From the NCBI GenBank assembly GCA_903866255.1, contig CAIPMW010000082.1, positions 1 through 64,000 on the forward strand: DNA of 64,000 nucleotides, given 5' to 3'. A model generated the notes under the pieces. The model was given only the letters and a program-made list of their open reading frames with translations, ran no database searches and was not told the origin of the DNA. A program made the translations under genes and the position numbers. Below, one piece after another: positions 1 to 64,000 of the stretch. The first letter of the stretch is position 1, and every line of letters starts with the position of its first letter. This DNA comes from an uncultured Chlorobiaceae bacterium. GTDB taxonomy: Bacteria; Bacteroidota; Chlorobiia; Chlorobiales; Chlorobiaceae.

Positions 1-121
1 CACTTTCCTACAAATCTTGAGTGTCAGTGTTTTTGAGAAAGTCGATATTTTACAATTAGTTAAGAATTCTGCTGGCCCAGCTCAGGAGACCAATACCTGT
101 AACCAGTTAAATTTGTTTGAC

Positions 122-399
122 TTATAACCGGACAGTAGTGGTGATTTTTATATAAATGAGAACTTCATCCTCAGTTTTTCCATGATACACATCCTGCCAG
201 AGCTGGTGATCTGCGTGGGTTGTCATTGATTTGTAGAAATCGCCCTTTTCAATGAAAGCACTACTTGACGCATGTCCGACTCAGTCAAGCCCAAAGATAA
301 ACCTCCTTGCAACGCAGTTCTCGTGAATGGCCGTGAGGTTCTATCAGCAACTGTTGCCAGTACTTCCGTGAGCTGGTAATGCGGTGCTTTTTTCTCCAC
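122..399 (-). pseudogene. mqsR: MqsR-type mRNA interferase toxin, frameshifted
   Basis: MqsR is a RelE-fold ribonuclease toxin that cleaves mRNA, normally paired with the antitoxin MqsA. Reading from a GTG at 399-397, the first half gives EKKAPHYQLTEVLATVADRT and then LGLTESDMRQVVLSL, both typical of the MqsR N-terminus. The frame ends at 223. One frame over, starting about 238, the protein continues FYKSMTTHADHQLWQDVY, the most conserved MqsR block, and ends IYIKITTTVRL at a TAA at 122-124. The run AAAAGGGCGATTTC appears to have lost one G relative to a codon pair for Gly-Asp. The C-terminal strand that usually follows KIT is also cut short. No mqsA is visible in the 120 bases left of it, though the window edge limits this. 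The toxin is very likely inactive. Confidence 0.8.
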
Positions 400-518
400 A
401 AGAAAAAAACTTGCTTTTTTGGATATTTTAATGAAAATGATAAAATTCTTCAAAAAACCAAAGGGTTTTCAGTGTTCATTGAAAACATGCTTTTTCCTTA
501 AACCGCAGCCTTTTTCGT

Positions 519-1055
519 TCAAACCCTCCCCAGTGCCCCAACCAGCCACTCAAACCCGATCTTTTCCAGGTGACTGCCCAGCTCATCCTTGCGCAACTGA
601 TCATAAAGCGAACTCTCATCAGCAGTCAGTCGGATAAGCGCACCAGTCGGGAGATGGTTCAACGCCCCAAAGCACTTGATGCTCCATCAGCGTCTCGCGG
701 TCCATCAGAAGGGAAGCCGCCTGCGGAAAGTACCTGCGCAACTGGTTGAGGATAGCGAAGCCGTGCGTGTCAATATCTCCCCAGTAGTGGATAACGCGGT
801 TACGCAGCCACTCGACTGAGGCCAAATTCTCGAACCCATACCCTGCTCCAAAAATCACCATCGCCGCTTGAACATCGGGGAAGGCGAGAAAATTGATTTC
901 GTTTTCGGTGATGAAGACCTCGGTAACAGGCAGTTCCAGCTTGGCAAAGGTTGCCTGCGTCACGGTGATTCCTGATCGCTCTCCGTCGAGAACAGCACCA
1001 GTGCCGGGTCGAGGATTCGGAAGCGCACCCACAGGGGTTTATCAAACGCGACTGT
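519..1055 (-). pseudogene. jetD: JetD (Wadjet system nuclease subunit) relic, truncated and frameshifted
   Basis: JetD is the topoisomerase VI/TOPRIM-like nuclease subunit of the Wadjet (JetABCD) system, which destroys circular plasmids. Three reading frames must be joined to recover it. About 1055-975 reads VAFDKPLWVRFRILDPAL. Then 619-980 reads FITENEINFLAF, FGAGYGFENL and HYWGDIDTHGFAILNQLRR, the conserved DUF2220/TOPRIM core with the acidic GDID motif. Then about 655-519 reads LIRLTADESSLYDQLRKDEL to a stop at 519-521, matching the usual JetD C-terminus. There are therefore two frameshifts (near 970 and near 655). The N-terminal DUF3322-like half is missing, since a stop lies just upstream at 1059-1061. 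No jetA, jetB or jetC is present. This is a dead remnant of a defence locus. Confidence 0.8.
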
Positions 1056-1084
1056 TAACTACAAAATATTCTTTTTACAAGTGA

Positions 1085-1453
1085 CGTTGTAGGGTTTATA
1101 TCGCCTCCCTAAACAGCTACAATGCTCTTGGTGTTGGTACCACGCAGCTTTATAACGAGAAGCTGGTTTACAATTACCGGCGTGACGGGCAGCATACACT
1201 CAATGGGCGCCATTTCTATTTTTTGAAAAGGCCCCACTTTCCCTCTGAAAGTACACCTGAGTTTTTGATTGTTGATCTTGTGAACAATATTCGTCTCCTG
1301 GACGAGGACAAGGAGCGCATTCTCAGAAATGTTGCAGGGAAAGCCCGAAGTATGGATCAAGCACAACTGATGAAAACCGTTGACTTTTATGCTGGTTCAA
1401 GCACTCGCAGCTTTTTTGAAAAACTGTTCTCTTCGCCGGTGTCATTCTCATGA
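1085..1453 (+). pseudogene. DUF6088 (AbiEi-like antitoxin family) 3' fragment
   Basis: The open frame from 1085 to the TGA at 1451-1453 encodes about 122 residues with no start codon at its head. It begins YIASLNSYNALGVGTTQLYN and continues LKRPHFPSESTPEFLIVDLV and SSTRSFFEKLF. That pattern (NALGxGTTQLYN, then a PEFLxVDLxNN block, then a RxFFxxL ending) is what I associate with DUF6088 proteins, which belong to the type IV antitoxin/AbiEi-like group. The N-terminal winged-helix part is missing: an in-frame TGA at 1082-1084 closes the frame. The break lies only ~30 bases from the broken 5' end of the jetD relic, so one deletion may have removed the front halves of both. The apparent ATG at 1223 is internal. 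It converges with the RES toxin gene, whose stop is 4 bases away. Confidence 0.6.
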
Positions 1454-1457
1454 GCAG

Positions 1458-2207
1458 TCAAGACCAGAAAGTATCAATCGCTATTTCCATACAGGGCATT
1501 CCGGGATGTTCTTCTACCGTAATGGTTTTCCCATGAAGCATATAGCTCAGTTGGCTCTGCTGCCTTGGATTGGAGAGAACATTGGGATTCAGAACGGCAT
1601 AATTTATTCCTCCCTGGTGTCGCACGGACAAGGTGAGCAGGCCTGGATGGCCTTCCCGGTGGATTCTTGCACCGATGGAGTGCGTGAAGGTATAATCGGT
1701 TTTGTGAAAAAGAGTTGGATAGTTGGCCGCGACAGGGCAAAAATCAAGCAATACTGCATCACATGCCACAGCATAGAGAGTTCGCTCAATCGTGACCTCT
1801 TCATGCTCAAAGCCAGCATCGTAGAGTAACCCTCGCACCCAGTGGTAAGCCGATTCATGGACGGATGTTTCGAGCCTGTCGCTGCCATACCAGACTCCAA
1901 ATGATCCATCAGAAAATCGGCTTGCCTGCCGGTTTTTAAACGGCCAGTTTATCGCTTTGAACCATAGGGCATCTTCAAAAGGACGATGGATCTCCGGGGT
2001 GTACGACTGATAAGGCAGAGGTCTGGAATCGGATTCGAGCTGATGAGCTACAAGCCACTCTTCGGGATTGCTGCTTAAATCGTTGAAAGAATCCTCTGAT
2101 TCACTCAAGGCGACAATATTGCGTAGCAAGTCCTGATGAATATCGGCGACAGTGATATGGGAGAAGAGGTTATCCATTTGGTGCAGCAGGTTACAGTGCG
2201 CATGCAC
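1458..2207 (-). CDS. RES-domain toxin (NAD+-degrading), type II TA system
   Basis: RES toxins deplete NAD+ (as phosphorylases or hydrolases) and are neutralised by a cognate Xre/MbcA/ParS antitoxin. The 249-residue protein carries the family arrangement. A conserved Arg sits in [16 protein letters not shown], a conserved Glu in [15 protein letters not shown], and later Ser positions lie in the second half ([19 protein letters not shown]). Length fits the long RES subgroup. The gene lies directly after the antitoxin gene and overlaps it by 17 nt if the ATG at 2207 is used. A second in-frame ATG at about 2177 (MDNLFSH) would give no overlap, so the start is uncertain. Unlike its neighbours this pair has no visible lesions and is probably functional. 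Confidence 0.85.
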
Positions 2208-2586
2208 GGTCGAGATAGAAACGCACCATCAAAAGACCGGCGAACCCCCACTCTTTGATGACCTCTACAGGGGTAAGATTATCGAAGGCTTTGTTTCGTG
2301 TGGATATCCAGCGATAGGCAAGATCCCGGTTTTTCGGAAAGAGCGTACGGAGATTCTTGTGGATTGCCAGTAAATGCCCGACCCGTTCATACTGATCACG
2401 ACTGGTGCCGATTGGCTCGCCTTTTCGATAGCGCGTCAAGGCTCCCCGGTTGGCTGGAGCAAGCCCCAAAAGAACGGCCTGATCTTCTGTCGTCAGCTTC
2501 CAGTGGTCAAAAAGCGTCATCACCATCTTGGCTAATGCTCCCCGATCTTTTGATGTGATGGTTTGATGCTCAAGGAGAGTGCTCAT
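2191..2586 (-). CDS. Xre/MbcA/ParS-family antitoxin of the RES pair
   Basis: This 131-residue protein has the two-part build of Xre-RES antitoxins. The N-terminal ~70 residues form a helix-turn-helix-like region ([20 protein letters not shown]). The C-terminal MbcA/ParS toxin-binding segment includes [20 protein letters not shown] and ends [20 protein letters not shown], which fits the usual N-x-x-F-x-x-x-x-P-x-x-x-I pattern of this domain. It precedes the toxin, as expected when the antitoxin must be made first. It starts 41 bp from a 47-bp palindrome (2628-2674) that is the obvious autoregulatory operator. Confidence 0.85.
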
Positions 2587-2627
2587 CGGTACCGCTCTAT
2601 GTTTTTGAAACCTGTTGAAGAATATAA

Positions 2628-2674
2628 GCGATAGTGACTATTGAAACAATAAATGTTTTAATAGTCACTATCGC
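2628..2674. promoter_or_regulatory. 47-bp near-perfect palindrome, candidate operator of the RES/Xre operon
   Basis: The left arm GCGATAGTGACTATT is repeated exactly, reverse-complemented, at 2660-2674. Inside, AAACA pairs with TGTTT across a 5-base centre, with one G/T mismatch between the outer and inner arms. The whole element is symmetric about 2651. It lies in the presumed promoter of the minus-strand antitoxin/toxin pair. TA antitoxins with an HTH domain typically bind such repeats, so this is the likely autorepression site. The pairing is seen directly; the binding role is inferred. Confidence 0.7.
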
Positions 2675-2708
2675 AACGGATCAAAAGCGTTGACCTTTAT
2701 GAAGACAT

Positions 2709-2891
2709 TCACCCTTCTATCCCGAAGTCGCCCTGAATCCGCCCCGCATCTCTTGCCGCCACCCCTGCTGCATCGGCAAACTCAGGCCAGCACTTGACCG
2801 CAGCAGTCACGCTCCTGATAATTCCCTTGTAGTCGGGCACCAGAAAGCGGTCACCTACGACATGGAAATCGCTGCGGTTAATGGATGTGCT
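2709..2891 (-). pseudogene. HipA-type serine/threonine kinase toxin, C-terminal fragment
   Basis: An open frame of 60 codons ends at the TGA at 2709-2711 and has no start codon; a TGA at 2892-2894 closes it upstream. It reads TSINRSDFHVVGDRFLVPDY, then AAVKCWPEFADAAGVAARDA. This resembles the last ~60 residues of many HipA proteins, with a pattern like R-D-D-F-x-x-V-G-x-R-F, then I-I-x-x-V-x-x-A-V-x-x-W-P-x-F-A-x-x-A-G-V. The kinase core is absent. With the mqsR, jetD and DUF6088 relics it shows repeated insertion and decay of toxin/defence genes here. The assignment rests on a short stretch. Confidence 0.5.
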
Positions 2892-3145
2892 TCAAACAAA
2901 ACTGGGTCAGTTGTAATAAAGCTCAAGTCCATCACTTGCTCTGTATGGAAAAGAGCGTAAATAACTCTATTGTCGGCAACAGGTCGAAGGTTTGCTGTTG
3001 AAGAATAACTTGAAAAGATCAGTGACCGATATTTTCATCAAATATAGAGTTGTTCTGGTTTCTTCAACGTGTTATCAAAATCATAATCAGCTATTGAAAT
3101 CTTGTCCATTTTTATTTGACAGAGTATACAGAGTCACCAACTTCC
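2892..3145. other. Intergenic stretch with no recognisable gene
   Basis: I find no convincing start-to-stop gene here. The minus strand has a ~60-codon open stretch at about 2893-3020 (it includes NRVIYALFHTEQVMDLSFIT) without a start or a family I recognise. It may be further debris of the toxin island. Confidence 0.4.
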
Positions 3146-3883
3146 TTATTCAAAGACTTTCGTAAAAGAGCTTATTCCCAACGTTCCGGAGAGTTTGAAC
3201 CCTTCGCCGTAGAGTGTACCGATTTGTTCCCCGAAGTAGCGTGCCCGGGCTTCGAGGCCGGTGAGGAATTCCCGGCGTTTGATTAGTGTTGTTGGTTCTT
3301 CCGCCGATTCCTCCTTAAAGAACTGTGTCCCAAAGGCAAGGACACCTTTTCTTGATGCCTCAAAGGTTTTTGAGATGTCAACGATAATGTCTGGTTCAAG
3401 GTGTTTGAACTGGAGATAGTAGAGCAGGTGTTTGGGACGGTGGAGCATCTGTGCTTTGCCGTTTATGGTGGTGGTGAGCTGTTGCAGCCCGGAATAGTAG
3501 CAGGCATCTGTCACCAGCCGTGACGCTTTGATATGGTCGGGGTGGCGTTCGTCAGGTGGGTTGGCAAATACCACAGTTGGTCTATACTTCCTGATTACCT
3601 TGATAATTTCAGTAATGTTCTCCTCTGTATGCAAGAGTTTGGAGTCGCCCAGGTCAAGGGTGGTTCGGCTCTGGTAGCCCATCAGTGATGTTGCCGTTGC
3701 AGCCTCTGTTTTTCTGGTTTCAGGGGTGCCGTGCGTTCCCATTTCTCCTCTGGTGAGATCGCAGACCGCGACGTTTTTCCCTTCGCTCATGATGTTGAGC
3801 AGCGTTGCTCCGCATGAAAGCTCAACATCATCCGGGTGGGCACCAAATGCAAGCGCATACACTGTTTCTGGTGATTGTTCCAA
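3146..3883 (-). CDS. bshB1: Bacillithiol biosynthesis deacetylase BshB1 (PIG-L/LmbE family)
   Basis: BshB1 removes the acetyl group from N-acetylglucosaminyl-malate during bacillithiol synthesis; green sulfur bacteria use a bacillithiol-type thiol. The 245-residue length and motifs match. The metal-binding AHPDDVE sits at residues 15-21, followed by DLTRGEMGTHG near 42-52, which is characteristic of BshB1 within the PIG-L family. The second metal motif DERHPDH lies at 111-117. The C-terminal block with FFKEE and RARYFGEQIGTLYGEGF is also typical of BshB1. It is divergent from dut, with starts 68 bp apart. No other bsh gene lies in the window, so the pathway is scattered. Confidence 0.85.
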   Translation of the reverse strand: MEQSPETVYALAFGAHPDDVELSCGATLLNIMSEGKNVAVCDLTRGEMGTHGTPETRKTEAATATSLMGYQSRTTLDLGDSKLLHTEENITEIIKVIRKYRPTVVFANPPDERHPDHIKASRLVTDACYYSGLQQLTTTINGKAQMLHRPKHLLYYLQFKHLEPDIIVDISKTFEASRKGVLAFGTQFFKEESAEEPTTLIKRREFLTGLEARARYFGEQIGTLYGEGFKLSGTLGISSFTKVFE

Positions 3884-3951
3884 TTGTCCTCTGGTTTATC
3901 TGTTATATTGGCGTTCGGTGATAACTCTTGATAACATACCATTTCTGACCA

Positions 3952-4416
3952 ATGATCAACGTAAAGATAGTTCGTCTTCACAAACAAGCAATAGTGCCGG
4001 TTTATGCAACAGCACATGCTGCCGGTATGGATATTTCAGCCTGCATTGATGAGCCGGTAACACTTGAACCCTTTTCAACAGCTCTCATTCCCTCAGGCTT
4101 TTCCATTGAGTTGCCCGAAGGGTATGAAGCACAGCTTCGTCCGAGGAGCGGGCTTGCCTTGCGATCAATGATCTCGCTGCCAAACTCTCCGGCAACAATT
4201 GATGCTGATTATCGGGGGGAGGTTAAAGTTATCCTCATCAATTACGGGAGAGAGCCATTCACTGTATGCCATGGCGACCGTGTTGCGCAGATGGTGGTGG
4301 CAAGGGTTGAGCAGGTTCAATTTGAAGAGGTTCAGGTACTTGGCTCAACGGTTCGTGGCGAAGGGGGATTTGGTCACACAGGCACCGGTGTCCGGGAGGT
4401 TGTACAACCATCCTGA
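3952..4416 (+). CDS. dut: dUTP diphosphatase
   Basis: Dut hydrolyses dUTP to dUMP and pyrophosphate, keeping uracil out of DNA and supplying dUMP for thymidylate synthesis. The 154-residue protein shows the five trimeric-dUTPase motifs in order: AAGMDISA (motif 1), PRSGLALRS (motif 2), GVIDADYRG-like [12 protein letters not shown] (motif 3), GDRVAQMVV (motif 4) and the C-terminal arm [12 protein letters not shown] (motif 5), which closes over the active site. It overlaps nothing and is transcribed away from bshB1. The converging gene at 4480 ends 63 bp downstream. Confidence 0.95.
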
Positions 4417-4479
4417 GCGAGGCATTCTAAAGCAGCAAGGAAGCTTCGCTCAGGATGGTGGCAGGAGGACTCTTTTGCG

Positions 4480-5181
4480 TCAGAGTTTAATTACTTGAAC
4501 AGGTGGGGTTGTAACAACCTCTTTGGGAGTGAAGCGGATCTCCGTAACATCTTTTTTCTGCCGGCTTCCTGAGGCACCACCCATTCCGCCTGGTACAAAG
4601 GAGTTGTTCATAAGTTGCCCTAGCCCGATGCTGACGTTATTGAAGAGGTTCTGTATCTGGTTGGAATTCCCAACTGCATTAAGGTTTTCGAGCAGACCGG
4701 TCCATAATTTTCCGAGTTCCTGAAAAGAGTTCTGCGTGGTGGAGGCAACGCCGTCAATGAGTTGTCCGGAAACAGAGGTGACGTTGTTGAAAATCTCTTG
4801 AACTGGTTGTGAATTGATGGTGGAGGTGACGCCGTCAATGAGTTGTCCTGTTGCCGAAGTGACAGAATTGATCACTTCCTGAATCGATTCGACCGTAATG
4901 GTAGATGTGACGCCGTCAATGAGTTGCCCTGTAGCTGAACTTACAGAATTGAACACTTCCTGTACTGGCTCAGACTTGATGGTAGAGGTGACGCCCTCAA
5001 TAATCAGCCCGGTTGCTGAGCTTACCGAACTGATAGCTTCCTGCACCGACACAATTGTTGAGTCAATCAAGGAACCCATGCTTCCAATCAGATGAGCCAT
5101 GTCTCCATTTCCGATACCGGTTTCCGTATTGCCGATCGAGGCAGGTATACCCGCCGACTTGCTGAGTTCTTCTGCAGCCAT
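4480..5181 (-). CDS. Hypothetical protein built of 27-residue tandem repeats
   Basis: I do not recognise the family. The 233 residues hold four well-kept 27-residue units (about residues 46-72, 73-99, 100-126, 127-152), each of the form [V/I]QE[V/I]xNSV[S/T]SATGQLIDGV[T/A]ST, plus two degenerate units at 153-175 and 176-198. The N-terminus is Gly/Ser-rich and the tail is Gly-rich then basic. There is no signal peptide, cysteine or obvious membrane span. The heptad-like spacing of hydrophobic residues suggests amphipathic helices, as in phasin- or apolipoprotein-like surface coats, or a filament. That is inference. It sits alone between dut and crtQ. A role in coating chlorosomes, granules or sulfur globules is only a guess. 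Confidence 0.6.
   Translation of the reverse strand: MAAEELSKSAGIPASIGNTETGIGNGDMAHLIGSMGSLIDSTIVSVQEAISSVSSATGLIIEGVTSTIKSEPVQEVFNSVSSATGQLIDGVTSTITVESIQEVINSVTSATGQLIDGVTSTINSQPVQEIFNNVTSVSGQLIDGVASTTQNSFQELGKLWTGLLENLNAVGNSNQIQNLFNNVSIGLGQLMNNSFVPGGMGGASGSRQKKDVTEIRFTPKEVVTTPPVQVIKL
4726..5046 (-). repeat. Four ~81-bp tandem coding repeats
   Basis: Inside the hypothetical gene, about 81 bp recur four times. The phrase GACGCCGTCAATGAG (plus strand) appears at about 4747, 4831 and 4909, with a diverged copy near 4990. The repeats keep the reading frame (27 codons each), so copy number could vary by slippage or recombination without breaking the gene. Confidence 0.75.
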
Positions 5182-5359
5182 AATTATAGGGGATATTAGT
5201 GGTGAGTAAATGAAAGAAATTTTTGGAATATAACAACTTATTCGCCAAGTCGTTCACATCTTGCAGCAATTTACTGAAAGTGATGCACCTCCTTCCTGGT
5301 ACAGCAATAACTTACATGCACAGTCCGATTTTCATCCCGGGGATAACTTGTTTCGCCGC

Positions 5360-6721
5360 TCAGTTGCCGAATCTGCTGAGCAGCTTTTCTGCAACCAGCT
5401 TTCCGCTCAGCGCAGCACCTTCCATTGAGGCGAGATAGTGCTGGTCCGTGTAATCACCTGCCAGGAAAAAGTTTTTGACAGGGCTGATTTGGTCAGGGCG
5501 AAATTTGTCGACATCGGGCACTGCCTTATAGACAGACTGTGGAATTTTGACTATGGTTGACTTCAGAAGTCTGGCGTCGCAAGATTTTGGGAAACGATTA
5601 TGAATCTCTTCGATGACGATGTCGGTAATAACTTCATTGGGCATATCAAGTAACTGATGCGCCGGAGCAAGCACCAGACTCATGACACTGCCGCCATTTG
5701 CTGTGCCCATACCGCTCTGGAAATCATCCGGGCAGGTTATTGAGACATCGGCAAAGGTTGCAAAAAGAGTGCCCTGCGAAAACATGAGATTATCGATATC
5801 GGTTATTTTGCGGTCAAACCAGAGTTGGCAGTTTATGACAGGACTGCCGACAAATTCGTGCAGATTTCGGAAATATTTGTGTGCAAGCCATTGCGGAGGC
5901 AGAATCTTTTTGAGGTTGTGAACAGGCAGCGCCGAGATGTAGGCATCAGCCACAATGTTATGACCATCCCGAAGTACTGCCCCCTTGATGGTATCATCGT
6001 TGTTCAGCTCAAACCGGCTCAGTTTTGCATCCACAAAAATGCGCCCCCCTTTGCTCTGGATATATTGACGAATTGGTTCTATCATTGAATCGCCAGGATT
6101 TTTCCGGAAAAAAGCAAACCTTGTGGCAGTGTAATTGGTGCCAAAATAGTTGAAAATGGTAATCATCGGACGGGCGCTGATGATGTTGGGCTCAATGAAA
6201 TTCATGGCCAGGGCTATGGCTCGCCACAGTTTTTGCAGAGAGTGTTCCGAAGCTCCTTTTCGCCGATGCCACTCCGAATAGGTCATGCCATCCTGGCTGC
6301 GGAAATAGGCTTCATCACCGGTAATGGCGGGGTAGAGCCCCTTTATCAGCGAAAGTTTATCCCGGAGTGTGAGAAAATCTGTCTTGAGACAGCCCATAAC
6401 CTCTCCCCATGGACTAGGCAGGTTTGCTTTTTTGAACACCGTCAGCTTGCCGTTCTCTTCAGCATAGATAAGTGAGTGCTCTTTCCACTTATAGTTATGT
6501 TCTGCGCCGACTCGTTTCAGATAGCTCTGGAGCTGTTCATAGCCACCGAAAACGATGTGCAGTCCCGATTCTATGGAGTCACCATCACTGTCTTTCCACA
6601 CTGAAACTTTGCCGCCAAGAACCTTGCGTTTTTCATAGATCTCTACGGAGTGGCCTTTATCGACAAGTTCCACTGCTGCTGCAAGGCCAGCCAATCCAGC
6701 GCCGAAAATTGCTATTTTCAT
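5360..6721 (-). CDS. crtQ: Zeta-carotene desaturase CrtQ-type (or phytoene desaturase CrtP-type)
   Basis: These FAD enzymes introduce double bases into the C40 carotenoid backbone on the way to lycopene; green sulfur bacteria use the plant/cyanobacterial two-enzyme route (CrtP, CrtQ) with CrtH. The 453-residue protein opens with the dinucleotide fold IAIFGAGLAGLAAAVELVDK. It has the ESGLHIVFGGY region typical of plant-type desaturases and ends with the FAD-binding signature FFLAGDYTDQHYLASMEGA. CrtP and CrtQ are close relatives. I favour CrtQ because I recall a crtQ beside lrp and a type III glnA in Chlorobaculum, but the DYTxQxYLASMEGA motif is also PDS-like. The gene is divergent from lrp. 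Confidence 0.75.
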   Translation of the reverse strand: MKIAIFGAGLAGLAAAVELVDKGHSVEIYEKRKVLGGKVSVWKDSDGDSIESGLHIVFGGYEQLQSYLKRVGAEHNYKWKEHSLIYAEENGKLTVFKKANLPSPWGEVMGCLKTDFLTLRDKLSLIKGLYPAITGDEAYFRSQDGMTYSEWHRRKGASEHSLQKLWRAIALAMNFIEPNIISARPMITIFNYFGTNYTATRFAFFRKNPGDSMIEPIRQYIQSKGGRIFVDAKLSRFELNNDDTIKGAVLRDGHNIVADAYISALPVHNLKKILPPQWLAHKYFRNLHEFVGSPVINCQLWFDRKITDIDNLMFSQGTLFATFADVSITCPDDFQSGMGTANGGSVMSLVLAPAHQLLDMPNEVITDIVIEEIHNRFPKSCDARLLKSTIVKIPQSVYKAVPDVDKFRPDQISPVKNFFLAGDYTDQHYLASMEGAALSGKLVAEKLLSRFGN

Positions 6722-7067
6722 GGGAGTTATAAGGTTCGGTCGCTTTAAGTGTCTTATATTATAGATAATTATGTTGCTTTGTCGTAATAGGGCGTGAGCT
6801 ACGGAAAAAAGTTTTTTTCACGATTGTTTCGCCTCTATCGTCAAAGCAGGACGGAAGATATTGAATTTTTTCTGATATTTTCGTCTTCTAATGGGTTGCA
6901 GGCTTAAAAAATTATGGCAGGATTATAAAATAGTGTCAACACAGCAATTCAACGCTTTTTCCCCTAAATTAGTTAAGATTATTGTTCAAAAAGTCATTAA
7001 TTTTAAAGAAAAGATTGGTTTTTTCTTACTTTTATGTAATTTCTGGTAATAAAGAAAACAGGAAAAT
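6722..7067. other. AT-rich divergent promoter region crtQ/lrp
   Basis: This 346-bp spacer between divergent genes is AT-rich and has no open frame I would call. It must hold the promoters of crtQ (minus) and lrp (plus). No RNA or clear operator stands out. There is no strong Shine-Dalgarno before the lrp ATG beyond ACAGGAAAAT at 7058-7067. Confidence 0.5.
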
Positions 7068-7592
7068 ATGTCTGGCCATCTTGATCTGATTGATCTTAAA
7101 ATTATCGAGTCTCTTGGAGAAAACGGGAGAGTTCGTTTGAGCGAGCTTGCTGAAGTGGTAAGCTTGTCCATACCTTCGGTCAGCGAACGGCTTGACAAGC
7201 TGCAGAAGGGGGGGATCATCAAAGGCTTTACGATGGAGGTTGATGAACGGCAGCTTGGTTTTGACATTCATGCTTTTGTAAGAGTTAGGATTGATTCATC
7301 AAGGCACTATAAGTCGTTTATGGAGCATGTGATGAAAGAGGAGGAGATTATGGAGTGTTTTTCTGTCACGGGAGAAGGCTCGCACATTTTAAAGGTGATG
7401 ACGCACAATACGGCTTCACTTGAACAGTTTTTGTCGAGAATACAGAGTTGGCCAGGTGTTCTTGGAACCAACACCAGTTTTGTTCTCTCCCAGTTGAAGA
7501 AAAACAAAAAAATCTGTGCGGAAATTGTCCGAAAGAACCTTCAGGATCGGCAGGTGCTGACAGTATTTGATGAAAAAAGATCAAAAAAATAA
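7068..7592 (+). CDS. Lrp/AsnC-family transcriptional regulator
   Basis: Lrp/AsnC proteins are octameric regulators of amino-acid and nitrogen metabolism. The 174 residues show the standard order. An N-terminal winged helix-turn-helix begins LDLIDLKIIESLGENGRV and includes RLSELAEVVSLSIPSVSERL. It is followed by a RAM (ligand-binding) domain from about residue 65 with ECFSVTGEGSHILKV, a good match to the family's (V/A)TGxxDxxL segment, although the usual Asp is Ser here. The C-terminal ~20 residues are extra and basic. It lies 60 bp upstream of the type III glutamine synthetase gene on the same strand, so control of nitrogen assimilation is the natural guess. Confidence 0.88.
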   Translation: MSGHLDLIDLKIIESLGENGRVRLSELAEVVSLSIPSVSERLDKLQKGGIIKGFTMEVDERQLGFDIHAFVRVRIDSSRHYKSFMEHVMKEEEIMECFSVTGEGSHILKVMTHNTASLEQFLSRIQSWPGVLGTNTSFVLSQLKKNKKICAEIVRKNLQDRQVLTVFDEKRSKK

Positions 7593-7652
7593 CGGCAGTT
7601 TAATAAAGCGAACAAGCTCATATCACGTAAATCATTATCACAGGAGGCTCTT

Positions 7653-9797
7653 TTGAACAGCGATAGTAAAATTCCGGTTTCGACCTACTTTGGTTCGATG
7701 ACATTTGACCATAAGGCGATGCGTGCAAAACTGCCTAAAGAGGAGTTCGCTGCATTGCAGGATACGATCAAGGCTGGTAAAAAAATTACTTCTGAAATTG
7801 CCGGAGTGGTGGCACATGGAATGAAAGAGTGGGCAATGGAGAAAGGTGCTACCCACTACACCCACTGGTTTCAGCCGATGACTGGCTCTACGGCAGAGAA
7901 ACATGACGCATTTTTATCAATCGACCGCGATGGTACGCCGATTGAGCGCTTTTCAGGTGAGCAGCTTATTCAGGGTGAACCGGATGCATCAAGTTTTCCG
8001 TCGGGAGGTATGCGTACTACCTTTGAAGCCCGTGGTTATACCGCATGGGATCCTTCCAGCCCGGCATTTCTTATGAAGGGAGGAAAAGACCTGACACTTT
8101 GTATCCCTACAGTCTTTATATCCTATCATGGCGAAGCGCTTGATGCCAAAACTCCGTTGTTGCGATCGATGGAAGCGGTCAGCAAGTCAGCTATCAGACT
8201 GCTTGAGGTGCTTGGTGTAACAGGAGTTTCCAGGGTAAAGACCTATGCAGGCTGCGAACAGGAGTATTTTCTGATCGACAAAAAGTTCTACTCTGAGCGT
8301 CCTGATCTGGTGATGTGCGGACGCACACTTCTTGGTGCGCTTCCTCCCAAAGGGCAGCAGCTTGAGGATCACTATTTTGGTTCCATTCCTGATCGTGTAC
8401 TTGAATATATGCAGGATGTAGAGCATGAGCTTTACCTGCTTGGCATCCCAGCCAAAACCCGTCACAATGAGGTTGCCCCTCACCAGTTTGAAATTGCCCC
8501 CATTTTTGAAGAGGCAAACATTGCTGTCGACCACAACTTGCTGGTGATGGAGGTGATGAGAAAGGTTGCCGACAAGAAGGGTTTTGCCCTGCTGCTTGCT
8601 GAAAAACCGTTTGCGGGCATCAATGGTTCGGGCAAACATAATAACTGGTCAATTGGCACCGATACCGGTATAAATCTGCTTGATCCAGGTGACACTCCTG
8701 AAAAGAATGTTCACTTTCTTGTTTTCCTCGTTGCTGTTCTGAAGGGTGTCTACAAGAGGGCAGATGTCCTCAGGATGTCGATTGCAAGCATGGGCAATGA
8801 CCATCGGCTTGGCGCCAACGAAGCGCCTCCGGCTGTGGTAACGGTCTTCCTTGGAGAGTTGCTCGAAAGGGTGCTCGATGCCATTGAGAGCGGCAAGGTT
8901 GACCTGAAAACCGAGAAACAGGTGCTTAATCTTGGTCTTTCACAGGTTCCTGTGGTCAACAAGGATTATACTGACCGCAACCGCACCTCTCCATTCGCCT
9001 TTACCGGCAATAAATTTGAGTTCAGGGCGGTGGGTTCATCGCAGGCAGCATCAGTACCCAACATGGTGCTCAATACACTCATGGCAGAGGCCGTTGATCA
9101 AATTGCCGATGCCATTCTGGCAAAAATCAAGGCTGGAAAGGAGCGGGATTCAGCGATTCTTGAAACTCTTCGCGAACAGATTACCGCAACCAGGCCGATC
9201 CGTTATCAGGGTGATAACTATGCCGAAGCTCTTCAGCATGCGGCAAAGGAGAGAGGTCTGCCGAATTTGAAGAATACCCCCCAGGCACTCAGAGTTCTGC
9301 TCAACAGGGATATACAGGATATGTTTGTCAAATATGGGGTTTTGAGTGTTGAGGAGATTGATGCGCGTCTGCATATCCGTCTCGAACGCTATGTCAAGGG
9401 TGTTGATATTGAGGCGCGTACCCTTCAGCTCATGTTAAAGACCTTTGTTATTCCTGACGTATCTGAATATCAGGGAAGCATTGGAAGCTCGTTTAATACA
9501 CTGCTTGATGCCTCTGAAGCTATAGGGCTCTCCGAAAAGTCACTCAAGAGTCAGGCCGATCATCTTAAAATGCTGGCCGAGAATCTTTCAACATTGATTG
9601 ATATGTCTGCCGAACTTGATGAAGCCATCGAAAAAATCGAGACGCTTACCACCGAGTTCGACAAGGCTGACTACTGTGCCGAGAAACTGCTTCCGTTTAT
9701 GCTGGACATACGAGTTGTTGTTGACAGGCTTGAGCAGGTCGTTGACCGCAGCCGCTGGCAGCTTCCGACCTACTCGGAAATGTTGTTTGAGCATTGA
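7653..9797 (+). CDS. glnN: Glutamine synthetase type III (GlnN)
   Basis: GSIII makes glutamine from glutamate, ammonia and ATP; its ~700-residue dodecamer differs from the common GSI. The 714-residue length fits. Visible blocks are VARTYAGCEQEYFLID-like VKTYAGCEQEYFLIDKKF (catalytic glutamates), RHNEVAPHQFEIAPIFEEAN (GSIII hallmark), FAGINGSGKHNNWSI (ATP/glutamate site), and NRTSPFAFTGNKFEFRAVGS. The start is a TTG at 7653, with a good ribosome site AGGAGG at 7643-7648; no ATG lies nearby. An Lrp gene precedes it and a rho-independent terminator follows at 9827. Confidence 0.95.
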   Translation: MNSDSKIPVSTYFGSMTFDHKAMRAKLPKEEFAALQDTIKAGKKITSEIAGVVAHGMKEWAMEKGATHYTHWFQPMTGSTAEKHDAFLSIDRDGTPIERFSGEQLIQGEPDASSFPSGGMRTTFEARGYTAWDPSSPAFLMKGGKDLTLCIPTVFISYHGEALDAKTPLLRSMEAVSKSAIRLLEVLGVTGVSRVKTYAGCEQEYFLIDKKFYSERPDLVMCGRTLLGALPPKGQQLEDHYFGSIPDRVLEYMQDVEHELYLLGIPAKTRHNEVAPHQFEIAPIFEEANIAVDHNLLVMEVMRKVADKKGFALLLAEKPFAGINGSGKHNNWSIGTDTGINLLDPGDTPEKNVHFLVFLVAVLKGVYKRADVLRMSIASMGNDHRLGANEAPPAVVTVFLGELLERVLDAIESGKVDLKTEKQVLNLGLSQVPVVNKDYTDRNRTSPFAFTGNKFEFRAVGSSQAASVPNMVLNTLMAEAVDQIADAILAKIKAGKERDSAILETLREQITATRPIRYQGDNYAEALQHAAKERGLPNLKNTPQALRVLLNRDIQDMFVKYGVLSVEEIDARLHIRLERYVKGVDIEARTLQLMLKTFVIPDVSEYQGSIGSSFNTLLDASEAIGLSEKSLKSQADHLKMLAENLSTLIDMSAELDEAIEKIETLTTEFDKADYCAEKLLPFMLDIRVVVDRLEQVVDRSRWQLPTYSEMLFEH

Positions 9798-9826
9798 ATC
9801 TGCTTCAATCAGTTGTAAAAAATGAA

Positions 9827-9852
9827 GGCTCGCTTATGCGGGCCTTTTTTTT
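9827..9852 (+). terminator. Rho-independent terminator of glnN
   Basis: The hairpin GGCTCGC-TTAT-GCGGGCC (one G-U pair) is followed by eight T residues, 30 bp after the glnN stop. Confidence 0.85.
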
Positions 9853-9938
9853 GCGAAATTTATTATTGCAAACCTTGTGTTAAGCCTTATTTTCAGAATC
9901 GCATTTTCCATATTCAGGAACAATAACCCCTACTCGCC

Positions 9939-10445
9939 ATGCCAGAGGTTTTTCATTATCCCATGACCTATCCTGCCTTTTGGCTTGATTACTACTACAT
10001 TGCGACATGGTGCATGAGTATGCTTTTTCTCGCTTTGGTATGGGCCATTTTTTTCAGGTTTGGAAAATTTACCTATGGAGTCGATCTTGGCTGCTTCTGG
10101 AAAACTGCGGTACTCGTTTTTTTTACCACGATTTCGCTCGGTGTGCCGAATTACTATAATACCCGTTTTGTGGGGGAGCATGGTCAGGATGGAGATTCTG
10201 TGAGGATAACCAGTGACAAACTGCTCTCTATTGATCGCAAAGGCAATGAAAAACAGATACATCTCGCCGATATTATTGCCATATACCAGGAGAGCATTAC
10301 CTACAACCCGCCTCCGAAGATCTTTATTGTTGCTGTAAAATCATCAGTGAGGGACTCCCTGTTTGTAACAACCAACCTTGTGGATTACAAACGTTTTCTT
10401 TTGGATTTGTCAAAGAGAACCGGTATTGACGCAAAGCTGCGCTGA
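9939..10445 (+). CDS. Conserved-type membrane protein of unknown function
   Basis: I do not recognise a named family. The 168-residue protein has two hydrophobic spans, at about residues 18-42 (YYYIATWCMSMLFLALVWAI) and 52-70 (FWKTAVLVFFTTISLGV). A soluble C-terminal ~95 residues follows, predicted to be mostly strands (SVRITSDKLLSIDRKGNEKQ) and resembling a small PH-like domain as found in many two-helix bacterial membrane proteins. The stop is 2 bp before the coaX ATG, so the two are translated from one message. No functional link to pantothenate kinase is evident. Confidence 0.65.
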   Translation: MPEVFHYPMTYPAFWLDYYYIATWCMSMLFLALVWAIFFRFGKFTYGVDLGCFWKTAVLVFFTTISLGVPNYYNTRFVGEHGQDGDSVRITSDKLLSIDRKGNEKQIHLADIIAIYQESITYNPPPKIFIVAVKSSVRDSLFVTTNLVDYKRFLLDLSKRTGIDAKLR

Positions 10446-10447
10446 GT

Positions 10448-11275
10448 ATGTCCGGAGAGTCCATCATGCGTTTTGCCGTAAAAGAGCCATCGTCTGATTC
10501 GTTGCTTCTTGTCGTAGAGGTTGGAAATACCACTACCTCTTTTGTGGTTTTTCAGGGCCATGAATCCCTTGATGTCGTTAAAGTTGCATCGAAAAGCCTC
10601 ATTGTTCCTGAAGGTTTTCCTGGCCCTCTGGCACAGATGATCATGAGGTGTCCGTCACTTTGTAATGCAGCAATTTGCAGCGTCGTCCCTGTTCTTGAAC
10701 ATACCATAGGTGACTACCTTCGCCATCATCTGTCCGGGCAGGTCATGACGGTTTCAGCGTCGATCACCCTTCCCTTTGTGCTCAATTATGCCTCCCCTGA
10801 CTCCTTTGGATCTGATCGTCTTGCGCTGTGTGCCGTGAGCCAACTTCTTTATCCTGAAGAGGCGGTTATAGCCATCGATATTGGCACAGCCATTACGATT
10901 GATGTTCTTGGCTCTACGCAGCACTATCTCGGGGGGCTGATTATGCCGGGTCTTGACCTCAGGGCAAAAGCGCTGCACGAACATACCGCAAGACTTCCTC
11001 TTGTTGCTCTTGGTCGTCCCGAAACTCTTCTCGGATGCTCAACAACTGATGGGATCAGAAACGGGATTGTTCATGGATGTGCCTCCAGTATGGATGGTCT
11101 TGTCGCCAAAATTACACGCTGGCTTCAGGACGAGCGGAGTGAAACTGCTGTTAATGTCATGGTGACCGGTGGCAATGCTCCACTTATTGCCGGAATGCTT
11201 GACTGCTCTCCAAGGCTCGAAGAGTTGGCTGTCGTCAAGGGGACACGCTATCTCTTCTCACTTAACGCAGAGTAA
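10448..11275 (+). CDS. coaX: Type III pantothenate kinase
   Basis: CoaX phosphorylates pantothenate, the first committed step of coenzyme A synthesis. The 275-residue protein has the ASKHA-fold motifs of the family. These are VVEVGNTTTSFVVF near residues 22-35 (phosphate-1-type loop), the FGSDRLALCA block near 118-128 (the GxDR motif), IAIDIGTAITIDVL near 140-153 with the catalytic Asp, and LGGLIMPGLDLRAKALHEHTARLP near 160-185. The first ~15 residues are extra compared with many CoaX; the internal ATG of MRFAVKEP is an alternative start. The 3' end overlaps the converging aroB gene by 14 bp. Confidence 0.93.
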   Translation: MSGESIMRFAVKEPSSDSLLLVVEVGNTTTSFVVFQGHESLDVVKVASKSLIVPEGFPGPLAQMIMRCPSLCNAAICSVVPVLEHTIGDYLRHHLSGQVMTVSASITLPFVLNYASPDSFGSDRLALCAVSQLLYPEEAVIAIDIGTAITIDVLGSTQHYLGGLIMPGLDLRAKALHEHTARLPLVALGRPETLLGCSTTDGIRNGIVHGCASSMDGLVAKITRWLQDERSETAVNVMVTGGNAPLIAGMLDCSPRLEELAVVKGTRYLFSLNAE

Positions 11276-12359
11276 CCGGGCCAAGTTGTTCCTGGGCATC
11301 GTCGATGGCTTTCAGCACCTGATGGTCATCAATATTTTCTTCAAGCAGAAAGGCCTTTCCAATGTTTTTCAGCAACACAAAACGAAGCTTTTTGTTGAGC
11401 TTCTTTTTGTCGGAGAACATGCTCTCAAGAAGTTGTTCGCGGTTAATATCCAGAAATCTGCGCTTCAGCAGCCCTCTGGGAAAGCGGAACTTTTGCAGGA
11501 GGGTGAGCCCGCGATCCAGCGACTGGCGGTCGAGATAAGCGAGATTATGAGATAAAAAGAGCGCACAGACCATGCCCATGGTCACGGCTTCCCCATGGCG
11601 GAGGTGACGATACTCTGCAAGTTTTTCCAGACCGTGGGCAAAGGTGTGTCCGAAATTCAGGGTTGCTCGCAGTCCATCGGTCTCTCTGAAATCTTTTTTT
11701 ACCACGTCATCCTTTATGAAGGCGCTTTTCTTTACCGCCTCGGTGAGGTATGGCTCCCTCAGGGATGTAATGTCGCTGAAATGAAGATCAAGAAAGCTGA
11801 AGAGAGGATCATCAGCAATAAATCCATATTTAACGACCTCAGCCATTCCGGCATAGATTTCCCGCTGCGGCAGGGATGCAAGGTATGATGGATCAATCAG
11901 CACCAGCTCCGGGGAGTGAAAAAAACCAATCAGATTCTTGCCGAGCGGGTGGTTGATGGCCACTTTTCCGCCAATGGAGCTGTCCGTCATGGCAAGCAGT
12001 GTCGTAGGTAGCTGAATGACCGGTATGCCACGGAAATAGCTGGCGGCAATAAATCCACCAAGATCACCCACAACGCCACCACCAACCACAAGCAGGTTCC
12101 AGCTTCGGTCAACATCAGCCTCAATCATGCTGCCATAGAGTCGAAATGCAACGCTGAAACTTTTAGAGGCTTCCCGTGCTGGCACAACAAGCTCTATTGA
12201 CTGAAAGCCCTCATCATGAAGCCTCTTGAGAAGTTCATCGCCAAACAGCTTGCGGGTGTGTTCATCAAACAGTACTACGGTTTTTTTTGAAAGACCATGG
12301 GCTTTGAACAACTCGCCAAGCCTGGTAATAACCGGTGTTCCAACAATAATTGTGCTCAC
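11262..12359 (-). CDS. aroB: 3-dehydroquinate synthase
   Basis: AroB converts DAHP to 3-dehydroquinate, step two of the shikimate pathway, using NAD+ and a divalent metal. The 365-residue protein carries the expected sequence. It has VVGGGVVGDLGGFIAASYFRG (NAD and substrate binding), PTTLLAMTDSSIGGKVAINH, and the metal ligands in AEVVKYGFI (Glu), RATLNFGHTFAHGLE (His) and LRHGEAVTMGM (His). It lies 9 bp downstream of aroK in the same direction, so the two form an operon for non-consecutive steps of the pathway. The shikimate enzyme AroQ is elsewhere in the window (57801). Confidence 0.96.
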   Translation of the reverse strand: MSTIIVGTPVITRLGELFKAHGLSKKTVVLFDEHTRKLFGDELLKRLHDEGFQSIELVVPAREASKSFSVAFRLYGSMIEADVDRSWNLLVVGGGVVGDLGGFIAASYFRGIPVIQLPTTLLAMTDSSIGGKVAINHPLGKNLIGFFHSPELVLIDPSYLASLPQREIYAGMAEVVKYGFIADDPLFSFLDLHFSDITSLREPYLTEAVKKSAFIKDDVVKKDFRETDGLRATLNFGHTFAHGLEKLAEYRHLRHGEAVTMGMVCALFLSHNLAYLDRQSLDRGLTLLQKFRFPRGLLKRRFLDINREQLLESMFSDKKKLNKKLRFVLLKNIGKAFLLEENIDDHQVLKAIDDAQEQLGPVTLR

Positions 12360-12368
12360 GGTATGTGT

Positions 12369-12950
12369 TTAATTGTATTGTTCCTCACTTGAGGCAGAAG
12401 CATTTCGCACATGTCGCTCAATTTTGCGGGTCAGCTCTTCAACGGTTGAACCGACTCGTTGAATATCTGTCTGAACGGTGATTTCGGCGGTTTCATAGCG
12501 GGGCTCACGTCTGGTGAGAATAGCCTCTATTTTCTCCTCAATCTCCTCACGAGAAAGTTTTTGCCCCTCTTCGCCCCTGAGCAAGGGTCGATCAGTTTTG
12601 TTGCAGAGCCTTCTTATAAGAGTTGTGATGGGTGATTTCAGATAAACCAGTGTGCCAGACTTCTGAATGAGAGTGTACGATTGATCGTTTTCGAGCACTC
12701 CTCCACCAAGCGAGACAACCATGTCATTATGAGCTACAAGGGCTTGAAGAGTCATCATTTCAAGATTTCTGAAGTAAGCCTCTCCATCCTCATCAAAAAT
12801 CCTGGTAATGGTCTTCCCTGCCTTTTTCTCAATAGCCTGATCAAGATCAACGAATTCATACCCCAAGGAATTGGCCAGCAAAGGGCCTATGGTTGACTTG
12901 CCTGATCCACTGAATCCGGTCAAAAAAATGAGCGAGTGTTGTTTGTTCAC
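12369..12950 (-). CDS. aroK: Shikimate kinase
   Basis: This enzyme phosphorylates shikimate at the 3-hydroxyl. The 193 residues contain the Walker A loop FLTGFSGSGKSTIG (about residues 10-23), the shikimate-binding FVDLDQAIEKKAGKTITRIF, the GEAYFRNLE arginine-bearing helix, VSLGGGVL, and the lid TDRPLLRGEEG. Length is about 15 residues more than E. coli AroK, at the C-terminus. It is the first gene of the aroK-aroB pair. Confidence 0.95.
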   Translation of the reverse strand: MNKQHSLIFLTGFSGSGKSTIGPLLANSLGYEFVDLDQAIEKKAGKTITRIFDEDGEAYFRNLEMMTLQALVAHNDMVVSLGGGVLENDQSYTLIQKSGTLVYLKSPITTLIRRLCNKTDRPLLRGEEGQKLSREEIEEKIEAILTRREPRYETAEITVQTDIQRVGSTVEELTRKIERHVRNASASSEEQYN

Positions 12951-13228
12951 TGTTTATTTATTCAAAACCGATCTGTTATCTTGATAGAGCAACGACGCAT
13001 CACAATAATTCCAATAATAAACAAAATCGAATATCTCTTGCCCAAAAAAAACTTTTTCGCTGTTGTGTCGCCGCGTGTTTTTGAAATCAACATGAAAACC
13101 TGCGGCTTTTTTGGATGCTCTTCGACGACAAAGCGAGAAATTTCATTAAACTGGAGTCAGATAGAATGGGGCAACTCATCAGGAAATAACGATCTCGGGT
13201 TGTAGCTTTTAATAAAACATTATCCACA

Positions 13229-14407
13229 ATGCCGGAAACAAGCGAGCGAACAAGCCATTTTACAGAATCAATTATTCGGAGAATGACCCGTGTGGCCAAT
13301 GACTGTGCGGCAATTAATCTTTCGCAGGGGTTTCCCGATTTCGATCCACCAGAAGCGCTGCTTGTTGCGGCTGAACGTGCAGGTCGCCATGGGCCGCACC
13401 AGTATGCGGTGACCTGGGGAGCGGCAAATTTCCGTCAGGCATTTGCCCGAAAACAGTCACGATTTATGGGAATTCCCGTTGACCCGGAAGCTAACGTGGT
13501 GGTGACCTGCGGCAGTACGGAAGCGATGATGGCAGCGATGATGACTGCCTGCAATCCGGGAGACACGGTTGTCATCTTTTCCCCGTTCTATGAAAACTAT
13601 ACCGCCGACACCATTCTCACCGGCTCAACTCCTGTCTATGTTCCCTTGCGCCCACCGGAATATTCCTTTGATCCTGACGAACTCTGGAAAACATTTGAGC
13701 AACACCGGCCCAAAGCCTTGATTCTCTGTAATCCGGGTAATCCAACAGGCAAAGTCTTTACGCAGGGTGAACTTGAAATCATCGCAAACCTTGCCATTGA
13801 ATTCGATACCTTTGTCATCACCGATGAGGTCTATGAGCACATTGTCTACGCACCGCACACGCACCGAAGCATCGCGACGTTGCCGGATATGTTTGAGCGC
13901 ACCATCACGTGCAGTTCGCTCTCAAAAACCTATTCAATCACCGGATGGAGGCTTGGAACGGTGGTGGCAGCACCCGCTGTTATTGATGCAATCCGCAAGG
14001 TTCATGACTTCCTGACCGTCGGAGCCGCAGCGCCTCTGCAGGAAGCCGCCGTGACAGCGCTTGAATTTTCCGACTCCTATTATGACGCACTCCAGGCGAC
14101 TTACACCGAAAAACGGGATATTTTTCTCGGTTGGCTCGATCAGGCAGGGCTCACCTATTCGCAGCCACAGGGAGCCTATTATGTGATGGTCGATGTTGGT
14201 GAATTCGGGGTCACTGATGATGTCGCTTTTTGTGAATGGATGGCACGCACGGTTGGAGTTGCCGCAGTACCAGGATCAAGCTTTTTCCGTGAACCGGTTC
14301 ACAACCTGATCCGCTTTCATTTTGCCAAACAGCCGGAGACGCTCAACGCCGCAGGAGCACGTCTGTTGACGTTACGAGCCCAGGCAAAACAGTACAGCAA
14401 TGGTTGA
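13229..14407 (+). CDS. PLP-dependent class I/II aminotransferase
   Basis: This fold-type I aminotransferase of 392 residues resembles aspartate/methionine/kynurenine aminotransferases of subgroup I-gamma. It starts AINLSQGFPDFDPPEALL and has the substrate-loop region HQYAVTWGAANFRQAFA. PLP-phosphate contacts are in VTCGSTEAMMAAMMTACNPG, with LCNPGNPTGKVF (Asn), ITDEVYEHIVY (Asp, Tyr) and the Schiff-base lysine in SSLSKTYSITGWRLG. The C-terminal substrate Arg is in NLIRFHFAK. The QGFPDF opening is typical of KAT/YbdL-type enzymes that take methionine or aromatic acids. The exact substrate cannot be read from sequence. It stands alone; the cyclophilin gene converges on it. Confidence 0.85.
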   Translation: MPETSERTSHFTESIIRRMTRVANDCAAINLSQGFPDFDPPEALLVAAERAGRHGPHQYAVTWGAANFRQAFARKQSRFMGIPVDPEANVVVTCGSTEAMMAAMMTACNPGDTVVIFSPFYENYTADTILTGSTPVYVPLRPPEYSFDPDELWKTFEQHRPKALILCNPGNPTGKVFTQGELEIIANLAIEFDTFVITDEVYEHIVYAPHTHRSIATLPDMFERTITCSSLSKTYSITGWRLGTVVAAPAVIDAIRKVHDFLTVGAAAPLQEAAVTALEFSDSYYDALQATYTEKRDIFLGWLDQAGLTYSQPQGAYYVMVDVGEFGVTDDVAFCEWMARTVGVAAVPGSSFFREPVHNLIRFHFAKQPETLNAAGARLLTLRAQAKQYSNG

Positions 14408-14429
14408 GATTCGCTGGCCAGGAAGAGTG

Positions 14430-14996
14430 TCACGGTTTTACATCTGTCGCGACCTTCATCCGCACTATTCTGGTGGGATTGGAAACAGCGCCATTGTTGT
14501 ACTGTGAACCAGCCTTTATCTTGTCAACAAACTCCATTCCGGAAACGACCTGTCCCCAAACGGTGTATTGCCCGTCGAGGAATGTTGCTGGTGCGAAGCA
14601 TATAAAAAACTGACTATCGGCACTATTGGGGTCAGAGGCGCGTGCCATGGAGACGGTGCCCCGGATATGCTGCACGCGCGAAAATTCAGCTTTAAGTTCC
14701 TGGCCGGAACCGCCGGAACCGTCGCCCTGCGGGTCGCCGGTCTGGGCCATAAATCCCGGAATAACACGGTGGAAGGCAAGTCCATCATAAAAACCTTTGC
14801 GGGTCAACTCTTTGATGCGAGCCACATGGCGTGGGGCGACATTTGGAAGCATCTGGATAACGACTCGTCCAGATGGAAGGTCGAGATACATGGTGTTTTC
14901 GGGATTGAGCGCTGGTGCAGCAGACACTGCCAACGGAAGCAAGGCGGTCAAAAGCCCTAAAAAGAGGATGAGAATTCTCGATGGTTTGTTCAGCAT
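14430..14996 (-). CDS. Secreted cyclophilin-type peptidyl-prolyl isomerase
   Basis: Cyclophilins catalyse cis-trans isomerisation of X-Pro bonds; a signal peptide places this one in the periplasm as a folding helper. Starting at the ATG at 14996 gives 188 residues opening MLNKPSRILILFLGLLTALL and ending in the signal cleavage region AVSAAPA. An upstream in-frame ATG at 15050 would add 18 residues before the basic head and is less likely. The catalytic core is clear: LAFHRVIPGFMAQTGDPQGD (catalytic Arg, Phe, Gln), SMARASDPNSADSQFFI, and FLDGQYTVWGQVVSGMEFVD. The usual Trp that binds cyclosporin is present in TVWG. Confidence 0.9.
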   Translation of the reverse strand: MLNKPSRILILFLGLLTALLPLAVSAAPALNPENTMYLDLPSGRVVIQMLPNVAPRHVARIKELTRKGFYDGLAFHRVIPGFMAQTGDPQGDGSGGSGQELKAEFSRVQHIRGTVSMARASDPNSADSQFFICFAPATFLDGQYTVWGQVVSGMEFVDKIKAGSQYNNGAVSNPTRIVRMKVATDVKP

Positions 14997-15050
14997 GGGG
15001 TTCTGGTTACGTTTGAATGAATATTTTTTCCTGAATATAAGGAAGTACAT

Positions 15051-15343
15051 ACAGGTGCAACATCGTTTTTTATCAGAATAATTTCAATCAATATGCCCCA
15101 ACAAGAGGTTGTTGCATCCCATATTTACGGTATTTTTATGGTATATGCTGGATTTTATGATGTTATAAAGCTTTATTGACACCTGTAAATCAAACGTTAC
15201 TCACATGAATTATCAACTGTTGACACATCATAGCATTATCAGTGGCAGGCCTTATGGCTGTTGTTGTCTTTTGATAAACTTTGAAAGGCGGAAGAACCGA
15301 TTATCGACATGATGACACCTGTTGTTCATGGCAGATTATATCG
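15051..15343. other. Long non-coding stretch ahead of the porin gene, possible leader or small RNA
   Basis: About 290 bp upstream of a strong terminator-like hairpin (15344-15384) contain no open frame. It holds short dyads (for example CAACA...TGTTG at about 15100-15115) and two TTGACA hexamers (15176 and 15220) without a good partner -10 box at standard spacing. Because the hairpin precedes the porin ATG by 46 bp, any transcript started here would be terminated or attenuated there. Confidence 0.35.
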
Positions 15344-15384
15344 AAACCGGCTTTCTCGTACTGAAAGCCGGTTTTTTCTTTTTT
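15344..15384 (+). terminator. Terminator/attenuator hairpin in the porin leader
   Basis: A 12-bp perfect stem, AAACCGGCTTTC with GAAAGCCGGTTT, has a 7-base loop and is followed by a T-rich tract with one C to 15384. The cyclophilin gene is transcribed away on the minus strand, so no known plus-strand gene is served. It therefore ends a leader or small RNA, or attenuates the porin gene. Confidence 0.75.
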
Positions 15385-15429
15385 ACAGAATTTTTATGAA
15401 CAAATAACAGACAACAAAAAGGAGACACA

Positions 15430-16584
15430 ATGAAAAAGATGTTATCACTTGCCGCAATGTTTGCGGTTTTATCATACGCATCGACGGCTTCGGCAGAAGT
15501 GAAGTTCGGTGGTGACGTATCAGTTCGTGTGAGAGAAGTATCTAATGAAAAAGCTAATGAAGCCAAAGATAATATTTCTTATGCGTACAGGACGCGCCTG
15601 AACGTATCGGGAGATTTTGAGGGTGGTTATATATTCAGGGCCGTCATCAGCAATGAAGCACCAAATGTTACATCAACAGGTGTGGTAGCGCTTGGTGGTG
15701 GTGGTGGATTTCAGACGGTTGGATATGGAAATACTGAGTTGTATACATTCGGCGCTACCCAGCTCTATTTTGGTCGCTTTTATGGTGACAGTGGAGGCAG
15801 TCACTATCTTGTAGGCCGTTTGCCACTGAACTCTTCAAACAACCCGGTCTTTGATTTGCATCTCTATCCAAGTAATCCGCTTGATGTCCCTACGTCTACG
15901 TTTAATAACGACAGACTGTTTGGTTTCAACTACGGAACAAAAATTGGTTCAGGTGATCTGAATGCGGTGATTGGAGTGTTTGATAATTTGTCAGCGGGGA
16001 ATACCGCAGGTACCGGTGACGGTCTTTTGAACGATGGCTATGCGGTAAGTATAGCTTATAAAATAAAGGCTGGTGATTTTACCCTTGAACCGCAAGTGCT
16101 TACCGCATTGACTCACCATGATACCATCACCCAGAATACATTCTCACCAACAAGTGCTTCATACGGAACCCCATGGCATCAGGGAATAGCGCCACTCACC
16201 ATTGGAGCCAATGTTGGCGCTTTAGTAAGTGACGTAAAACTTGGCTTCAGCGGATTCTATACAAGTGGTAAAGGCACAACTCCCACCAGTACCAATTTTG
16301 GTGCAGGGGGGGGGTCAAACGTTGATTACTCAGGTTATCTTTTGAGATTTAAGGCTGAATATGGTCAGTTCCTTGCATGGTATGACCTCAATAAAACAAC
16401 TGACAAGTCGGCAGCAACAACTGATTATACCAATAACTTTGTATGGGTACAGTACAAAATACCATCGGGGAAAGTAACCTTTCAGCCGACGCTACGTTAC
16501 CTGACATCGAACAAGCATACAGCTTTGGCGGATACGAAGACCAGTCGTTTGCGTTCTGAGGTTGTTGCAACATTAACTTTTTGA
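15430..16584 (+). CDS. Outer-membrane beta-barrel porin
   Basis: The 384-residue protein has a clear Sec signal peptide (MKKMLSLAAMFAVLSYASTA, cleavage after ASA near residue 23). The mature part begins EVKFGGDVSVRVREVSNEKA and is rich in alternating polar/aromatic strands and Gly/Asn/Thr loops, ending in LRSEVVATLTF. A terminal Phe after a strand is the classic sorting signal for the BAM complex. The ribosome site is AAAAGGAGA at 15416-15424. The solute is unknown. The gene stands alone with an attenuator-like hairpin in front and a terminator behind. Confidence 0.8.
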   Translation: MKKMLSLAAMFAVLSYASTASAEVKFGGDVSVRVREVSNEKANEAKDNISYAYRTRLNVSGDFEGGYIFRAVISNEAPNVTSTGVVALGGGGGFQTVGYGNTELYTFGATQLYFGRFYGDSGGSHYLVGRLPLNSSNNPVFDLHLYPSNPLDVPTSTFNNDRLFGFNYGTKIGSGDLNAVIGVFDNLSAGNTAGTGDGLLNDGYAVSIAYKIKAGDFTLEPQVLTALTHHDTITQNTFSPTSASYGTPWHQGIAPLTIGANVGALVSDVKLGFSGFYTSGKGTTPTSTNFGAGGGSNVDYSGYLLRFKAEYGQFLAWYDLNKTTDKSAATTDYTNNFVWVQYKIPSGKVTFQPTLRYLTSNKHTALADTKTSRLRSEVVATLTF

Positions 16585-16597
16585 AGTCTCTCTCCGG

Positions 16598-16686
16598 CAT
16601 CCGGGCCTCTGTTGAGTGAAGTTTAATCGGAACTTTAAGGTGAGTGTGTGCATCTAATCTCTGCAGAATGGCCCGGATGTTTTTTT
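16598..16686 (+). terminator. Terminator of the porin gene with a long loop
   Basis: CATCCGGGCC at 16598-16607 pairs perfectly with GGCCCGGATG at 16670-16679, and seven T residues follow. The ~60-base loop is unusually long and ends only 4 bp before the tRNA. Confidence 0.6.
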
Positions 16687-16690
16687 ACAA

Positions 16691-16764
16691 GGCGATGTGG
16701 GTGAGTGGTCTAAGCCAAGGGTCTGCAAAACTCTTTATCACAAGTTCGAATCTTGTCATCGCCT
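16691..16764 (+). tRNA. tRNA-Cys (anticodon GCA)
   Basis: A 74-nt cloverleaf can be drawn. The acceptor GGCGATG pairs with CATCGCC. The D-arm is GGT/GCC with the loop containing GTGG. The anticodon stem AGGGT/ACTCT (one G-U) carries loop CTGCAAA, anticodon GCA. The variable loop is TTATC, and the T-arm is ACAAG-TTCGAAT-CTTGT. The discriminator base is T, as in cysteine tRNAs. CCA is not encoded, so it must be added after transcription. The discriminator (16764) is also the last base, on the opposite strand, of the cbiO stop codon. Confidence 0.93.
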
Positions 16765-17483
16765 CATTTTTGCAAACGTAGTGGCAGTTCAAGGCCATTC
16801 GCCTCAAGAAGCTCTCTGTTGCTGAGGATTTCCCTTGTGGCTCCATGGGCGGTAATTCTTCCTTCAGCCATAATATAGGCTTGGTCACAAGTATCCCAGA
16901 TAAAATCAAGGTCGTGAGATACCGTTATTTTTGTTGATTGCAGAGTATTGACAAGATTAATCAGTTTTCGTCTGTTTCGAGGGTCGAGGTCTGATGTCGG
17001 TTCGTCCATAACCAGTAAAGATGGCCGCATAATCAGTACTGTAGCAAAAGCCGCAAACCTTTTCTGCCCCTGGGACAGATGAGAGGGTGGCTTATCTCGC
17101 AGTTCCCAGAGACCGAGATTACTGAGAAGTTTCTCGGCATCAGCATCAATATCCTGTTTATTCATACCAAGATTGAGCGGGCCAAACAGCACATCATCAT
17201 ATAATCGTGCTGTAAAAAGCTGGTCGTCGGGGTTCTGAAATACAAGTCCTACCTGCTGACGGATTTTTTCGATATTTTTTTTCTTGATCTCAAGGCCCGC
17301 AATGCTGATTTTTCCATTATGCGGCAGAAAAAAGCCATTGAGATGGTTGACAAGGGTCGATTTCCCTGCTCCGTTTGCTCCTATGATGCCTGCCGATTCA
17401 TGAGCAAGAATGGTCAGTGAAAGATTATCAAGAGCTTTTGTGCCATCAGGATAGAAAAAGCTTACCTCTTCTGCAATGATCAA
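16764..17483 (-). CDS. cbiO: Cobalt/nickel ECF transporter ATP-binding subunit CbiO
   Basis: CbiO powers import of Co2+ or Ni2+ with CbiQ and the substrate-capture unit CbiM. The 239 residues have Walker A IGANGAGKSTLVNHLNG, the Q-loop VFQNPDDQLF, signature HLSQGQKRFAAFATVL, Walker B SLLVMDEPTSDLD and the switch His in KITVSHDLDFIWD. The opening VSFFYPDGTKALDNLSL and FQNPDDQLFTARLYDDV are hallmarks of ECF-type ATPases. It is the last gene of cbiM-cbiQ-cbiO, 16 bp after cbiQ. Its TGA (16766-16764) overlaps the 3' base of the convergent tRNA-Cys. Confidence 0.92.
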   Translation of the reverse strand: MIIAEEVSFFYPDGTKALDNLSLTILAHESAGIIGANGAGKSTLVNHLNGFFLPHNGKISIAGLEIKKKNIEKIRQQVGLVFQNPDDQLFTARLYDDVLFGPLNLGMNKQDIDADAEKLLSNLGLWELRDKPPSHLSQGQKRFAAFATVLIMRPSLLVMDEPTSDLDPRNRRKLINLVNTLQSTKITVSHDLDFIWDTCDQAYIMAEGRITAHGATREILSNRELLEANGLELPLRLQK

Positions 17484-17499
17484 GGGGTGTCCTCCGGTC

Positions 17500-18258
17500 T
17501 CAGTGAATAAAGAGCATGCGCACAGCCATGAGGCTGAGAAACGAGAAAACCAGGGTAGCTATGTCGACTCTTGTGAATGAAGGCATCTCTGTTTTTTCTG
17601 GTAATCTGCGCTGGAAGCCCCTGGCAGTCATTGCCCTGTAGATTTTTTCAGCCCTGGATGTTGTTCTGATCAGAAGTGAACCAATCAGTTTTGCTGTTGT
17701 GAACAGATCTTTGCCTTTACCGTCAAATGAACGCATGTCCCGTGCTCTCTTCATGGAAACAGCTTCCTCCGCCAGGAGAAAGCTGTACCGATAAACCAGG
17801 AGCAGTTGCGTAACAAAAAGTTCAGGCACGCCAACTCTTTTCAGAGCAAGAGCAAGACGATAGAAGGGTACAAGCAGGGTGAGCAACTGCAGGGAGGTTA
17901 TGGCAACCATTGTTTTGACGACAATAACCATGCCAGAAATCATTCCTCCACTGATTGTCATTCCGAAAAGATCAAGGAATGGGCGACGGTCAAGCCATGG
18001 GTTTGCTGCCGCCATAATGAGCACAAATGGAGAGAGAAGGAGAAGTCGATGCAGGAGTGGCTTTACAGGAATATGTGCAGCGGTTATAACGAGTACGGGG
18101 AAGGAGGCGTAGGTGATCACTGCCGGTAAATTGTATTTTGGAACCGAAAGCACACAAAAAAGAAATATGGCCGACAGGATAAGCGCAGTCTGATCGCCGA
18201 TCGAAAGAAATAAGGTCGGGGTTTGGTCATTTCGGTTCTGGACGACGATATCTTTCAC
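17500..18258 (-). CDS. cbiQ: Cobalt/nickel ECF transporter transmembrane subunit CbiQ
   Basis: CbiQ is the coupling membrane subunit (EcfT) linking CbiM to CbiO. The 252 residues have hydrophobic spans near residues 25-65, 75-90 and 105-135. The cytoplasmic ATPase-coupling region contains MKRARDMRSFDG and IYRAMTARGFQRR, the two EcfT signatures with the A-R-G pattern. A final span (VFSFLSLMAVRMLF) follows. It overlaps the upstream cbiM by 4 bp (ATGA), so translation is probably coupled. Confidence 0.88.
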   Translation of the reverse strand: MKDIVVQNRNDQTPTLFLSIGDQTALILSAIFLFCVLSVPKYNLPAVITYASFPVLVITAAHIPVKPLLHRLLLLSPFVLIMAAANPWLDRRPFLDLFGMTISGGMISGMVIVVKTMVAITSLQLLTLLVPFYRLALALKRVGVPELFVTQLLLVYRYSFLLAEEAVSMKRARDMRSFDGKGKDLFTTAKLIGSLLIRTTSRAEKIYRAMTARGFQRRLPEKTEMPSFTRVDIATLVFSFLSLMAVRMLFIH

Positions 18259-19301
18259 TTTACACGGGGGTTTGCTATGCCTCTCTGGCTGTTCGGTAAG
18301 CTTTTTCTCAACACAAAACCTGCCGCTCCAGCAAGAAGCAGCACAGAGAGACTTCCAACAATTCCAGAGACACTTGTACCAGGATTGACTGGAGAGGCAG
18401 ATAGTGCTGTTTTGTCGATAACGTTGGGAGATATTTTAAACGAATAATCAGGAAGAAATGCTGTACGATTTTGCAGCGAAGCAAAGAGATCATGAACATT
18501 ATCCTGCCTGCCATGTAATTTCTCCTGTTTGCTCACCTTGGCCATTGACCATTCAAGACCGTCAGGCAGAGATGATGAAAATCGGGAGATGATTCCCCCC
18601 AAAGTCAGTGCTGCAATTGTAAAAAGTGCAAGTGTAAGACGGGGTTTTGATGATGCCGCAAGTTGGGGAGCAAGAAGAGTTGGTTCTGTTTTCATGATAA
18701 ACGATACCACGGCCAGGGTAACCAGTCCTTCAACAATACCGATCACCAGATGAATCGGCAACATGAAGAGCAGAAATGTGCTGAAGGGCAATTCGCTTAT
18801 GCCTGACAAGGTGGTTTCCAGAACAACACAATATGCTCCCATCAAAAGGCTGGCTATAGCTGCTGTCATGCTGCCTGCAGCACGTTTGCCCGGAGATACA
18901 GAATTTCCGGCAATAATTCGATAGATGAATGGAAACGCAACAAATGCCGGGAAAAAGGCAAGGTTGAAAATGTTGCAGCCAAGCGCCAGGAGCCCCCCAT
19001 CCGCAAAAAATAGAGATTGAATGACAAGTACTGAGGCAAGAGCAATAAATGCCCGGTATGGGCCAAGCAAGAGTGTCAGGAGAAGCCCGCCGCTGAGATG
19101 TCCACTGGAGCCTGTGCCGGGGATCGAGAAGTTGATCATTTGAGCAGCAAAAACAAAAGCTCCAAGAACACCCATAAGTGGTGTTTTAGAGCCATCCGCC
19201 TCCAGTGATACTTTTTTTGCTGAATATCCAATAAGTGCAGCGCTTACCGCCCAGAATGATCCTCCGACCACAGGTGATAATAAAGCGTCTGCTATATGCA
19301 T
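18255..19301 (-). CDS. cbiM: Cobalt/nickel transporter substrate-capture protein CbiM with C-terminal PDGLE domain
   Basis: CbiM binds the metal at its processed N-terminus. The start at 19301 gives MHIADALLSPVVGGSFWAVS; the MHIA(D/E) N-terminus with His at position 2 is the metal site. An ATG at 19367 upstream is spurious, and AGGGAGT at about 19310-19316 is a good ribosome site for 19301. Six or so membrane spans follow, with MINFSIPGTGSSGHLSGGLL (the conserved NFxI-x-G-TSGHLxGG motif). The C-terminal ~120 residues carry LTLGGIISRFSSSLPDGLEW, the PDGLE domain that replaces the separate CbiN/NikN. Cobalt would feed cobalamin synthesis; nickel is equally possible. Confidence 0.9.
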   Translation of the reverse strand: MHIADALLSPVVGGSFWAVSAALIGYSAKKVSLEADGSKTPLMGVLGAFVFAAQMINFSIPGTGSSGHLSGGLLLTLLLGPYRAFIALASVLVIQSLFFADGGLLALGCNIFNLAFFPAFVAFPFIYRIIAGNSVSPGKRAAGSMTAAIASLLMGAYCVVLETTLSGISELPFSTFLLFMLPIHLVIGIVEGLVTLAVVSFIMKTEPTLLAPQLAASSKPRLTLALFTIAALTLGGIISRFSSSLPDGLEWSMAKVSKQEKLHGRQDNVHDLFASLQNRTAFLPDYSFKISPNVIDKTALSASPVNPGTSVSGIVGSLSVLLLAGAAGFVLRKSLPNSQRGIANPRVK

Positions 19302-19317
19302 AATTGATACTCCCTGA

Positions 19318-19341
19318 TTTGATTCAGCAATGCGAATCAAA
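19318..19341. promoter_or_regulatory. Inverted repeat just upstream of cbiM, candidate metal-regulator operator
   Basis: TTTGATTC at 19318-19325 is repeated inverted as GAATCAAA at 19334-19341 with 8 bases between. It ends 17 bp from the cbiM ATG, where a repressor would block transcription of cbiMQO. The symmetry is seen; the regulator (NikR-, Fur- or other type) is not known. Confidence 0.5.
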
Positions 19342-19409
19342 ATAACAACACTGCCGTCCACAAACAAACCTCTCCCTCTTTCATCCCTTTTTTCTTATAA
19401 TAACCTACA

Positions 19410-19435
19410 TTGTGCCATTGACAGCAATGGCACAA
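19410..19435. promoter_or_regulatory. Perfect 11-bp inverted repeat between cbiM and lolD
   Basis: TTGTGCCATTG-ACAG-CAATGGCACAA is an exact dyad about 110 bp upstream of the cbiM ATG and 35 bp upstream of the lolD ATG. It has no T-tract, so it is more likely an operator for one or both divergent genes than a terminator. Confidence 0.55.
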
Positions 19436-19470
19436 CAGGAAAAAACCAGAACGAAGAGGTGTGGCGACAG

Positions 19471-20190
19471 ATGGCTGAAACTATTCTCAGGCTTGAACAT
19501 ATTCGCAAGGAGCTTGGTCTCTCCAGGGCTATTCGCCAGACCATCATTCCAAACCTTTCACTGGAGGTAGCCGCTGGTGAGTTTGTTGCCATTACGGGAC
19601 CTTCGGGTTCTGGTAAATCTACATTACTCTATCTTATGGGTGGGCTCGACAAACCAACTTCCGGCAAGGTATGGCTTGATGGAGACGAGATTTCCGAGAA
19701 AAATGAGACGGAGATGAACCGTATAAGAAATGAAAAAATAGGGTTTATCTATCAGTTTCACTTTTTGCTGCCTGAGTTTAACGCTGTTGAAAATGTCAGT
19801 ATGCCTATGATGATCAATGGTCGACGCACTCGAAAGGAGATTAAAGTACGGGCCATGAAGCTGCTCGACATGGTTGATATGCAGAACAAGTATACCAATA
19901 AACCAAGTCAGTTGTCAGGTGGCCAGCAGCAGAGGGTGGCTATTGCGCGAGCTCTTGCCAATGAGCCGAAAGTGCTGCTCGGTGATGAACCGACAGGCAA
20001 CCTTGATTCGCGCTCGGCCAACAATGTTTATCAGCTTTTTGACCGCCTGAACAGGGAGATGAATCAGACGATTATTGTTGTTACTCACGATGAGGAGTTT
20101 GCCAACCGTGCAGGGCGGAGAATTCATCTTGTTGACGGGCAGGTTGAGAGTGATCGATCGTTGCGGGTAAAGGAAAAAAAGCCCCTTTGA
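19471..20190 (+). CDS. LolD-type ABC transporter ATP-binding protein
   Basis: This MacB/LolD-class ATPase has 239 residues from the ATG at 19471; an upstream TTG/ATG frame from 19330 reads low-complexity sequence and is not used. It shows Walker [32 protein letters not shown], the Q-loop [18 protein letters not shown] (the FQxHxLLPxxTAxENV signature of LolD), [17 protein letters not shown], and Walker [13 protein letters not shown]. LolCDE extracts lipoproteins from the inner membrane; the membrane partners are not in this window. It lies 34 bp upstream of the cruA-like gene and may share its message. Confidence 0.82.
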
Positions 20191-20224
20191 CAGAACAACA
20201 GTATTACCACTATTTTATACAGAT

Positions 20225-23780
<3,556 letters not shown>

Positions 23781-23926
23781 GCGGCAAAACAATGATTACA
23801 CCACCAGCCTACGACTCATTACGGAGTCAGATCAGGAGGAGGAGATATGTGGATCCACATGGATTCTGGAAGGTGACAAGGAGGATGAGGATGTTTTTTC
23901 CATAGGAGTTATATTACCGCTGATGC

Positions 23927-24649
23927 CTATTTTTTAGCCACGTACAGAATAGATGTTTCGAAGGTCATGGGAAAATATTCAGCGCTCTTGAATCCATTTT
24001 TTTTAAGGATGGAGGTAAAGGCGTCTGCCTGCGGAAACTGCTCGACGGAGTTCGGCAGATAGTCGTAGGCAAATGAGGATTTACTGAACAGCCCTGCAAT
24101 TTTAGGCAGCACCTTCTTGAAATAAATCAGGTAGAGCGATTTCATGGTACCATTGCGAGGAATCATCGGTTCAATAATGAGAGCATGGCCACCTGGTTTC
24201 AAAACCCGGTGGAACTCGCGCATTCCCGCATCAAGATTTTCGAAATTTCTTACACCGAAGCCAGCACTGACTACATTATACGTGGCATTACCAAAGGGAA
24301 GTTTCTCCGCATATCCCTCATGAAAGGTGATATGGGGATATTTTTTTTTTGCAATTGCGAGCATTTCGGGAGAGAGGTCAAGAGCGGTCACCCTGGCGCC
24401 TGAAATTTTTGCCATTGAGGCTGCCAGATCACCTGTGCCGGTCGCGACATCAAGAATTCTGGGTGCAGTGTTATTGCCAAGCAGTTGTTTCGCTTTGTTG
24501 GCAGTTTTGGCACGCCAATAATTGTCTATGCCCAGGCTGAGGAGATGGTTGAGGAAATCGTAGGTAGGGGCAACCTCATCAAACATTGTCCGTATTGATC
24601 CTCTCGTCTTTGTCCTCAGAAGGGATTTTGTTTCAGCTTTTTTTGCCAT
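23927..24649 (-). CDS. menG: Demethylmenaquinone methyltransferase
   Basis: MenG (UbiE family) performs the SAM-dependent C-methylation that completes menaquinone, the quinone of green sulfur bacteria. The 240-residue protein has [20 protein letters not shown] and [18 protein letters not shown] (SAM loop). It also has [20 protein letters not shown] and [16 protein letters not shown], the two UbiE/MenG signatures. The ATG at 24649 (MAKKAET) overlaps the end of hisI by 17 bp; an ATG at 24658 is possible. The overlap suggests coupled translation with hisI, although the pathways are unrelated. Confidence 0.93.
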
Positions 24650-25088
24650 ATACCTCATCCGGATTAAACATCAGAGTATCACATATATCCATGGTGAGAT
24701 CATCGGTTGCTTTTCGGTAAAAGCAGGAGTGATAGCCCGCGTGGCAGGCTCCGCCGGTTTGGGAGACCTTCAGGAGCAGGGTATCGCCATCGCAGTCAAT
24801 CAGAATATCGTGCACTACTTGCATATTGCCGGAGGACTCTCCCTTCAACCATAGCTTTTTGCGACTGCGGCTCCAGTAACAGGCTCTCTTGTTTTTGAGT
24901 GTCATTTGAAGGCTTTCGCGATTCATCCAAGCCATCATAAGCACTTTTCCTGTTTCATGATCTTGAACAATTACCGGAACAAGCCCTGTTTCATCGAACT
25001 TTACCGTTTCAAGAAAGCTATTATTGATATCTTTGTTTTCACCCATTGATTGGTGTAGATTAGATTTTTTTGATGGATTATCAGGCAC
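24633..25088 (-). CDS. hisI: Phosphoribosyl-AMP cyclohydrolase
   Basis: HisI opens the purine ring of phosphoribosyl-AMP, step three of histidine synthesis. The core is complete: [60 protein letters not shown] and [12 protein letters not shown]. The Cys and Asp-rich motifs bind Zn2+ and Mg2+. It is a stand-alone HisI without a fused HisE. The annotated start gives 151 residues; an internal ATG at 25046 (MGENKD) would give 137 and also fits, because the first ~25 residues are not part of the domain. hisC lies at 30669, not linked. Confidence 0.93.
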
Positions 25089-25212
25089 TGCTGACCAGAG
25101 AGAAAAAAATCCCCCTGAATATTGATAAAATTATTGAAAATTCAAGGTCGGAATGGATAAAAAGTTAAAAACTTGTAACTTCCCCAAGCTGAATCCATAA
25201 CCAAGGTACCTC

Positions 25213-26295
25213 ATGAAGTCCCTGCAGAAATTTCTTCCCAAATATTCTATTGCACTTGCTCTTCTTTTTCTTGCCACGCTATTTTTTTTGATGACGAAAG
25301 GCAACTCTGTTGATATTGAAGCAGTAGAGGTGACCCATGCAGAGCTGGTTCAGGCGGTCTATGCCACCGGTTTTGTGGAAGCTGAAGCCGTTGCCAATCT
25401 TAATGCAGAGTGTTCCGGCACGGTGAGTTATGTCGGCGCACTTGAGGGTCAGCATGTCATTGCCGGTCAGAAACTTTTTCAGTTCAATAGTCCTCAGCCT
25501 CAGCTCGCTGTTCAAGAAGCACAATCGGCCCTTGCCGAACAGCAGGCGCTTTTGCGGGACAGCAGGCGTCGTAGTGTCAGAAAGAAGAATCTGTTCAGTG
25601 AGGGTGCGATATCGCATCAGGAGCTTGAAGATGCTGAAAAAAACAGTGTACAGTCTGAAGAGCTCCTCCAGCAGCGGTCGTTTCAGTTGAAGATGCGTGA
25701 AGATGATCTGAAAAAGTTGACCGTTACGGCCCCATTTTCAGGTATCGTGACCTTGCAGAATGTGAAGAAGGGTGATTATGTTACCATTAATACTCTTGTT
25801 GCCCGGGTGGTTGATACCTCACGATTTATGATCAGTGTTGAGGTTGACGAGCTTGATGTTCCAAGGATGCGTCATGGTCAGATGGCTACAGTTGCTTTTG
25901 ATGCATATCCAGAAAAACGATTTTCAGCAGTTGTCGCTCGTATTGTCCCCCAGACGGATCAGATAACGAAGACATCAAGGATTTACCTCACCCTTGATCA
26001 GCCGCCCGGAAATATTCAGGCAGGCATGACTGCTACAGCCAATATTATTTATAATGTCAAGCCAAATGCACTTCTCGTCAAGAAAAGCTCTTTATTCGAA
26101 GATAACCGCCAGAGTTATGTATGGAAAATTGAAAAAGGCCGATTAAAAAAACAGCTCGTTCAGCAGGGTGAGAGTGATATGACCTTTGTTGAAGTGCTTC
26201 AGGGACTTAAAAAAGGAGACAAGATCGCTCTCTCCCCCGACAAAAGTTTGCACGAAGGGCTGGAGGTAAACATTACTCCAGCAAAAAGGCACTGA
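25213..26295 (+). CDS. Periplasmic adaptor (HlyD/MacA type) of an efflux or export system
   Basis: Membrane-fusion proteins link an inner-membrane pump to an outer-membrane channel. The 360 residues have an N-terminal signal anchor (about residues 10-28, SIALALLFLATLFFLM) and a lipoyl half NAECSGTVSYVGALEGQHVI. A coiled-coil hairpin of roughly residues 95-165 follows, rich in Glu/Gln/Arg. The second lipoyl half is LKKLTVTAPFSGIVTLQNVK, then a beta-barrel. No pump permease or channel gene is adjacent, which is odd for this class. The nearest ABC ATPase of the MacB/LolD class is 5 kb away. Cargo is unknown. Confidence 0.8.
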   Translation: MKSLQKFLPKYSIALALLFLATLFFLMTKGNSVDIEAVEVTHAELVQAVYATGFVEAEAVANLNAECSGTVSYVGALEGQHVIAGQKLFQFNSPQPQLAVQEAQSALAEQQALLRDSRRRSVRKKNLFSEGAISHQELEDAEKNSVQSEELLQQRSFQLKMREDDLKKLTVTAPFSGIVTLQNVKKGDYVTINTLVARVVDTSRFMISVEVDELDVPRMRHGQMATVAFDAYPEKRFSAVVARIVPQTDQITKTSRIYLTLDQPPGNIQAGMTATANIIYNVKPNALLVKKSSLFEDNRQSYVWKIEKGRLKKQLVQQGESDMTFVEVLQGLKKGDKIALSPDKSLHEGLEVNITPAKRH

Positions 26296-26328
26296 AACAG
26301 TGTTGATGATTTACATAAACAATCTTTG

Positions 26329-26955
26329 ATGATCGACAGCACTCTATTGCTGACATTTTTTTTAACGTCAGTTATCCTCGCACTCTCTCCAGGGCCCGAC
26401 AATCTTTTTGTCATGGCGCAATCTGCCCAGAATGGACGGAGGGCAGGGCTCTCTGTAACCTTTGGCCTTGCAACTGGACTGGCAGTACATACGGTTGCCG
26501 TTGCTTTAGGTCTTGCGGCTCTCATTCACTCTTCGGCGCTTGCGTTCAGCATCCTGAAATATATTGGTGCGGCATATCTGATCTGCCTTGCGTGGAAGGC
26601 CTTCAGGGCTGCTGCTGCAAATGGGATGGCGCTGCAGATTCCTGCGCACTCACAGAGCTATCTCTATCGCAGGGGAATTATTATGAACCTTACCAATCCA
26701 AAGGTCACGCTTTTTTTTATGGCATTTCTCCCGCAATTTGCCGATCCGCGCAATGGCTCCATGATGATTCAGTTTTTTCAGCTTGGGGCTCTTTTTATTG
26801 TTGCGACTCTGATTGTCTTCGTTCTTGTCAGTATTCTTGCGGGTGGATTTGGCGACAGGTTTCGTAATTCGTCATTGGCCGGGAAGAGCATCAATCGTAT
26901 TGCGGCAGCGCTCTTTATCGGACTTGCGTTTAAACTGGCGCTATCGGAGCGTTAA
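26329..26955 (+). CDS. LysE/RhtB-family exporter
   Basis: LysE/RhtB proteins export amino acids or related small molecules. The 208-residue protein (ATG 26329; a TTG one codon earlier is possible) begins LLLTFFLTSVILALSPGPDN, with the family's PGPD motif. It then has NLFVMAQSAQNGRRAGLSVT, GLATGLAVHTVAVALGLAAL, and IMNLTNPKVTLFFMAFLPQF, the second signature. About six hydrophobic spans are visible. It follows the adaptor gene by 33 bp, but the two are not known to work together. Confidence 0.88.
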   Translation: MIDSTLLLTFFLTSVILALSPGPDNLFVMAQSAQNGRRAGLSVTFGLATGLAVHTVAVALGLAALIHSSALAFSILKYIGAAYLICLAWKAFRAAAANGMALQIPAHSQSYLYRRGIIMNLTNPKVTLFFMAFLPQFADPRNGSMMIQFFQLGALFIVATLIVFVLVSILAGGFGDRFRNSSLAGKSINRIAAALFIGLAFKLALSER

Positions 26956-27124
26956 AGGGGGAGCATTTTTTGGAATTGAAGTCGTTTTGGTGCAAGTAAG
27001 TAGTGAAATGAGCATTTTTTTTATAAAAAATTCATCAGAGTGTTGAGTTTGTGTCTCTCAATTACGTTATTGAGATAGTTCGGTTTCCCCTCCGTTAAAA
27101 ACTACAGAACAGTATATCTTGAAC

Positions 27125-28405
27125 ATGCAATTGACTACCCTGAGATCCGCGATGAGCAGTTCACGGAAACAGGCCTCCTGTGCGCAGAGGATGCTTTTCG
27201 CCCTGAAGTATTTTTCAGTGCTTGCGACCATCGTCGTATCAACATTGCTTTATCCACGATCAGTTTTGGCGAAGGGTACTGTGGATTCCTCATCGTTGCA
27301 GTTTTCTGTTGACTCCTATATTGTAAAAGAGGCAGGAAATCAAACTGCTTTGATGGCCAAAGATGTTGATCATCCCGTTTCACCAGCCAGCCTCACCAAA
27401 ATACTGACCTGCATTATGGCTATTGAAAGTGGCAAGCTTGACCGGGAAGTACTTATTTCAAAAGAGTCAACGATGGTTGAACCTTCGAAAGCGGGTTTCA
27501 GGGAGGGAGATAACATCAAGCTGATCGATCTTGTCAGGGCAGCAATGGTGAGTTCAAGCAATGATGCCGCTTTTGCAATTGCCATATATCTCTCAGGCAA
27601 TATTGAATCTTTTGTTGCCTCAATGAACAACAAGGCAAAAATGATTGGCATGAAAAACTCCTTTTTTACCAATCCTGCCGGGTTCGACAAAGGTATCTAT
27701 GAAGGCAATATCTCAACTGCAGGTGATTTGATGCGTCTGACAGAATATTCCGTACGGAATCCACTTTTCAATCAAATTGCCCAACTGGAAAAGGTTGTGG
27801 TTCCAGAGCAGTCGAGCCACAGAGTCTACTGGCTGAGAACGCACAACAAGCTTCTTGACAAGTATCCCTACGCTGTTGGTATCAAGACAGGTTATACCAG
27901 CAAGGCTGGAGGTTGTCTTATTGCCAGAGCTATCAAGGGGAACAAGGATATGCTTCTGGTTATGCTTAACGCCCGGAACCGATGGGATAGAGCATCAGAT
28001 ATGTTTGATACAGCTTTTGCTGCCAACACTTCAAATCCGGTTTTGGTCAATACAGAATCCCTGAGTGGTTCAGTTCCCTCCAAACGTCTGATCGTCAGAG
28101 ATGCTGAAAAACAAAAGAAGAGGATCATTGTTTCTACAGAAACAGGTAGCCATAAAAACAGGTTGCTTGTTGTAAAGAAGGGATCTTCTATTGCAAAGCT
28201 GAAGAACGGAAAAAACTCGAAAAAGCTGATTACTGCCCGAATGAAGCCAGTTCATTCATCCAATAGAAAAGTTATTGCTGAACTGAAAAGCAGTAAAAAG
28301 GGAAAAAATCAAGCAATTGCTGAATCAAAGAGCAAGTTGAAGAGGCGTCAGCTTCTTGCATCGAAATCGGTCAAGAAGACGAAAAAGAGAGTGGACCTTT
28401 CTTAA
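27125..28405 (+). CDS. D-alanyl-D-alanine carboxypeptidase (PBP5/6 type) with basic tail
   Basis: S11 peptidases trim the terminal D-Ala of peptidoglycan stem peptides. The three active-site motifs are present: SLTK near residue 90 (after VSPA), SSN near 145 (AMVSSSNDAAFA), and KTG near 260 (AVGIKTGYTSKAGGC). A signal sequence lies after an extra ~22-residue head (LKYFSVLATIVVSTLLYPRS). Either ATG 27125 or an upstream TTG at 27119 may start it. The C-terminal ~95 residues are strikingly rich in Lys/Arg/Ser and lack the usual amphipathic anchor and the PBP5 C-terminal domain. This tail may bind anionic wall polymer or LPS; that is inference. Confidence 0.88.
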   Translation: MQLTTLRSAMSSSRKQASCAQRMLFALKYFSVLATIVVSTLLYPRSVLAKGTVDSSSLQFSVDSYIVKEAGNQTALMAKDVDHPVSPASLTKILTCIMAIESGKLDREVLISKESTMVEPSKAGFREGDNIKLIDLVRAAMVSSSNDAAFAIAIYLSGNIESFVASMNNKAKMIGMKNSFFTNPAGFDKGIYEGNISTAGDLMRLTEYSVRNPLFNQIAQLEKVVVPEQSSHRVYWLRTHNKLLDKYPYAVGIKTGYTSKAGGCLIARAIKGNKDMLLVMLNARNRWDRASDMFDTAFAANTSNPVLVNTESLSGSVPSKRLIVRDAEKQKKRIIVSTETGSHKNRLLVVKKGSSIAKLKNGKNSKKLITARMKPVHSSNRKVIAELKSSKKGKNQAIAESKSKLKRRQLLASKSVKKTKKRVDLS

Positions 28406-28494
28406 TTTTTACAGTTCTCAACTGGTTGGGCATCAAGGAGGCAGAGGCTTGTTGATGACGCGAGAGGTACGTCAATTTCGAGCAGATCTGACAT

Positions 28495-28532
28495 AAAACA
28501 AAAAAAGCGGACGGTTTTCACTATCCGCTTTT
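28495..28532 (-). terminator. Terminator of the ferredoxin gene
   Basis: On the minus strand AAAAGCGGA and TCCGCTTTT form a 9-bp stem with a 12-base loop, followed by a T run (the A run at 28498-28506 on the plus strand). It may also end the convergent carboxypeptidase transcript. Confidence 0.8.
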
Positions 28533-28550
28533 AAATGCTGATAGTGCTGA

Positions 28551-28739
28551 TTATCCCTGAACGATGCACTCAGCCGGGCAAACGGCTGAGCAGTTTGGTG
28601 AGTCAGCATACCCGACACATTCGGTGCAGGCACTGGCATTGATGACATAAACGTCATCGCCAGCAGAAATTGCAGTGACTGGACATTCTGGTTCACAAGC
28701 TCCACAGTAGGTACATTCTTCGGTAATAAAGAGTGCCAT
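28551..28739 (-). CDS. fdx: 2[4Fe-4S] ferredoxin
   Basis: These small ferredoxins carry low-potential electrons from the type I reaction centre to the reductive TCA enzymes (2-oxoglutarate and pyruvate synthase) and to NADP reductase in green sulfur bacteria. The 62 residues hold two cluster motifs: CTYCGACEPECPVTAI (C-x2-C-x2-C-x3-CP) and CTECVGYADSPNCSAVCP. The second has an eight-residue insertion between Cys 2 and Cys 3, the Chlorobium/Allochromatium pattern. It has its own terminator and probably its own promoter, so it is monocistronic. Confidence 0.95.
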   Translation of the reverse strand: MALFITEECTYCGACEPECPVTAISAGDDVYVINASACTECVGYADSPNCSAVCPAECIVQG

Positions 28740-28974
28740 AGTAATTCCCTTGCTTAAAGATTTGTAGAAAAGATAGAAAGGTACAGATAAGAACGATTGC
28801 GGTCAAACTGTGGAAAGATAAGATTTATTCAGCTCAAAAAAAATCTTTCTATTTTATCCTGAGGGGTAATTCTCAGTGTAGTTCATCGATTTCGAAGGCA
28901 TTGCTTATTTCCCGGGCAATCTCGCGACGGTCAAATGCTTTATTTTCAATGGATGTTGTGTTGATACCCCGATA

Positions 28975-29958
28975 TTATTTATGGCACTCAAAATGTGGAG
29001 TTTCGGAAGAGAGATAGTGCCGCACATACTCCTGTATTCCATCTTCAATTGATGTGAACTGTTTGGTGTATCCCGCCATGCGAAGCTTTGTAATATCGGC
29101 ACAAGTGTAATACTGGTACTTGTCACGAAGAGTTTCCGGCATGGGTATGTAGTTGATGACCGGCTTTTGACCAAGAGCCGAGAATGTTGCATTTGCCAAA
29201 TCCTTGAAGCTCCTCGGAGTTCCGCTGCCGACATTGAAAAGCCCGGCAACGGGGTTTTCAACCAACCATGCCATGATTCGGGTACAATCGCTGATGTAGA
29301 CAAAATCTCTTAACTGCTCTCCATCCTCATAGTCGGGCCTATGCGACTTAAAAAGTTTGACAAACCCCATTTCGCGTATCTGGTGATAAGCCTTGAACAC
29401 AACGCTGCTCATATCCTGCTTGTGATACTCATTAGGTCCGTAAACATTGAAAAATTTCAGCCCCGCAGCATGGTTGAGCACTTTATTTCTGAGCGCCCAC
29501 TGATCAAAAAGATGTTTCGAATAGCCGTACATGTTAAGTGGACGAAGCGTGCCAAGCCCATTAATATCGTCACTATAACCATTTGATCCATCTCCATAGG
29601 TAGCAGCGCTTGAGGCATAGATCAGCCTTACATTCCGAGCCATGCAAAAGGAGGCAATTTTCTTGGAATAGCCAAAGTTGTTGGCCAGGAGATGATCAGC
29701 ATCTGTTTCCGTCGTTGAACTGTTTGCCCCCATGTGAAAAATGGCCGAAATACCTTTGAAGGCACCTCTATCGAGCATATCAGGAAACAGCTCTATCGGG
29801 ATGATATCAGCAAATTGAAGCGAAGAGAGGTTACGCCATTTTTCAGTGGTTGTTGAGCCCGGATTGTCCACAATGATTACATCATCCTCACCCATGCAGT
29901 TGAGTTCCCAAAGCATGGCACTCCCAATAAATCCAGCTCCACCTGTAATAATAATCAT
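28975..29958 (-). CDS. hldD: ADP-L-glycero-D-manno-heptose 6-epimerase
   Basis: HldD (RfaD) makes ADP-L-glycero-D-manno-heptose for the LPS inner core. The start at 29958 gives 327 residues opening IIITGGAGFIGSAMLWELNC (NAD-binding GxxGxxG). An earlier frame start at 30030 would put a hydrophobic stretch before the Rossmann fold and run into the terminator at 30021-30054, so it is rejected. Other marks are IFHMGANSSTTETDADHLL (catalytic Ser/Thr region), YASSAATYGDGSNGY, LRPLNMYGYSKHLFDQW (Y-x3-K) and GLKFFNVYGPNEYHKQDMSS, specific to HldD. Confidence 0.93.
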   Translation of the reverse strand: MIIITGGAGFIGSAMLWELNCMGEDDVIIVDNPGSTTTEKWRNLSSLQFADIIPIELFPDMLDRGAFKGISAIFHMGANSSTTETDADHLLANNFGYSKKIASFCMARNVRLIYASSAATYGDGSNGYSDDINGLGTLRPLNMYGYSKHLFDQWALRNKVLNHAAGLKFFNVYGPNEYHKQDMSSVVFKAYHQIREMGFVKLFKSHRPDYEDGEQLRDFVYISDCTRIMAWLVENPVAGLFNVGSGTPRSFKDLANATFSALGQKPVINYIPMPETLRDKYQYYTCADITKLRMAGYTKQFTSIEDGIQEYVRHYLSSETPHFECHK

Positions 29959-30020
29959 GAATAAAAAAGCGTTGACTCCATGAGGAAAGAGGGCTAATAT
30001 AAAGAGGCTGGCAGAAAAAC

Positions 30021-30054
30021 AAAAGGCCACATTTATTTAATTCTTGTGGCCTTT
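30021..30054 (-). terminator. Terminator downstream of the sigma-like gene
   Basis: AAAAGGCCAC at 30021-30030 pairs with GTGGCCTTTT at 30045-30054 around a 14-base loop, giving a near-symmetric hairpin with T tracts on both strands. It separates the sigma-like gene from hldD, so hldD has its own promoter or depends on read-through. Confidence 0.8.
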
Positions 30055-30070
30055 TGTTGCCAAAAATTAT

Positions 30071-30499
30071 TCATGCATCTGCAAATGCACTGCTGAGATA
30101 GTAATTCACAAAACATTTTCGTCCCCAAAACAACCAGACTCTTATGGTTTCGAGGGGTTTTCTGAGAACTTCGGCAATCTGTTGCTCGGGAAGTCCCGAA
30201 ATCTCACTCAAGAGAACTGAGAACTTGATATCTGTTGCCCATTGTTTAAGAGATTCCGTCATCCGGCTATTCTCCATGCTACTTTTTTCAGTGAACCAGA
30301 AATCTGCTTCTTGACCAAATTGCTCAACATAGCAATCCCTGAATATTCGCAACAGAGTATTCTCCTCAAAGTTTGGAGATGCATAGAGGTAAGTTTTCTT
30401 GACAAGGTCTTGAGATAACTGCTGATTACCAGTCATCCAACAGGCGAGAGTATAGACATCATCAAGAAGATCGACCGGTGTTTTTTTTACGTTATTCAT
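30071..30499 (-). CDS. Degenerate ECF sigma-70-like protein
   Basis: I read this 142-residue protein as a small sigma-70-family relative. Residues ~9-45 (LLDDVYTLACWMTGNQQLSQ) resemble region 2 of ECF sigma factors, which usually reads Y-x-L-A-x-x-x-x-G-x-x-x-x-A-x-D-L-x-Q-x-T-F. Residues ~93-130 (FSVLLSEISGLPEQQIAEVL) resemble region 4 with its helix-turn-helix, then RKPLETIRVWLFWGRK. The DNA-contacting middle is shortened, and the -10-binding aromatic/basic set looks weak. It could be a true short ECF factor, an anti-sigma-binding decoy or a regulator. No anti-sigma gene is adjacent. The start is ATG at 30499, with GGGGTGC upstream. Confidence 0.55.
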   Translation of the reverse strand: MNNVKKTPVDLLDDVYTLACWMTGNQQLSQDLVKKTYLYASPNFEENTLLRIFRDCYVEQFGQEADFWFTEKSSMENSRMTESLKQWATDIKFSVLLSEISGLPEQQIAEVLRKPLETIRVWLFWGRKCFVNYYLSSAFADA

Positions 30500-30668
30500 G
30501 TTGCACCCCTGATATTGGATTATTTATGTCCTATTTTAAGGTATAAAAAAAATGAGGATTATCCAGATTTTTTTAATGAATTGTTATAAAAAGATGTTTT
30601 TTTAAGAAATCGAAGAGCAGATACTTTGTTGTTGTTTTATTGCCCTAAAATTACAATATAAATACTTT

Positions 30669-31736
30669 ATGAAAAAAGATATTAATAGTCTCCTTAATCC
30701 GGCTTTAAAAAATATTGCAACCTACAGTGTCGAGGGGGGGCAGCAGGCTGAGGTAAAACTCAACCAGAATGAGAGTCCCTTTGATGTGCCAATGTGGCTG
30801 AAGGAGGAGATCGTTGGTGAGTTTATCAAGGAGCCGTGGAACCGCTATCCCGACATTCTGCCTTACCGGGGAATGGAGGCTTATGCCAAATTTCTTGGCA
30901 TTTCTTCTGATTCTGTGATGATGAGCAACGGCTCCAATGAGATGCTTTATACAATTTTTCTTGCTTCTCTTGGTCCGGGCCGAAAAGTCCTGATTCCAGC
31001 CCCCTCATTTTCGCTCTATGCAAAAATAGCCTTGTTGTTGCAATCACAGATTGTTGGTGTACCGATGCTTCCAGGCCTTGATTTTGATACGGAGGCAATT
31101 ATTCGCACGGCGCATGATGAGGCGGTTGACTTTATTGTAATATCTACCCCGAATAACCCCACATCAAAATCTCTCACGTTTGAGGAAGTTCGCCTGATTG
31201 CTGAATCTTCTGATGCTCTTGTGCTGGTTGACGAAGCCTATATTGAATTTTCAAAGCAGCGCTCAATTCTTGAGCTAATCGACACACTGCCCAATGTGAT
31301 CGTTCTTCGTACTATGTCCAAAGCGCTTGCCCTTGCGGGGATCAGGATTGGTTTTGCGATTGCCAACCCCGTGTTGATGGGTGAGCTTGCCAAGCCAAAA
31401 ATACCTTTTTCATCCAGTAGACTTGCGGAGATAACGATCACAAAAGTGTTAGAGAACTACTCCCTGGTTACCTATGCTGTTTCCTGCATTCTCAAAGAAC
31501 GGAAAAGGCTCTCAGCGGCTCTTGAGTCCATTGCTGGTGTAACGCTTTTTGAAAGTGATACCAATTTTTTGATCATCAGGGTAAACAACGCTGAATCAGT
31601 CTTTCAAAGCCTTCGCAGTGCTGGTATTCTGGTTCGTAATGTTTCGGGGTATCATCTCATGGAAAACTGTTTGAGATTCAACGTTGGTCTGGTTGAAGAA
31701 AATCAGCGACTTATTGAAAAGCTCAGTTCTCTTTAA
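30669..31736 (+). CDS. hisC: Histidinol-phosphate aminotransferase
   Basis: HisC converts imidazole acetol phosphate to histidinol phosphate with PLP. The 355 residues have LNQNESPFDVPMWLK, NRYPDILPYRGMEAYAKFLG, MMSNGSNEMLYTIFLASLGP (PLP phosphate), VISTPNNPTSKSLTFEEVRL and VLVDEAYIEFSKQRSILELI. The catalytic Lys is in LRTMSKALALAGIRIGFAIA, and the C-terminal Arg is in NCLRFNVGL. It stands alone and begins in an AT-rich region; hisI is 5.6 kb away on the other strand. Confidence 0.93.
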   Translation: MKKDINSLLNPALKNIATYSVEGGQQAEVKLNQNESPFDVPMWLKEEIVGEFIKEPWNRYPDILPYRGMEAYAKFLGISSDSVMMSNGSNEMLYTIFLASLGPGRKVLIPAPSFSLYAKIALLLQSQIVGVPMLPGLDFDTEAIIRTAHDEAVDFIVISTPNNPTSKSLTFEEVRLIAESSDALVLVDEAYIEFSKQRSILELIDTLPNVIVLRTMSKALALAGIRIGFAIANPVLMGELAKPKIPFSSSRLAEITITKVLENYSLVTYAVSCILKERKRLSAALESIAGVTLFESDTNFLIIRVNNAESVFQSLRSAGILVRNVSGYHLMENCLRFNVGLVEENQRLIEKLSSL

Positions 31737-31923
31737 TACGCAGCAAAGTCAGAGCAATAGTTCAGAAAATTACGTAGCAGGGCTGACATTCACTCAATGT
31801 TGCTGTTTATGAGGTAGTCGTGTTGTTGGAACAGACAGGTATTGTCATGTTGACACGGGTATTTTTTTGGTTTTTCATTTTGTTTTGCTTACTTGAGGGT
31901 TAAAAGTCAAACGGTGTTCTTCC

Positions 31924-32754
31924 ATGCTTCATTACAAGACATACGAATTAGATGATTCGGAGGCTCCCTGGGTTGTGTTTGTACACGGAGCAGGGGGGAG
32001 CTCTTCAATATGGTTTTTGCAAATCAAGGAGTTTATCAAGCATTTCAATGTGCTTCTTGTTGATCTCCGGGGGCATGGCAAGTCAAAGGGTCTCCCTGCT
32101 ACCAAGGGTGTATACCACTATGATTTCGAAGACATTACACGCGACATTCTCGAAGTACTTGACTCTCTCAAGATTCAGCATGCTCATTTTATTGGAATCT
32201 CACTCGGCACTATTCTGATTCGTAATCTCAGCGAACTTGCTCCGGAAAGGGTGAGTTCCATGATTATGGGTGGGGCAATTATCCGACTCAACATTCGCGC
32301 AAAGGTCCTGGTAGCCTTGGGAAACATTTTTAAGAGTGTTGTGCCCTATATGTGGCTTTACACTTTTTTTGCCTGGATTATTATGCCAAGTGAACGTCAC
32401 AAAAAATCGAGGCTGCTTTTTGTCAATGAGGCCAAAAAGGTTGCGCAGAAGGAGTTTATGCGCTGGTTTACCCTTACGTACGAAATTACTCCGTTACTGA
32501 AATATTTCGAGGAGAAGGATACTGCGATCCCGACGCTTTACCTCATGGGTGATGAAGATCACATGTTTCTTCCTGCTGTTCGATACATCGTTACAAAACA
32601 TACCAATTCGTGGTTGGAGGTGATTGAGAATTCAGGGCATGTCTGTAATGTGGATCAACCAAGAGAATTTAATACCCGGGCAATACAGTTTTTAACAAAA
32701 ATCTCCGCCGTTCACTCGCAAAGCAAAGCTGTTCTGCAGTTAGCATCCACCTAA
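31924..32754 (+). CDS. Alpha/beta-hydrolase of unknown substrate
   Basis: The 276-residue protein is a soluble alpha/beta-hydrolase. It has the oxyanion-hole turn VVFVHGAGGSSSIWFLQIKE and the LLVDLRGHGKSKG strand-loop. The nucleophile elbow is GISLGT in AHFIGISLGTILIRNLSELA. The acid is probably in LYLMGDEDHMFLP and the catalytic His in VIENSGHVCNVDQPREFN. Family-level similarity cannot separate esterase, lactonase or thioesterase. The last 4 bp overlap the end of the convergent pth gene. Confidence 0.85.
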   Translation: MLHYKTYELDDSEAPWVVFVHGAGGSSSIWFLQIKEFIKHFNVLLVDLRGHGKSKGLPATKGVYHYDFEDITRDILEVLDSLKIQHAHFIGISLGTILIRNLSELAPERVSSMIMGGAIIRLNIRAKVLVALGNIFKSVVPYMWLYTFFAWIIMPSERHKKSRLLFVNEAKKVAQKEFMRWFTLTYEITPLLKYFEEKDTAIPTLYLMGDEDHMFLPAVRYIVTKHTNSWLEVIENSGHVCNVDQPREFNTRAIQFLTKISAVHSQSKAVLQLAST

Positions 32755-33323
32755 ATGATCGGTTTGTTGTAATTGTTCATGGCATGATCGATACCGTTTA
32801 TGGTGAAATCGAGAGCCGCATCACAGCAGACAGGGAGCACCTTGTCGATCACTGTTTTCTCATCCGCACTGAATTTCCCGAGCACAAACGATGAAAAGGA
32901 GTTCAGCGTCTGTTCATCGGGCCTGATACCTATCCGCAGTCTTGGGAACTCATCGCTTCCGAGACATTCGATGATATGCTTCAACCCGTTTTGTCCGCCG
33001 GCTGACCCTTTTGAGCGCAAGCGTATGGTGCCAAGGGGTAAGTTCAGGTCATCACACAGCACAAGAATCTCGCTGCGCACAATTTTATGAAAGTTCATGG
33101 CGGCAACCACTGCATGACCGGAGAGGTTCATGTAGGTCATGGGTTTGATAATGATGACAGGTTCTCTTCGATGCGATATCTTTGCTGCGAGAAATTTCCC
33201 CTTTCCTTTGGTGAATCCTGCGTTATAAGAGCCTGCAATGTGTTCAACAGCAGAGAATCCCACATTGTGCCGAGTGCCGATATGGATCGATTCAGGATTT
33301 CCAAGACCGACAATAAGTTTCAT
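32751..33323 (-). CDS. pth: Peptidyl-tRNA hydrolase
   Basis: Pth releases peptides from prematurely dropped peptidyl-tRNA. The 190 residues include KLIVGLGNPESIHIGTRHNV with the catalytic His in TRHNVGF, IIIKPMTYMNLSGHAVVAAM, ILVLCDDLNLPLGTIRLRSK, GSAGGQNGLKHIIECLGSDE and FPRLRIGIRP. This is the complete family pattern. The gene is monocistronic here, facing the alpha/beta-hydrolase gene. Confidence 0.95.
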   Translation of the reverse strand: MKLIVGLGNPESIHIGTRHNVGFSAVEHIAGSYNAGFTKGKGKFLAAKISHRREPVIIIKPMTYMNLSGHAVVAAMNFHKIVRSEILVLCDDLNLPLGTIRLRSKGSAGGQNGLKHIIECLGSDEFPRLRIGIRPDEQTLNSFSSFVLGKFSADEKTVIDKVLPVCCDAALDFTINGIDHAMNNYNKPII

Positions 33324-33597
33324 CTGCTGTTATGGCTTTTTGGTGAGAGCGCAACTGATAATGGTATGAATATACAGTCTGGCATGGCAAAACCAGAAAG
33401 ATACGCTGATATTATTTTTCAAAAAAAACAAACAACTTATAAGTAAATAGTGGGATAGAGTGTAGAAAGCTATTGAGTATTCATAAAAAAATTGCAAATT
33501 ATCTCCTAAGTTGGTTGAAAGGATTGTTTCTTGTCACAGGCTCTGTTGGCAAGTATTCTTTCTTGATTCTGGAAAAAAACAGTGAAAAAAAAGAACA

Positions 33598-36081
33598 ATG
33601 AAAAAACCGTTCAACGTATCATGGTGGGCCAGAGCAGCATCAGTTCTGGGTGGCCTTGGGGTTTTGTTGCAGGGGCCAAATGCACTGGCCAGCGAGGCTG
33701 ATTTGGTATTGCCGAATTTACATTCGGTAACTTTTGTCGGAGGCATACCCGGCGACACGCTCTTGATGTGGGGTCTTGTTATATGCCTTTTCGGTATGGT
33801 TTTTGGTATAGTGCAGTACATGGGTATACGAAAACTACCTGTTCACAACGCCATGCTTGAGATCAGCGAGCTGATCTACGCAACCTGCAAGACCTACCTG
33901 ATAACGCAGGGTAAATTCATTCTTGTTCTCTGGGTGCTTATTGGTTCCATTATTCTTGCCTATTTTGGAGGACTTCGCCACCTCGATAACATCAAGGTTG
34001 CCTCAATTCTTGCTGCCAGTCTTTTCGGTATTCTCGGCAGTTATTCTGTTGCCTGGTTCGGCATGAGGATCAACACCTTCGCCAACTCCCGAACGGCATT
34101 CGCCAGCCTTGGTGGCAAGCCTTTTCCTACCTATGCCATACCACTGAGGGCAGGGATGAGTATTGGCATGCTGCTTATCAGTGTCGAGCTTTTTGTCATG
34201 CTCTGCATTCTTCTCTTTGTGCCAGCGGACTTCGCCGGGCCATGTTTTATCGGGTTTGCCATAGGCGAGTCGCTCGGCGCTTCGGTGCTCCGTATTGCAG
34301 GCGGTATTTTTACCAAAATTGCTGACATTGGTTCCGATCTTATGAAGATTGTCTTTAAGATCAAGGAAGATGATGCCCGTAACCCTGGAGTTATTGCAGA
34401 CTGCGCTGGTGACAATGCTGGCGACTCTGTGGGGCCGACGGCTGACGGGTTTGAAACCTACGGTGTTACCGGCGTTGCCCTTATCTCCTTTATCTTGATT
34501 GCCATCAAGGATCCTGTGGTACAGATCAAGCTGCTTGTCTGGCTCTTTGTCCTGCAACTTTTGATGATTTGTGCAAGTTCTATCTCCTACTGGCTGAACG
34601 CGGCCTGGTCAAAAATGCGGTATGCCAATGCTGATGAGATGAACTTTGAACAGCCACTGCTCACCTTGGTGTGGCTTACCTCAATTCTTACCATCGTGCT
34701 TACCTACATTGTATCCTGGTACATGATCGGTACACTTGGCGATGGTACCATGTGGTGGAAACTTGCTTCGATCAATGCCCTTGGAACACTTGCGGGCGCT
34801 CTTATTCCTGAACTGGTGAACCACTTTACTTCAACAAAGTGTGCTCACGTCCGAAATGTCGTACAGTGCTCCAAAGAGGGTGGCGCAGCCCTGAACATTC
34901 TTGCTGGTCTGGTTGCCGGAAATTTCAGCGCCTATTGGTTGGGACTTGCCATTGTTTCATTGATGGCGGGAGCTTATGGTATCAGTACTCTTGGACTGAG
35001 CATGTTGGGTATGACTCCTGAAATGCTGGCCATGCAGGGTATCGCGACGATCGGGGTTGACAAGGTGGTCATGCTTGCTCCTTCGGTCTTTGCCTTTGGT
35101 CTTGTTGCTTTCGGCTTTCTGAGTATGGGCCCGGTGACTATAGCTGTTGACTCTTACGGCCCGGTTACCGATAACGCGCAATCAGTCTATGAGCTTTCAC
35201 TCATTGAAACGCTGCCAAACATCAAAAACGAGATTCAGAAGGAATTCGGCTTTCAGCCAGATTTTGACCATGCCAAAGATTATCTTGAAGCCAATGATGG
35301 AGCTGGTAACACCTTCAAGGCAACCTCCAAACCGGTGCTTATCGGTACGGCTGTTGTTGGTTCCACAACGATGATCTTCTCGATTATCATGATTCTGACG
35401 AACGGACTTGCCGATGCGGGAGCAATTGCAAAATTATCGATTCTTTCACCTCCGTTCCTGCTTGGTTTGATGATGGGCGGTGCCGTAATTTATTGGTTTA
35501 CCGGCGCATCAATGAACGCGGTGACTACCGGCGCTTACTATGCGGTTGAGTTTATCAAGAACAACATCAAGCTTGATAGTGGGGCAGAAAGAGCTTCGGC
35601 CGAGGACAGCAAAAAGGTTGTTGAGATCTGTACGAAGTTTGCGCAGAAGGGTATGGTTAATCTTTTCCTCACCATTTTCTTTACAACCCTTGCTTTTGCC
35701 TGTCTTGATTCATTCTTCTTTATTGGCTACCTCATCTCCATTGCGCTGTTCGGATTGTACCAGGCCATCTTTATGGCCAACACTGGTGGTGCCTGGGACA
35801 ATGCAAAGAAGATTGTTGAAACCGAACTCCATGCCAAGGGTACTTTGCTTCATGACGCATCCATTGTTGGCGATACCGTTGGTGACCCGTTCAAGGATAC
35901 CTCTTCGGTGGCACTGAACCCGATTATCAAGTTTACCACACTCTTTGGCCTGCTTGCCATTGAACTTGCCATTGAACTTGCTCCGCAGTTGGCACTGACG
36001 CTGGCCGCTGTTTTCTTTGCACTCTCACTGGTCTTTATACATCGCTCTTTCTTCTCCATGAGGATAAAAGTGGATAAATAG
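33598..36081 (+). CDS. hppA: Membrane-bound proton-translocating pyrophosphatase, K+-independent type
   Basis: HppA couples hydrolysis of pyrophosphate to ion pumping. It has 827 residues and about sixteen hydrophobic spans after an N-terminal leader (MKKPFNVSWWARAASVLGGL, ending near ALASEAD). Active-site acidic motifs are visible: KEDDARNPGVIADCAGDNAG, then DSVGPTADGFETYGVTG, and later DNAQSVYELS and DTVGDPFKDTSSVALNPIIK. The sequence GNTFKATSK has Lys where K+-dependent enzymes have Ala, which in this family marks the K+-independent proton pumps. The first motif is diverged from the usual ADNVGDNVGD. Its neighbours are unrelated and a terminator follows at 36118. Confidence 0.93.
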   Translation: MKKPFNVSWWARAASVLGGLGVLLQGPNALASEADLVLPNLHSVTFVGGIPGDTLLMWGLVICLFGMVFGIVQYMGIRKLPVHNAMLEISELIYATCKTYLITQGKFILVLWVLIGSIILAYFGGLRHLDNIKVASILAASLFGILGSYSVAWFGMRINTFANSRTAFASLGGKPFPTYAIPLRAGMSIGMLLISVELFVMLCILLFVPADFAGPCFIGFAIGESLGASVLRIAGGIFTKIADIGSDLMKIVFKIKEDDARNPGVIADCAGDNAGDSVGPTADGFETYGVTGVALISFILIAIKDPVVQIKLLVWLFVLQLLMICASSISYWLNAAWSKMRYANADEMNFEQPLLTLVWLTSILTIVLTYIVSWYMIGTLGDGTMWWKLASINALGTLAGALIPELVNHFTSTKCAHVRNVVQCSKEGGAALNILAGLVAGNFSAYWLGLAIVSLMAGAYGISTLGLSMLGMTPEMLAMQGIATIGVDKVVMLAPSVFAFGLVAFGFLSMGPVTIAVDSYGPVTDNAQSVYELSLIETLPNIKNEIQKEFGFQPDFDHAKDYLEANDGAGNTFKATSKPVLIGTAVVGSTTMIFSIIMILTNGLADAGAIAKLSILSPPFLLGLMMGGAVIYWFTGASMNAVTTGAYYAVEFIKNNIKLDSGAERASAEDSKKVVEICTKFAQKGMVNLFLTIFFTTLAFACLDSFFFIGYLISIALFGLYQAIFMANTGGAWDNAKKIVETELHAKGTLLHDASIVGDTVGDPFKDTSSVALNPIIKFTTLFGLLAIELAIELAPQLALTLAAVFFALSLVFIHRSFFSMRIKVDK

Positions 36082-36117
36082 TGAAGCCGGTTGATAACGA
36101 GTGTATGTTTTCTACAA

Positions 36118-36147
36118 GGGAGTCGCGTCAATGCGGCTCCTTTTTTT
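36118..36147 (+). terminator. Terminator of hppA
   Basis: GGAGTCGC-GTCAAT-GCGGCTCC (one G-U pair) is followed by seven T residues, 36 bp after the hppA stop. Confidence 0.85.
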
Positions 36148-36225
36148 GTGCATACCAATGCATCCAAAAAGAGATCACCCCTATCAATCCCCACTGTTGA
36201 GTAGAGTTGATAAAATTTGGTGGGC

Positions 36226-37611
36226 CTAAAGCTGTTTTTTCGCCTCACCAATCTGGTGTGCCACTGACTCGAATGAGCAACTACCGTGTGTTTTTTTTGA
36301 GTTCACACTGGCATCTGCTTTGAGGCAATCATAAATATCGGTATCAATCGCCTCCGAAAACTCCCTGAACTTTTCTACAGGAATATGTGGCAGAGTGGTC
36401 TCCGAAGCGATACTCCAGGTGACTATTTTTCCGGTAATGCGGTGCGCATCACGGAATGGAATCTGCTTGCGGACAAGATATTCGGCTATCTCTGTGGCGA
36501 GGCTGAGATCCTCTGCCGTCAGTTTGGCCAGCCGCTCCTCCTTCAGCTTGGTATGCTCAAGCAGTTTTGCAAAGATGGTGACGCTGCCGATGGTTGTCTC
36601 TGCGCTGTCAAACAGCGGCTGTTTGTCCTCCTGCATGTCTCGGTTATAGGAGAGCGGAAGCCCCTTCATGATGGTGAGCATGGCCATCAGGTTGCCGTAC
36701 ACCCTGCCGGTTTTTCCCCTCACCAGCTCGGCAATATCGGCATTTTTCTTTTGCGGCATAAGTGAAGAGCCTGTGGCAAAAGCATCGCTAATCTCAAGAT
36801 AGCCAAATTCGTAGGAGCTCCAGAGAATCAGATCCTCGGCAAAACGCGAGAGGTGCATCATAATGACCGAACAGGCCGAGATAAACTCAATAACGATATC
36901 ACGATCGCTGACGGCATCAATGCTGTTGGCAAACATATCGTCAAAACCGAGGAGCACCGCCGAACGTTCGGGGTTAAGGGGGAGTGTACTGCCCGCAAAG
37001 GCGGCGGCGCCAAGAGGAGAGATGTTCACCCGTTTCATGAGGTCGTGCAGGCGCTGACGGTCGCGGCTGAACATATTGAAATAGGCCATATAGTAGTGGC
37101 CTGCAGATATGGGCTGCGCCCGCTGCAGGTGGGTATAACCAAAAATGATGGTTTTCTGGTAGTTTTCCGCTTTGTCAACAAGCACTTTCAACATCACCCC
37201 GAGCGTCTCCTGAAGTTCGGTAATCTGGCGACGCAAATAGAGTCGGGTATCCGTGGCAACCTGGTCATTACGGCTTCTGCCGGAGTGCAGTTTGCCCGCA
37301 GTTGCGCCAATTTTTTCCTTCAGCCGATTCTCAATAACCGTGTGAATATCCTCATCCTCCCAGTGGGGGAGCAGTGCGCCGCTCGACAACTCCAACTCAA
37401 TCTCCCTGAGCCCGGCAATAATCTCTTCAGCCTCCGCAACACTGACAACACCCACTTCGGCAAGCATGGTGACATGGGCAATCGATCCCTGAATATCTTC
37501 ACGATAGAGCTTCTTGTCGACATGAACCGATGATGAAAAGAGAAGCGCATCGCGATCAAAAGGCAGTGAAAATCGGCTCTGCCAGAGTAACTCCTTTGTA
37601 TTGGTGCTCAT
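36226..37611 (-). CDS. argH: Argininosuccinate lyase
   Basis: ArgH splits argininosuccinate into arginine and fumarate. The 461 residues show the fumarase/ASL superfamily regions. These are [20 protein letters not shown] (region 1), [20 protein letters not shown] (region 2, catalytic His) and the mobile catalytic-Ser loop [20 protein letters not shown] (region 3). It is isolated from other arg genes. A ~300-bp spacer without a recognisable gene follows before the DUF4062-NACHT pseudogene. Confidence 0.95.
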
Positions 37612-37910
37612 AAAAATATCAGATGTGGTGAGAGAGAATCTGCCCCCAAAATAGTAATTTTCGGTTTATTGCCTTGGCTTGATGCGATCGCCACAACAAT
37701 GAATGCCTGTGAATGGTGACAGAACTCCTCTTGCAGAGATTCCTGCTCTTGTTCTCCATGGAATTGATTGCAACAATACTGGTAAGCAATATCTTGTACC
37801 GTTCTTTTTTGCTCTATCACCACTTTGACCGCGAAGGCAGTTTACACTATATTATAAGCACATTTTATTGTGGTTAATGCACACAATTTCAACTTCAACC
37901 GACAAGCGCC
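37612..37910. other. Intergenic spacer, nothing recognisable
   Basis: This 299-bp region separates argH from the decayed DUF4062-NACHT gene. Neither strand has an open frame with family resemblance. It presumably contains the argH promoter and the former promoter of the NACHT gene. Confidence 0.5.
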
Positions 37911-39869
37911 ATGCCCCTGACCGGAATACTAAAGGTGAAGATTCTTGTTGCCTCGCCGGGCGATGTTAACGAAGAGCGCAAGATTGTTGAGGAGGTCATT
38001 GAAGAGTGGAATATCCGCAATGGTGATGAGCGAAAGATGGTGCTGGAAGCGGTGCTTTGGGAAACACATGCTACCCCTGAAAGCCGGGGGAAGGGTGAGG
38101 GGCCCCAGGAGCCGATTACTCGCCAGATTGTTGATGACTGTGATTGTGCCATCGATATTTTCTGGAATCAAATAGGAACACCCACACCGAGGGCTGCCGG
38201 AGGGGCTGTTGAGGAGGTTCAGCGGATGATGACCATTCTCAAGAGACCTGTTATGGTCTATTTTTCCAATGTACCGATAGCGCGAAAAGAGCTTGACAAG
38301 GCGCAGGTAGAAAAACTTGATGAGTTCAAGGGATTCATGAAGTCAGATGGTCTGGTCTGGGAATATGATACCAAAGATGAATTTCGCACATCTCTGTCCC
38401 GCCACCTCGATATACAAATTCGCGAGTGGTTCTGCACCCCCGGAACTGTGGTGACCAAGGAGCCGATTCCAGCCGATGAAATGTTGCGTTGCTACCACTC
38501 AACCCTGAAAGAGGGTCAATCTCAATGAGGAGACCTTTGTGCCGCTGCGTCTCTCCGACAGCTATTAGAGAGGTGCCCGGTCAACAAGGCAGGATGCTCT
38601 TGAGCTGCATGAAGGGGATGGACATATTCTCTACCCCGACGAAATCATGAAGCGGGCATTCAGGAAGCGCAGAATGCTTCTCGTTATCGGTGACCCTGGG
38701 GCAGGCAAAACCACACTTCTCAAGTATTATGCCTTGTGTGCCCTTGAACCAAAGCCCGAAGCTTGGATTTGCTACTCCCCCGAAAGTCTTTTATCTGCCA
38801 CTCCGCGAACTTGTCCGTGATAAAAGAGGCATAAACTTCGATTTACTGCCCGCAAACCTTGCTCACTGGGCACGGAAACACCATCAAACCATTGCCGCCG
38901 AATTGTTTGAGAACTGGCTCCGGAGCGGCATCTCTCTGGTACTGCTTGACGGGCTCGATGAAATCAGCAACACAGAGGAGCGAAAAGAGGTCTGCCGATG
39001 GATTGACGGTGCATGGAGCGGCTTCAGCAAGGCGCGCTTTGTAGTCACCTCCCGTGCAACAGGATATCGAAAAGAGGAGGGGATAGAGCTTGAAGCTGAC
39101 CATGAACGGGCTGATGTGCAGGACTTTACTCCGCAGCAGCAGGAGCGGTTTTTAAGGAGCTGGTTCACCGCAGCATTTTTGGGTAAGCCCTCTACAGCGG
39201 GGAGTGAGGAAGCAGAGTGGGAACGGAGGAAGAGGGCCGAAGCTGAAGAGCGAACCACCACCATGGTTGCCCACCTTAATGAAGAAAAGCACAAGGGGTT
39301 GCGCCAGCTTGCCGTTATACCCATGATGTTGCAAATCATGGCCATTCTCTGGAAGGATCGGGACTACATGCCCGAAAACCGTCTGAAGCTTTATGAGGCA
39401 TCACTCGACTACCTCCTCGAATTCCGCGACAAACGGCGCAGTATCAAACCGCTTCTCTCGGCGCCGCATGCCCGTCAGGTGCTTGCTCCTGTCTCCCTCT
39501 GGATGCAGGCAACACTCCAAAAAGATGAAGCTCCCAGGACAGAGATGCACACCGCCATGCAGAAGTGGCTCGATACGCTCAATACCCAGGCCACTCCTCC
39601 TGATGCCCCGGCCTTTTGCGATTTTCTGGTCAAACGTGCCGGTCTGCTGGTTGATTCGGGGGACAAGGAGTACCTCTTCCGGCACAAATCATTCCGTGAA
39701 CACCTTGCCGGAGTTCAGCTCAAGGAAGATCGCCCTTACGAGCAGCTTCACACGCTTGTGACCCATTTTGGAGAGGACTGGTGGACGGAGCCCGCTCCGC
39801 TTTTTTATCGCCTCGGTTGATGCAGGGGTGTTCGACGCGTTCATGGAAAAGCTTTTCAACTCCCCGTAG
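37911..39869 (+). pseudogene. DUF4062-NACHT NTPase, broken by several lesions
   Basis: The front (37911-38528, 205 residues) is a DUF4062-type domain (VKILVASPGDVNEERKIVEE, then AIDIFWNQIGTPTPRAAGGA). The frame is lost near 38515. A second frame reads NEETFVPLRLSDSY to a TAG at 38566, then HILYPDEIMKRAFRKRRMLL and Walker A VIGDPGAGKTTLLKYYA. Near 38760 it shifts again into 38690-39820, which has Walker B SLVLLDGLDEIS, TSRATGY and RHKSFREHLAG. Near 39793 another shift loses PLRFFIASVDAGVFDAFMEK, ending at TAG 39867-39869. Walker A and B are thus in different frames, so no active NTPase can form. Intact relatives are STAND/NACHT proteins, many involved in phage defence, often with further effector domains. 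Confidence 0.8.
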
Positions 39870-40178
39870 AGTGAAGCGTTGAACACAATTTGGCGGGAAC
39901 CAGCGACAACAGAAACGGTCGCCGCAGGCGGCCCGACGTTTTAAAATAAAGCAGATTCCAAGGAACTTGAAAAAAAACGTGATGGCAAAAGGCATCACAT
40001 GTTTGATGTGCAGGATCAGATTGAAGGCAGCAAAGATCTCATATTAGAGAGTGTTGAAGGGCGAATGAAACAGCAGGGAGACCATAATACTCTTTTTTTA
40101 TTCGACGAGAATTACGATACTATGAAGTGTGATGAAGAATGCTTATCAAACAAGGGGAAAAATTGCTGAAAAAAAAAG

Positions 40179-40622
40179 ATGGCAAAAAATCGACAAGAAC
40201 GGGTAAAAAAAATCCAGCGTTTTGTTGAGGAAAAAAACAGCTATTTGGCAGGTTCTGTCAAGCGTGACAAAGATGTGGCTTTACGGTTTCTCCAGAAAAA
40301 GATTAACCAGTACAAATTGACCGATGTCTTGGAACTGACCAATCAGGATCGGGTATTCAAGGTCACGGTCAATGAGGAACTGGTGAAAGAAACAGCTCTG
40401 CTGGACGGATGTTATGTGATCAAAACAGATGTGAAGAAAGAGATTCTTTCGACCAAGGAAGTTCATGACCGATACAAAGATCTTGCAAAAGTAGAGCATG
40501 CTTTTCGGACGTTTAAACAAAGTCATCTTGAAATCAGACCGGTTCATGTACGAACGGAAGCCAGCACTCGTGGCATCAAGAATCAGTTTGCCTTTGTTTG
40601 CCGGTGGCGCAATCGGGAGTGA
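40179..40622 (+). mobile_element. IS1634-type transposase fragment
   Basis: The 147-residue frame resembles the C-terminal half of IS1634-family DDE transposases: LLDGCYVIKTDVKKEILSTK, then VHDRYKDLAKVEHAFRTFKQ (the YxxLxxVExxFRxxK motif around the catalytic Glu) and HLEIRPVHVRTEASTRG. After STRG the frame departs from the expected sequence and stops. Upstream, 39942-40169 is open in another frame and includes LFLFDENYDTMKCDEE, which may be more of the same element. The N-terminal half with the first catalytic Asp is absent. This is an inactive relic next to the broken NACHT gene. Confidence 0.65.
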
Positions 40623-40668
40623 ACAAGTTGCTGCTGCTTCATTCACCAGAGGCTCTTCAGGAGTTGGT

Positions 40669-41418
40669 TCAGCACACCGTGGAGCTGGCTGTAATGATTG
40701 TTCTGACAGTTCTGGGGTTTGGTTCATCAGATACCGCCTCAGTGATCACTGGCAGCGGTTCTGGCCCTGCTTCGAGCAGCAGTGTCTCTGGAGATATCTC
40801 TACGCCTTGAGGTTCTTCTGAAGCTGAACTCTTGGTGGTAGATGCTTTACTGCTATCTTCTTTTTTTTTAACCAATTGCTCACGCTCCTCAAGTATTTTG
40901 CGATATTGTTTGCGAAGATTCTCGCTCACATTTGCAATATCAATCGAAGTGATGCGTTTACGGAAATGAGTCATCAACGAAGAGTCGAATGGCGCTTCAT
41001 TTTGAAAACTTTTAAATCGCTATAAAAAATTGCAGATAAGGGTTTTCCTGGATTTGAAAAACAGTTTCTTCATCCGTAATGCTTAAGGTCTCCTTGATGA
41101 TCAATGAGCCCAGTGCGGAACGAACACTCAACGAAGGCGAGCCATTCGCCGCAGTAAAATTATTGGCATAAATCTCTTCTGCAGCAAACCATGGAACGGC
41201 ATTGGACAACTTTACCCAACGATTTTCGGCATCCAGCTTTCCACCAAATGGCAGGTAAAAATCATCAACTAACGTGAGCTGCTTGAATTTGCGCTTATAC
41301 ATTATTTTTCAGGTGCAAGGGTTTTAGGCCATTTCCTTAGTTTTCCTTACGCTAATATACGAAAAATATTGACTTAATCAAATATAAAATATAGCTTTAA
41401 GACTTTTTCAGCAGGCCC
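40669..41418 (-). mobile_element. IS5/IS1182-like insertion sequence relic
   Basis: Two minus-strand frames together give the first part of a transposase. Frame 41012-41302 reads MYKRKFKQLTLVDDFYLPFG, SVRSALGSLIIKETLSITDE and ENPYLQFFIAI. One base off, 40669-40998 continues FQNEAPFDSSLMTHFRKRIT, then a Lys/Ser-rich linker. The DDE catalytic half is missing. The sequence GACTTTTTCAGCAGGCCCC at 41401 resembles the terminal inverted repeat of such elements, giving the probable outer boundary; the other end is lost. It faces the IS1634 fragment, and the junction between the two lies in 40623-40668. Confidence 0.65.
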
Positions 41419-41493
41419 CAATTAAAGTCTGAATTTGTCAGGAAAGCCTGAGCGGATTCCACCGGCTCATTCCTGCAAGCGCCGATTTTGCCA

Positions 41494-42711
41494 TTAGTAC
41501 AATTGATGCAGCTCCAGTCGTCTCAGCTTTGGTGCCAGTTTTGTTGTTGCCGTAACCACAACGAGCGTCATCACTCCTCCAAAAATCACCGAAGGTATCA
41601 GCCCCATCAAGCGAGCTGCAATACCCGATTCCAGAGCCCCCAGTTCGTTGGATGAGCCAATAAAAATGCCGTTGATGGCCGACACACGGCCACGCATCTC
41701 GTCGGGGGTCACCAACTGCATGATGGTGGTGCGCATCACCACCGAGACACCGTCGCAAATACCAGAGAGTATCAAGAGTGTTCCTGCAAGCCAGATATTT
41801 CCTGACAAGGCGAAGGAGATGATGCAGAGGCCGAAGCCGGCAACTGCTCCCAGCAGCCAGCGTCCGGCATGAAGATTGATCGGATGGCGTGCCAAAAAGA
41901 GCCCGGTTGCCACCGCTCCGATTGCCGGAGCAGCTCGAAGAATCCCGAGACCCTCTGGTCCATAATGAAAAACATCCTGAATAAAGGCAGGTAGTAAAGC
42001 CACCGCGCCACCGAAGAGGACGGCAAACATATCGAGCGAGAGTGCACCGAGCATAATCTGGTTGCTGAAAACAAATCGGAGTCCGCCTGCGATGCTGGTA
42101 AAAATAGGGGTACTTTCCGCAGGTGGTGGCTCTTTGACGCGGAGTGACAGCAGTGATGCGGCAGCGGCAAGGCTCAGGAGGGTGGCAGCGCCATAGCCAG
42201 CGCTCTTGCCAGCCCATCCAACAAGCAGCCCTCCTAATGCCGGGCCAACCACCAGGCCAAGCTGAAAAACGGAGCTACCGATACTGGAGGCGCGGGCATA
42301 CTCTTCACGGGGCATAATGATGGCAAACAGTGAACTGTAGGTCGGGCTCATAAATGCGCGAGCCACTCCATTAAAGGCAATGGCGCCATAGAGCCACCAT
42401 AGGGTACTTCCATATATCCAGCCCATGGCCACTGCAGTCAGCGTCAGGGCGCTCAGAGAGACCATAAACCCGGAGAGCACGCCAAACATTCTCCGCGAAT
42501 AGTGATCAACGGCATAACCGGCAAAGAGCGCAAACGAAAAGTAGGGGATAACCTCAGCCAGCCCGATTAAACCAAGCGCAAGGGTGTCGTGCGTCAGCTC
42601 ATAAATGTGCCACCCCACCACAATGGCCATCATCTGGTAGGCAAGCACGATGAAGAGTCGAAAAGACAAAAGCTTTAAAAAATTGCTGTTGGAATGAGCT
42701 GAACATTGCAT
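41494..42711 (-). CDS. MFS transporter (EntS/MFS_3 type)
   Basis: The 405-residue protein has about twelve hydrophobic spans. The loop after span 2 is AGYAVDHYSRRMFGVLSGFM, and the AFMSPTYSSLFAIIMPREEY segment is typical of the MFS_3/EntS drug- or siderophore-exporter group. The C-terminal half has LVTPDEMRGRVSAINGIFIG, another mark of this group. It lies 71 bp after the SsuB-like ATPase in the same direction, so it may be the last gene of the encapsulin/CODH transcript or independent. Substrate unknown. Confidence 0.82.
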   Translation of the reverse strand: MQCSAHSNSNFLKLLSFRLFIVLAYQMMAIVVGWHIYELTHDTLALGLIGLAEVIPYFSFALFAGYAVDHYSRRMFGVLSGFMVSLSALTLTAVAMGWIYGSTLWWLYGAIAFNGVARAFMSPTYSSLFAIIMPREEYARASSIGSSVFQLGLVVGPALGGLLVGWAGKSAGYGAATLLSLAAAASLLSLRVKEPPPAESTPIFTSIAGGLRFVFSNQIMLGALSLDMFAVLFGGAVALLPAFIQDVFHYGPEGLGILRAAPAIGAVATGLFLARHPINLHAGRWLLGAVAGFGLCIISFALSGNIWLAGTLLILSGICDGVSVVMRTTIMQLVTPDEMRGRVSAINGIFIGSSNELGALESGIAARLMGLIPSVIFGGVMTLVVVTATTKLAPKLRRLELHQLY

Positions 42712-42782
42712 GGATACTCGTTGTTGTACTTGACAGCAATTCCCTGACGCATGGGAGTCGCTACCTGATTACCTCTTGTTCA

Positions 42783-43610
42783 TCAGATGCCGCTTCCCTC
42801 TTCCTGAATCCCTTCTGCCTCTTTTCTGATCCGGCCAGCCTCTTTGTGAACCAGATCGAATGCTTCAAAAAGCTCTTTTCTGTAACGATCAAAATGTTTG
42901 TCGGTACGGTCTCTCGGATAGGGCAGATCGATGGTGATGTTGTTTTCAAATCTCCCGGGATTTGGCGCCATCAACACAATCCTCTCACCCAGATACACTG
43001 CTTCGTCAAGATCATGGGTAACAAAGATAATCGTTATTTTTCTTTTTTTTCGTAATTCGAGAAGCTCGTCCTGCAGGTGAAGCCTTGTGAATGCATCAAG
43101 GGCGGCAAAAGGTTCATCCATGAAGAGGACGCTTGGCTCAACAGCCAGGGCGCGGGCAAGAGCAACGCGCTGTTTCATTCCACCCGAGAGTTCGTGGGGA
43201 TGGCGTTGAGCCCAAGCACTGAGTCCAACACCCGAAAGTGCGGCAAGCGCTCGTTTTTTTGCTTCAGCCTTGCTGATGCCCCGGCATTTCAGACCGAAAA
43301 GAATGTTATCAAGCGCTGTTTTCCAGGGAAAGAGCCCATAGTCCTGAAAGATCATGATTCTGTCAGGATCTGGTTTCAGGACAGGTTTTCCATCAATCAT
43401 TACCGAGCCTTCGGTTGGTTGTTCAAACCCGGCCATAAGGTTGATGACGGTTGATTTTCCGCAGCCGCTTGGTCCGACAAGGCAGACAAACTCCCCTTCA
43501 TAAATATCAAGATTGCCTGCTGCAAGGGCAACATGAGCAGCTTCGGAGGAGGTATGAAAAGATTTCCCTGCATTCAGCAGCCTGATTTTAGGTGTTCGTC
43601 CGTTGACCAT
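42783..43610 (-). CDS. ABC importer ATP-binding subunit (SsuB/TauB/NrtD-like)
   Basis: This 275-residue ATPase belongs to the nitrate/sulfonate/taurine importer class. It has Walker A LVGPSGCGKSTVINLMAGFE, the Q-loop MIFQDYGLFPWKTALDNILF (FQ-x-x-x-L-x-P-W is typical of this class), HELSGGMKQRVALARALA, Walker B VLFMDEPFAALDA and the H-loop IIFVTHDLDEAVYLGERIVL. Its C-terminal 25 residues are Glu/Arg-rich. It begins 7 bp after the permease stop, in the run that starts with cysK. The substrate cannot be read from the ATPase. Confidence 0.85.
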   Translation of the reverse strand: MVNGRTPKIRLLNAGKSFHTSSEAAHVALAAGNLDIYEGEFVCLVGPSGCGKSTVINLMAGFEQPTEGSVMIDGKPVLKPDPDRIMIFQDYGLFPWKTALDNILFGLKCRGISKAEAKKRALAALSGVGLSAWAQRHPHELSGGMKQRVALARALAVEPSVLFMDEPFAALDAFTRLHLQDELLELRKKRKITIIFVTHDLDEAVYLGERIVLMAPNPGRFENNITIDLPYPRDRTDKHFDRYRKELFEAFDLVHKEAGRIRKEAEGIQEEGSGI

Positions 43611-43617
43611 TTTTTTG

Positions 43618-44382
43618 TTACTGTTGAGCGTTTATTCCCCACTTTTTGTTGATGAACTGTTCGCCAGCGGTGATCAGCTTGTTGAGCAGCAGTCCCAGTA
43701 TGCCGACCAGTAACATACCAGCCATGATTTGATCGGTCCGCAGGAAGTTTCTTGCATCAATAATCAGGTATCCGAGCCCTGAGTCAGCGCCGAGCATCTC
43801 ACCGGCAACAAGATGTATCCATGCGGTGCCAAGGGCGATGTGCAGGCCCGTCATGATACCTGGAAATGCAGCCGGAATGATAATGCCGAGAAAAACCAGT
43901 GCGGGTTTTGCTCCAAAGTTGTTTGCCACTTTGTAGTTGATGGCAGGGATAGAGCGCACTGCGCTGATAGTTGCCAGCAACATGGGGAAAAAAGCGGCCA
44001 TAAAAATAATGAATATTGCAGGTGTGTTGCCAATGCCGAACCAGAGTACCGCCAGCGGAAACCAGGCGATCGGTGAAATCGGGCGCAAGAGCTGCACAAC
44101 AGGGTCAATTGCCCGGTGGCAGGGGCGGCATCGTCCAAGAAATAGTCCTAATGGTATGGCGCAAGTGACGGCAAGAGAGTATGCGATGCTGAAGCGCGTC
44201 AGACTGATGGTGATATCTTTCCACAGCCGTCCCACCTTGATGAGTTCCAGAATGGCCAGGAAAACATCTCTTGGACCGGGGAAGAGATCTGGAGTATAGT
44301 GCGATGCTGCGTACTGCCAGATCATCAGGAATACGACGACTGCAAGAGTTGGCAAAAAAAACTTCTGGATCTTTTCAGCCAT
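43618..44382 (-). CDS. ABC importer permease (SsuC/TauC-like)
   Basis: A 254-residue permease starts at the ATG at 44382 (MAEKIQKFFLPTLAVVVFLM) inside the 3' end of the upstream binding-protein gene. Six spans are visible. The ATPase-coupling EAA-like loop lies in NNFGAKPALVFLGIIIPAAF, then PGIMTGLHIALGTAWIHLVA, the usual SsuC/TauC motif. The residues after span 2 (PLGLFLGRCRPCHRAIDPVV) also match the class. The overlap with its upstream neighbour points to one transcript with the binding protein and the CODH-like gene. Confidence 0.87.
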   Translation of the reverse strand: MAEKIQKFFLPTLAVVVFLMIWQYAASHYTPDLFPGPRDVFLAILELIKVGRLWKDITISLTRFSIAYSLAVTCAIPLGLFLGRCRPCHRAIDPVVQLLRPISPIAWFPLAVLWFGIGNTPAIFIIFMAAFFPMLLATISAVRSIPAINYKVANNFGAKPALVFLGIIIPAAFPGIMTGLHIALGTAWIHLVAGEMLGADSGLGYLIIDARNFLRTDQIMAGMLLVGILGLLLNKLITAGEQFINKKWGINAQQ

Positions 44383-45367
44383 GCAGAGCCCTTTTTGCAA
44401 ATGAGTTATCGAGATACGCTTTCAGGTCAACCCCGGAACCGGGAAGGCCATAGCTCTTCATATACCGCTGGGTTGCACTGAAATCGGCCAGATCAGGCAA
44501 AAGGTTGTTGAAGGTCAGGCGATCAGCAGGTGTGGTAAGCACTTTTTCAATAATCTCCTGTTTTTGCCCAAGCAGGCTGACGGACTCTTTGGCTGCCTGA
44601 AGTGGATTTGCCTCAATGAACTTTGCCGTTCTTGAAAGTCCGGAGACCAACTCCTGAACTACCTCAGGGTATTTGCTGATGACGCTCTCCCTGAGATTCA
44701 AAACACAGCAGATATGGTTTGGCCAGATATCTTTTGAAAGCATCAGTACTTTGCCGATTTTCTGGCTTTCTGCCTGGAAGCCGAAAGGTTCTGCAACAAT
44801 GTAACCGTTTATTCTGCCTGTTGCAAGCGCAACGACCATCTCGGGTGGTGGCATATCAATAATTTTTACATCACGGGCAGCATCAAGACCGTTTTCTGCC
44901 ACTATTTTACGTAGCAGGATATTATGTGTAGAAAATTGGCTGGGTACAGCAATGGTCTTTCCCTTGAGATCTTTGATGGTGTTGATTTCGCCGTTGTTTT
45001 TTACGGTGATGGCGCTCCCGTTTCTGTGACCAAGAAGCACAACCTTTACAGGCGCACCCTTCTCTCGGAGTGTGAGGCTCATTGGTGTCAGCAGAAATGA
45101 GCCATCAACAGCACCTGCCTTGAGCGCCTCGGCATTTTCCGGCCACGATGAAAATTTTACTGGTTGAATGACCAGATTTTTGAACTTTTCGCGGAAAGCA
45201 GCAATCAGCAGCAAGTGATCGGTAATAGGAAGGTAACCGATTTTAAGAGTCACCTTGCTTGCCCCGGCGATGGCTGTAGCGAAATTGCCAGCACCAGTGA
45301 GAACTCCGGGAATTTGGGCAGCCAGCAGCGCCGCGCCGGTTTTCAGCAGAAAGTTTCGTCTATTCAT
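44375..45367 (-). CDS. ABC importer substrate-binding protein (NMT1/SsuA-like, Tat-type signal)
   Basis: The start at 45367 (MNRRNFLLKTGAALLAAQIP) gives 330 residues. A frame from 45604 is not used because it runs far into the CODH-like gene. The RRNFLLKTG head looks like a twin-arginine signal, so the protein may be exported folded. The mature part has KIGYLPITDHLLLIAAFREK and LKAGAVDGSFLLTPMSLTLR, then GKTIAVPSQFSTHNILLRKI and GYIVAEPFGFQAES, the pattern of NMT1/SsuA/NrtA-like proteins. Relatives bind nitrate, bicarbonate, alkanesulfonates, taurine or pyrimidines; the ligand here is unknown. It overlaps the CODH-like gene by 8 bp. Confidence 0.83.
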   Translation of the reverse strand: MNRRNFLLKTGAALLAAQIPGVLTGAGNFATAIAGASKVTLKIGYLPITDHLLLIAAFREKFKNLVIQPVKFSSWPENAEALKAGAVDGSFLLTPMSLTLREKGAPVKVVLLGHRNGSAITVKNNGEINTIKDLKGKTIAVPSQFSTHNILLRKIVAENGLDAARDVKIIDMPPPEMVVALATGRINGYIVAEPFGFQAESQKIGKVLMLSKDIWPNHICCVLNLRESVISKYPEVVQELVSGLSRTAKFIEANPLQAAKESVSLLGQKQEIIEKVLTTPADRLTFNNLLPDLADFSATQRYMKSYGLPGSGVDLKAYLDNSFAKRALHG

Positions 45368-47348
45368 GATGATGTTCTTCTGTTTGATGATTATGGGAAT
45401 GTTGCTCCAGTGATAATCTTTTGTGTGTCGGGGTGCCAGCGTTGTTCCATCCGATGCTTGCGCGGCGACCATCGAAATCATCGATGATCTTTTTTGCCAG
45501 AGCAACTGGGTCAGGGTCAACAACCATGACGGCACCCAGCAGACTGGCAGTCTCCTCATAGAAAAAACGGGAGACCTCTTCAGAACCTTCGATGGGAGGA
45601 GCAATGCAGTGGTATGAGTTCAGACCGAGCAGCCTGAATCCCAAAGAGGCACCGATCCCTTTTTCGTTTGACCATTCCGGGCTTGAAAAAGCCAGTGGCA
45701 AAGAGGGAAGGGGGATGCCGGATGTTGTTGCAATGTTTCTGAAGAGCGCTGATGCACGGGCGTTGTCGAGGCACTCTCCCATGTGCCAGACCGGCGGAAG
45801 CTGAAGAGGATCAAGAGCTTCATTCAGTCCGGGCCCGGCGCTACGTAGACCTTCGGGAAGGCAAAAGCCAAGTTTGAGCAGGGCATAAGCAGCGCAGCCG
45901 TTGGTCAGCGCCAGAACGTCATGGGCAATCAGTTCATCGGCAACCTTGACGATAGCCTCTTCGTAGACAATTTTGGGGTTGTTACAGCCGACAAGATTGA
46001 CAATACCCCGTATACGGCCCGATTTAAGGTGTTCAACCAGTATCTCCATGCCGCTGAAGGTGGCGGTGATGTTCTCGACGGAAAAACCAACCTCCGCATC
46101 CATCCGGGCCTGGGGGATGAATACTTTGCCTTGCACCCGTTCACTGAAAGCATGAATGCCCCGGCGAATGATGAGCTCAGCCATGACATCAGCCTGGTCA
46201 AGGTTGGAGTGATGATGATCGAAGGCAATGTGCTCAGCTCCCGGCAGACGGGCAGAGTCGCTTGTTGTGATAACTCTGGTGTGGAAACATGCCGCAACAT
46301 CCATGATACCGGGGAAAACATCCTGCACATCGGCGACCCAGAGATCAAGTGCGCCGGTTGCCAGTGCAAGTTCCGCTCCTGCGGCATTGGTCAGCGGATG
46401 GATATCTCCGAACTTTGCCAGTGCCGAGTGTCCTGAACAGCAGATTCCGTAAAGACGAATACTATCAGCACCAATCTCTTGTGCTTCTGCAATGAGCTGT
46501 TCACTTCGGGCCGCCTTAACGATAGAAGCCACGAGCAGAGGTGAATGTCCGTGGACGGCTATATTGACACTTTTCACTTGTATTGAGCCGAGGTTGGTGG
46601 TAATCCGGCTTCGTTTTGGCAGACCAAAAAGGCAGTCCATGGCAATGGATGATCCAACAACGCTGCTCCATGCAAAAGCAAGTCCGCAGCGGAGCATTTG
46701 TTGGGAGACGTTTCGCCAGTCGCCATCGGTGCCTGTTGAAGTGCGGTGCAGCGCTTCAAAGACTTCGTGATACGCTCCAATGGGAAGGATATCAAGCTCT
46801 TTCCAGACAGCAAGCCTGTCGGGCGGAGCAAGAGTTTCCAGTGTTGTGAACGGGCCAGGTATTGTCCGGCAGAGATCTTCAAGCAGGATCATGGCTATCT
46901 CACCGGCAAGTTGCTCTATTGTTTTCTCTTCATTAAATATGCCGAAAGTCCGCGCAGTGGCAATCACTTTTTCAGGGCCAAGAATGGGAAATGTTTCCGA
47001 GCCGTCTGCGGCACGTTTGAGAGCCAGCATCACCTCGCGTCCTCTTGCGCCATGGGCGGCTACACCTGCGGCTGTCCAGCGGAGAATGTTGCGGGCAACA
47101 ATAAGGTGCGCATCTGCTCCGCAAGTTCCTCTCGGGCTTTTTGGGGTGATTTTGCAAGGGCCGATATGGCAGTTCTTGCAGCATGTACCATCAAGCCCGA
47201 ACCCGCACAGAGGCTTCTGTGCATCAAAACGGTCGAATGTCGTCTCAATGCCTGCTTTCTCTGCATGGATGAGCATCTCTCTGACTGCTTTGTCGGGGGT
47301 CCGCTCAATGACCTCTGATTTATTTGCAAAGTCCTGCTTTCTTTTCAT
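45360..47348 (-). CDS. cooS: Divergent CooS-type carbon monoxide dehydrogenase with altered active-site ligands
   Basis: Ni-CODH interconverts CO and CO2. The 662 residues keep the cluster D/B cysteines (C48, C56, C57, C60, C65, C76, in the LCGFGLDGTCCKNC region) and most cluster C ligands by eye alignment to the Carboxydothermus CODH-II: H268 (VHGHSP), C304 (YGICCSG), C455 (LVGCNN), C485 (TNGCAA), C526 (HMGECLDN), and the acid/base K563. Where CODH-II has Cys333, this protein has D343 (ADVQDVFPG). The proton-channel histidines after H99 are Arg, Glu and Leu. The C-terminus is His-rich (EQHSHNHQTEEHHHE). It overlaps the desulfurase by 4 bp. A CO role is uncertain; a related non-Ni cluster is possible. 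Confidence 0.85.
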   Translation of the reverse strand: MKRKQDFANKSEVIERTPDKAVREMLIHAEKAGIETTFDRFDAQKPLCGFGLDGTCCKNCHIGPCKITPKSPRGTCGADAHLIVARNILRWTAAGVAAHGARGREVMLALKRAADGSETFPILGPEKVIATARTFGIFNEEKTIEQLAGEIAMILLEDLCRTIPGPFTTLETLAPPDRLAVWKELDILPIGAYHEVFEALHRTSTGTDGDWRNVSQQMLRCGLAFAWSSVVGSSIAMDCLFGLPKRSRITTNLGSIQVKSVNIAVHGHSPLLVASIVKAARSEQLIAEAQEIGADSIRLYGICCSGHSALAKFGDIHPLTNAAGAELALATGALDLWVADVQDVFPGIMDVAACFHTRVITTSDSARLPGAEHIAFDHHHSNLDQADVMAELIIRRGIHAFSERVQGKVFIPQARMDAEVGFSVENITATFSGMEILVEHLKSGRIRGIVNLVGCNNPKIVYEEAIVKVADELIAHDVLALTNGCAAYALLKLGFCLPEGLRSAGPGLNEALDPLQLPPVWHMGECLDNARASALFRNIATTSGIPLPSLPLAFSSPEWSNEKGIGASLGFRLLGLNSYHCIAPPIEGSEEVSRFFYEETASLLGAVMVVDPDPVALAKKIIDDFDGRRASIGWNNAGTPTHKRLSLEQHSHNHQTEEHHHE

Positions 47349-49246
47349 CTCCGCTGAATATGGTTAATAACATCGGCAAGCCGGTCGATCTCTTCTTTAG
47401 TGTTGTAGAACGCCAGCGATGGCCGCACGGTTCCCTCAACGCCAAATCGTCGCAATGATGGCTGGGTGCAGTGGTGCCCGGCGCGGACAGCAATGCCTTC
47501 GCGGTCGAGCAGCTTGCCAACCTCTTCGTTGGGCAGATTGTTCAGCACAAAGGAGAGCACGCCCACCTTGTTTCTTGCCGTGCCAATCAGACGCAGGCCG
47601 GGAATGCGAATCAGCTTTTCGGTGCCGTACTCGGTCAGTTCATGCTCGTACTGGGCAATGTTTTCAAGGCCAATTTTGCGTACATAGTCGAGCGCAGCAC
47701 CAAGGCCGATGGCATCACCGATTGAGGGCGTTCCTGCCTCAAATTTTGCTGGTGCTTCGTTGTAAATGGTCTCTTCAAAACGAACATCCTTGATCATGTT
47801 TCCACCGCCTTGCCATGGTGGCATGACCTCAAGCAGCTCCTTTTTGCCATAGACTACACCGATGCCCGTTGGAGCAAAAATTTTATGGCCTGAAAAAACA
47901 AAAAAGTCGGCATCAAGATCCTGCACATTGACCGGTATGTGGGCAACAGACTGGGCACCATCAACAAGCACTCTGGCATCATAGCGTTTCGCCAGTTGAA
48001 TCATCTCCTTGACCGGCAGAATGGTTCCAAGGCCGTTCGATGCCTGCGTCAGTGACACCAGGCGGGTCCGTGGCCCGAGCAGTTTGGTGTACTCTTCAAG
48101 AATGATTTCGCCCCGATCGTTGACCGGCACCACCTTGATGCGTGCCCCTTTCTCCTGCGCAACCATCTGCCATGGCACAATGTTGGCGTGATGCTCAAGA
48201 ATCGAGAGAATGATTTCATCGCCCGGCTGGAGGAACTTTCTTCCCCAAGTCTGAGCTACAAGGTTGATTCCCTCGGTGGTGCCCCTGACGTAGATAATTT
48301 CTGAGGTTGACCCTGCGCCGATAAACTGGCGGATCTTTTCACGTGCCCCTTCATAAGCATCGGTGGCACGTGCCGCAAGGGTGTGCGCTCCCCGATGGAT
48401 ATTCGAGTTGTCGGTGGCATAAAAGCGGGCGACAGCATTGATGACGCTCAGCGGCTTCTGGGTTGTGGCAGCGTTGTCGAACCAGGCAAGCGGCTTCCCG
48501 TGAATTTTCTGATGCAGCACCGGAAAATCCTTGCGAATGGTAGCAACATCAAACCCTTCAGGCTGATGGATTGGCTGTTGTGGTTCCCGCAAAAAATAGT
48601 AGGGCTCAGTGGGAGAGTCTGGAATGGTGAAAGGGAGCTGGGCGCTCTCAGCACTGATCGGCCATAATGGAGCAGGCGCCTTGCCTGGAAGTACCGGTTG
48701 AGCACCCAATGGGCGGCCGAAGTCAAGCCCGGCGGGCGACCCGACATCACCCCGAAGAGCCTGAAAAACCACCTCCAGAACGGGACTTCCCTGTTGTGCA
48801 GTGAACTCCCTGTAAAGTTTTTCCGCATAACACTCATTGAGGGGAGCCGCAGGCAGTGAAGGACGAAGGAGCTGGTCGAGGCCATTTGAACCTTTTTCAC
48901 GCTCTGAATAGTTCTGTTGCTCAGTCAGTTTATTGGCATGGTGCCCCAGAGGTTCCTCCCTTTTCACTGGAGTCACCGGCAGAAAGTAGAAATCCTGTTC
49001 TGGTGGTGCAAGTGCTTTAAGGAAAGGGAGTTGCTCGGCATCCTGCTCACCGGCATAGGCGGTTTTATCACTGAGTGATGTAGCAAAAAAGGTGGGTGCT
49101 CCTGATGCATCACTTTCGCTTCCCGGAGCACTTCCCGCCTCGGGCAGTTCATTGAACAGTCGGCTTGCCATCTGCGCAATGAACGTGGGGTTCAATGTTT
49201 CATTATCGAACCCCGAAATGGTCGGTTGCTCATGTTCGTTTGGCAT
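47345..49246 (-). CDS. Cysteine desulfurase with N-terminal encapsulin cargo-loading extension
   Basis: The 633-residue protein is a SufS-type desulfurase (about residues 231-633) preceded by ~230 low-complexity, Pro/Ala/Glu-rich residues that look disordered. Catalytic features are the PLP Lys455 in FSGHKIFAPTG, Cys593 in AGHHCTQPSL, and HHANIVPW near 352. In family 2 encapsulin systems, a disordered N-terminal domain of the desulfurase loads it into the shell, and the shell gene lies directly upstream. Two short motifs repeat in the extension: DFYFLP (85-90) and PYYFLR (215-220). It releases sulfur from cysteine to persulfide or elemental sulfur; housed in a shell, this would store sulfur. 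The cysK gene two places upstream would supply cysteine. Confidence 0.88.
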   Translation of the reverse strand: MPNEHEQPTISGFDNETLNPTFIAQMASRLFNELPEAGSAPGSESDASGAPTFFATSLSDKTAYAGEQDAEQLPFLKALAPPEQDFYFLPVTPVKREEPLGHHANKLTEQQNYSEREKGSNGLDQLLRPSLPAAPLNECYAEKLYREFTAQQGSPVLEVVFQALRGDVGSPAGLDFGRPLGAQPVLPGKAPAPLWPISAESAQLPFTIPDSPTEPYYFLREPQQPIHQPEGFDVATIRKDFPVLHQKIHGKPLAWFDNAATTQKPLSVINAVARFYATDNSNIHRGAHTLAARATDAYEGAREKIRQFIGAGSTSEIIYVRGTTEGINLVAQTWGRKFLQPGDEIILSILEHHANIVPWQMVAQEKGARIKVVPVNDRGEIILEEYTKLLGPRTRLVSLTQASNGLGTILPVKEMIQLAKRYDARVLVDGAQSVAHIPVNVQDLDADFFVFSGHKIFAPTGIGVVYGKKELLEVMPPWQGGGNMIKDVRFEETIYNEAPAKFEAGTPSIGDAIGLGAALDYVRKIGLENIAQYEHELTEYGTEKLIRIPGLRLIGTARNKVGVLSFVLNNLPNEEVGKLLDREGIAVRAGHHCTQPSLRRFGVEGTVRPSLAFYNTKEEIDRLADVINHIQRR

Positions 49247-49319
49247 AAGTACAAGATTATTCTATAGAGAGACAATCTGAATGATGATTATCTCTCTCAG
49301 GTGGTTTATCGTCGCTCTT

Positions 49320-50780
49320 CTATTTTATTATTTTTGTGCCTAACTGCCGATGCTCGTAATCGTGATAGTAACCTACCTCAACATTTTCAAGCACGGCAAG
49401 CGCGTCATCGGTCAGCACCGCCAGCGATGAGTAGAGGGTCAGCAGGTAGGACGCGACACCCAGTTTGTCGAGACCCATCAATCTTGCCGAGAGGCTCGGG
49501 CTGATCTCACCCGGAATTCCTGCCTGGTGCAGTCCAACCACACCCTGCTCATTTTCACCGACACGCAGCAGAAGGATGTTGGTTGTGGCCTGCCCTGATT
49601 TGTTGTTCTTGTTGATTTCAAGTTTGTCACATGGCACAAGTGGCACGCCACGCCAGGTCAGCACCGGTGTACCGAAGAGATTGATGGTTGGAGGAGGCAC
49701 GCCGCGCCAGGTGCATTCGCGTTCGAAAGCCGCGATAGCCTTGGGGTGAGCGATAAAGAAGGCCGGTTTTTTCCATACCTTGGAGAGAAGATCGTCAAGG
49801 TCATCAGGTGTTGGTGTGCCATAGCGGGTGCTGATGCGCTGACCGGGGTCGGCAGAGTGAAGCAGTCCGAACTCCCTGTTGTTGATGAATTCCCACTCCT
49901 GACGCTCTTTTATACCCTCAATAGTCAGGCGCATCTGCTGTTCTATCTGGTTATAAGGCTCATTATAGAGGTCGGAAACACGGGTATGAACACGGACAAC
50001 CGTCTGAATGGCTTGCAGCGAATATTCGCGGGGTTTGTTCGAGTAATCGACGTATGTCTCCGGGATCTCGATATTTTCAGCAAATCCGGCAACAAGATCG
50101 ATGTGTTTTTCACCATGCTTGTTGACGGTCGAGCGTATTTTGAGGTACTCTTCGACTGATGTCTGAAAGGATTGTTTCAGTGATGGGGATTCCTGAAAAA
50201 GCTTTTCAATATCAAGGCTTGAGAGAGAAAAATAGGAGCCAGGGGTAATGGTTCGGATAGTCACTGTCGATGGTTTGCCGGAAACCAACTCCTCTTCACC
50301 GAAATATTCTCCCTCTGAAAGCAGAGCGATACGAAGTTCCTCTCCATGAAGTCCCTTGCTTAAAATCTCAACCTGACCATGTGCAATGATGAAAATTTTG
50401 TGACGGTCTTCGCCCTCCAGAATAAGAGTGTTGCCAAGTTCGGCCTCTTCAAGGACAAACTTTTTGGCTATGCGGGCAATGATCTCATCATCAAACGATG
50501 CGAAAAGAGGAATGCTTTTCAGGGATTCAGGCTTGAATGATGCTGTGCCACTGTGAAAATCGACGTTGATGCGCTCTGGTTTCTGGAGTTCAATTTTGGT
50601 GCGATTGACACGGTAGGTGCCCGAAGAGACATGAACCCACGGGAGGAGTTTAAGAATCCATCTCGGGGTAATGGACATCATCTGGGGAGGAGTTTTGGTC
50701 GTATTCGCCAGATTTCTCGCCACATTGGTTGTTACACTGCGCTGTAACAGACTACTTTGTTCCTGTGATGCGTTTGACAT
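49320..50780 (-). CDS. Family 2B encapsulin shell protein with cyclic-nucleotide-binding-like domain
   Basis: The 486-residue protein combines an N-terminal arm (1-85), a CNB-like domain (about 88-210), and a C-terminal HK97-fold shell region (about 225-486). The CNB part has LGNTLILEGEDRHKIFIIAH, GQVEIL and GEYFGEEELVSGKPSTVTIR. FGE is present, but the Arg that usually binds the cyclic-nucleotide phosphate (R-x-A-T/S-V) is replaced by PSTV, so cAMP binding is doubtful. The shell part has YSNKPREYSLQAIQTVVRVH, GLLHSADPGQRISTRYGTPT, WKKPAFFIAHPKAIAAFERE and INLFGTPVLTWRGVPLVPCD, which I recognise from SrpI-type family 2 encapsulins. It lies between cysK and its likely cargo. Confidence 0.85.
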   Translation of the reverse strand: MSNASQEQSSLLQRSVTTNVARNLANTTKTPPQMMSITPRWILKLLPWVHVSSGTYRVNRTKIELQKPERINVDFHSGTASFKPESLKSIPLFASFDDEIIARIAKKFVLEEAELGNTLILEGEDRHKIFIIAHGQVEILSKGLHGEELRIALLSEGEYFGEEELVSGKPSTVTIRTITPGSYFSLSSLDIEKLFQESPSLKQSFQTSVEEYLKIRSTVNKHGEKHIDLVAGFAENIEIPETYVDYSNKPREYSLQAIQTVVRVHTRVSDLYNEPYNQIEQQMRLTIEGIKERQEWEFINNREFGLLHSADPGQRISTRYGTPTPDDLDDLLSKVWKKPAFFIAHPKAIAAFERECTWRGVPPPTINLFGTPVLTWRGVPLVPCDKLEINKNNKSGQATTNILLLRVGENEQGVVGLHQAGIPGEISPSLSARLMGLDKLGVASYLLTLYSSLAVLTDDALAVLENVEVGYYHDYEHRQLGTKIIK

Positions 50781-50846
50781 GGTCTTTCGATAGGTTAAAG
50801 GTGATCGGTGAACAATTGGTGTTGAGTCCTGAAACAGGCCACTCTC

Positions 50847-51800
50847 TTAATAAACGACAGGTTCATGTTCAAAATGGTAGAGCAGGGTAGACAAGTACCG
50901 TTCGCCGGTATCCGGCAGGATAACCACTATGCGTTTGTCCCTGTTCTCTTCCCGCTGGGCAAGTTGCAGCGCGGCATAGACTGCAGCTCCTGATGATATG
51001 CCGACAATGAGCCCCTCTGTTTTGGCCAGTTCACGCCCTGTGCGAAGGGCATCCTCATTTTTTACCGGGATAATTTCATCAATGACATCCATATTCAGGA
51101 TTTCTGGCACAAAGCCAGCACCGATTCCCTGTATTTTGTGAGGACCTGGCTTGCCTCCGGCAATAACCTGTGAATCGAAAGGTTCAACAGCTACTATCTT
51201 TACCTCAGGGTTGCGTTGTTTGAGCACCTCACCAACTCCAGTGATGGTGCCGCCTGTTCCGACGCCGCAAACAAAGATGTCAACATTTCCGTCGGTATCA
51301 TTCCATATCTCCTCGGCAGTTGTGGTTCGGTGTGCCTCAGGGTTTGCTGGGTTATTAAACTGCTGAAGAATAAATGAGTTGGGGTATTCCTCATGTAGTT
51401 CATCAGCTTTTTTTATAGCGCCAGGCATTCCCTCAGCTCCTGAGGTCAGTACCAGCTCTGCACCCAGCGCAAGAAGCAGGTTCCTGCGTTCAGTACTCAT
51501 GGTTTCAGGCATGGCAAGGATGAGGCGGTACCCTTTGGCTGCGGCGATAAATGCCAGGGCTATGCCCGTATTGCCACTTGTCGGTTCAATGATGATGGTC
51601 TCTTTGTCAAGTACCCCCCTTTTTTCAGCATCATCAATCATGGAAAAGCCGATGCGATCCTTGACACTGCCACCAGGGTTAAAGTATTCAAGTTTGGCGA
51701 TGATTGTTGCAAGGGCGTGATGCCGTTGCCTGAAATTGTCAATTTCAAGCAATGGGGTGCAGCCGATCAGATCGGTAAGCTTTTTTGCTATGTATGCCAT
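50847..51800 (-). CDS. cysK: Cysteine synthase (O-acetylserine sulfhydrylase)
   Basis: CysK makes cysteine from O-acetylserine and sulfide using PLP. The 317 residues have [13 protein letters not shown], the PLP Lys in [54 protein letters not shown] (PLP phosphate), and [15 protein letters not shown]. It is the first gene of the minus-strand run encoding the encapsulin, the cargo desulfurase and the CODH-like enzyme, 66 bp ahead of the shell gene. In that setting it probably feeds cysteine to the encapsulated desulfurase. A short palindrome (51875-51892) lies upstream. Confidence 0.93.
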
Positions 51801-51874
51801 GTCTGGAGATGTTTTAAGAGAAGAGTCAAAAATGCGGATACTGATGATTAATGCCGCACTCAGGTTGTAAACAT

Positions 51875-51892
51875 ATACCGTATATATGGTAT
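51875..51892. promoter_or_regulatory. Inverted repeat ATACC-N8-GGTAT upstream of cysK, candidate operator
   Basis: ATACC at 51875-51879 and GGTAT at 51888-51892 are symmetric around GTATATAT, 75 bp from the cysK start and within the presumed promoter of the whole encapsulin/CODH run. The form recalls Rrf2-family (IscR/CymR-like) sites that answer to iron-sulfur or cysteine status. The repeat is seen; the regulator is inference. Confidence 0.4.
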
Positions 51893-52011
51893 TTCACACG
51901 GTAAACTATTTTCATAGAATGCAACGCAGAGGATCCAACAAATTCCTCGCCGAGGCGCTGCCAGTTGCAAGGTACGTCATCGCAACCGGATTCCAAAAAA
52001 AATTGTGAGAC

Positions 52012-52242
52012 ATGGTGAAAAGCAGGGTACGATGGTTTAACGGCAAAAAGGGGTATGGTTTTATTGTGAATCAGGATGGAGGGGAGGATATCTTTGTCCA
52101 TTATTCAAACATCAGTTCTGAGCAGGAGTTCAAGTTTCTGAAGCAGAGTGCGGAGGTTGAATTCGAACTGATTGATACAGGGAAAGGTCTTCAAGCCAAA
52201 AATGTTCGTGAGGTTCTGGATTATACCTGGGCACCACGTTAA
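52012..52242 (+). CDS. Cold-shock domain protein
   Basis: This single CSD nucleic-acid-binding protein of 76 residues is an RNA chaperone. The RNP1 motif lies in RWFNGKKGYGFIVNQDG and RNP2 in EDIFVHYSNISSEQE. The core ends FELIDTGKGLQAKNVREV. It is divergent from cysK, with a 211-bp shared upstream region. Confidence 0.93.
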   Translation: MVKSRVRWFNGKKGYGFIVNQDGGEDIFVHYSNISSEQEFKFLKQSAEVEFELIDTGKGLQAKNVREVLDYTWAPR

Positions 52243-52362
52243 TAAATTGCGTCTTTTGCCGATTGCTTGACATTTACGGGTGGCGTGACTATTTTGTGGC
52301 GGCAGTAGTTTCGTATACATATTGAAATAGGGGGAGGATGTGCGCCGCAGACATGAGTTGCC

Positions 52363-53463
52363 ATGAAGAACGCCCCGTTTAACCTGTTGAAACTTGAGGG
52401 AGGTCTGGGTGCGTTGGTCGGAAAGTATGAAGCTCGCCCCGACACAGGCGAGCTTCATTTTTCGCTCGCTATACCCAGCCGCAACTGGAACTGGAGGTGG
52501 TCATCATCAGCCTCAGGTTCCGTCCGTCGTTATTTCATCGCAAGCGCTACCAAGCTCTATGTCACTGCCCTTATCATGCAGCTTCGTCACGAGGGGCGTC
52601 TTGACCTCGACGCTTCTGCAGCTTGCTACCTCGAACCATCAATCATGGCTGGTATTCATTTGCTCCGGGGAGTTGATTCGTCTCGCTCCATCACGGTACG
52701 GCATCTTCTCAGCCACACTTCCGGTATTGCGGACTACTTCGAACAATGCCGTGACGACGGCATCAGCCAGTATCGCGAGTGCATCCGCCACGACTTCGGC
52801 TGGAGCTTTGACGATGTCCTGCGTATCACCAAAGAGCAACTCACACCGAGGTTCGTTCCGGGAAGCCCAGGGAAGGCATTCTACTCCGATACCAACTACC
52901 AACTGCTTGGGGCCATTATTGAGAGTATTGAGGGCGTTGCCTGCGAACAGGCGCTGTTTCGACGCATCATTCAGCCGCTTGGCCTTGCTCAAACATTTTC
53001 TTTTACCAATGACATCGTAACCTGCTATAGTGAAATAGCTCCAATGCTCTTCGGGAAAAAGCCAATGACCATTCCCCGTGCGATGGCCTCGTTCAGGGCT
53101 GATGGAGGTATGATTTCAACGGCTGATGATGGTATTACCTTTCTGCAGGCTTTTATGACCGGGAAGCTTTTTCCGGCACACTATCTCGAAGAGATGCAGC
53201 GTATCTGGAATCCCGTTTTTCCTCCTCTGGAATATGGCGTTGGTCTGATGCGCTTTTTACTTCCTCGCTATTATACACTTTTTATGAAGATGCCTCCGAT
53301 GATTGGCCATTCAGGAGCCTCAGGCGCTCTGCTTTACTACGTCCCAAAACTTGACCTCTACATTTCAGGAACTGTCAACCAGATAAGGAAACGTAGCCTC
53401 TCCTACAATCTCATGGTACGGCTGGTAATGGCTTGCAACAGTTATCTCAACACAGAAAAATGA
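52363..53463 (+). CDS. Serine hydrolase of the beta-lactamase/PBP4* (class C) family
   Basis: The 366 residues carry the S-x-x-K motif at 61-64 (ASATKLYVTALI), the Y-x-N region in FYSDTNYQLLGAIIESI, and a late H-S-G motif (IGHSGASGALLYY) in place of the usual K-T-G/H-x-G. RHLLSHTSGIADYF is a strong family mark. There is no signal peptide at the chosen start, so it is predicted cytoplasmic, as for EstB-like esterases. Substrate unknown: an esterase or D-aminopeptidase is possible. Confidence 0.85.
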   Translation: MKNAPFNLLKLEGGLGALVGKYEARPDTGELHFSLAIPSRNWNWRWSSSASGSVRRYFIASATKLYVTALIMQLRHEGRLDLDASAACYLEPSIMAGIHLLRGVDSSRSITVRHLLSHTSGIADYFEQCRDDGISQYRECIRHDFGWSFDDVLRITKEQLTPRFVPGSPGKAFYSDTNYQLLGAIIESIEGVACEQALFRRIIQPLGLAQTFSFTNDIVTCYSEIAPMLFGKKPMTIPRAMASFRADGGMISTADDGITFLQAFMTGKLFPAHYLEEMQRIWNPVFPPLEYGVGLMRFLLPRYYTLFMKMPPMIGHSGASGALLYYVPKLDLYISGTVNQIRKRSLSYNLMVRLVMACNSYLNTEK

Positions 53464-53524
53464 TAGTGACGGGGTGTGAAACTATTTGATCTTCTTGCAA
53501 ATTTTTTTGAAATGATAGCTCGTT

Positions 53525-54097
53525 ATGTTGCTGGTTTCCATTGGTAGTGTTCTGATAGAAAAAGAGGTGTTAAATGCCTTTTTTTCCTGCGATCTCCATG
53601 AATGTCGGGGAGCCTGTTGTGTTGAGGGGGAGCTTGGCGCACCATTATCACCTGCCGAGGCGGAACAGCTCCAGAATGTGCCCCAAGAGCTGCTCAGGAT
53701 GCTCCCGGAAAAAGGGTTGCGCTATCTCCGGCGACATGGCCCGGTTGAAGTATATCAAGGGGTTCAGTACACAAGAACAGTCGAGAATGCTGAGTGCGTC
53801 TTTACCTGTATTCGTGACGGCATCACCTTCTGCGCCATTGAGATTGCCCGTCGCGAAGGTATTCTGGAGTACGATAAACCAATATCCTGCCGATTGTTTC
53901 CAATAAGGGTAAGAAAAAAGTTTGGTTTGGATTATCTTGTCTACGAGCAGCACTCAATGTGTCGCACTGCCAGGAAGGCGGGCCGTGAGCGCAAGGTACA
54001 ACTTATTGATTATCTCTCTCCCGCTCTTGAGTTACGGTATGGATGTGACTGGGTTGCGGATCTGAAAGCTTACGTCGATGCGTCATTCTCCCGATAA
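53525..54097 (+). CDS. DUF3109-family cysteine-rich protein
   Basis: The 190-residue protein has a metal- or cluster-type cysteine pattern: CDLHECRGACC near residues 21-31, CVFTC near 93-97, CAIE near 104, CRLFPIRV near 121 and HSMC near 145. This resembles DUF3109, a relative of the YkgJ/FliB zinc- or iron-sulfur-cluster proteins of unknown function. Its stop shares one base with the rpoN start (TAATG), so translation with rpoN is coupled. The coupling to sigma-54 is notable, but I cannot give it a role. Confidence 0.75.
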   Translation: MLLVSIGSVLIEKEVLNAFFSCDLHECRGACCVEGELGAPLSPAEAEQLQNVPQELLRMLPEKGLRYLRRHGPVEVYQGVQYTRTVENAECVFTCIRDGITFCAIEIARREGILEYDKPISCRLFPIRVRKKFGLDYLVYEQHSMCRTARKAGRERKVQLIDYLSPALELRYGCDWVADLKAYVDASFSR

Positions 54098-55548
54098 TGG
54101 CTGAAATAAGGCTTCAGCAAAAACAGCAGCAACAGCTCTCGGTACAACAGATACTCAGCAGCCAGCTTCTTCAACTGCCGATGCAGAATCTAGAACAGCG
54201 GATTTATGAAGAGGTGCAGGAGAATCCTCTTCTTGAACTGGTTGAAGAGTCGCAAGAAAACTCTGGCGATGCGGCAGCCGGGATTGATCGATCAGCAGGT
54301 GACGATATGTTCGATGCCGTTGAGAGGTTCAGCAAAAGCTCTCTCAAGGAGCGCTCCGAAGCTCCCCCATCTGGCGAAACCTCTGAAGGACGGCTCAATT
54401 TTACCCATGAAAGCCCCTCGAAAGAGCGTTTTTTTCAGGCGGTTCAGCACGACAGCTTTCATGAGACGCTGCTGAAGCAACTGGCATTGCATGAGGATGT
54501 CGGGGAACAGGAGGTGAAGATTGCCATTGAGATTCTCGGAAATCTTGATGGTGATGGTTACTTCACCGAAGGGTATGATGTCATTATTGATAGTCTTCAC
54601 TTTCAGGGTATTGAAGCAGACGAAGTCGATCTGGAACGGATACTTCGTAAAATCCATGTTCTTGATCCACCAGGTGTGGCTGTCCGTGATCTTCGTGAAC
54701 GACTTCTTGTGCAACTGCGGGTTGCCGCCAGCGGGTATGACGCGAGAACCGGTGAGCTTGCGACAAAAATTCTTCACGACTATTTTGATGATTTTTTTCA
54801 CCGCCGCTTTGAACTGCTGATTAAAAAGCTTGGAGTGCCCAGGGAGAGAGTCGAAGCTGCAGTTTTAGCCATTATCACCCTCGATCCGCATCCCGGCATT
54901 TTTCAGGATGAGGGAGGGCACTACATTACTCCTGACTTTGTGGTCACTTACGACAATGGCGAGTTGACTGCTGCACTTAATGATCGCAGCTCACTTTCCG
55001 TCAAGGTGACTGATCGATATCAGGAGCTGCTGAAAAACCGAAAAGGCCCGAAAGAGGAGAAGCAGTTTATCCGAAAAAATATGCAGAGGGCGCAGGAGTT
55101 CACCACAGCACTGGCGACTCGAAGGCAAACGCTGCTCAAGGTGATTGAGGCGTTGATGAAACATCAGTATGCCTTTTTTATCTCCGGGCCCGAGCAGATG
55201 ATGCCGCTGGGCATGAAAACTATTGCGGCTGAGACCGGGCTTGATATTTCGACCATCAGTCGGGCAGTCAATGGCAAATATGTTCAGACCCGGTTTGGCT
55301 TGTTTGAACTGAAGTATTTTTTTGGAATCGGACTTTCGATGGAGGAGGGCGAAGATCTTTCGAGTAAAATAATTCGACAGTATATTGGAGAGATGGTGAA
55401 GGGTGAGGAGCCAGCGCACCCGTTGAGTGATGATCGTCTGGCTGAGATGCTGGTTAACAGGGGAGTGCATATTGCGCGAAGAACGGTTGCAAAATACCGT
55501 GAACAAATGCAAATTCCAGTGGCAAGATTAAGAAAAAAAATATTTTGA
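54097..55548 (+). CDS. rpoN: RNA polymerase sigma-54 factor
   Basis: Sigma-54 directs RNA polymerase to -24/-12 promoters and needs AAA+ activators; in many bacteria it controls nitrogen genes. The 483 residues begin with the Gln/Leu-rich activator-contact region IRLQQKQQQQLSVQQILSSQ and LLQLPMQNLEQRIYEEVQEN. A variable acidic linker follows, then the core-binding region (LRDLRERLLVQLR). The helix-turn-helix is at GLDISTISRAVNGKYVQTRF. The C-terminal RpoN box is in ARRTVAKYREQMQIP, whose core is R-R-T-V-A-K-Y-R. It is followed closely by hslV. Confidence 0.95.
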   Translation: MAEIRLQQKQQQQLSVQQILSSQLLQLPMQNLEQRIYEEVQENPLLELVEESQENSGDAAAGIDRSAGDDMFDAVERFSKSSLKERSEAPPSGETSEGRLNFTHESPSKERFFQAVQHDSFHETLLKQLALHEDVGEQEVKIAIEILGNLDGDGYFTEGYDVIIDSLHFQGIEADEVDLERILRKIHVLDPPGVAVRDLRERLLVQLRVAASGYDARTGELATKILHDYFDDFFHRRFELLIKKLGVPRERVEAAVLAIITLDPHPGIFQDEGGHYITPDFVVTYDNGELTAALNDRSSLSVKVTDRYQELLKNRKGPKEEKQFIRKNMQRAQEFTTALATRRQTLLKVIEALMKHQYAFFISGPEQMMPLGMKTIAAETGLDISTISRAVNGKYVQTRFGLFELKYFFGIGLSMEEGEDLSSKIIRQYIGEMVKGEEPAHPLSDDRLAEMLVNRGVHIARRTVAKYREQMQIPVARLRKKIF

Positions 55549-55551
55549 TTG

Positions 55552-56100
55552 ATGAAGCATAGTGAAAGGCCTCAGATCCGTTCAACGACGGTTATTGGTG
55601 TGATACGAGATGGGAAGGCTGCGCTTGGAAGCGATGGCCAGATGACCCTTGGCAATACCGTGGTCAAGCATTCAACCCGTAAAATAAGGAGGCTTTACCA
55701 GGGCAAGCTTGTTGCTGGTTTTGCCGGGGCAACAGCAGATGCTCTGACTCTGCTGGATCGGTTTGAGACGAAGCTTGAGGCTTATAATGGAAAGCTTGAG
55801 CGTGCCGCCGTTGAGCTTGCCAGAGACTGGAGAACAGACAAGTACCTTCGCCGTCTTGAGGCGATGCTTGCTATTGTCAGTAACGACAAGGCGCTGATTA
55901 TTTCGGGAACCGGTGATGTGATTGAGCCTGAGGATGGAATAGTCGCCATTGGCAGCGGGAGTATGTATGCGCTCGCTGCTGCTCGTTCGCTGATGCAGCA
56001 CACCACACTTTCCGCAAAAGAGATAGTGTATGAAAGTTTGAAGATAGCGTCGGATATCTGTATTTACACCAACGACCATATAGTTGTTGAAGAGGTTTGA
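55552..56100 (+). CDS. hslV: ATP-dependent protease peptidase subunit HslV
   Basis: HslV is a proteasome-like threonine peptidase that works with HslU. It has 182 residues from ATG 55552 (a TTG one codon earlier is less likely). The catalytic Thr-Thr lies about 10 residues in ([20 protein letters not shown]), so either a propeptide is removed by self-cleavage or this extension is processed. [28 protein letters not shown] and [17 protein letters not shown]-like [18 protein letters not shown] complete the fold. It starts 3 bp after rpoN stops and overlaps the hslU reading frame. Confidence 0.95.
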
Positions 56101-56153
56101 GCGGTGAGTTGTCGCCAGAGTTTGCTGGCAGGGTCAGTTTTTTGAAATTAACA

Positions 56154-57644
56154 ATGTGCATGGATATGAGTACAAAAAGTGAGGGTGATGTTGTTGCATT
56201 GCCCGAAGCAATACAGGGGAGGCAAAGCGCTATTGCATCGAGTAATCTGACACCGAACCAGATTGTCTCCCAGCTCGACAAATATATTATCGGTCAGAAG
56301 GATGCAAAAAAATCGGTTGCAATTGCCCTGCGCAACAGGCTTCGCCGTCAAAGTGTGAGTGATGACTTGCGCGATGAGATTATGCCTAACAACATTATCA
56401 TGATCGGGCCTACCGGCGTTGGCAAAACCGAGATTGCCCGCCGGCTGGCGAAACTTGCCCGGGCACCTTTTGTTAAAGTTGAGGCTTCCAAGTTTACTGA
56501 AGTTGGTTATGTGGGCCGTGACGTGGAGTCGATGATCCGTGACCTTGTTGATCAATCGGTTGCCATGGTAAGAAGTGAGCGCTCGGAAGAGGTTCGGGAA
56601 AAGGCTGCCCGGCTTGTTGAAGATCGACTGCTTGATATTCTTCTTCCTCCTGTCGCTTCGTCGAATGATGCTTCGGATGATGAGAGTAGTGATGAAGAGG
56701 AACGGGAGACTCCAGCCAATGATGGCCAGGATAAATCGCTTGAGGTGAATCGGCGCAGTCGCAAAAAGATGCTGGAGCGTCTTCGTAATGGAAAGCTTGA
56801 AGATCGTCAGATTGAGATGGATATCTCCGGTGATTCGCCCGGTGGCATGATGCAGGTTTTTGGTCCCCTTGGGCAGATGGAGGAGATTGGTGGCATCATG
56901 CAGGATCTGATGAGCGGATTGCCACGCAAACGGAAGAAGAGAAGGGTTTCTATTGCAGAGGCTCGCAAGCTTCTGGAACAGGAGGAGGTACAGAAACTGA
57001 TCGATATGGAGAGTGTTGTCAAGGAGGCTATCAACAAAGTTGAGCAGTCCGGCATTGTCTTTATTGATGAGATCGATAAAATTGCTTCGCCCTCTACAGG
57101 CGCAGGAGGAAAAGGGCCTGATGTGAGTCGGGAGGGGGTGCAGCGTGATCTTCTGCCGATTGTTGAGGGGTCAAATGTTGCCACCAAGCATGGCATGGTG
57201 AAGACTGACCATGTGCTTTTTATCGCTTCAGGCGCTTTCCACGTAGCAAAGCCTTCAGATCTGATTCCTGAACTGCAGGGGCGGTTTCCTATCAGGGTTG
57301 AGCTGAAGAGCCTTACTGAGGAGGATTTTTATCTGATTCTTACGCAGCCTGATAATGCTCTTATAAAGCAATATTCTGCGCTTCTGGCTACAGAAGGGGT
57401 TGCTTTGACTTTCAGTGAGGGGGCGATCCGCGAAATTGCCCGGATTGCTGCCAGGGTTAATGAGAGTGTTGAAAATATTGGAGCCAGGAGACTGCATACC
57501 ATCATGACCAATCTTCTTGAGGAGCTGATGTTCAATATTCCCGAGAATTTTTCTGATGATCAGGTGGAGATTGATGAGATCATGGTGAAGGAGAAGCTGA
57601 ACCATGTGGTGGCAGATCGCGATCTCAGCCAGTATATTCTATAA
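56154..57644 (+). CDS. hslU: ATP-dependent protease ATPase subunit HslU
   Basis: HslU is an AAA+ unfoldase that feeds HslV. It has 496 residues from ATG 56154; starts at 56160 or 56166 (MSTKSEGD), or a TTG at 56097 overlapping the hslV stop, cannot be excluded. Visible parts are [20 protein letters not shown], Walker [40 protein letters not shown], and a variable I-domain at about residues 150-250 rich in Asp/Glu/Ser. Walker B is [12 protein letters not shown], followed by [13 protein letters not shown] and the sensor [11 protein letters not shown]. The C-terminus LSQYIL docks in the HslV ring. Confidence 0.93.
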
Positions 57645-57686
57645 TGCGAGTCGTCATTATAACTCTCTTCCAGGCAAAAGCCCCCC

Positions 57687-57751
57687 TGGGAACGCCGAGC
57701 TCCAGCTCGGCAAAGGGAAATAAAATGCTGAACTCCAGCCCGGCGTTCCCA
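57687..57751. repeat. Composite inverted-repeat element after hslU
   Basis: The outer arms TGGGAACGCCG (57687-57697) and CGGCGTTCCCA (57741-57751) pair perfectly over 11 bp. Inside, GCCGAGCT-CC-AGCTCGGC forms its own hairpin, and the right side carries an imperfect copy (GCTGAACTCCAGCCCGGC). There is no T-tract, so it is not a standard terminator. The phrase AACGCCGAGCTCCAGCTCGGC resembles small dispersed palindromic repeats seen in several bacterial genomes, but no second copy occurs in this window that I noticed. Confidence 0.65.
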
Positions 57752-57800
57752 CATCCTTACCGAATAACCTGAATTCACGGAATTAGAAATACTCAAAGAG

Positions 57801-58244
57801 ATGAAAACCCAGATGTCAATACTTGTTCTCAATGGGCCAAACCTCTCCCGGCTTGGCAAACGCGAACCGGAGGTCTACGGTAGCCGCACCCTTGACGATA
57901 TCAATCGTGAACTTGCTGAAGCTTTTCCTGATATTCTGTTTGAGTTTTTTCAGTCGGAAGATGAGGGGGCTCTGCTGGAAAAACTTTTTCATATCGAAGA
58001 TAAGGGCGGATACGGAGGTGTAGTGTTGAACGCTGGTGCGCTTACCCATTACTCCATAGCCCTTCGTGATGCCATCAGTGCCATAACCATTCCCGTGGTA
58101 GAGGTACATCTCTCCAATATCTACGCACGGGAGGAGTTCCGCCACAAGTCCGTGATCTCCGCAGTCTGTATGGGAGTTATCAGCGGCTTCGGCGCCAACA
58201 GCTACCATCTCGGAGTCAGGGCTGTGCTTGCTCTTGCTGAATGA
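57801..58244 (+). CDS. aroQ: 3-dehydroquinate dehydratase type II
   Basis: AroQ removes water from 3-dehydroquinate, step three of the shikimate pathway. The 147-residue protein has SILVLNGPNLSRLGKREPEV (lid Arg), YGSRTLDDINREL with the catalytic Tyr, FFQSEDEGALLEKLFHIED, GVVLNAGALTHYSIALRDAI (substrate Asn), and EVHLSNIYAREEFRHKSVIS with the catalytic His and Arg. The start could be ATG 57801 or the second Met (residue 5). It is separate from aroB/aroK at 11262. It converges with doxX, the stops being 9 bp apart. Confidence 0.95.
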   Translation: MKTQMSILVLNGPNLSRLGKREPEVYGSRTLDDINRELAEAFPDILFEFFQSEDEGALLEKLFHIEDKGGYGGVVLNAGALTHYSIALRDAISAITIPVVEVHLSNIYAREEFRHKSVISAVCMGVISGFGANSYHLGVRAVLALAE

Positions 58245-58253
58245 GAAGAGCGA

Positions 58254-58736
58254 TCACCTGAACCAGATTGAGTCGGGGTACTTTCGGTGGAGTTGCTTGT
58301 CCATCCCGAGCCAGTGGCCTGACGGGAACAGCATCATCAGTATAGCGAAGAACATGAAGGGGGGCAGTGTGAGGTTATAATAACCCCCAGCCGCAAAATT
58401 GAGTACCAGAAACAGGGCAAATGCCGCATTTGCCCTGACGGCCAGACCAAGCACAAGAGAGATGCCTATGATAAGCTCACCAACGGTAACAACCCAGGCA
58501 ATCGGCATCGCCCAGGGAATGGCAAAGTGCTCCAGGTACCCCGCCTGAAATGAGCCAGCAGAAAGTTCGCCAAGTCTCTTGATGAAAAACCGCTCCATGA
58601 GGTCACTCCACAACCATCCCTTCACCAGCTTGTGCCAGAAGCCGTAGAGAAAAAACGCTGCAAAAAGATATCGTCCAAGGAGAAGCAGGGCAATCCCGAT
58701 CTTTCCAATAAGACGATGTCTCTTTTCTTCACTCAT
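58254..58736 (-). CDS. DoxX-family membrane protein
   Basis: The 160-residue protein has four hydrophobic spans, the DoxX layout. It has [40 protein letters not shown] (the conserved GE-x-x-x-G-x-x-L-x-x-G motif) and the Ala/Phe-rich segment [20 protein letters not shown]. DoxX proteins occur with sulfur and thiol metabolism in some organisms, but the general role is unclear. It overlaps purB by 4 bp (ATGA) and is the last gene of the minus-strand cluster. Confidence 0.82.
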
Positions 58737-60037
58737 AGCCCGTTGCGTTTGAAGATAATATCCACACTGTTTTTCAACTTCCCAAGAATTGTTTCTGCGC
58801 TGAAGAGTCGCGTTATATCATCAGCATTGAGATAGTGCAGCAGCTCTTCATCTTTCAGAAGCAGCTCTCGCAGGTGTACTTTGCTTGACCAGCTCTCCAT
58901 GGCGTTGCGCTGCACCAGCTTGTAAGCCACTTCACGGGTCAGCCCTTTTGCCGTCAGAGCGAGCAGTACCGTCTGTGATGTGGTCAGTCCATAAGAGGAG
59001 TTAAAGTTTTCCTCCATTCTTTCCGGATAGACAAGCAGGGTATCAACAGCTTCGCTGAAGGTGCGCAACATGTAGCAGAGGGCGGTTGTGGAGTCGGGCA
59101 TGATAATGCGTTCAACCGAGGAGTGGGAGATATCCCGTTCATGCCAGAGCGCCACATTTTCCATTGCCGCGATGGAGTTGGAGCGGACGACGCGGGCAAG
59201 GCCGGTAAGGCGCTCGAAGGTGATCGGGTTGCGCTTGTGCGGCATGGCTGAACTTCCTTTCTGCCCCTTGCTGAAAAACTCCTCGGCTTCACGAACCTCT
59301 GTCCTTTGCAGGTGGCGCAGTTCAACCGAGAACTTTTCGATGGATGAGGCGATGATGGCAAGCGTTGTGGCATATTCTGCGTGGCGGTCGCGCTGGAGAA
59401 TCTGGGTCGAAATGGATGATGGGGTCAGGCCAAGTTTCTGGCATACAGCGGCTTCGATTTCGGGCGAAAGGTGCTGATAGGTGCCGACCGCTCCGGAGAT
59501 TTTACCGACAGAGATTATGGCGACAGCCTTTTTCATCCGTTCAAGGTTACGGAGCATCTCCTGATGCCAGAGCAGCAGCTTCAGGCCGAAGGTGGTTGGC
59601 TCGGCATGAATACCATGGGTTCTGCCCATCTCAATGGTGTATTTAAACTCTACCGCCCGCTTTGCAAGCACCTCAATAAGACGCTGAATATCGGCCACAA
59701 GAATTTTACCGGCATCGCGCATCTGCATGGCAAGCGAAGTATCGCCTACATCCGACGAGGTGAGCCCTTCATGAATGTAGCGAGATTCTGGTCCAACGTT
59801 ATTGGCCACGTTGGTCAAAAAGGCGATGACATCGTGTTTTGTCTCCTTCTCAATTTCAAGAATTTCGGCAACGTTGAAGGTGGCTTTTGCTTTGATGACC
59901 GCACACGCCTCAGCAGGCACAATTCCCGCCTCCATGCGTGCCTCTACAGCGGCAATTTCAAGCTGTAGCCAACGTTCGAATTTCGCTTCGTCGGTCCAGA
60001 TTGCCGAGATATCTTTGGGTGAATAACGTGGTATCAC
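58733..60037 (-). CDS. purB: Adenylosuccinate lyase
   Basis: PurB acts twice in purine synthesis, releasing fumarate from SAICAR and adenylosuccinate. The 434 residues have the signatures [40 protein letters not shown] (catalytic His), and the mobile loop [20 protein letters not shown] with the catalytic Ser. The length and the SSDVxDT motif fit the short bacterial PurB class. It follows the CCA-adding-enzyme gene by 87 bp and overlaps doxX. Confidence 0.95.
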
Positions 60038-60124
60038 TTCCTTGTTCTGTTTAGTGTGTTGTCAAAAGTATGCTCAATATAACGACCAGAACCATGAAAA
60101 ACCACAGTTCCAGGCAGGAGTTGC

Positions 60125-61552
60125 CTACAGCTTTTCGGAATTTGTCATCTCCTGATATATCTGCCGGATGTAGTCGAGAGCGGCATCGCGATCATAGGGG
60201 ATAAGCCCATCAATCACGGCATTTTCCATCCTTTTTTTGATGATGCCTACCGTTTTTCCTTCCGGCAGCTTGAGGAGTTCCATGATATCTTCACCACTGA
60301 CCGGGGGGCGCCATTTGGCAAGCTGATCTTTTTCACCAACCTCGGCAATTTTAGCCTCAACAAGGTTGAAATTGCTCATAATCCGCGAGACCTTTTTTGG
60401 ATTTTTGCTGGTCACGTCGGCCTTGCAAAGGCTCATAAGATCTCGCAGATCCTCTCCGGCATCAAACATGAGGCGCCGGATAGCCGAGTCACTGATTTCA
60501 TCTTTCGACAGGGGAATGGGGCGATGGTGAAGGCGTACCATTTTCTGGACATAGTCGAGCGGATCGTGCGGCCAACGCATGTATCTGAAAATTTTTGAGA
60601 CAAATTTTATACCGACCGCGTCATGGCCGTGAAAGGTCCACCCCGCGCTTTTGGTAAACCGTTTTGTGACCGGTTTGGCAATATCGTGCAGGAGCGCGGC
60701 GACCCTGAGCCAGAGGTTCGAGGAGTGTGCGGCAACATTGTCAATAACCTGAAAGGTGTGGAAAAGGGTATCCTTGTGTCCCATCCCGTCTACCTGCTCG
60801 ATGCCGGCCATGGCTGCCACCTCAGGCATCAACACCTTCAGTAACCCTGTTTCATAGAGAATGATCAGGCCGATTGAGGGGCGAGGGGAGAGCATGATTT
60901 TCAGAAACTCTTGACTCACTCTCTCCATCGAAACAATCGTTATCCGATCGCACATTGAGCGCATTGCTTCCAGCACGTCAGGGAGTGGCCGAAAGTCAAG
61001 CTGTGCCGCAAACCGTGCGGTTCGCATCATGCGGAGCGGGTCATCGGAAAAGGTCTGTTCGGGGTCAAGCGGCGTTCTCAGGATTCTGGCCTCAATATCC
61101 TCAACTCCGTGAAAATGGTCGATAATCTGGTTGCGTCCCTCCAGGTTGAGCGTGAGAGCTAGCGCGTTGATGGTGAAATCCCGTCGCGAAAGATCGTCGT
61201 CGAGCGTTCCGATGAGAGTGAGCGGTTTTCTTGACTCGCTGTTATAGGACTCTTTGCGGGCACCGACCAGCTCAACCTTGAAACTGCCATGGAAGGGGTC
61301 ACTGAGCTCAAGCTGTGCCGTGCGGAATCGTTCAAACAGCACAAAATTTCTGCCATGCAACTCATCGTGTAAAATTTTTGCAAAAGGGACAGGATCGCCG
61401 ATCACCATTATATCGATATCGGTACAAGGCCGCTCCATGAGCATGTCGCGCACGTAACCACCGACCAGGTAGCAGGCGATACCGCTCTTGTCGGCAAGAT
61501 CGCCTATCCGGTAAAGCAGCTCGGGTATGGCGGGTAGTGGGTGTCGTGTCAT
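60125..61552 (-). CDS. CCA-adding enzyme / poly(A) polymerase family with HD domain
   Basis: This class II nucleotidyltransferase of 475 residues has YLVGGYVRDMLMERPCTDID (GGxVRD and the D-x-D catalytic pair), SRRDFTINALALTLN, DPLRMMRTARFAAQLDF, and an HD phosphohydrolase region LRVAALLHDIAKPVTKRF. It then has a second HD-like stretch VRLHHRPI. The family covers CCA-adding enzymes, A-adding enzymes and poly(A) polymerases, which cannot be told apart safely here. The tRNA-Cys in this window has no encoded CCA, so a CCA activity is needed in the cell. Confidence 0.82.
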   Translation of the reverse strand: MTRHPLPAIPELLYRIGDLADKSGIACYLVGGYVRDMLMERPCTDIDIMVIGDPVPFAKILHDELHGRNFVLFERFRTAQLELSDPFHGSFKVELVGARKESYNSESRKPLTLIGTLDDDLSRRDFTINALALTLNLEGRNQIIDHFHGVEDIEARILRTPLDPEQTFSDDPLRMMRTARFAAQLDFRPLPDVLEAMRSMCDRITIVSMERVSQEFLKIMLSPRPSIGLIILYETGLLKVLMPEVAAMAGIEQVDGMGHKDTLFHTFQVIDNVAAHSSNLWLRVAALLHDIAKPVTKRFTKSAGWTFHGHDAVGIKFVSKIFRYMRWPHDPLDYVQKMVRLHHRPIPLSKDEISDSAIRRLMFDAGEDLRDLMSLCKADVTSKNPKKVSRIMSNFNLVEAKIAEVGEKDQLAKWRPPVSGEDIMELLKLPEGKTVGIIKKRMENAVIDGLIPYDRDAALDYIRQIYQEMTNSEKL

Positions 61553-61577
61553 GACAAGTTAGCTATGCAATGGTCAG

Positions 61578-62612
61578 TCACTCTTGTGAAGCGGTGTTGG
61601 CGGCAATCTCCTCCGCAATTTTGCCTGCAACCATCAGTGCCCTGCGCCCGTCGGATGAGGTGACAGCCGTTGAGGTGTTATCCCTGATTGAAGTAATAAA
61701 ATGTTCAAGTTCGTCGCGTAGCGCATTAACCTTTGGCACTTCCGGATGGATGTAGTCGAGCACCATCCCCTCCATCGTCTCATGAATTTCGCCGAACTGT
61801 TCCAGAATTTTTCGTGCAGCAAAAGATTTCAGGGGATTTTTTGATGAAAGCTCCTCCTGCCTGACAAGCCGGAAGACCTCCGATTTGCCCGTGGTTAAAT
61901 CGAGCGAAGCATAGCTTTTTGGATTGTTGCAAAAGAAGCGAAGCTTTCGCATCCGGCTGCGGCTGAGTCGGCTTGCCGTCACGTTAGCCGTGGCACCGTT
62001 GACAAAATCGATTCTGGCTGTTGCCATGTCAAGTTCGTTGGAGAAGACCTTTACTCCCGAAGCGGCAATATGTTTGATATCGGACTGGATCAGGGATAGC
62101 ACCAGATCGATGTCGTGGATCATCAGGTCGAGCACAACAGAGACATCAGTGACTCGTTTTGAAAATCCGGTCAGCCGCTCAGCCTGGATATACACAGGAC
62201 GACCGATTTTGGCTTCAACGGCGCGTAATGCCGGGTTGAAGCGTTCGATATGGCCCACCTGTATGCGAACTTTCTTTTCGGCTTCGAGTCGAATCAACTC
62301 ATCGGCCTCATCAACCGTTGTGGTAATCGGCTTTTCGATGAAAAGATGCAACCCTTCGCCAAGCAATCGCCTGGCAATGGCAAAATGCGAGCTTGTTGTT
62401 GTGGCAATTATGGCGGCATCACACTCCTCTTCAAGCTGCTCAAGTGAAGTGAGAAGGGGGACACTGTATTTTGCTGCCATCTCTTTGGCCCGGGCTGTAT
62501 CAAGGTCAAAGAGACCTGCACAATGAATATCAGGCCATTCGCTTGCTATTTCCGCGATGAGTTTCGTGTGAAACTCTCCCAGTTTTCCTGCTCCGATTAC
62601 CCCGATCTTCAT
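61578..62612 (-). CDS. Gfo/Idh/MocA-family NAD(P)-dependent oxidoreductase
   Basis: The 344-residue protein has the Rossmann start KIGVIGAGKLGEFHTKLIAE, the family's EKPITTTVDEADELIRLEAE (the EKP motif with the catalytic Lys), QVGHIERFNPALRAVEAKIG, and a beta-sheet C-terminal domain. The HIERFNPA pattern is close to proteins described as acting on UDP-sugars or lipid-linked sugars in Bacteroidota/Chlorobi, but the substrate is not readable. It sits 25 bp upstream of the CCA-enzyme gene and 32 bp downstream of an MFS gene, so the three probably share a message. Confidence 0.85.
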   Translation of the reverse strand: MKIGVIGAGKLGEFHTKLIAEIASEWPDIHCAGLFDLDTARAKEMAAKYSVPLLTSLEQLEEECDAAIIATTTSSHFAIARRLLGEGLHLFIEKPITTTVDEADELIRLEAEKKVRIQVGHIERFNPALRAVEAKIGRPVYIQAERLTGFSKRVTDVSVVLDLMIHDIDLVLSLIQSDIKHIAASGVKVFSNELDMATARIDFVNGATANVTASRLSRSRMRKLRFFCNNPKSYASLDLTTGKSEVFRLVRQEELSSKNPLKSFAARKILEQFGEIHETMEGMVLDYIHPEVPKVNALRDELEHFITSIRDNTSTAVTSSDGRRALMVAGKIAEEIAANTASQE

Positions 62613-62644
62613 CTTTTTCTCCGGTATCTATTCCTGTGGATAAA

Positions 62645-63904
62645 TCAGTGTTTTGCTGAGTCAAGTGCCTCTATTTTATATTTGAAGAGGTCAACAGCTA
62701 TGACCGCGCCCACGATGGTGAGAACTCCTGCGACAATATAGGGCGCGTGAAAATTCATACCGTAAAGGATGCTGCCGCTGAATGGCCCCATGATACGGGC
62801 GAAAGAGTTGACCGACTGTGACAGGCCGAGAATCTGCCCCTGTTGCTGTTTGTAGCTGAAGAGCGAAATCATGGAGAGGTTTATCGGCGCAACAAGGCTG
62901 GTGCCGATGGCAAAAAAGAAAAGAATGATGAGGCCAAGTGAAAAGAGTGAACTCTGTGGCGCGAACGGGACAAAAAAGACACCGATAAAGGTAAAAATGT
63001 GGCCCCAGAGAAAGAGCTTGTGTTCCCCCAGTTTTTTGATAAGCTCCCTGATAAGGCCGCCCTGTACAATAACTGACCAGATACCCACGTAGGCAAAAAG
63101 ATAGCCTATCTGCTTGTCGGTGGCCATGAAATACTCTTTCCAGAGCAGGATTGAGGCAACCTGCATGTTGACGATGGCAAAAGTGTAAATGTAGTTGGCA
63201 ATCATAAGCAGTGTGAGTGGGCGGGAGCTGAAGACAAGCTTGAGCCCTTCGCCATACTCTTTTGTTTTTTCACATAGAAAGAGCATGAATGATTGTCGGG
63301 GCTTTTCACTCTCCGACCGTTTTTTCAGAAAGCGGAGCGATATTTTCTCGGCACTTTTGTTTGATTCGGGGAGCAGAAAGATGGCAAGAAAAAAATCCAG
63401 AAAGATCAGTGATGCAGAGACATATCCCACCATCTCAATACCATAACTATGTTTGAGGATTCCGCCAATGAGTGGTCCGATGATAAAGCCGATGCCAAAA
63501 GCGGCTCCCATCATTCCCATAGCGCCAGAGCGGCTTTTGCTGTCGGTTACATCGGTGATATAGGCTTGGGCTGCGGCAATGTTGGCCGACCCGATACCTG
63601 AAAGACCGCGGGCAAAAATAAGCAGAGGTACGGTAGCCGCATGTGCAAAAAACAGATAAGAGACACCAGTGATAAAAATACTGATCAGCATAACCGGGCG
63701 GCGTCCGATCTTGTCGGACAATTTTCCCCAGAGAGGTGAAAAGATAAACTGCATGATTGAAAAGATCGCAGCAATAAGCCCTATCATGAATGGGCTTGCA
63801 CCAAGATCTTTTGCGTAGGTAGGCAGAAGCGGAAGCACAATGCCGAATCCGATCAGATCGAGTAAAACCGTCAAAAGTAAAATGACCAGAGGGGAGCGCT
63901 TCAT
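62645..63904 (-). CDS. MFS transporter (TetA-like DHA1 family)
   Basis: The 419-residue protein has about twelve spans. It has [20 protein letters not shown] (the DHA1 motif), [20 protein letters not shown] (motif A, with the G-x-x-S-D-x-x-G-R-R-P pattern), [20 protein letters not shown] (motif C, antiporter) and a large central loop rich in Lys/Ser ([20 protein letters not shown]). It exports an unknown small molecule in exchange for protons. It is the first gene of the minus-strand run, and its start lies 97 bp from the window edge. Confidence 0.87.
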
Positions 63905-64000
63905 GCCTGCATGCCGTTTTGTTCTGCTAAAGCGACAAAGATAAAAAAATTAACACCGATTTTGACAGGGCCAGGCCAATAATTCAGCGTAGGGCGCTCC

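Follow-up and report, generated by a model that had tools for sequence, protein, structure and literature searches.

A window of 64,000 nucleotides from an uncultured Chlorobiaceae bacterium carries at 4480-5181, on the reverse strand, a reading frame for 233 residues with an ATG start that is open throughout. The question raised by this locus is which protein it encodes and what its repeats might do. A preliminary description had placed it in no known family that could be named. However, the NCBIfam model TIGR03058 (rpt_csmH, "chlorosome envelope protein H"), a repeat model of 27 positions with a curated cutoff of 60 bits, matches the protein in four stretches with 148.8 bits (E=2.4e-44). The protein thus exceeds the cutoff for the CsmH repeat by 88.8 bits, and the clear match to a characterised family that was to refute the unnamed family has been found. 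The gene is almost certainly csmH, and its host a green sulfur bacterium of the Chlorobium type. CsmH, or chlorosome envelope protein H, is known from the skin of the chlorosome, which is the light-harvesting sac of these bacteria, and chlorosomes had correctly been named as a place to look. The family is already known, its repeat is already catalogued and the find is mostly ordinary; since the family is known, the main value lies in the correct label.

Identity and repeat architecture

The protein was compared with the characterised CsmH of Chlorobaculum tepidum, for which a mass of 21.6 kDa and a location in the chlorosome envelope were reported (PMC3175400). A syntenic orthologue is present in a C. 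tepidum-like genome (G141), with a mass of 21,779 Da (21.78 kDa), or about 21,650 Da (21.65 kDa) without Met. The same genome encodes proteins of 7.48 and 7.61 kDa without Met and of 11.10 kDa with Met, and it was read as C. tepidum partly because these masses match those reported for CsmB (7.5), CsmF (7.6) and CsmD (11.1 kDa). According to PMC3175400, which refers to Vassilieva et al. 2002, ten proteins have been identified in the chlorosome envelope of C. tepidum, CsmH among them. The ten masses given for the chlorosome proteins are 6.2, 7.5, 14.3, 11.1, 6.7, 7.6, 21.6, 25.9, 21.8 and 24.0 kDa (PMC3175400).

The composition of the protein, of low complexity and rich in Thr, Ser, Val and Gly, and its weak matches to unrelated proteins could suggest a repetitive protein unrelated to CsmH, exposed at the surface or secreted, whose score is a matter of composition. 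The Pfam search gave no match over the cutoff. The search of PDB sequences gave chance matches alone (best E=0.07), chiefly stalks of spike proteins, which share a Ser/Thr/Val/Gln composition with the protein. This reading has practically no probability left and is refuted by the TIGR03058 score, attained in four stretches, by the conserved synteny and by the conserved ends outside the repeats; the start of the chain also bears no likeness to a signal peptide.

The features of the locus are presented in Table 1. The 27-residue helical repeats announced in the preliminary description are real and were recovered by the repeat profile, by TRF and by self-comparison: at a lag of 27 residues 69 residues are identical, while the best lag over all lags reached at most 38 in 2000 shuffles. 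The in-frame repeat of 81 bp also stands, as a TRF array at 4814-5033 which is independent of the repeat profile. Four units were correctly counted (residues 45-152), but they are far from near-identical, the pairwise identities being 41-74% in protein, 54-77% in DNA and only 33-59% at third codon positions. The array is therefore old, with no recent expansion. Unit 4 ends 5 residues earlier than in related four-unit proteins. As for the two degenerate units, the repeat profile confirms one at residues 175-190, and HHalign gives 88% for the repeat profile against the C-terminal profile of CsmH; the other, near residues 18-44, is discerned by eye. The length of the C-terminal tail is highly variable among species.

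Table 1. Features of csmH, of its flanks and of the gene for a related 71-residue protein.
Feature	Position	Strand	Basis
csmH coding sequence, 233 aa, 24.0 kDa, pI 4.3	4480..5181	-	ORF, TIGR03058 match
Possible promoter TTTACT-16-TATAAT, just upstream of csmH	5183..5210	-	10/12 match
N-terminal segment, residues 1-44, conserved motif GNGDMAxLIGxxGxLIDST	5050..5181	-	conserved columns
27-aa unit 1, residues 45-71, SVQEAISSVSSATGLIIEGVTSTIKSE	4969..5049	-	repeat profile
27-aa unit 2, residues 72-98, PVQEVFNSVSSATGQLIDGVTSTITVE	4888..4968	-	repeat profile
27-aa unit 3, residues 99-125, SIQEVINSVTSATGQLIDGVTSTINSQ	4807..4887	-	repeat profile
27-aa unit 4, residues 126-152, PVQEIFNNVTSVSGQLIDGVASTTQNS	4726..4806	-	repeat profile
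Conserved amphipathic segment, residues 153-174, FQELGKLWTGLLENLN	4660..4725	-	conserved columns, structure model
Degenerate repeat unit, residues 175-190, IQNLFNNVSIGLGQLM	4612..4659	-	repeat profile, 5.1 bits
C-terminal tail, residues 195-233, with K/R-rich stretch QKKDVTEIRFTPKE	4483..4599	-	no helix predicted
Hairpin between convergent dut and csmH	4407..4459	.	-43.3 kcal/mol, z -7.8
Gene of the 71-aa protein	L084:1489-1704 = G000 contig C87:20328-20540		CsmH profile match

Occurrence and genomic surroundings

The description as a lineage-type protein is borne out, and CsmH was found in Chlorobiaceae only. The search of green sulfur bacteria that had been proposed finds CsmH in 44 of the 198 genomes that were sampled from the phylum; all 44 belong to a single family (f1), and the 14 control genomes gave no match. 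A scan of 84,980 species, with one genome per species, gave 76 csmH loci confirmed by tblastn, all in Chlorobiaceae or Chlorobi records and including Chlorobium ferrooxidans, C. phaeovibrioides, Pelodictyon luteolum and Chlorobaculum species. The closest named record is a Chlorobium MAG with 92% identity. The host genomes, the window's own among them, contain CsmA- and CsmC-type genes, and the family thus occurs in chlorosome-bearing Chlorobiaceae. In one genome (G010) neither csmH nor dut was matched, in a search that had no positive control; this is probably an assembly gap, because dut is missing too, though it is readily found beside csmH in most loci. In another (G034) a short csmH match runs into the end of the contig.

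The gene order glnA-lrp-crtP-csmH-dut-bshB1 is kept across Chlorobiaceae, with insertions in some lineages that separate csmH from crtP or from dut. By our own reading, a glycosyltransferase pair lies in the first of these positions at L060:5222-6513, and a response regulator of the sigma-54 type in the second at L048:5452-6930. The gene csmH is convergent with dut and lies downstream of a crtP-like carotenoid desaturase gene, whose match to TIGR02731 is under the cutoff of that model. The desaturase (5360-6721) reaches 425 bits against 15-cis-phytoene desaturase and 345 bits against zeta-carotene desaturase, both under the curated cutoffs. The neighbours are not chlorosome genes, so the synteny supports orthology and not function.

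The very strong hairpin between the two convergent genes is the probable shared 3' end of dut and csmH. No T-run terminator was found at it, and its arm sequence has no second copy within the window. The promoter candidate is weak and abuts the start codon, with 2 such sites in the region against 1.1 expected.

Length steps and a 71-residue relative

The amphipathic helical character of the series is confirmed, with significant hydrophobic moments at 100 degrees for units 2-4 (P<=0.001) and a weaker one for unit 1 (P=0.004). The helix periodicity of the four units peaks at 98 degrees per residue, which is the angle of the 11/3 helix. This helix, with three turns per 11 residues, has the periodicity of the lipid-binding helices of apolipoproteins and perilipins. 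The units carry a net charge of -2, and the helices are acidic and weakly hydrophobic (mean Eisenberg value 0.23-0.35). Structure prediction was also proposed earlier; AlphaFold2 with 44 homologues gives an all-helical chain with breaks near the unit boundaries, at residues 69-70, 95-96 and 123-124, in a model of low confidence (mean pLDDT 50, pTM 0.22).

It had been suggested that the length may vary between strains; it does vary between species, which have 2, 3 or 4 units. Among 61 distinct proteins the distance between two conserved anchors was measurable in 55, and in 47 of these it equals 83, 94, 105, 110, 137 or 148 residues, that is, 83 plus multiples of 27 and 11. The exceptions (90, 103, 132 and 133 residues) reflect small differences at the ends, the value of 132 being that of the window's own subclade. 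The tree of the neighbouring genes requires at least some 8 changes in the number of units and some 5 in that of the 11-residue inserts, with the exceptions assigned by hand, several weak forks and many rows partly filled. The length of the repeat region thus shifts between species almost solely by 27 or 11 residues, and it has done so several times independently, a feature that may be new.

The 11-residue inserts are tandem duplications of 33 bp with copies identical at 20-30 of 33 bases, and they occur in lineages that take separate places in the tree. Inserts of 33 bp within csmH were noted in L012, L021, L044, L045, L056, L071, L072 and others. A bias of duplication toward 33 bp may be an alternative source of the 11-residue steps. 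The DNA of units 2 and 3 shows 90-91% identity in three loci (L067, L070 and L018), where unit 1 differs by 25-35%; a recent duplication or conversion inside the array would give such a pattern.

From a second gene the window's genome encodes a protein of 71 residues that is found by the CsmH profile with E=1.4e-8. It is homologous to the N-terminal segment and the first unit of CsmH (residues 1-71; HHalign 96%, E=2e-9), a likeness that holds in both search directions. It was present in all 22 of the Chlorobiaceae genomes sampled, and as a query it matches csmH in most. Unlike CsmH, it has neither a repeat array nor a C-terminal domain, and its gene is at a separate locus, adjoining a gene like that of mannose-1-phosphate guanylyltransferase. 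The C. tepidum form has a mass of 7.41 kDa (7.28 without Met), which gives no good fit to the ten listed chlorosome proteins of that species. Its identity with CsmB or CsmF was rejected, both being found separately in G141 with matching masses; CsmB weakly resembles its last 37 residues or so (HHalign 58%, E=1e-4). The protein is a candidate additional chlorosome envelope protein to be looked for in existing chlorosome proteomes. It may already bear a name in the literature; in the literature searched no mention of CsmK was found.

We tentatively suggest two points, neither of which was found described. CsmH might act as a helical ruler whose evolution proceeds in whole structural steps, where 27 residues are one helix and 11 residues are three turns of an 11/3 helix, and the conserved 71-residue protein might be an eleventh protein of the chlorosome envelope and represent the one-unit form that gave rise to CsmH. 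If true, the lengths of CsmH would be a natural series for testing envelope protein length against chlorosome size. The phenotypes of single csm mutants are reportedly weak. The natural length variants across dozens of species could be correlated with chlorosome size and pigment type.

Possible role of the repeats and comparison with known Csm proteins

This analysis established the family to which the protein belongs, the architecture of its repeats, its amphipathicity, its restriction to one lineage and the changes in its length. The most likely mechanism, held with somewhat more than even confidence, is that amphipathic helices form a peripheral coat on the lipid monolayer of the chlorosome. 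Each 27-residue unit would form one short amphipathic helix of about 24 residues, with the Ser/Pro-Val-Gln-Glu turn as its start. Its V/L/I/A face would lie in the galactolipid monolayer that surrounds the aggregate of bacteriochlorophyll c/d/e, and the Ser/Thr/Asn/acidic face would point toward the cytoplasm. The string of units could act as a multivalent coat that helps to set the area and shape of the envelope, its reach being tuned by the unit number. This proposal follows from the hydrophobic moments, the low-confidence helical model and the reported envelope location. The helix arrangement and the lipid contact are predicted, the structure model being poor, and we infer rather than observe that the helices rest on lipid and that CsmH controls size or shape. 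Single csmH mutants of C. tepidum reportedly grow nearly normally, so that any role in size or shape would be redundant.

The weak hydrophobicity and the acidity of the helices fit packing between proteins as well. The repeats might self-associate or bind other Csm proteins, as an envelope scaffold or cross-linker, instead of lipid, an alternative that we regard as less likely than not. The Ser/Thr/Gly-rich faces, the acidic surface and the modest hydrophobicity would suit helix-helix packing, and 27 residues are four heptads (28) minus one, close to the phase of a coiled coil. Li et al. 2006 reportedly studied cross-linking contacts among the chlorosome envelope proteins. However, the best helical angle is that of the 11/3 type, against about 103 degrees for a heptad coil, and the inserts have 11 residues and not 7. 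A role for CsmH as a minor antenna protein with bound pigment or carotenoid is very improbable. The reported envelope location and the adjoining desaturase gene might point that way, but other genes separate the desaturase gene from csmH in some species. The protein contains no Cys, one Trp and one His, which argues against ligation of pigment by His, and no His is found among the invariant columns.

CsmC and CsmD (Pfam PF11098) are, like CsmH, alanine/valine-rich envelope proteins, and CsmC was reported as dispensable (PMC12214013). CsmH scores 13.4 bits against PF11098, under the cutoff of 26.3 (E=0.079); HHalign gives no significant link to CsmC (22-47%), and CsmD scores below its own shuffles. 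CsmB and CsmF are small envelope proteins and amphipathic like CsmH. Here HHalign gives 2-27%, shuffles score about as high, and the link is an indirect one through the 71-residue protein. Homology of CsmH to any of these four proteins is unsupported or marginal. The window's genome (G000) has three CsmB-like proteins, on contigs C58, C29 and C76 (L255, L256 and L261), whereas G141 has one CsmB and one CsmF.

The closest correspondence is with the known CsmH family (TIGR03058), with which the protein shares the 27-residue repeat, the N-terminal GNGD..LIDST and C-terminal QNLFxNVSxGLxQL segments, and the placement of the gene beside dut and bshB1. The two differ in length: CsmH of the window has four full units and 24.0 kDa, while the C. 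tepidum-like orthologue has two units, the mass of C. tepidum CsmH being 21.6 kDa.
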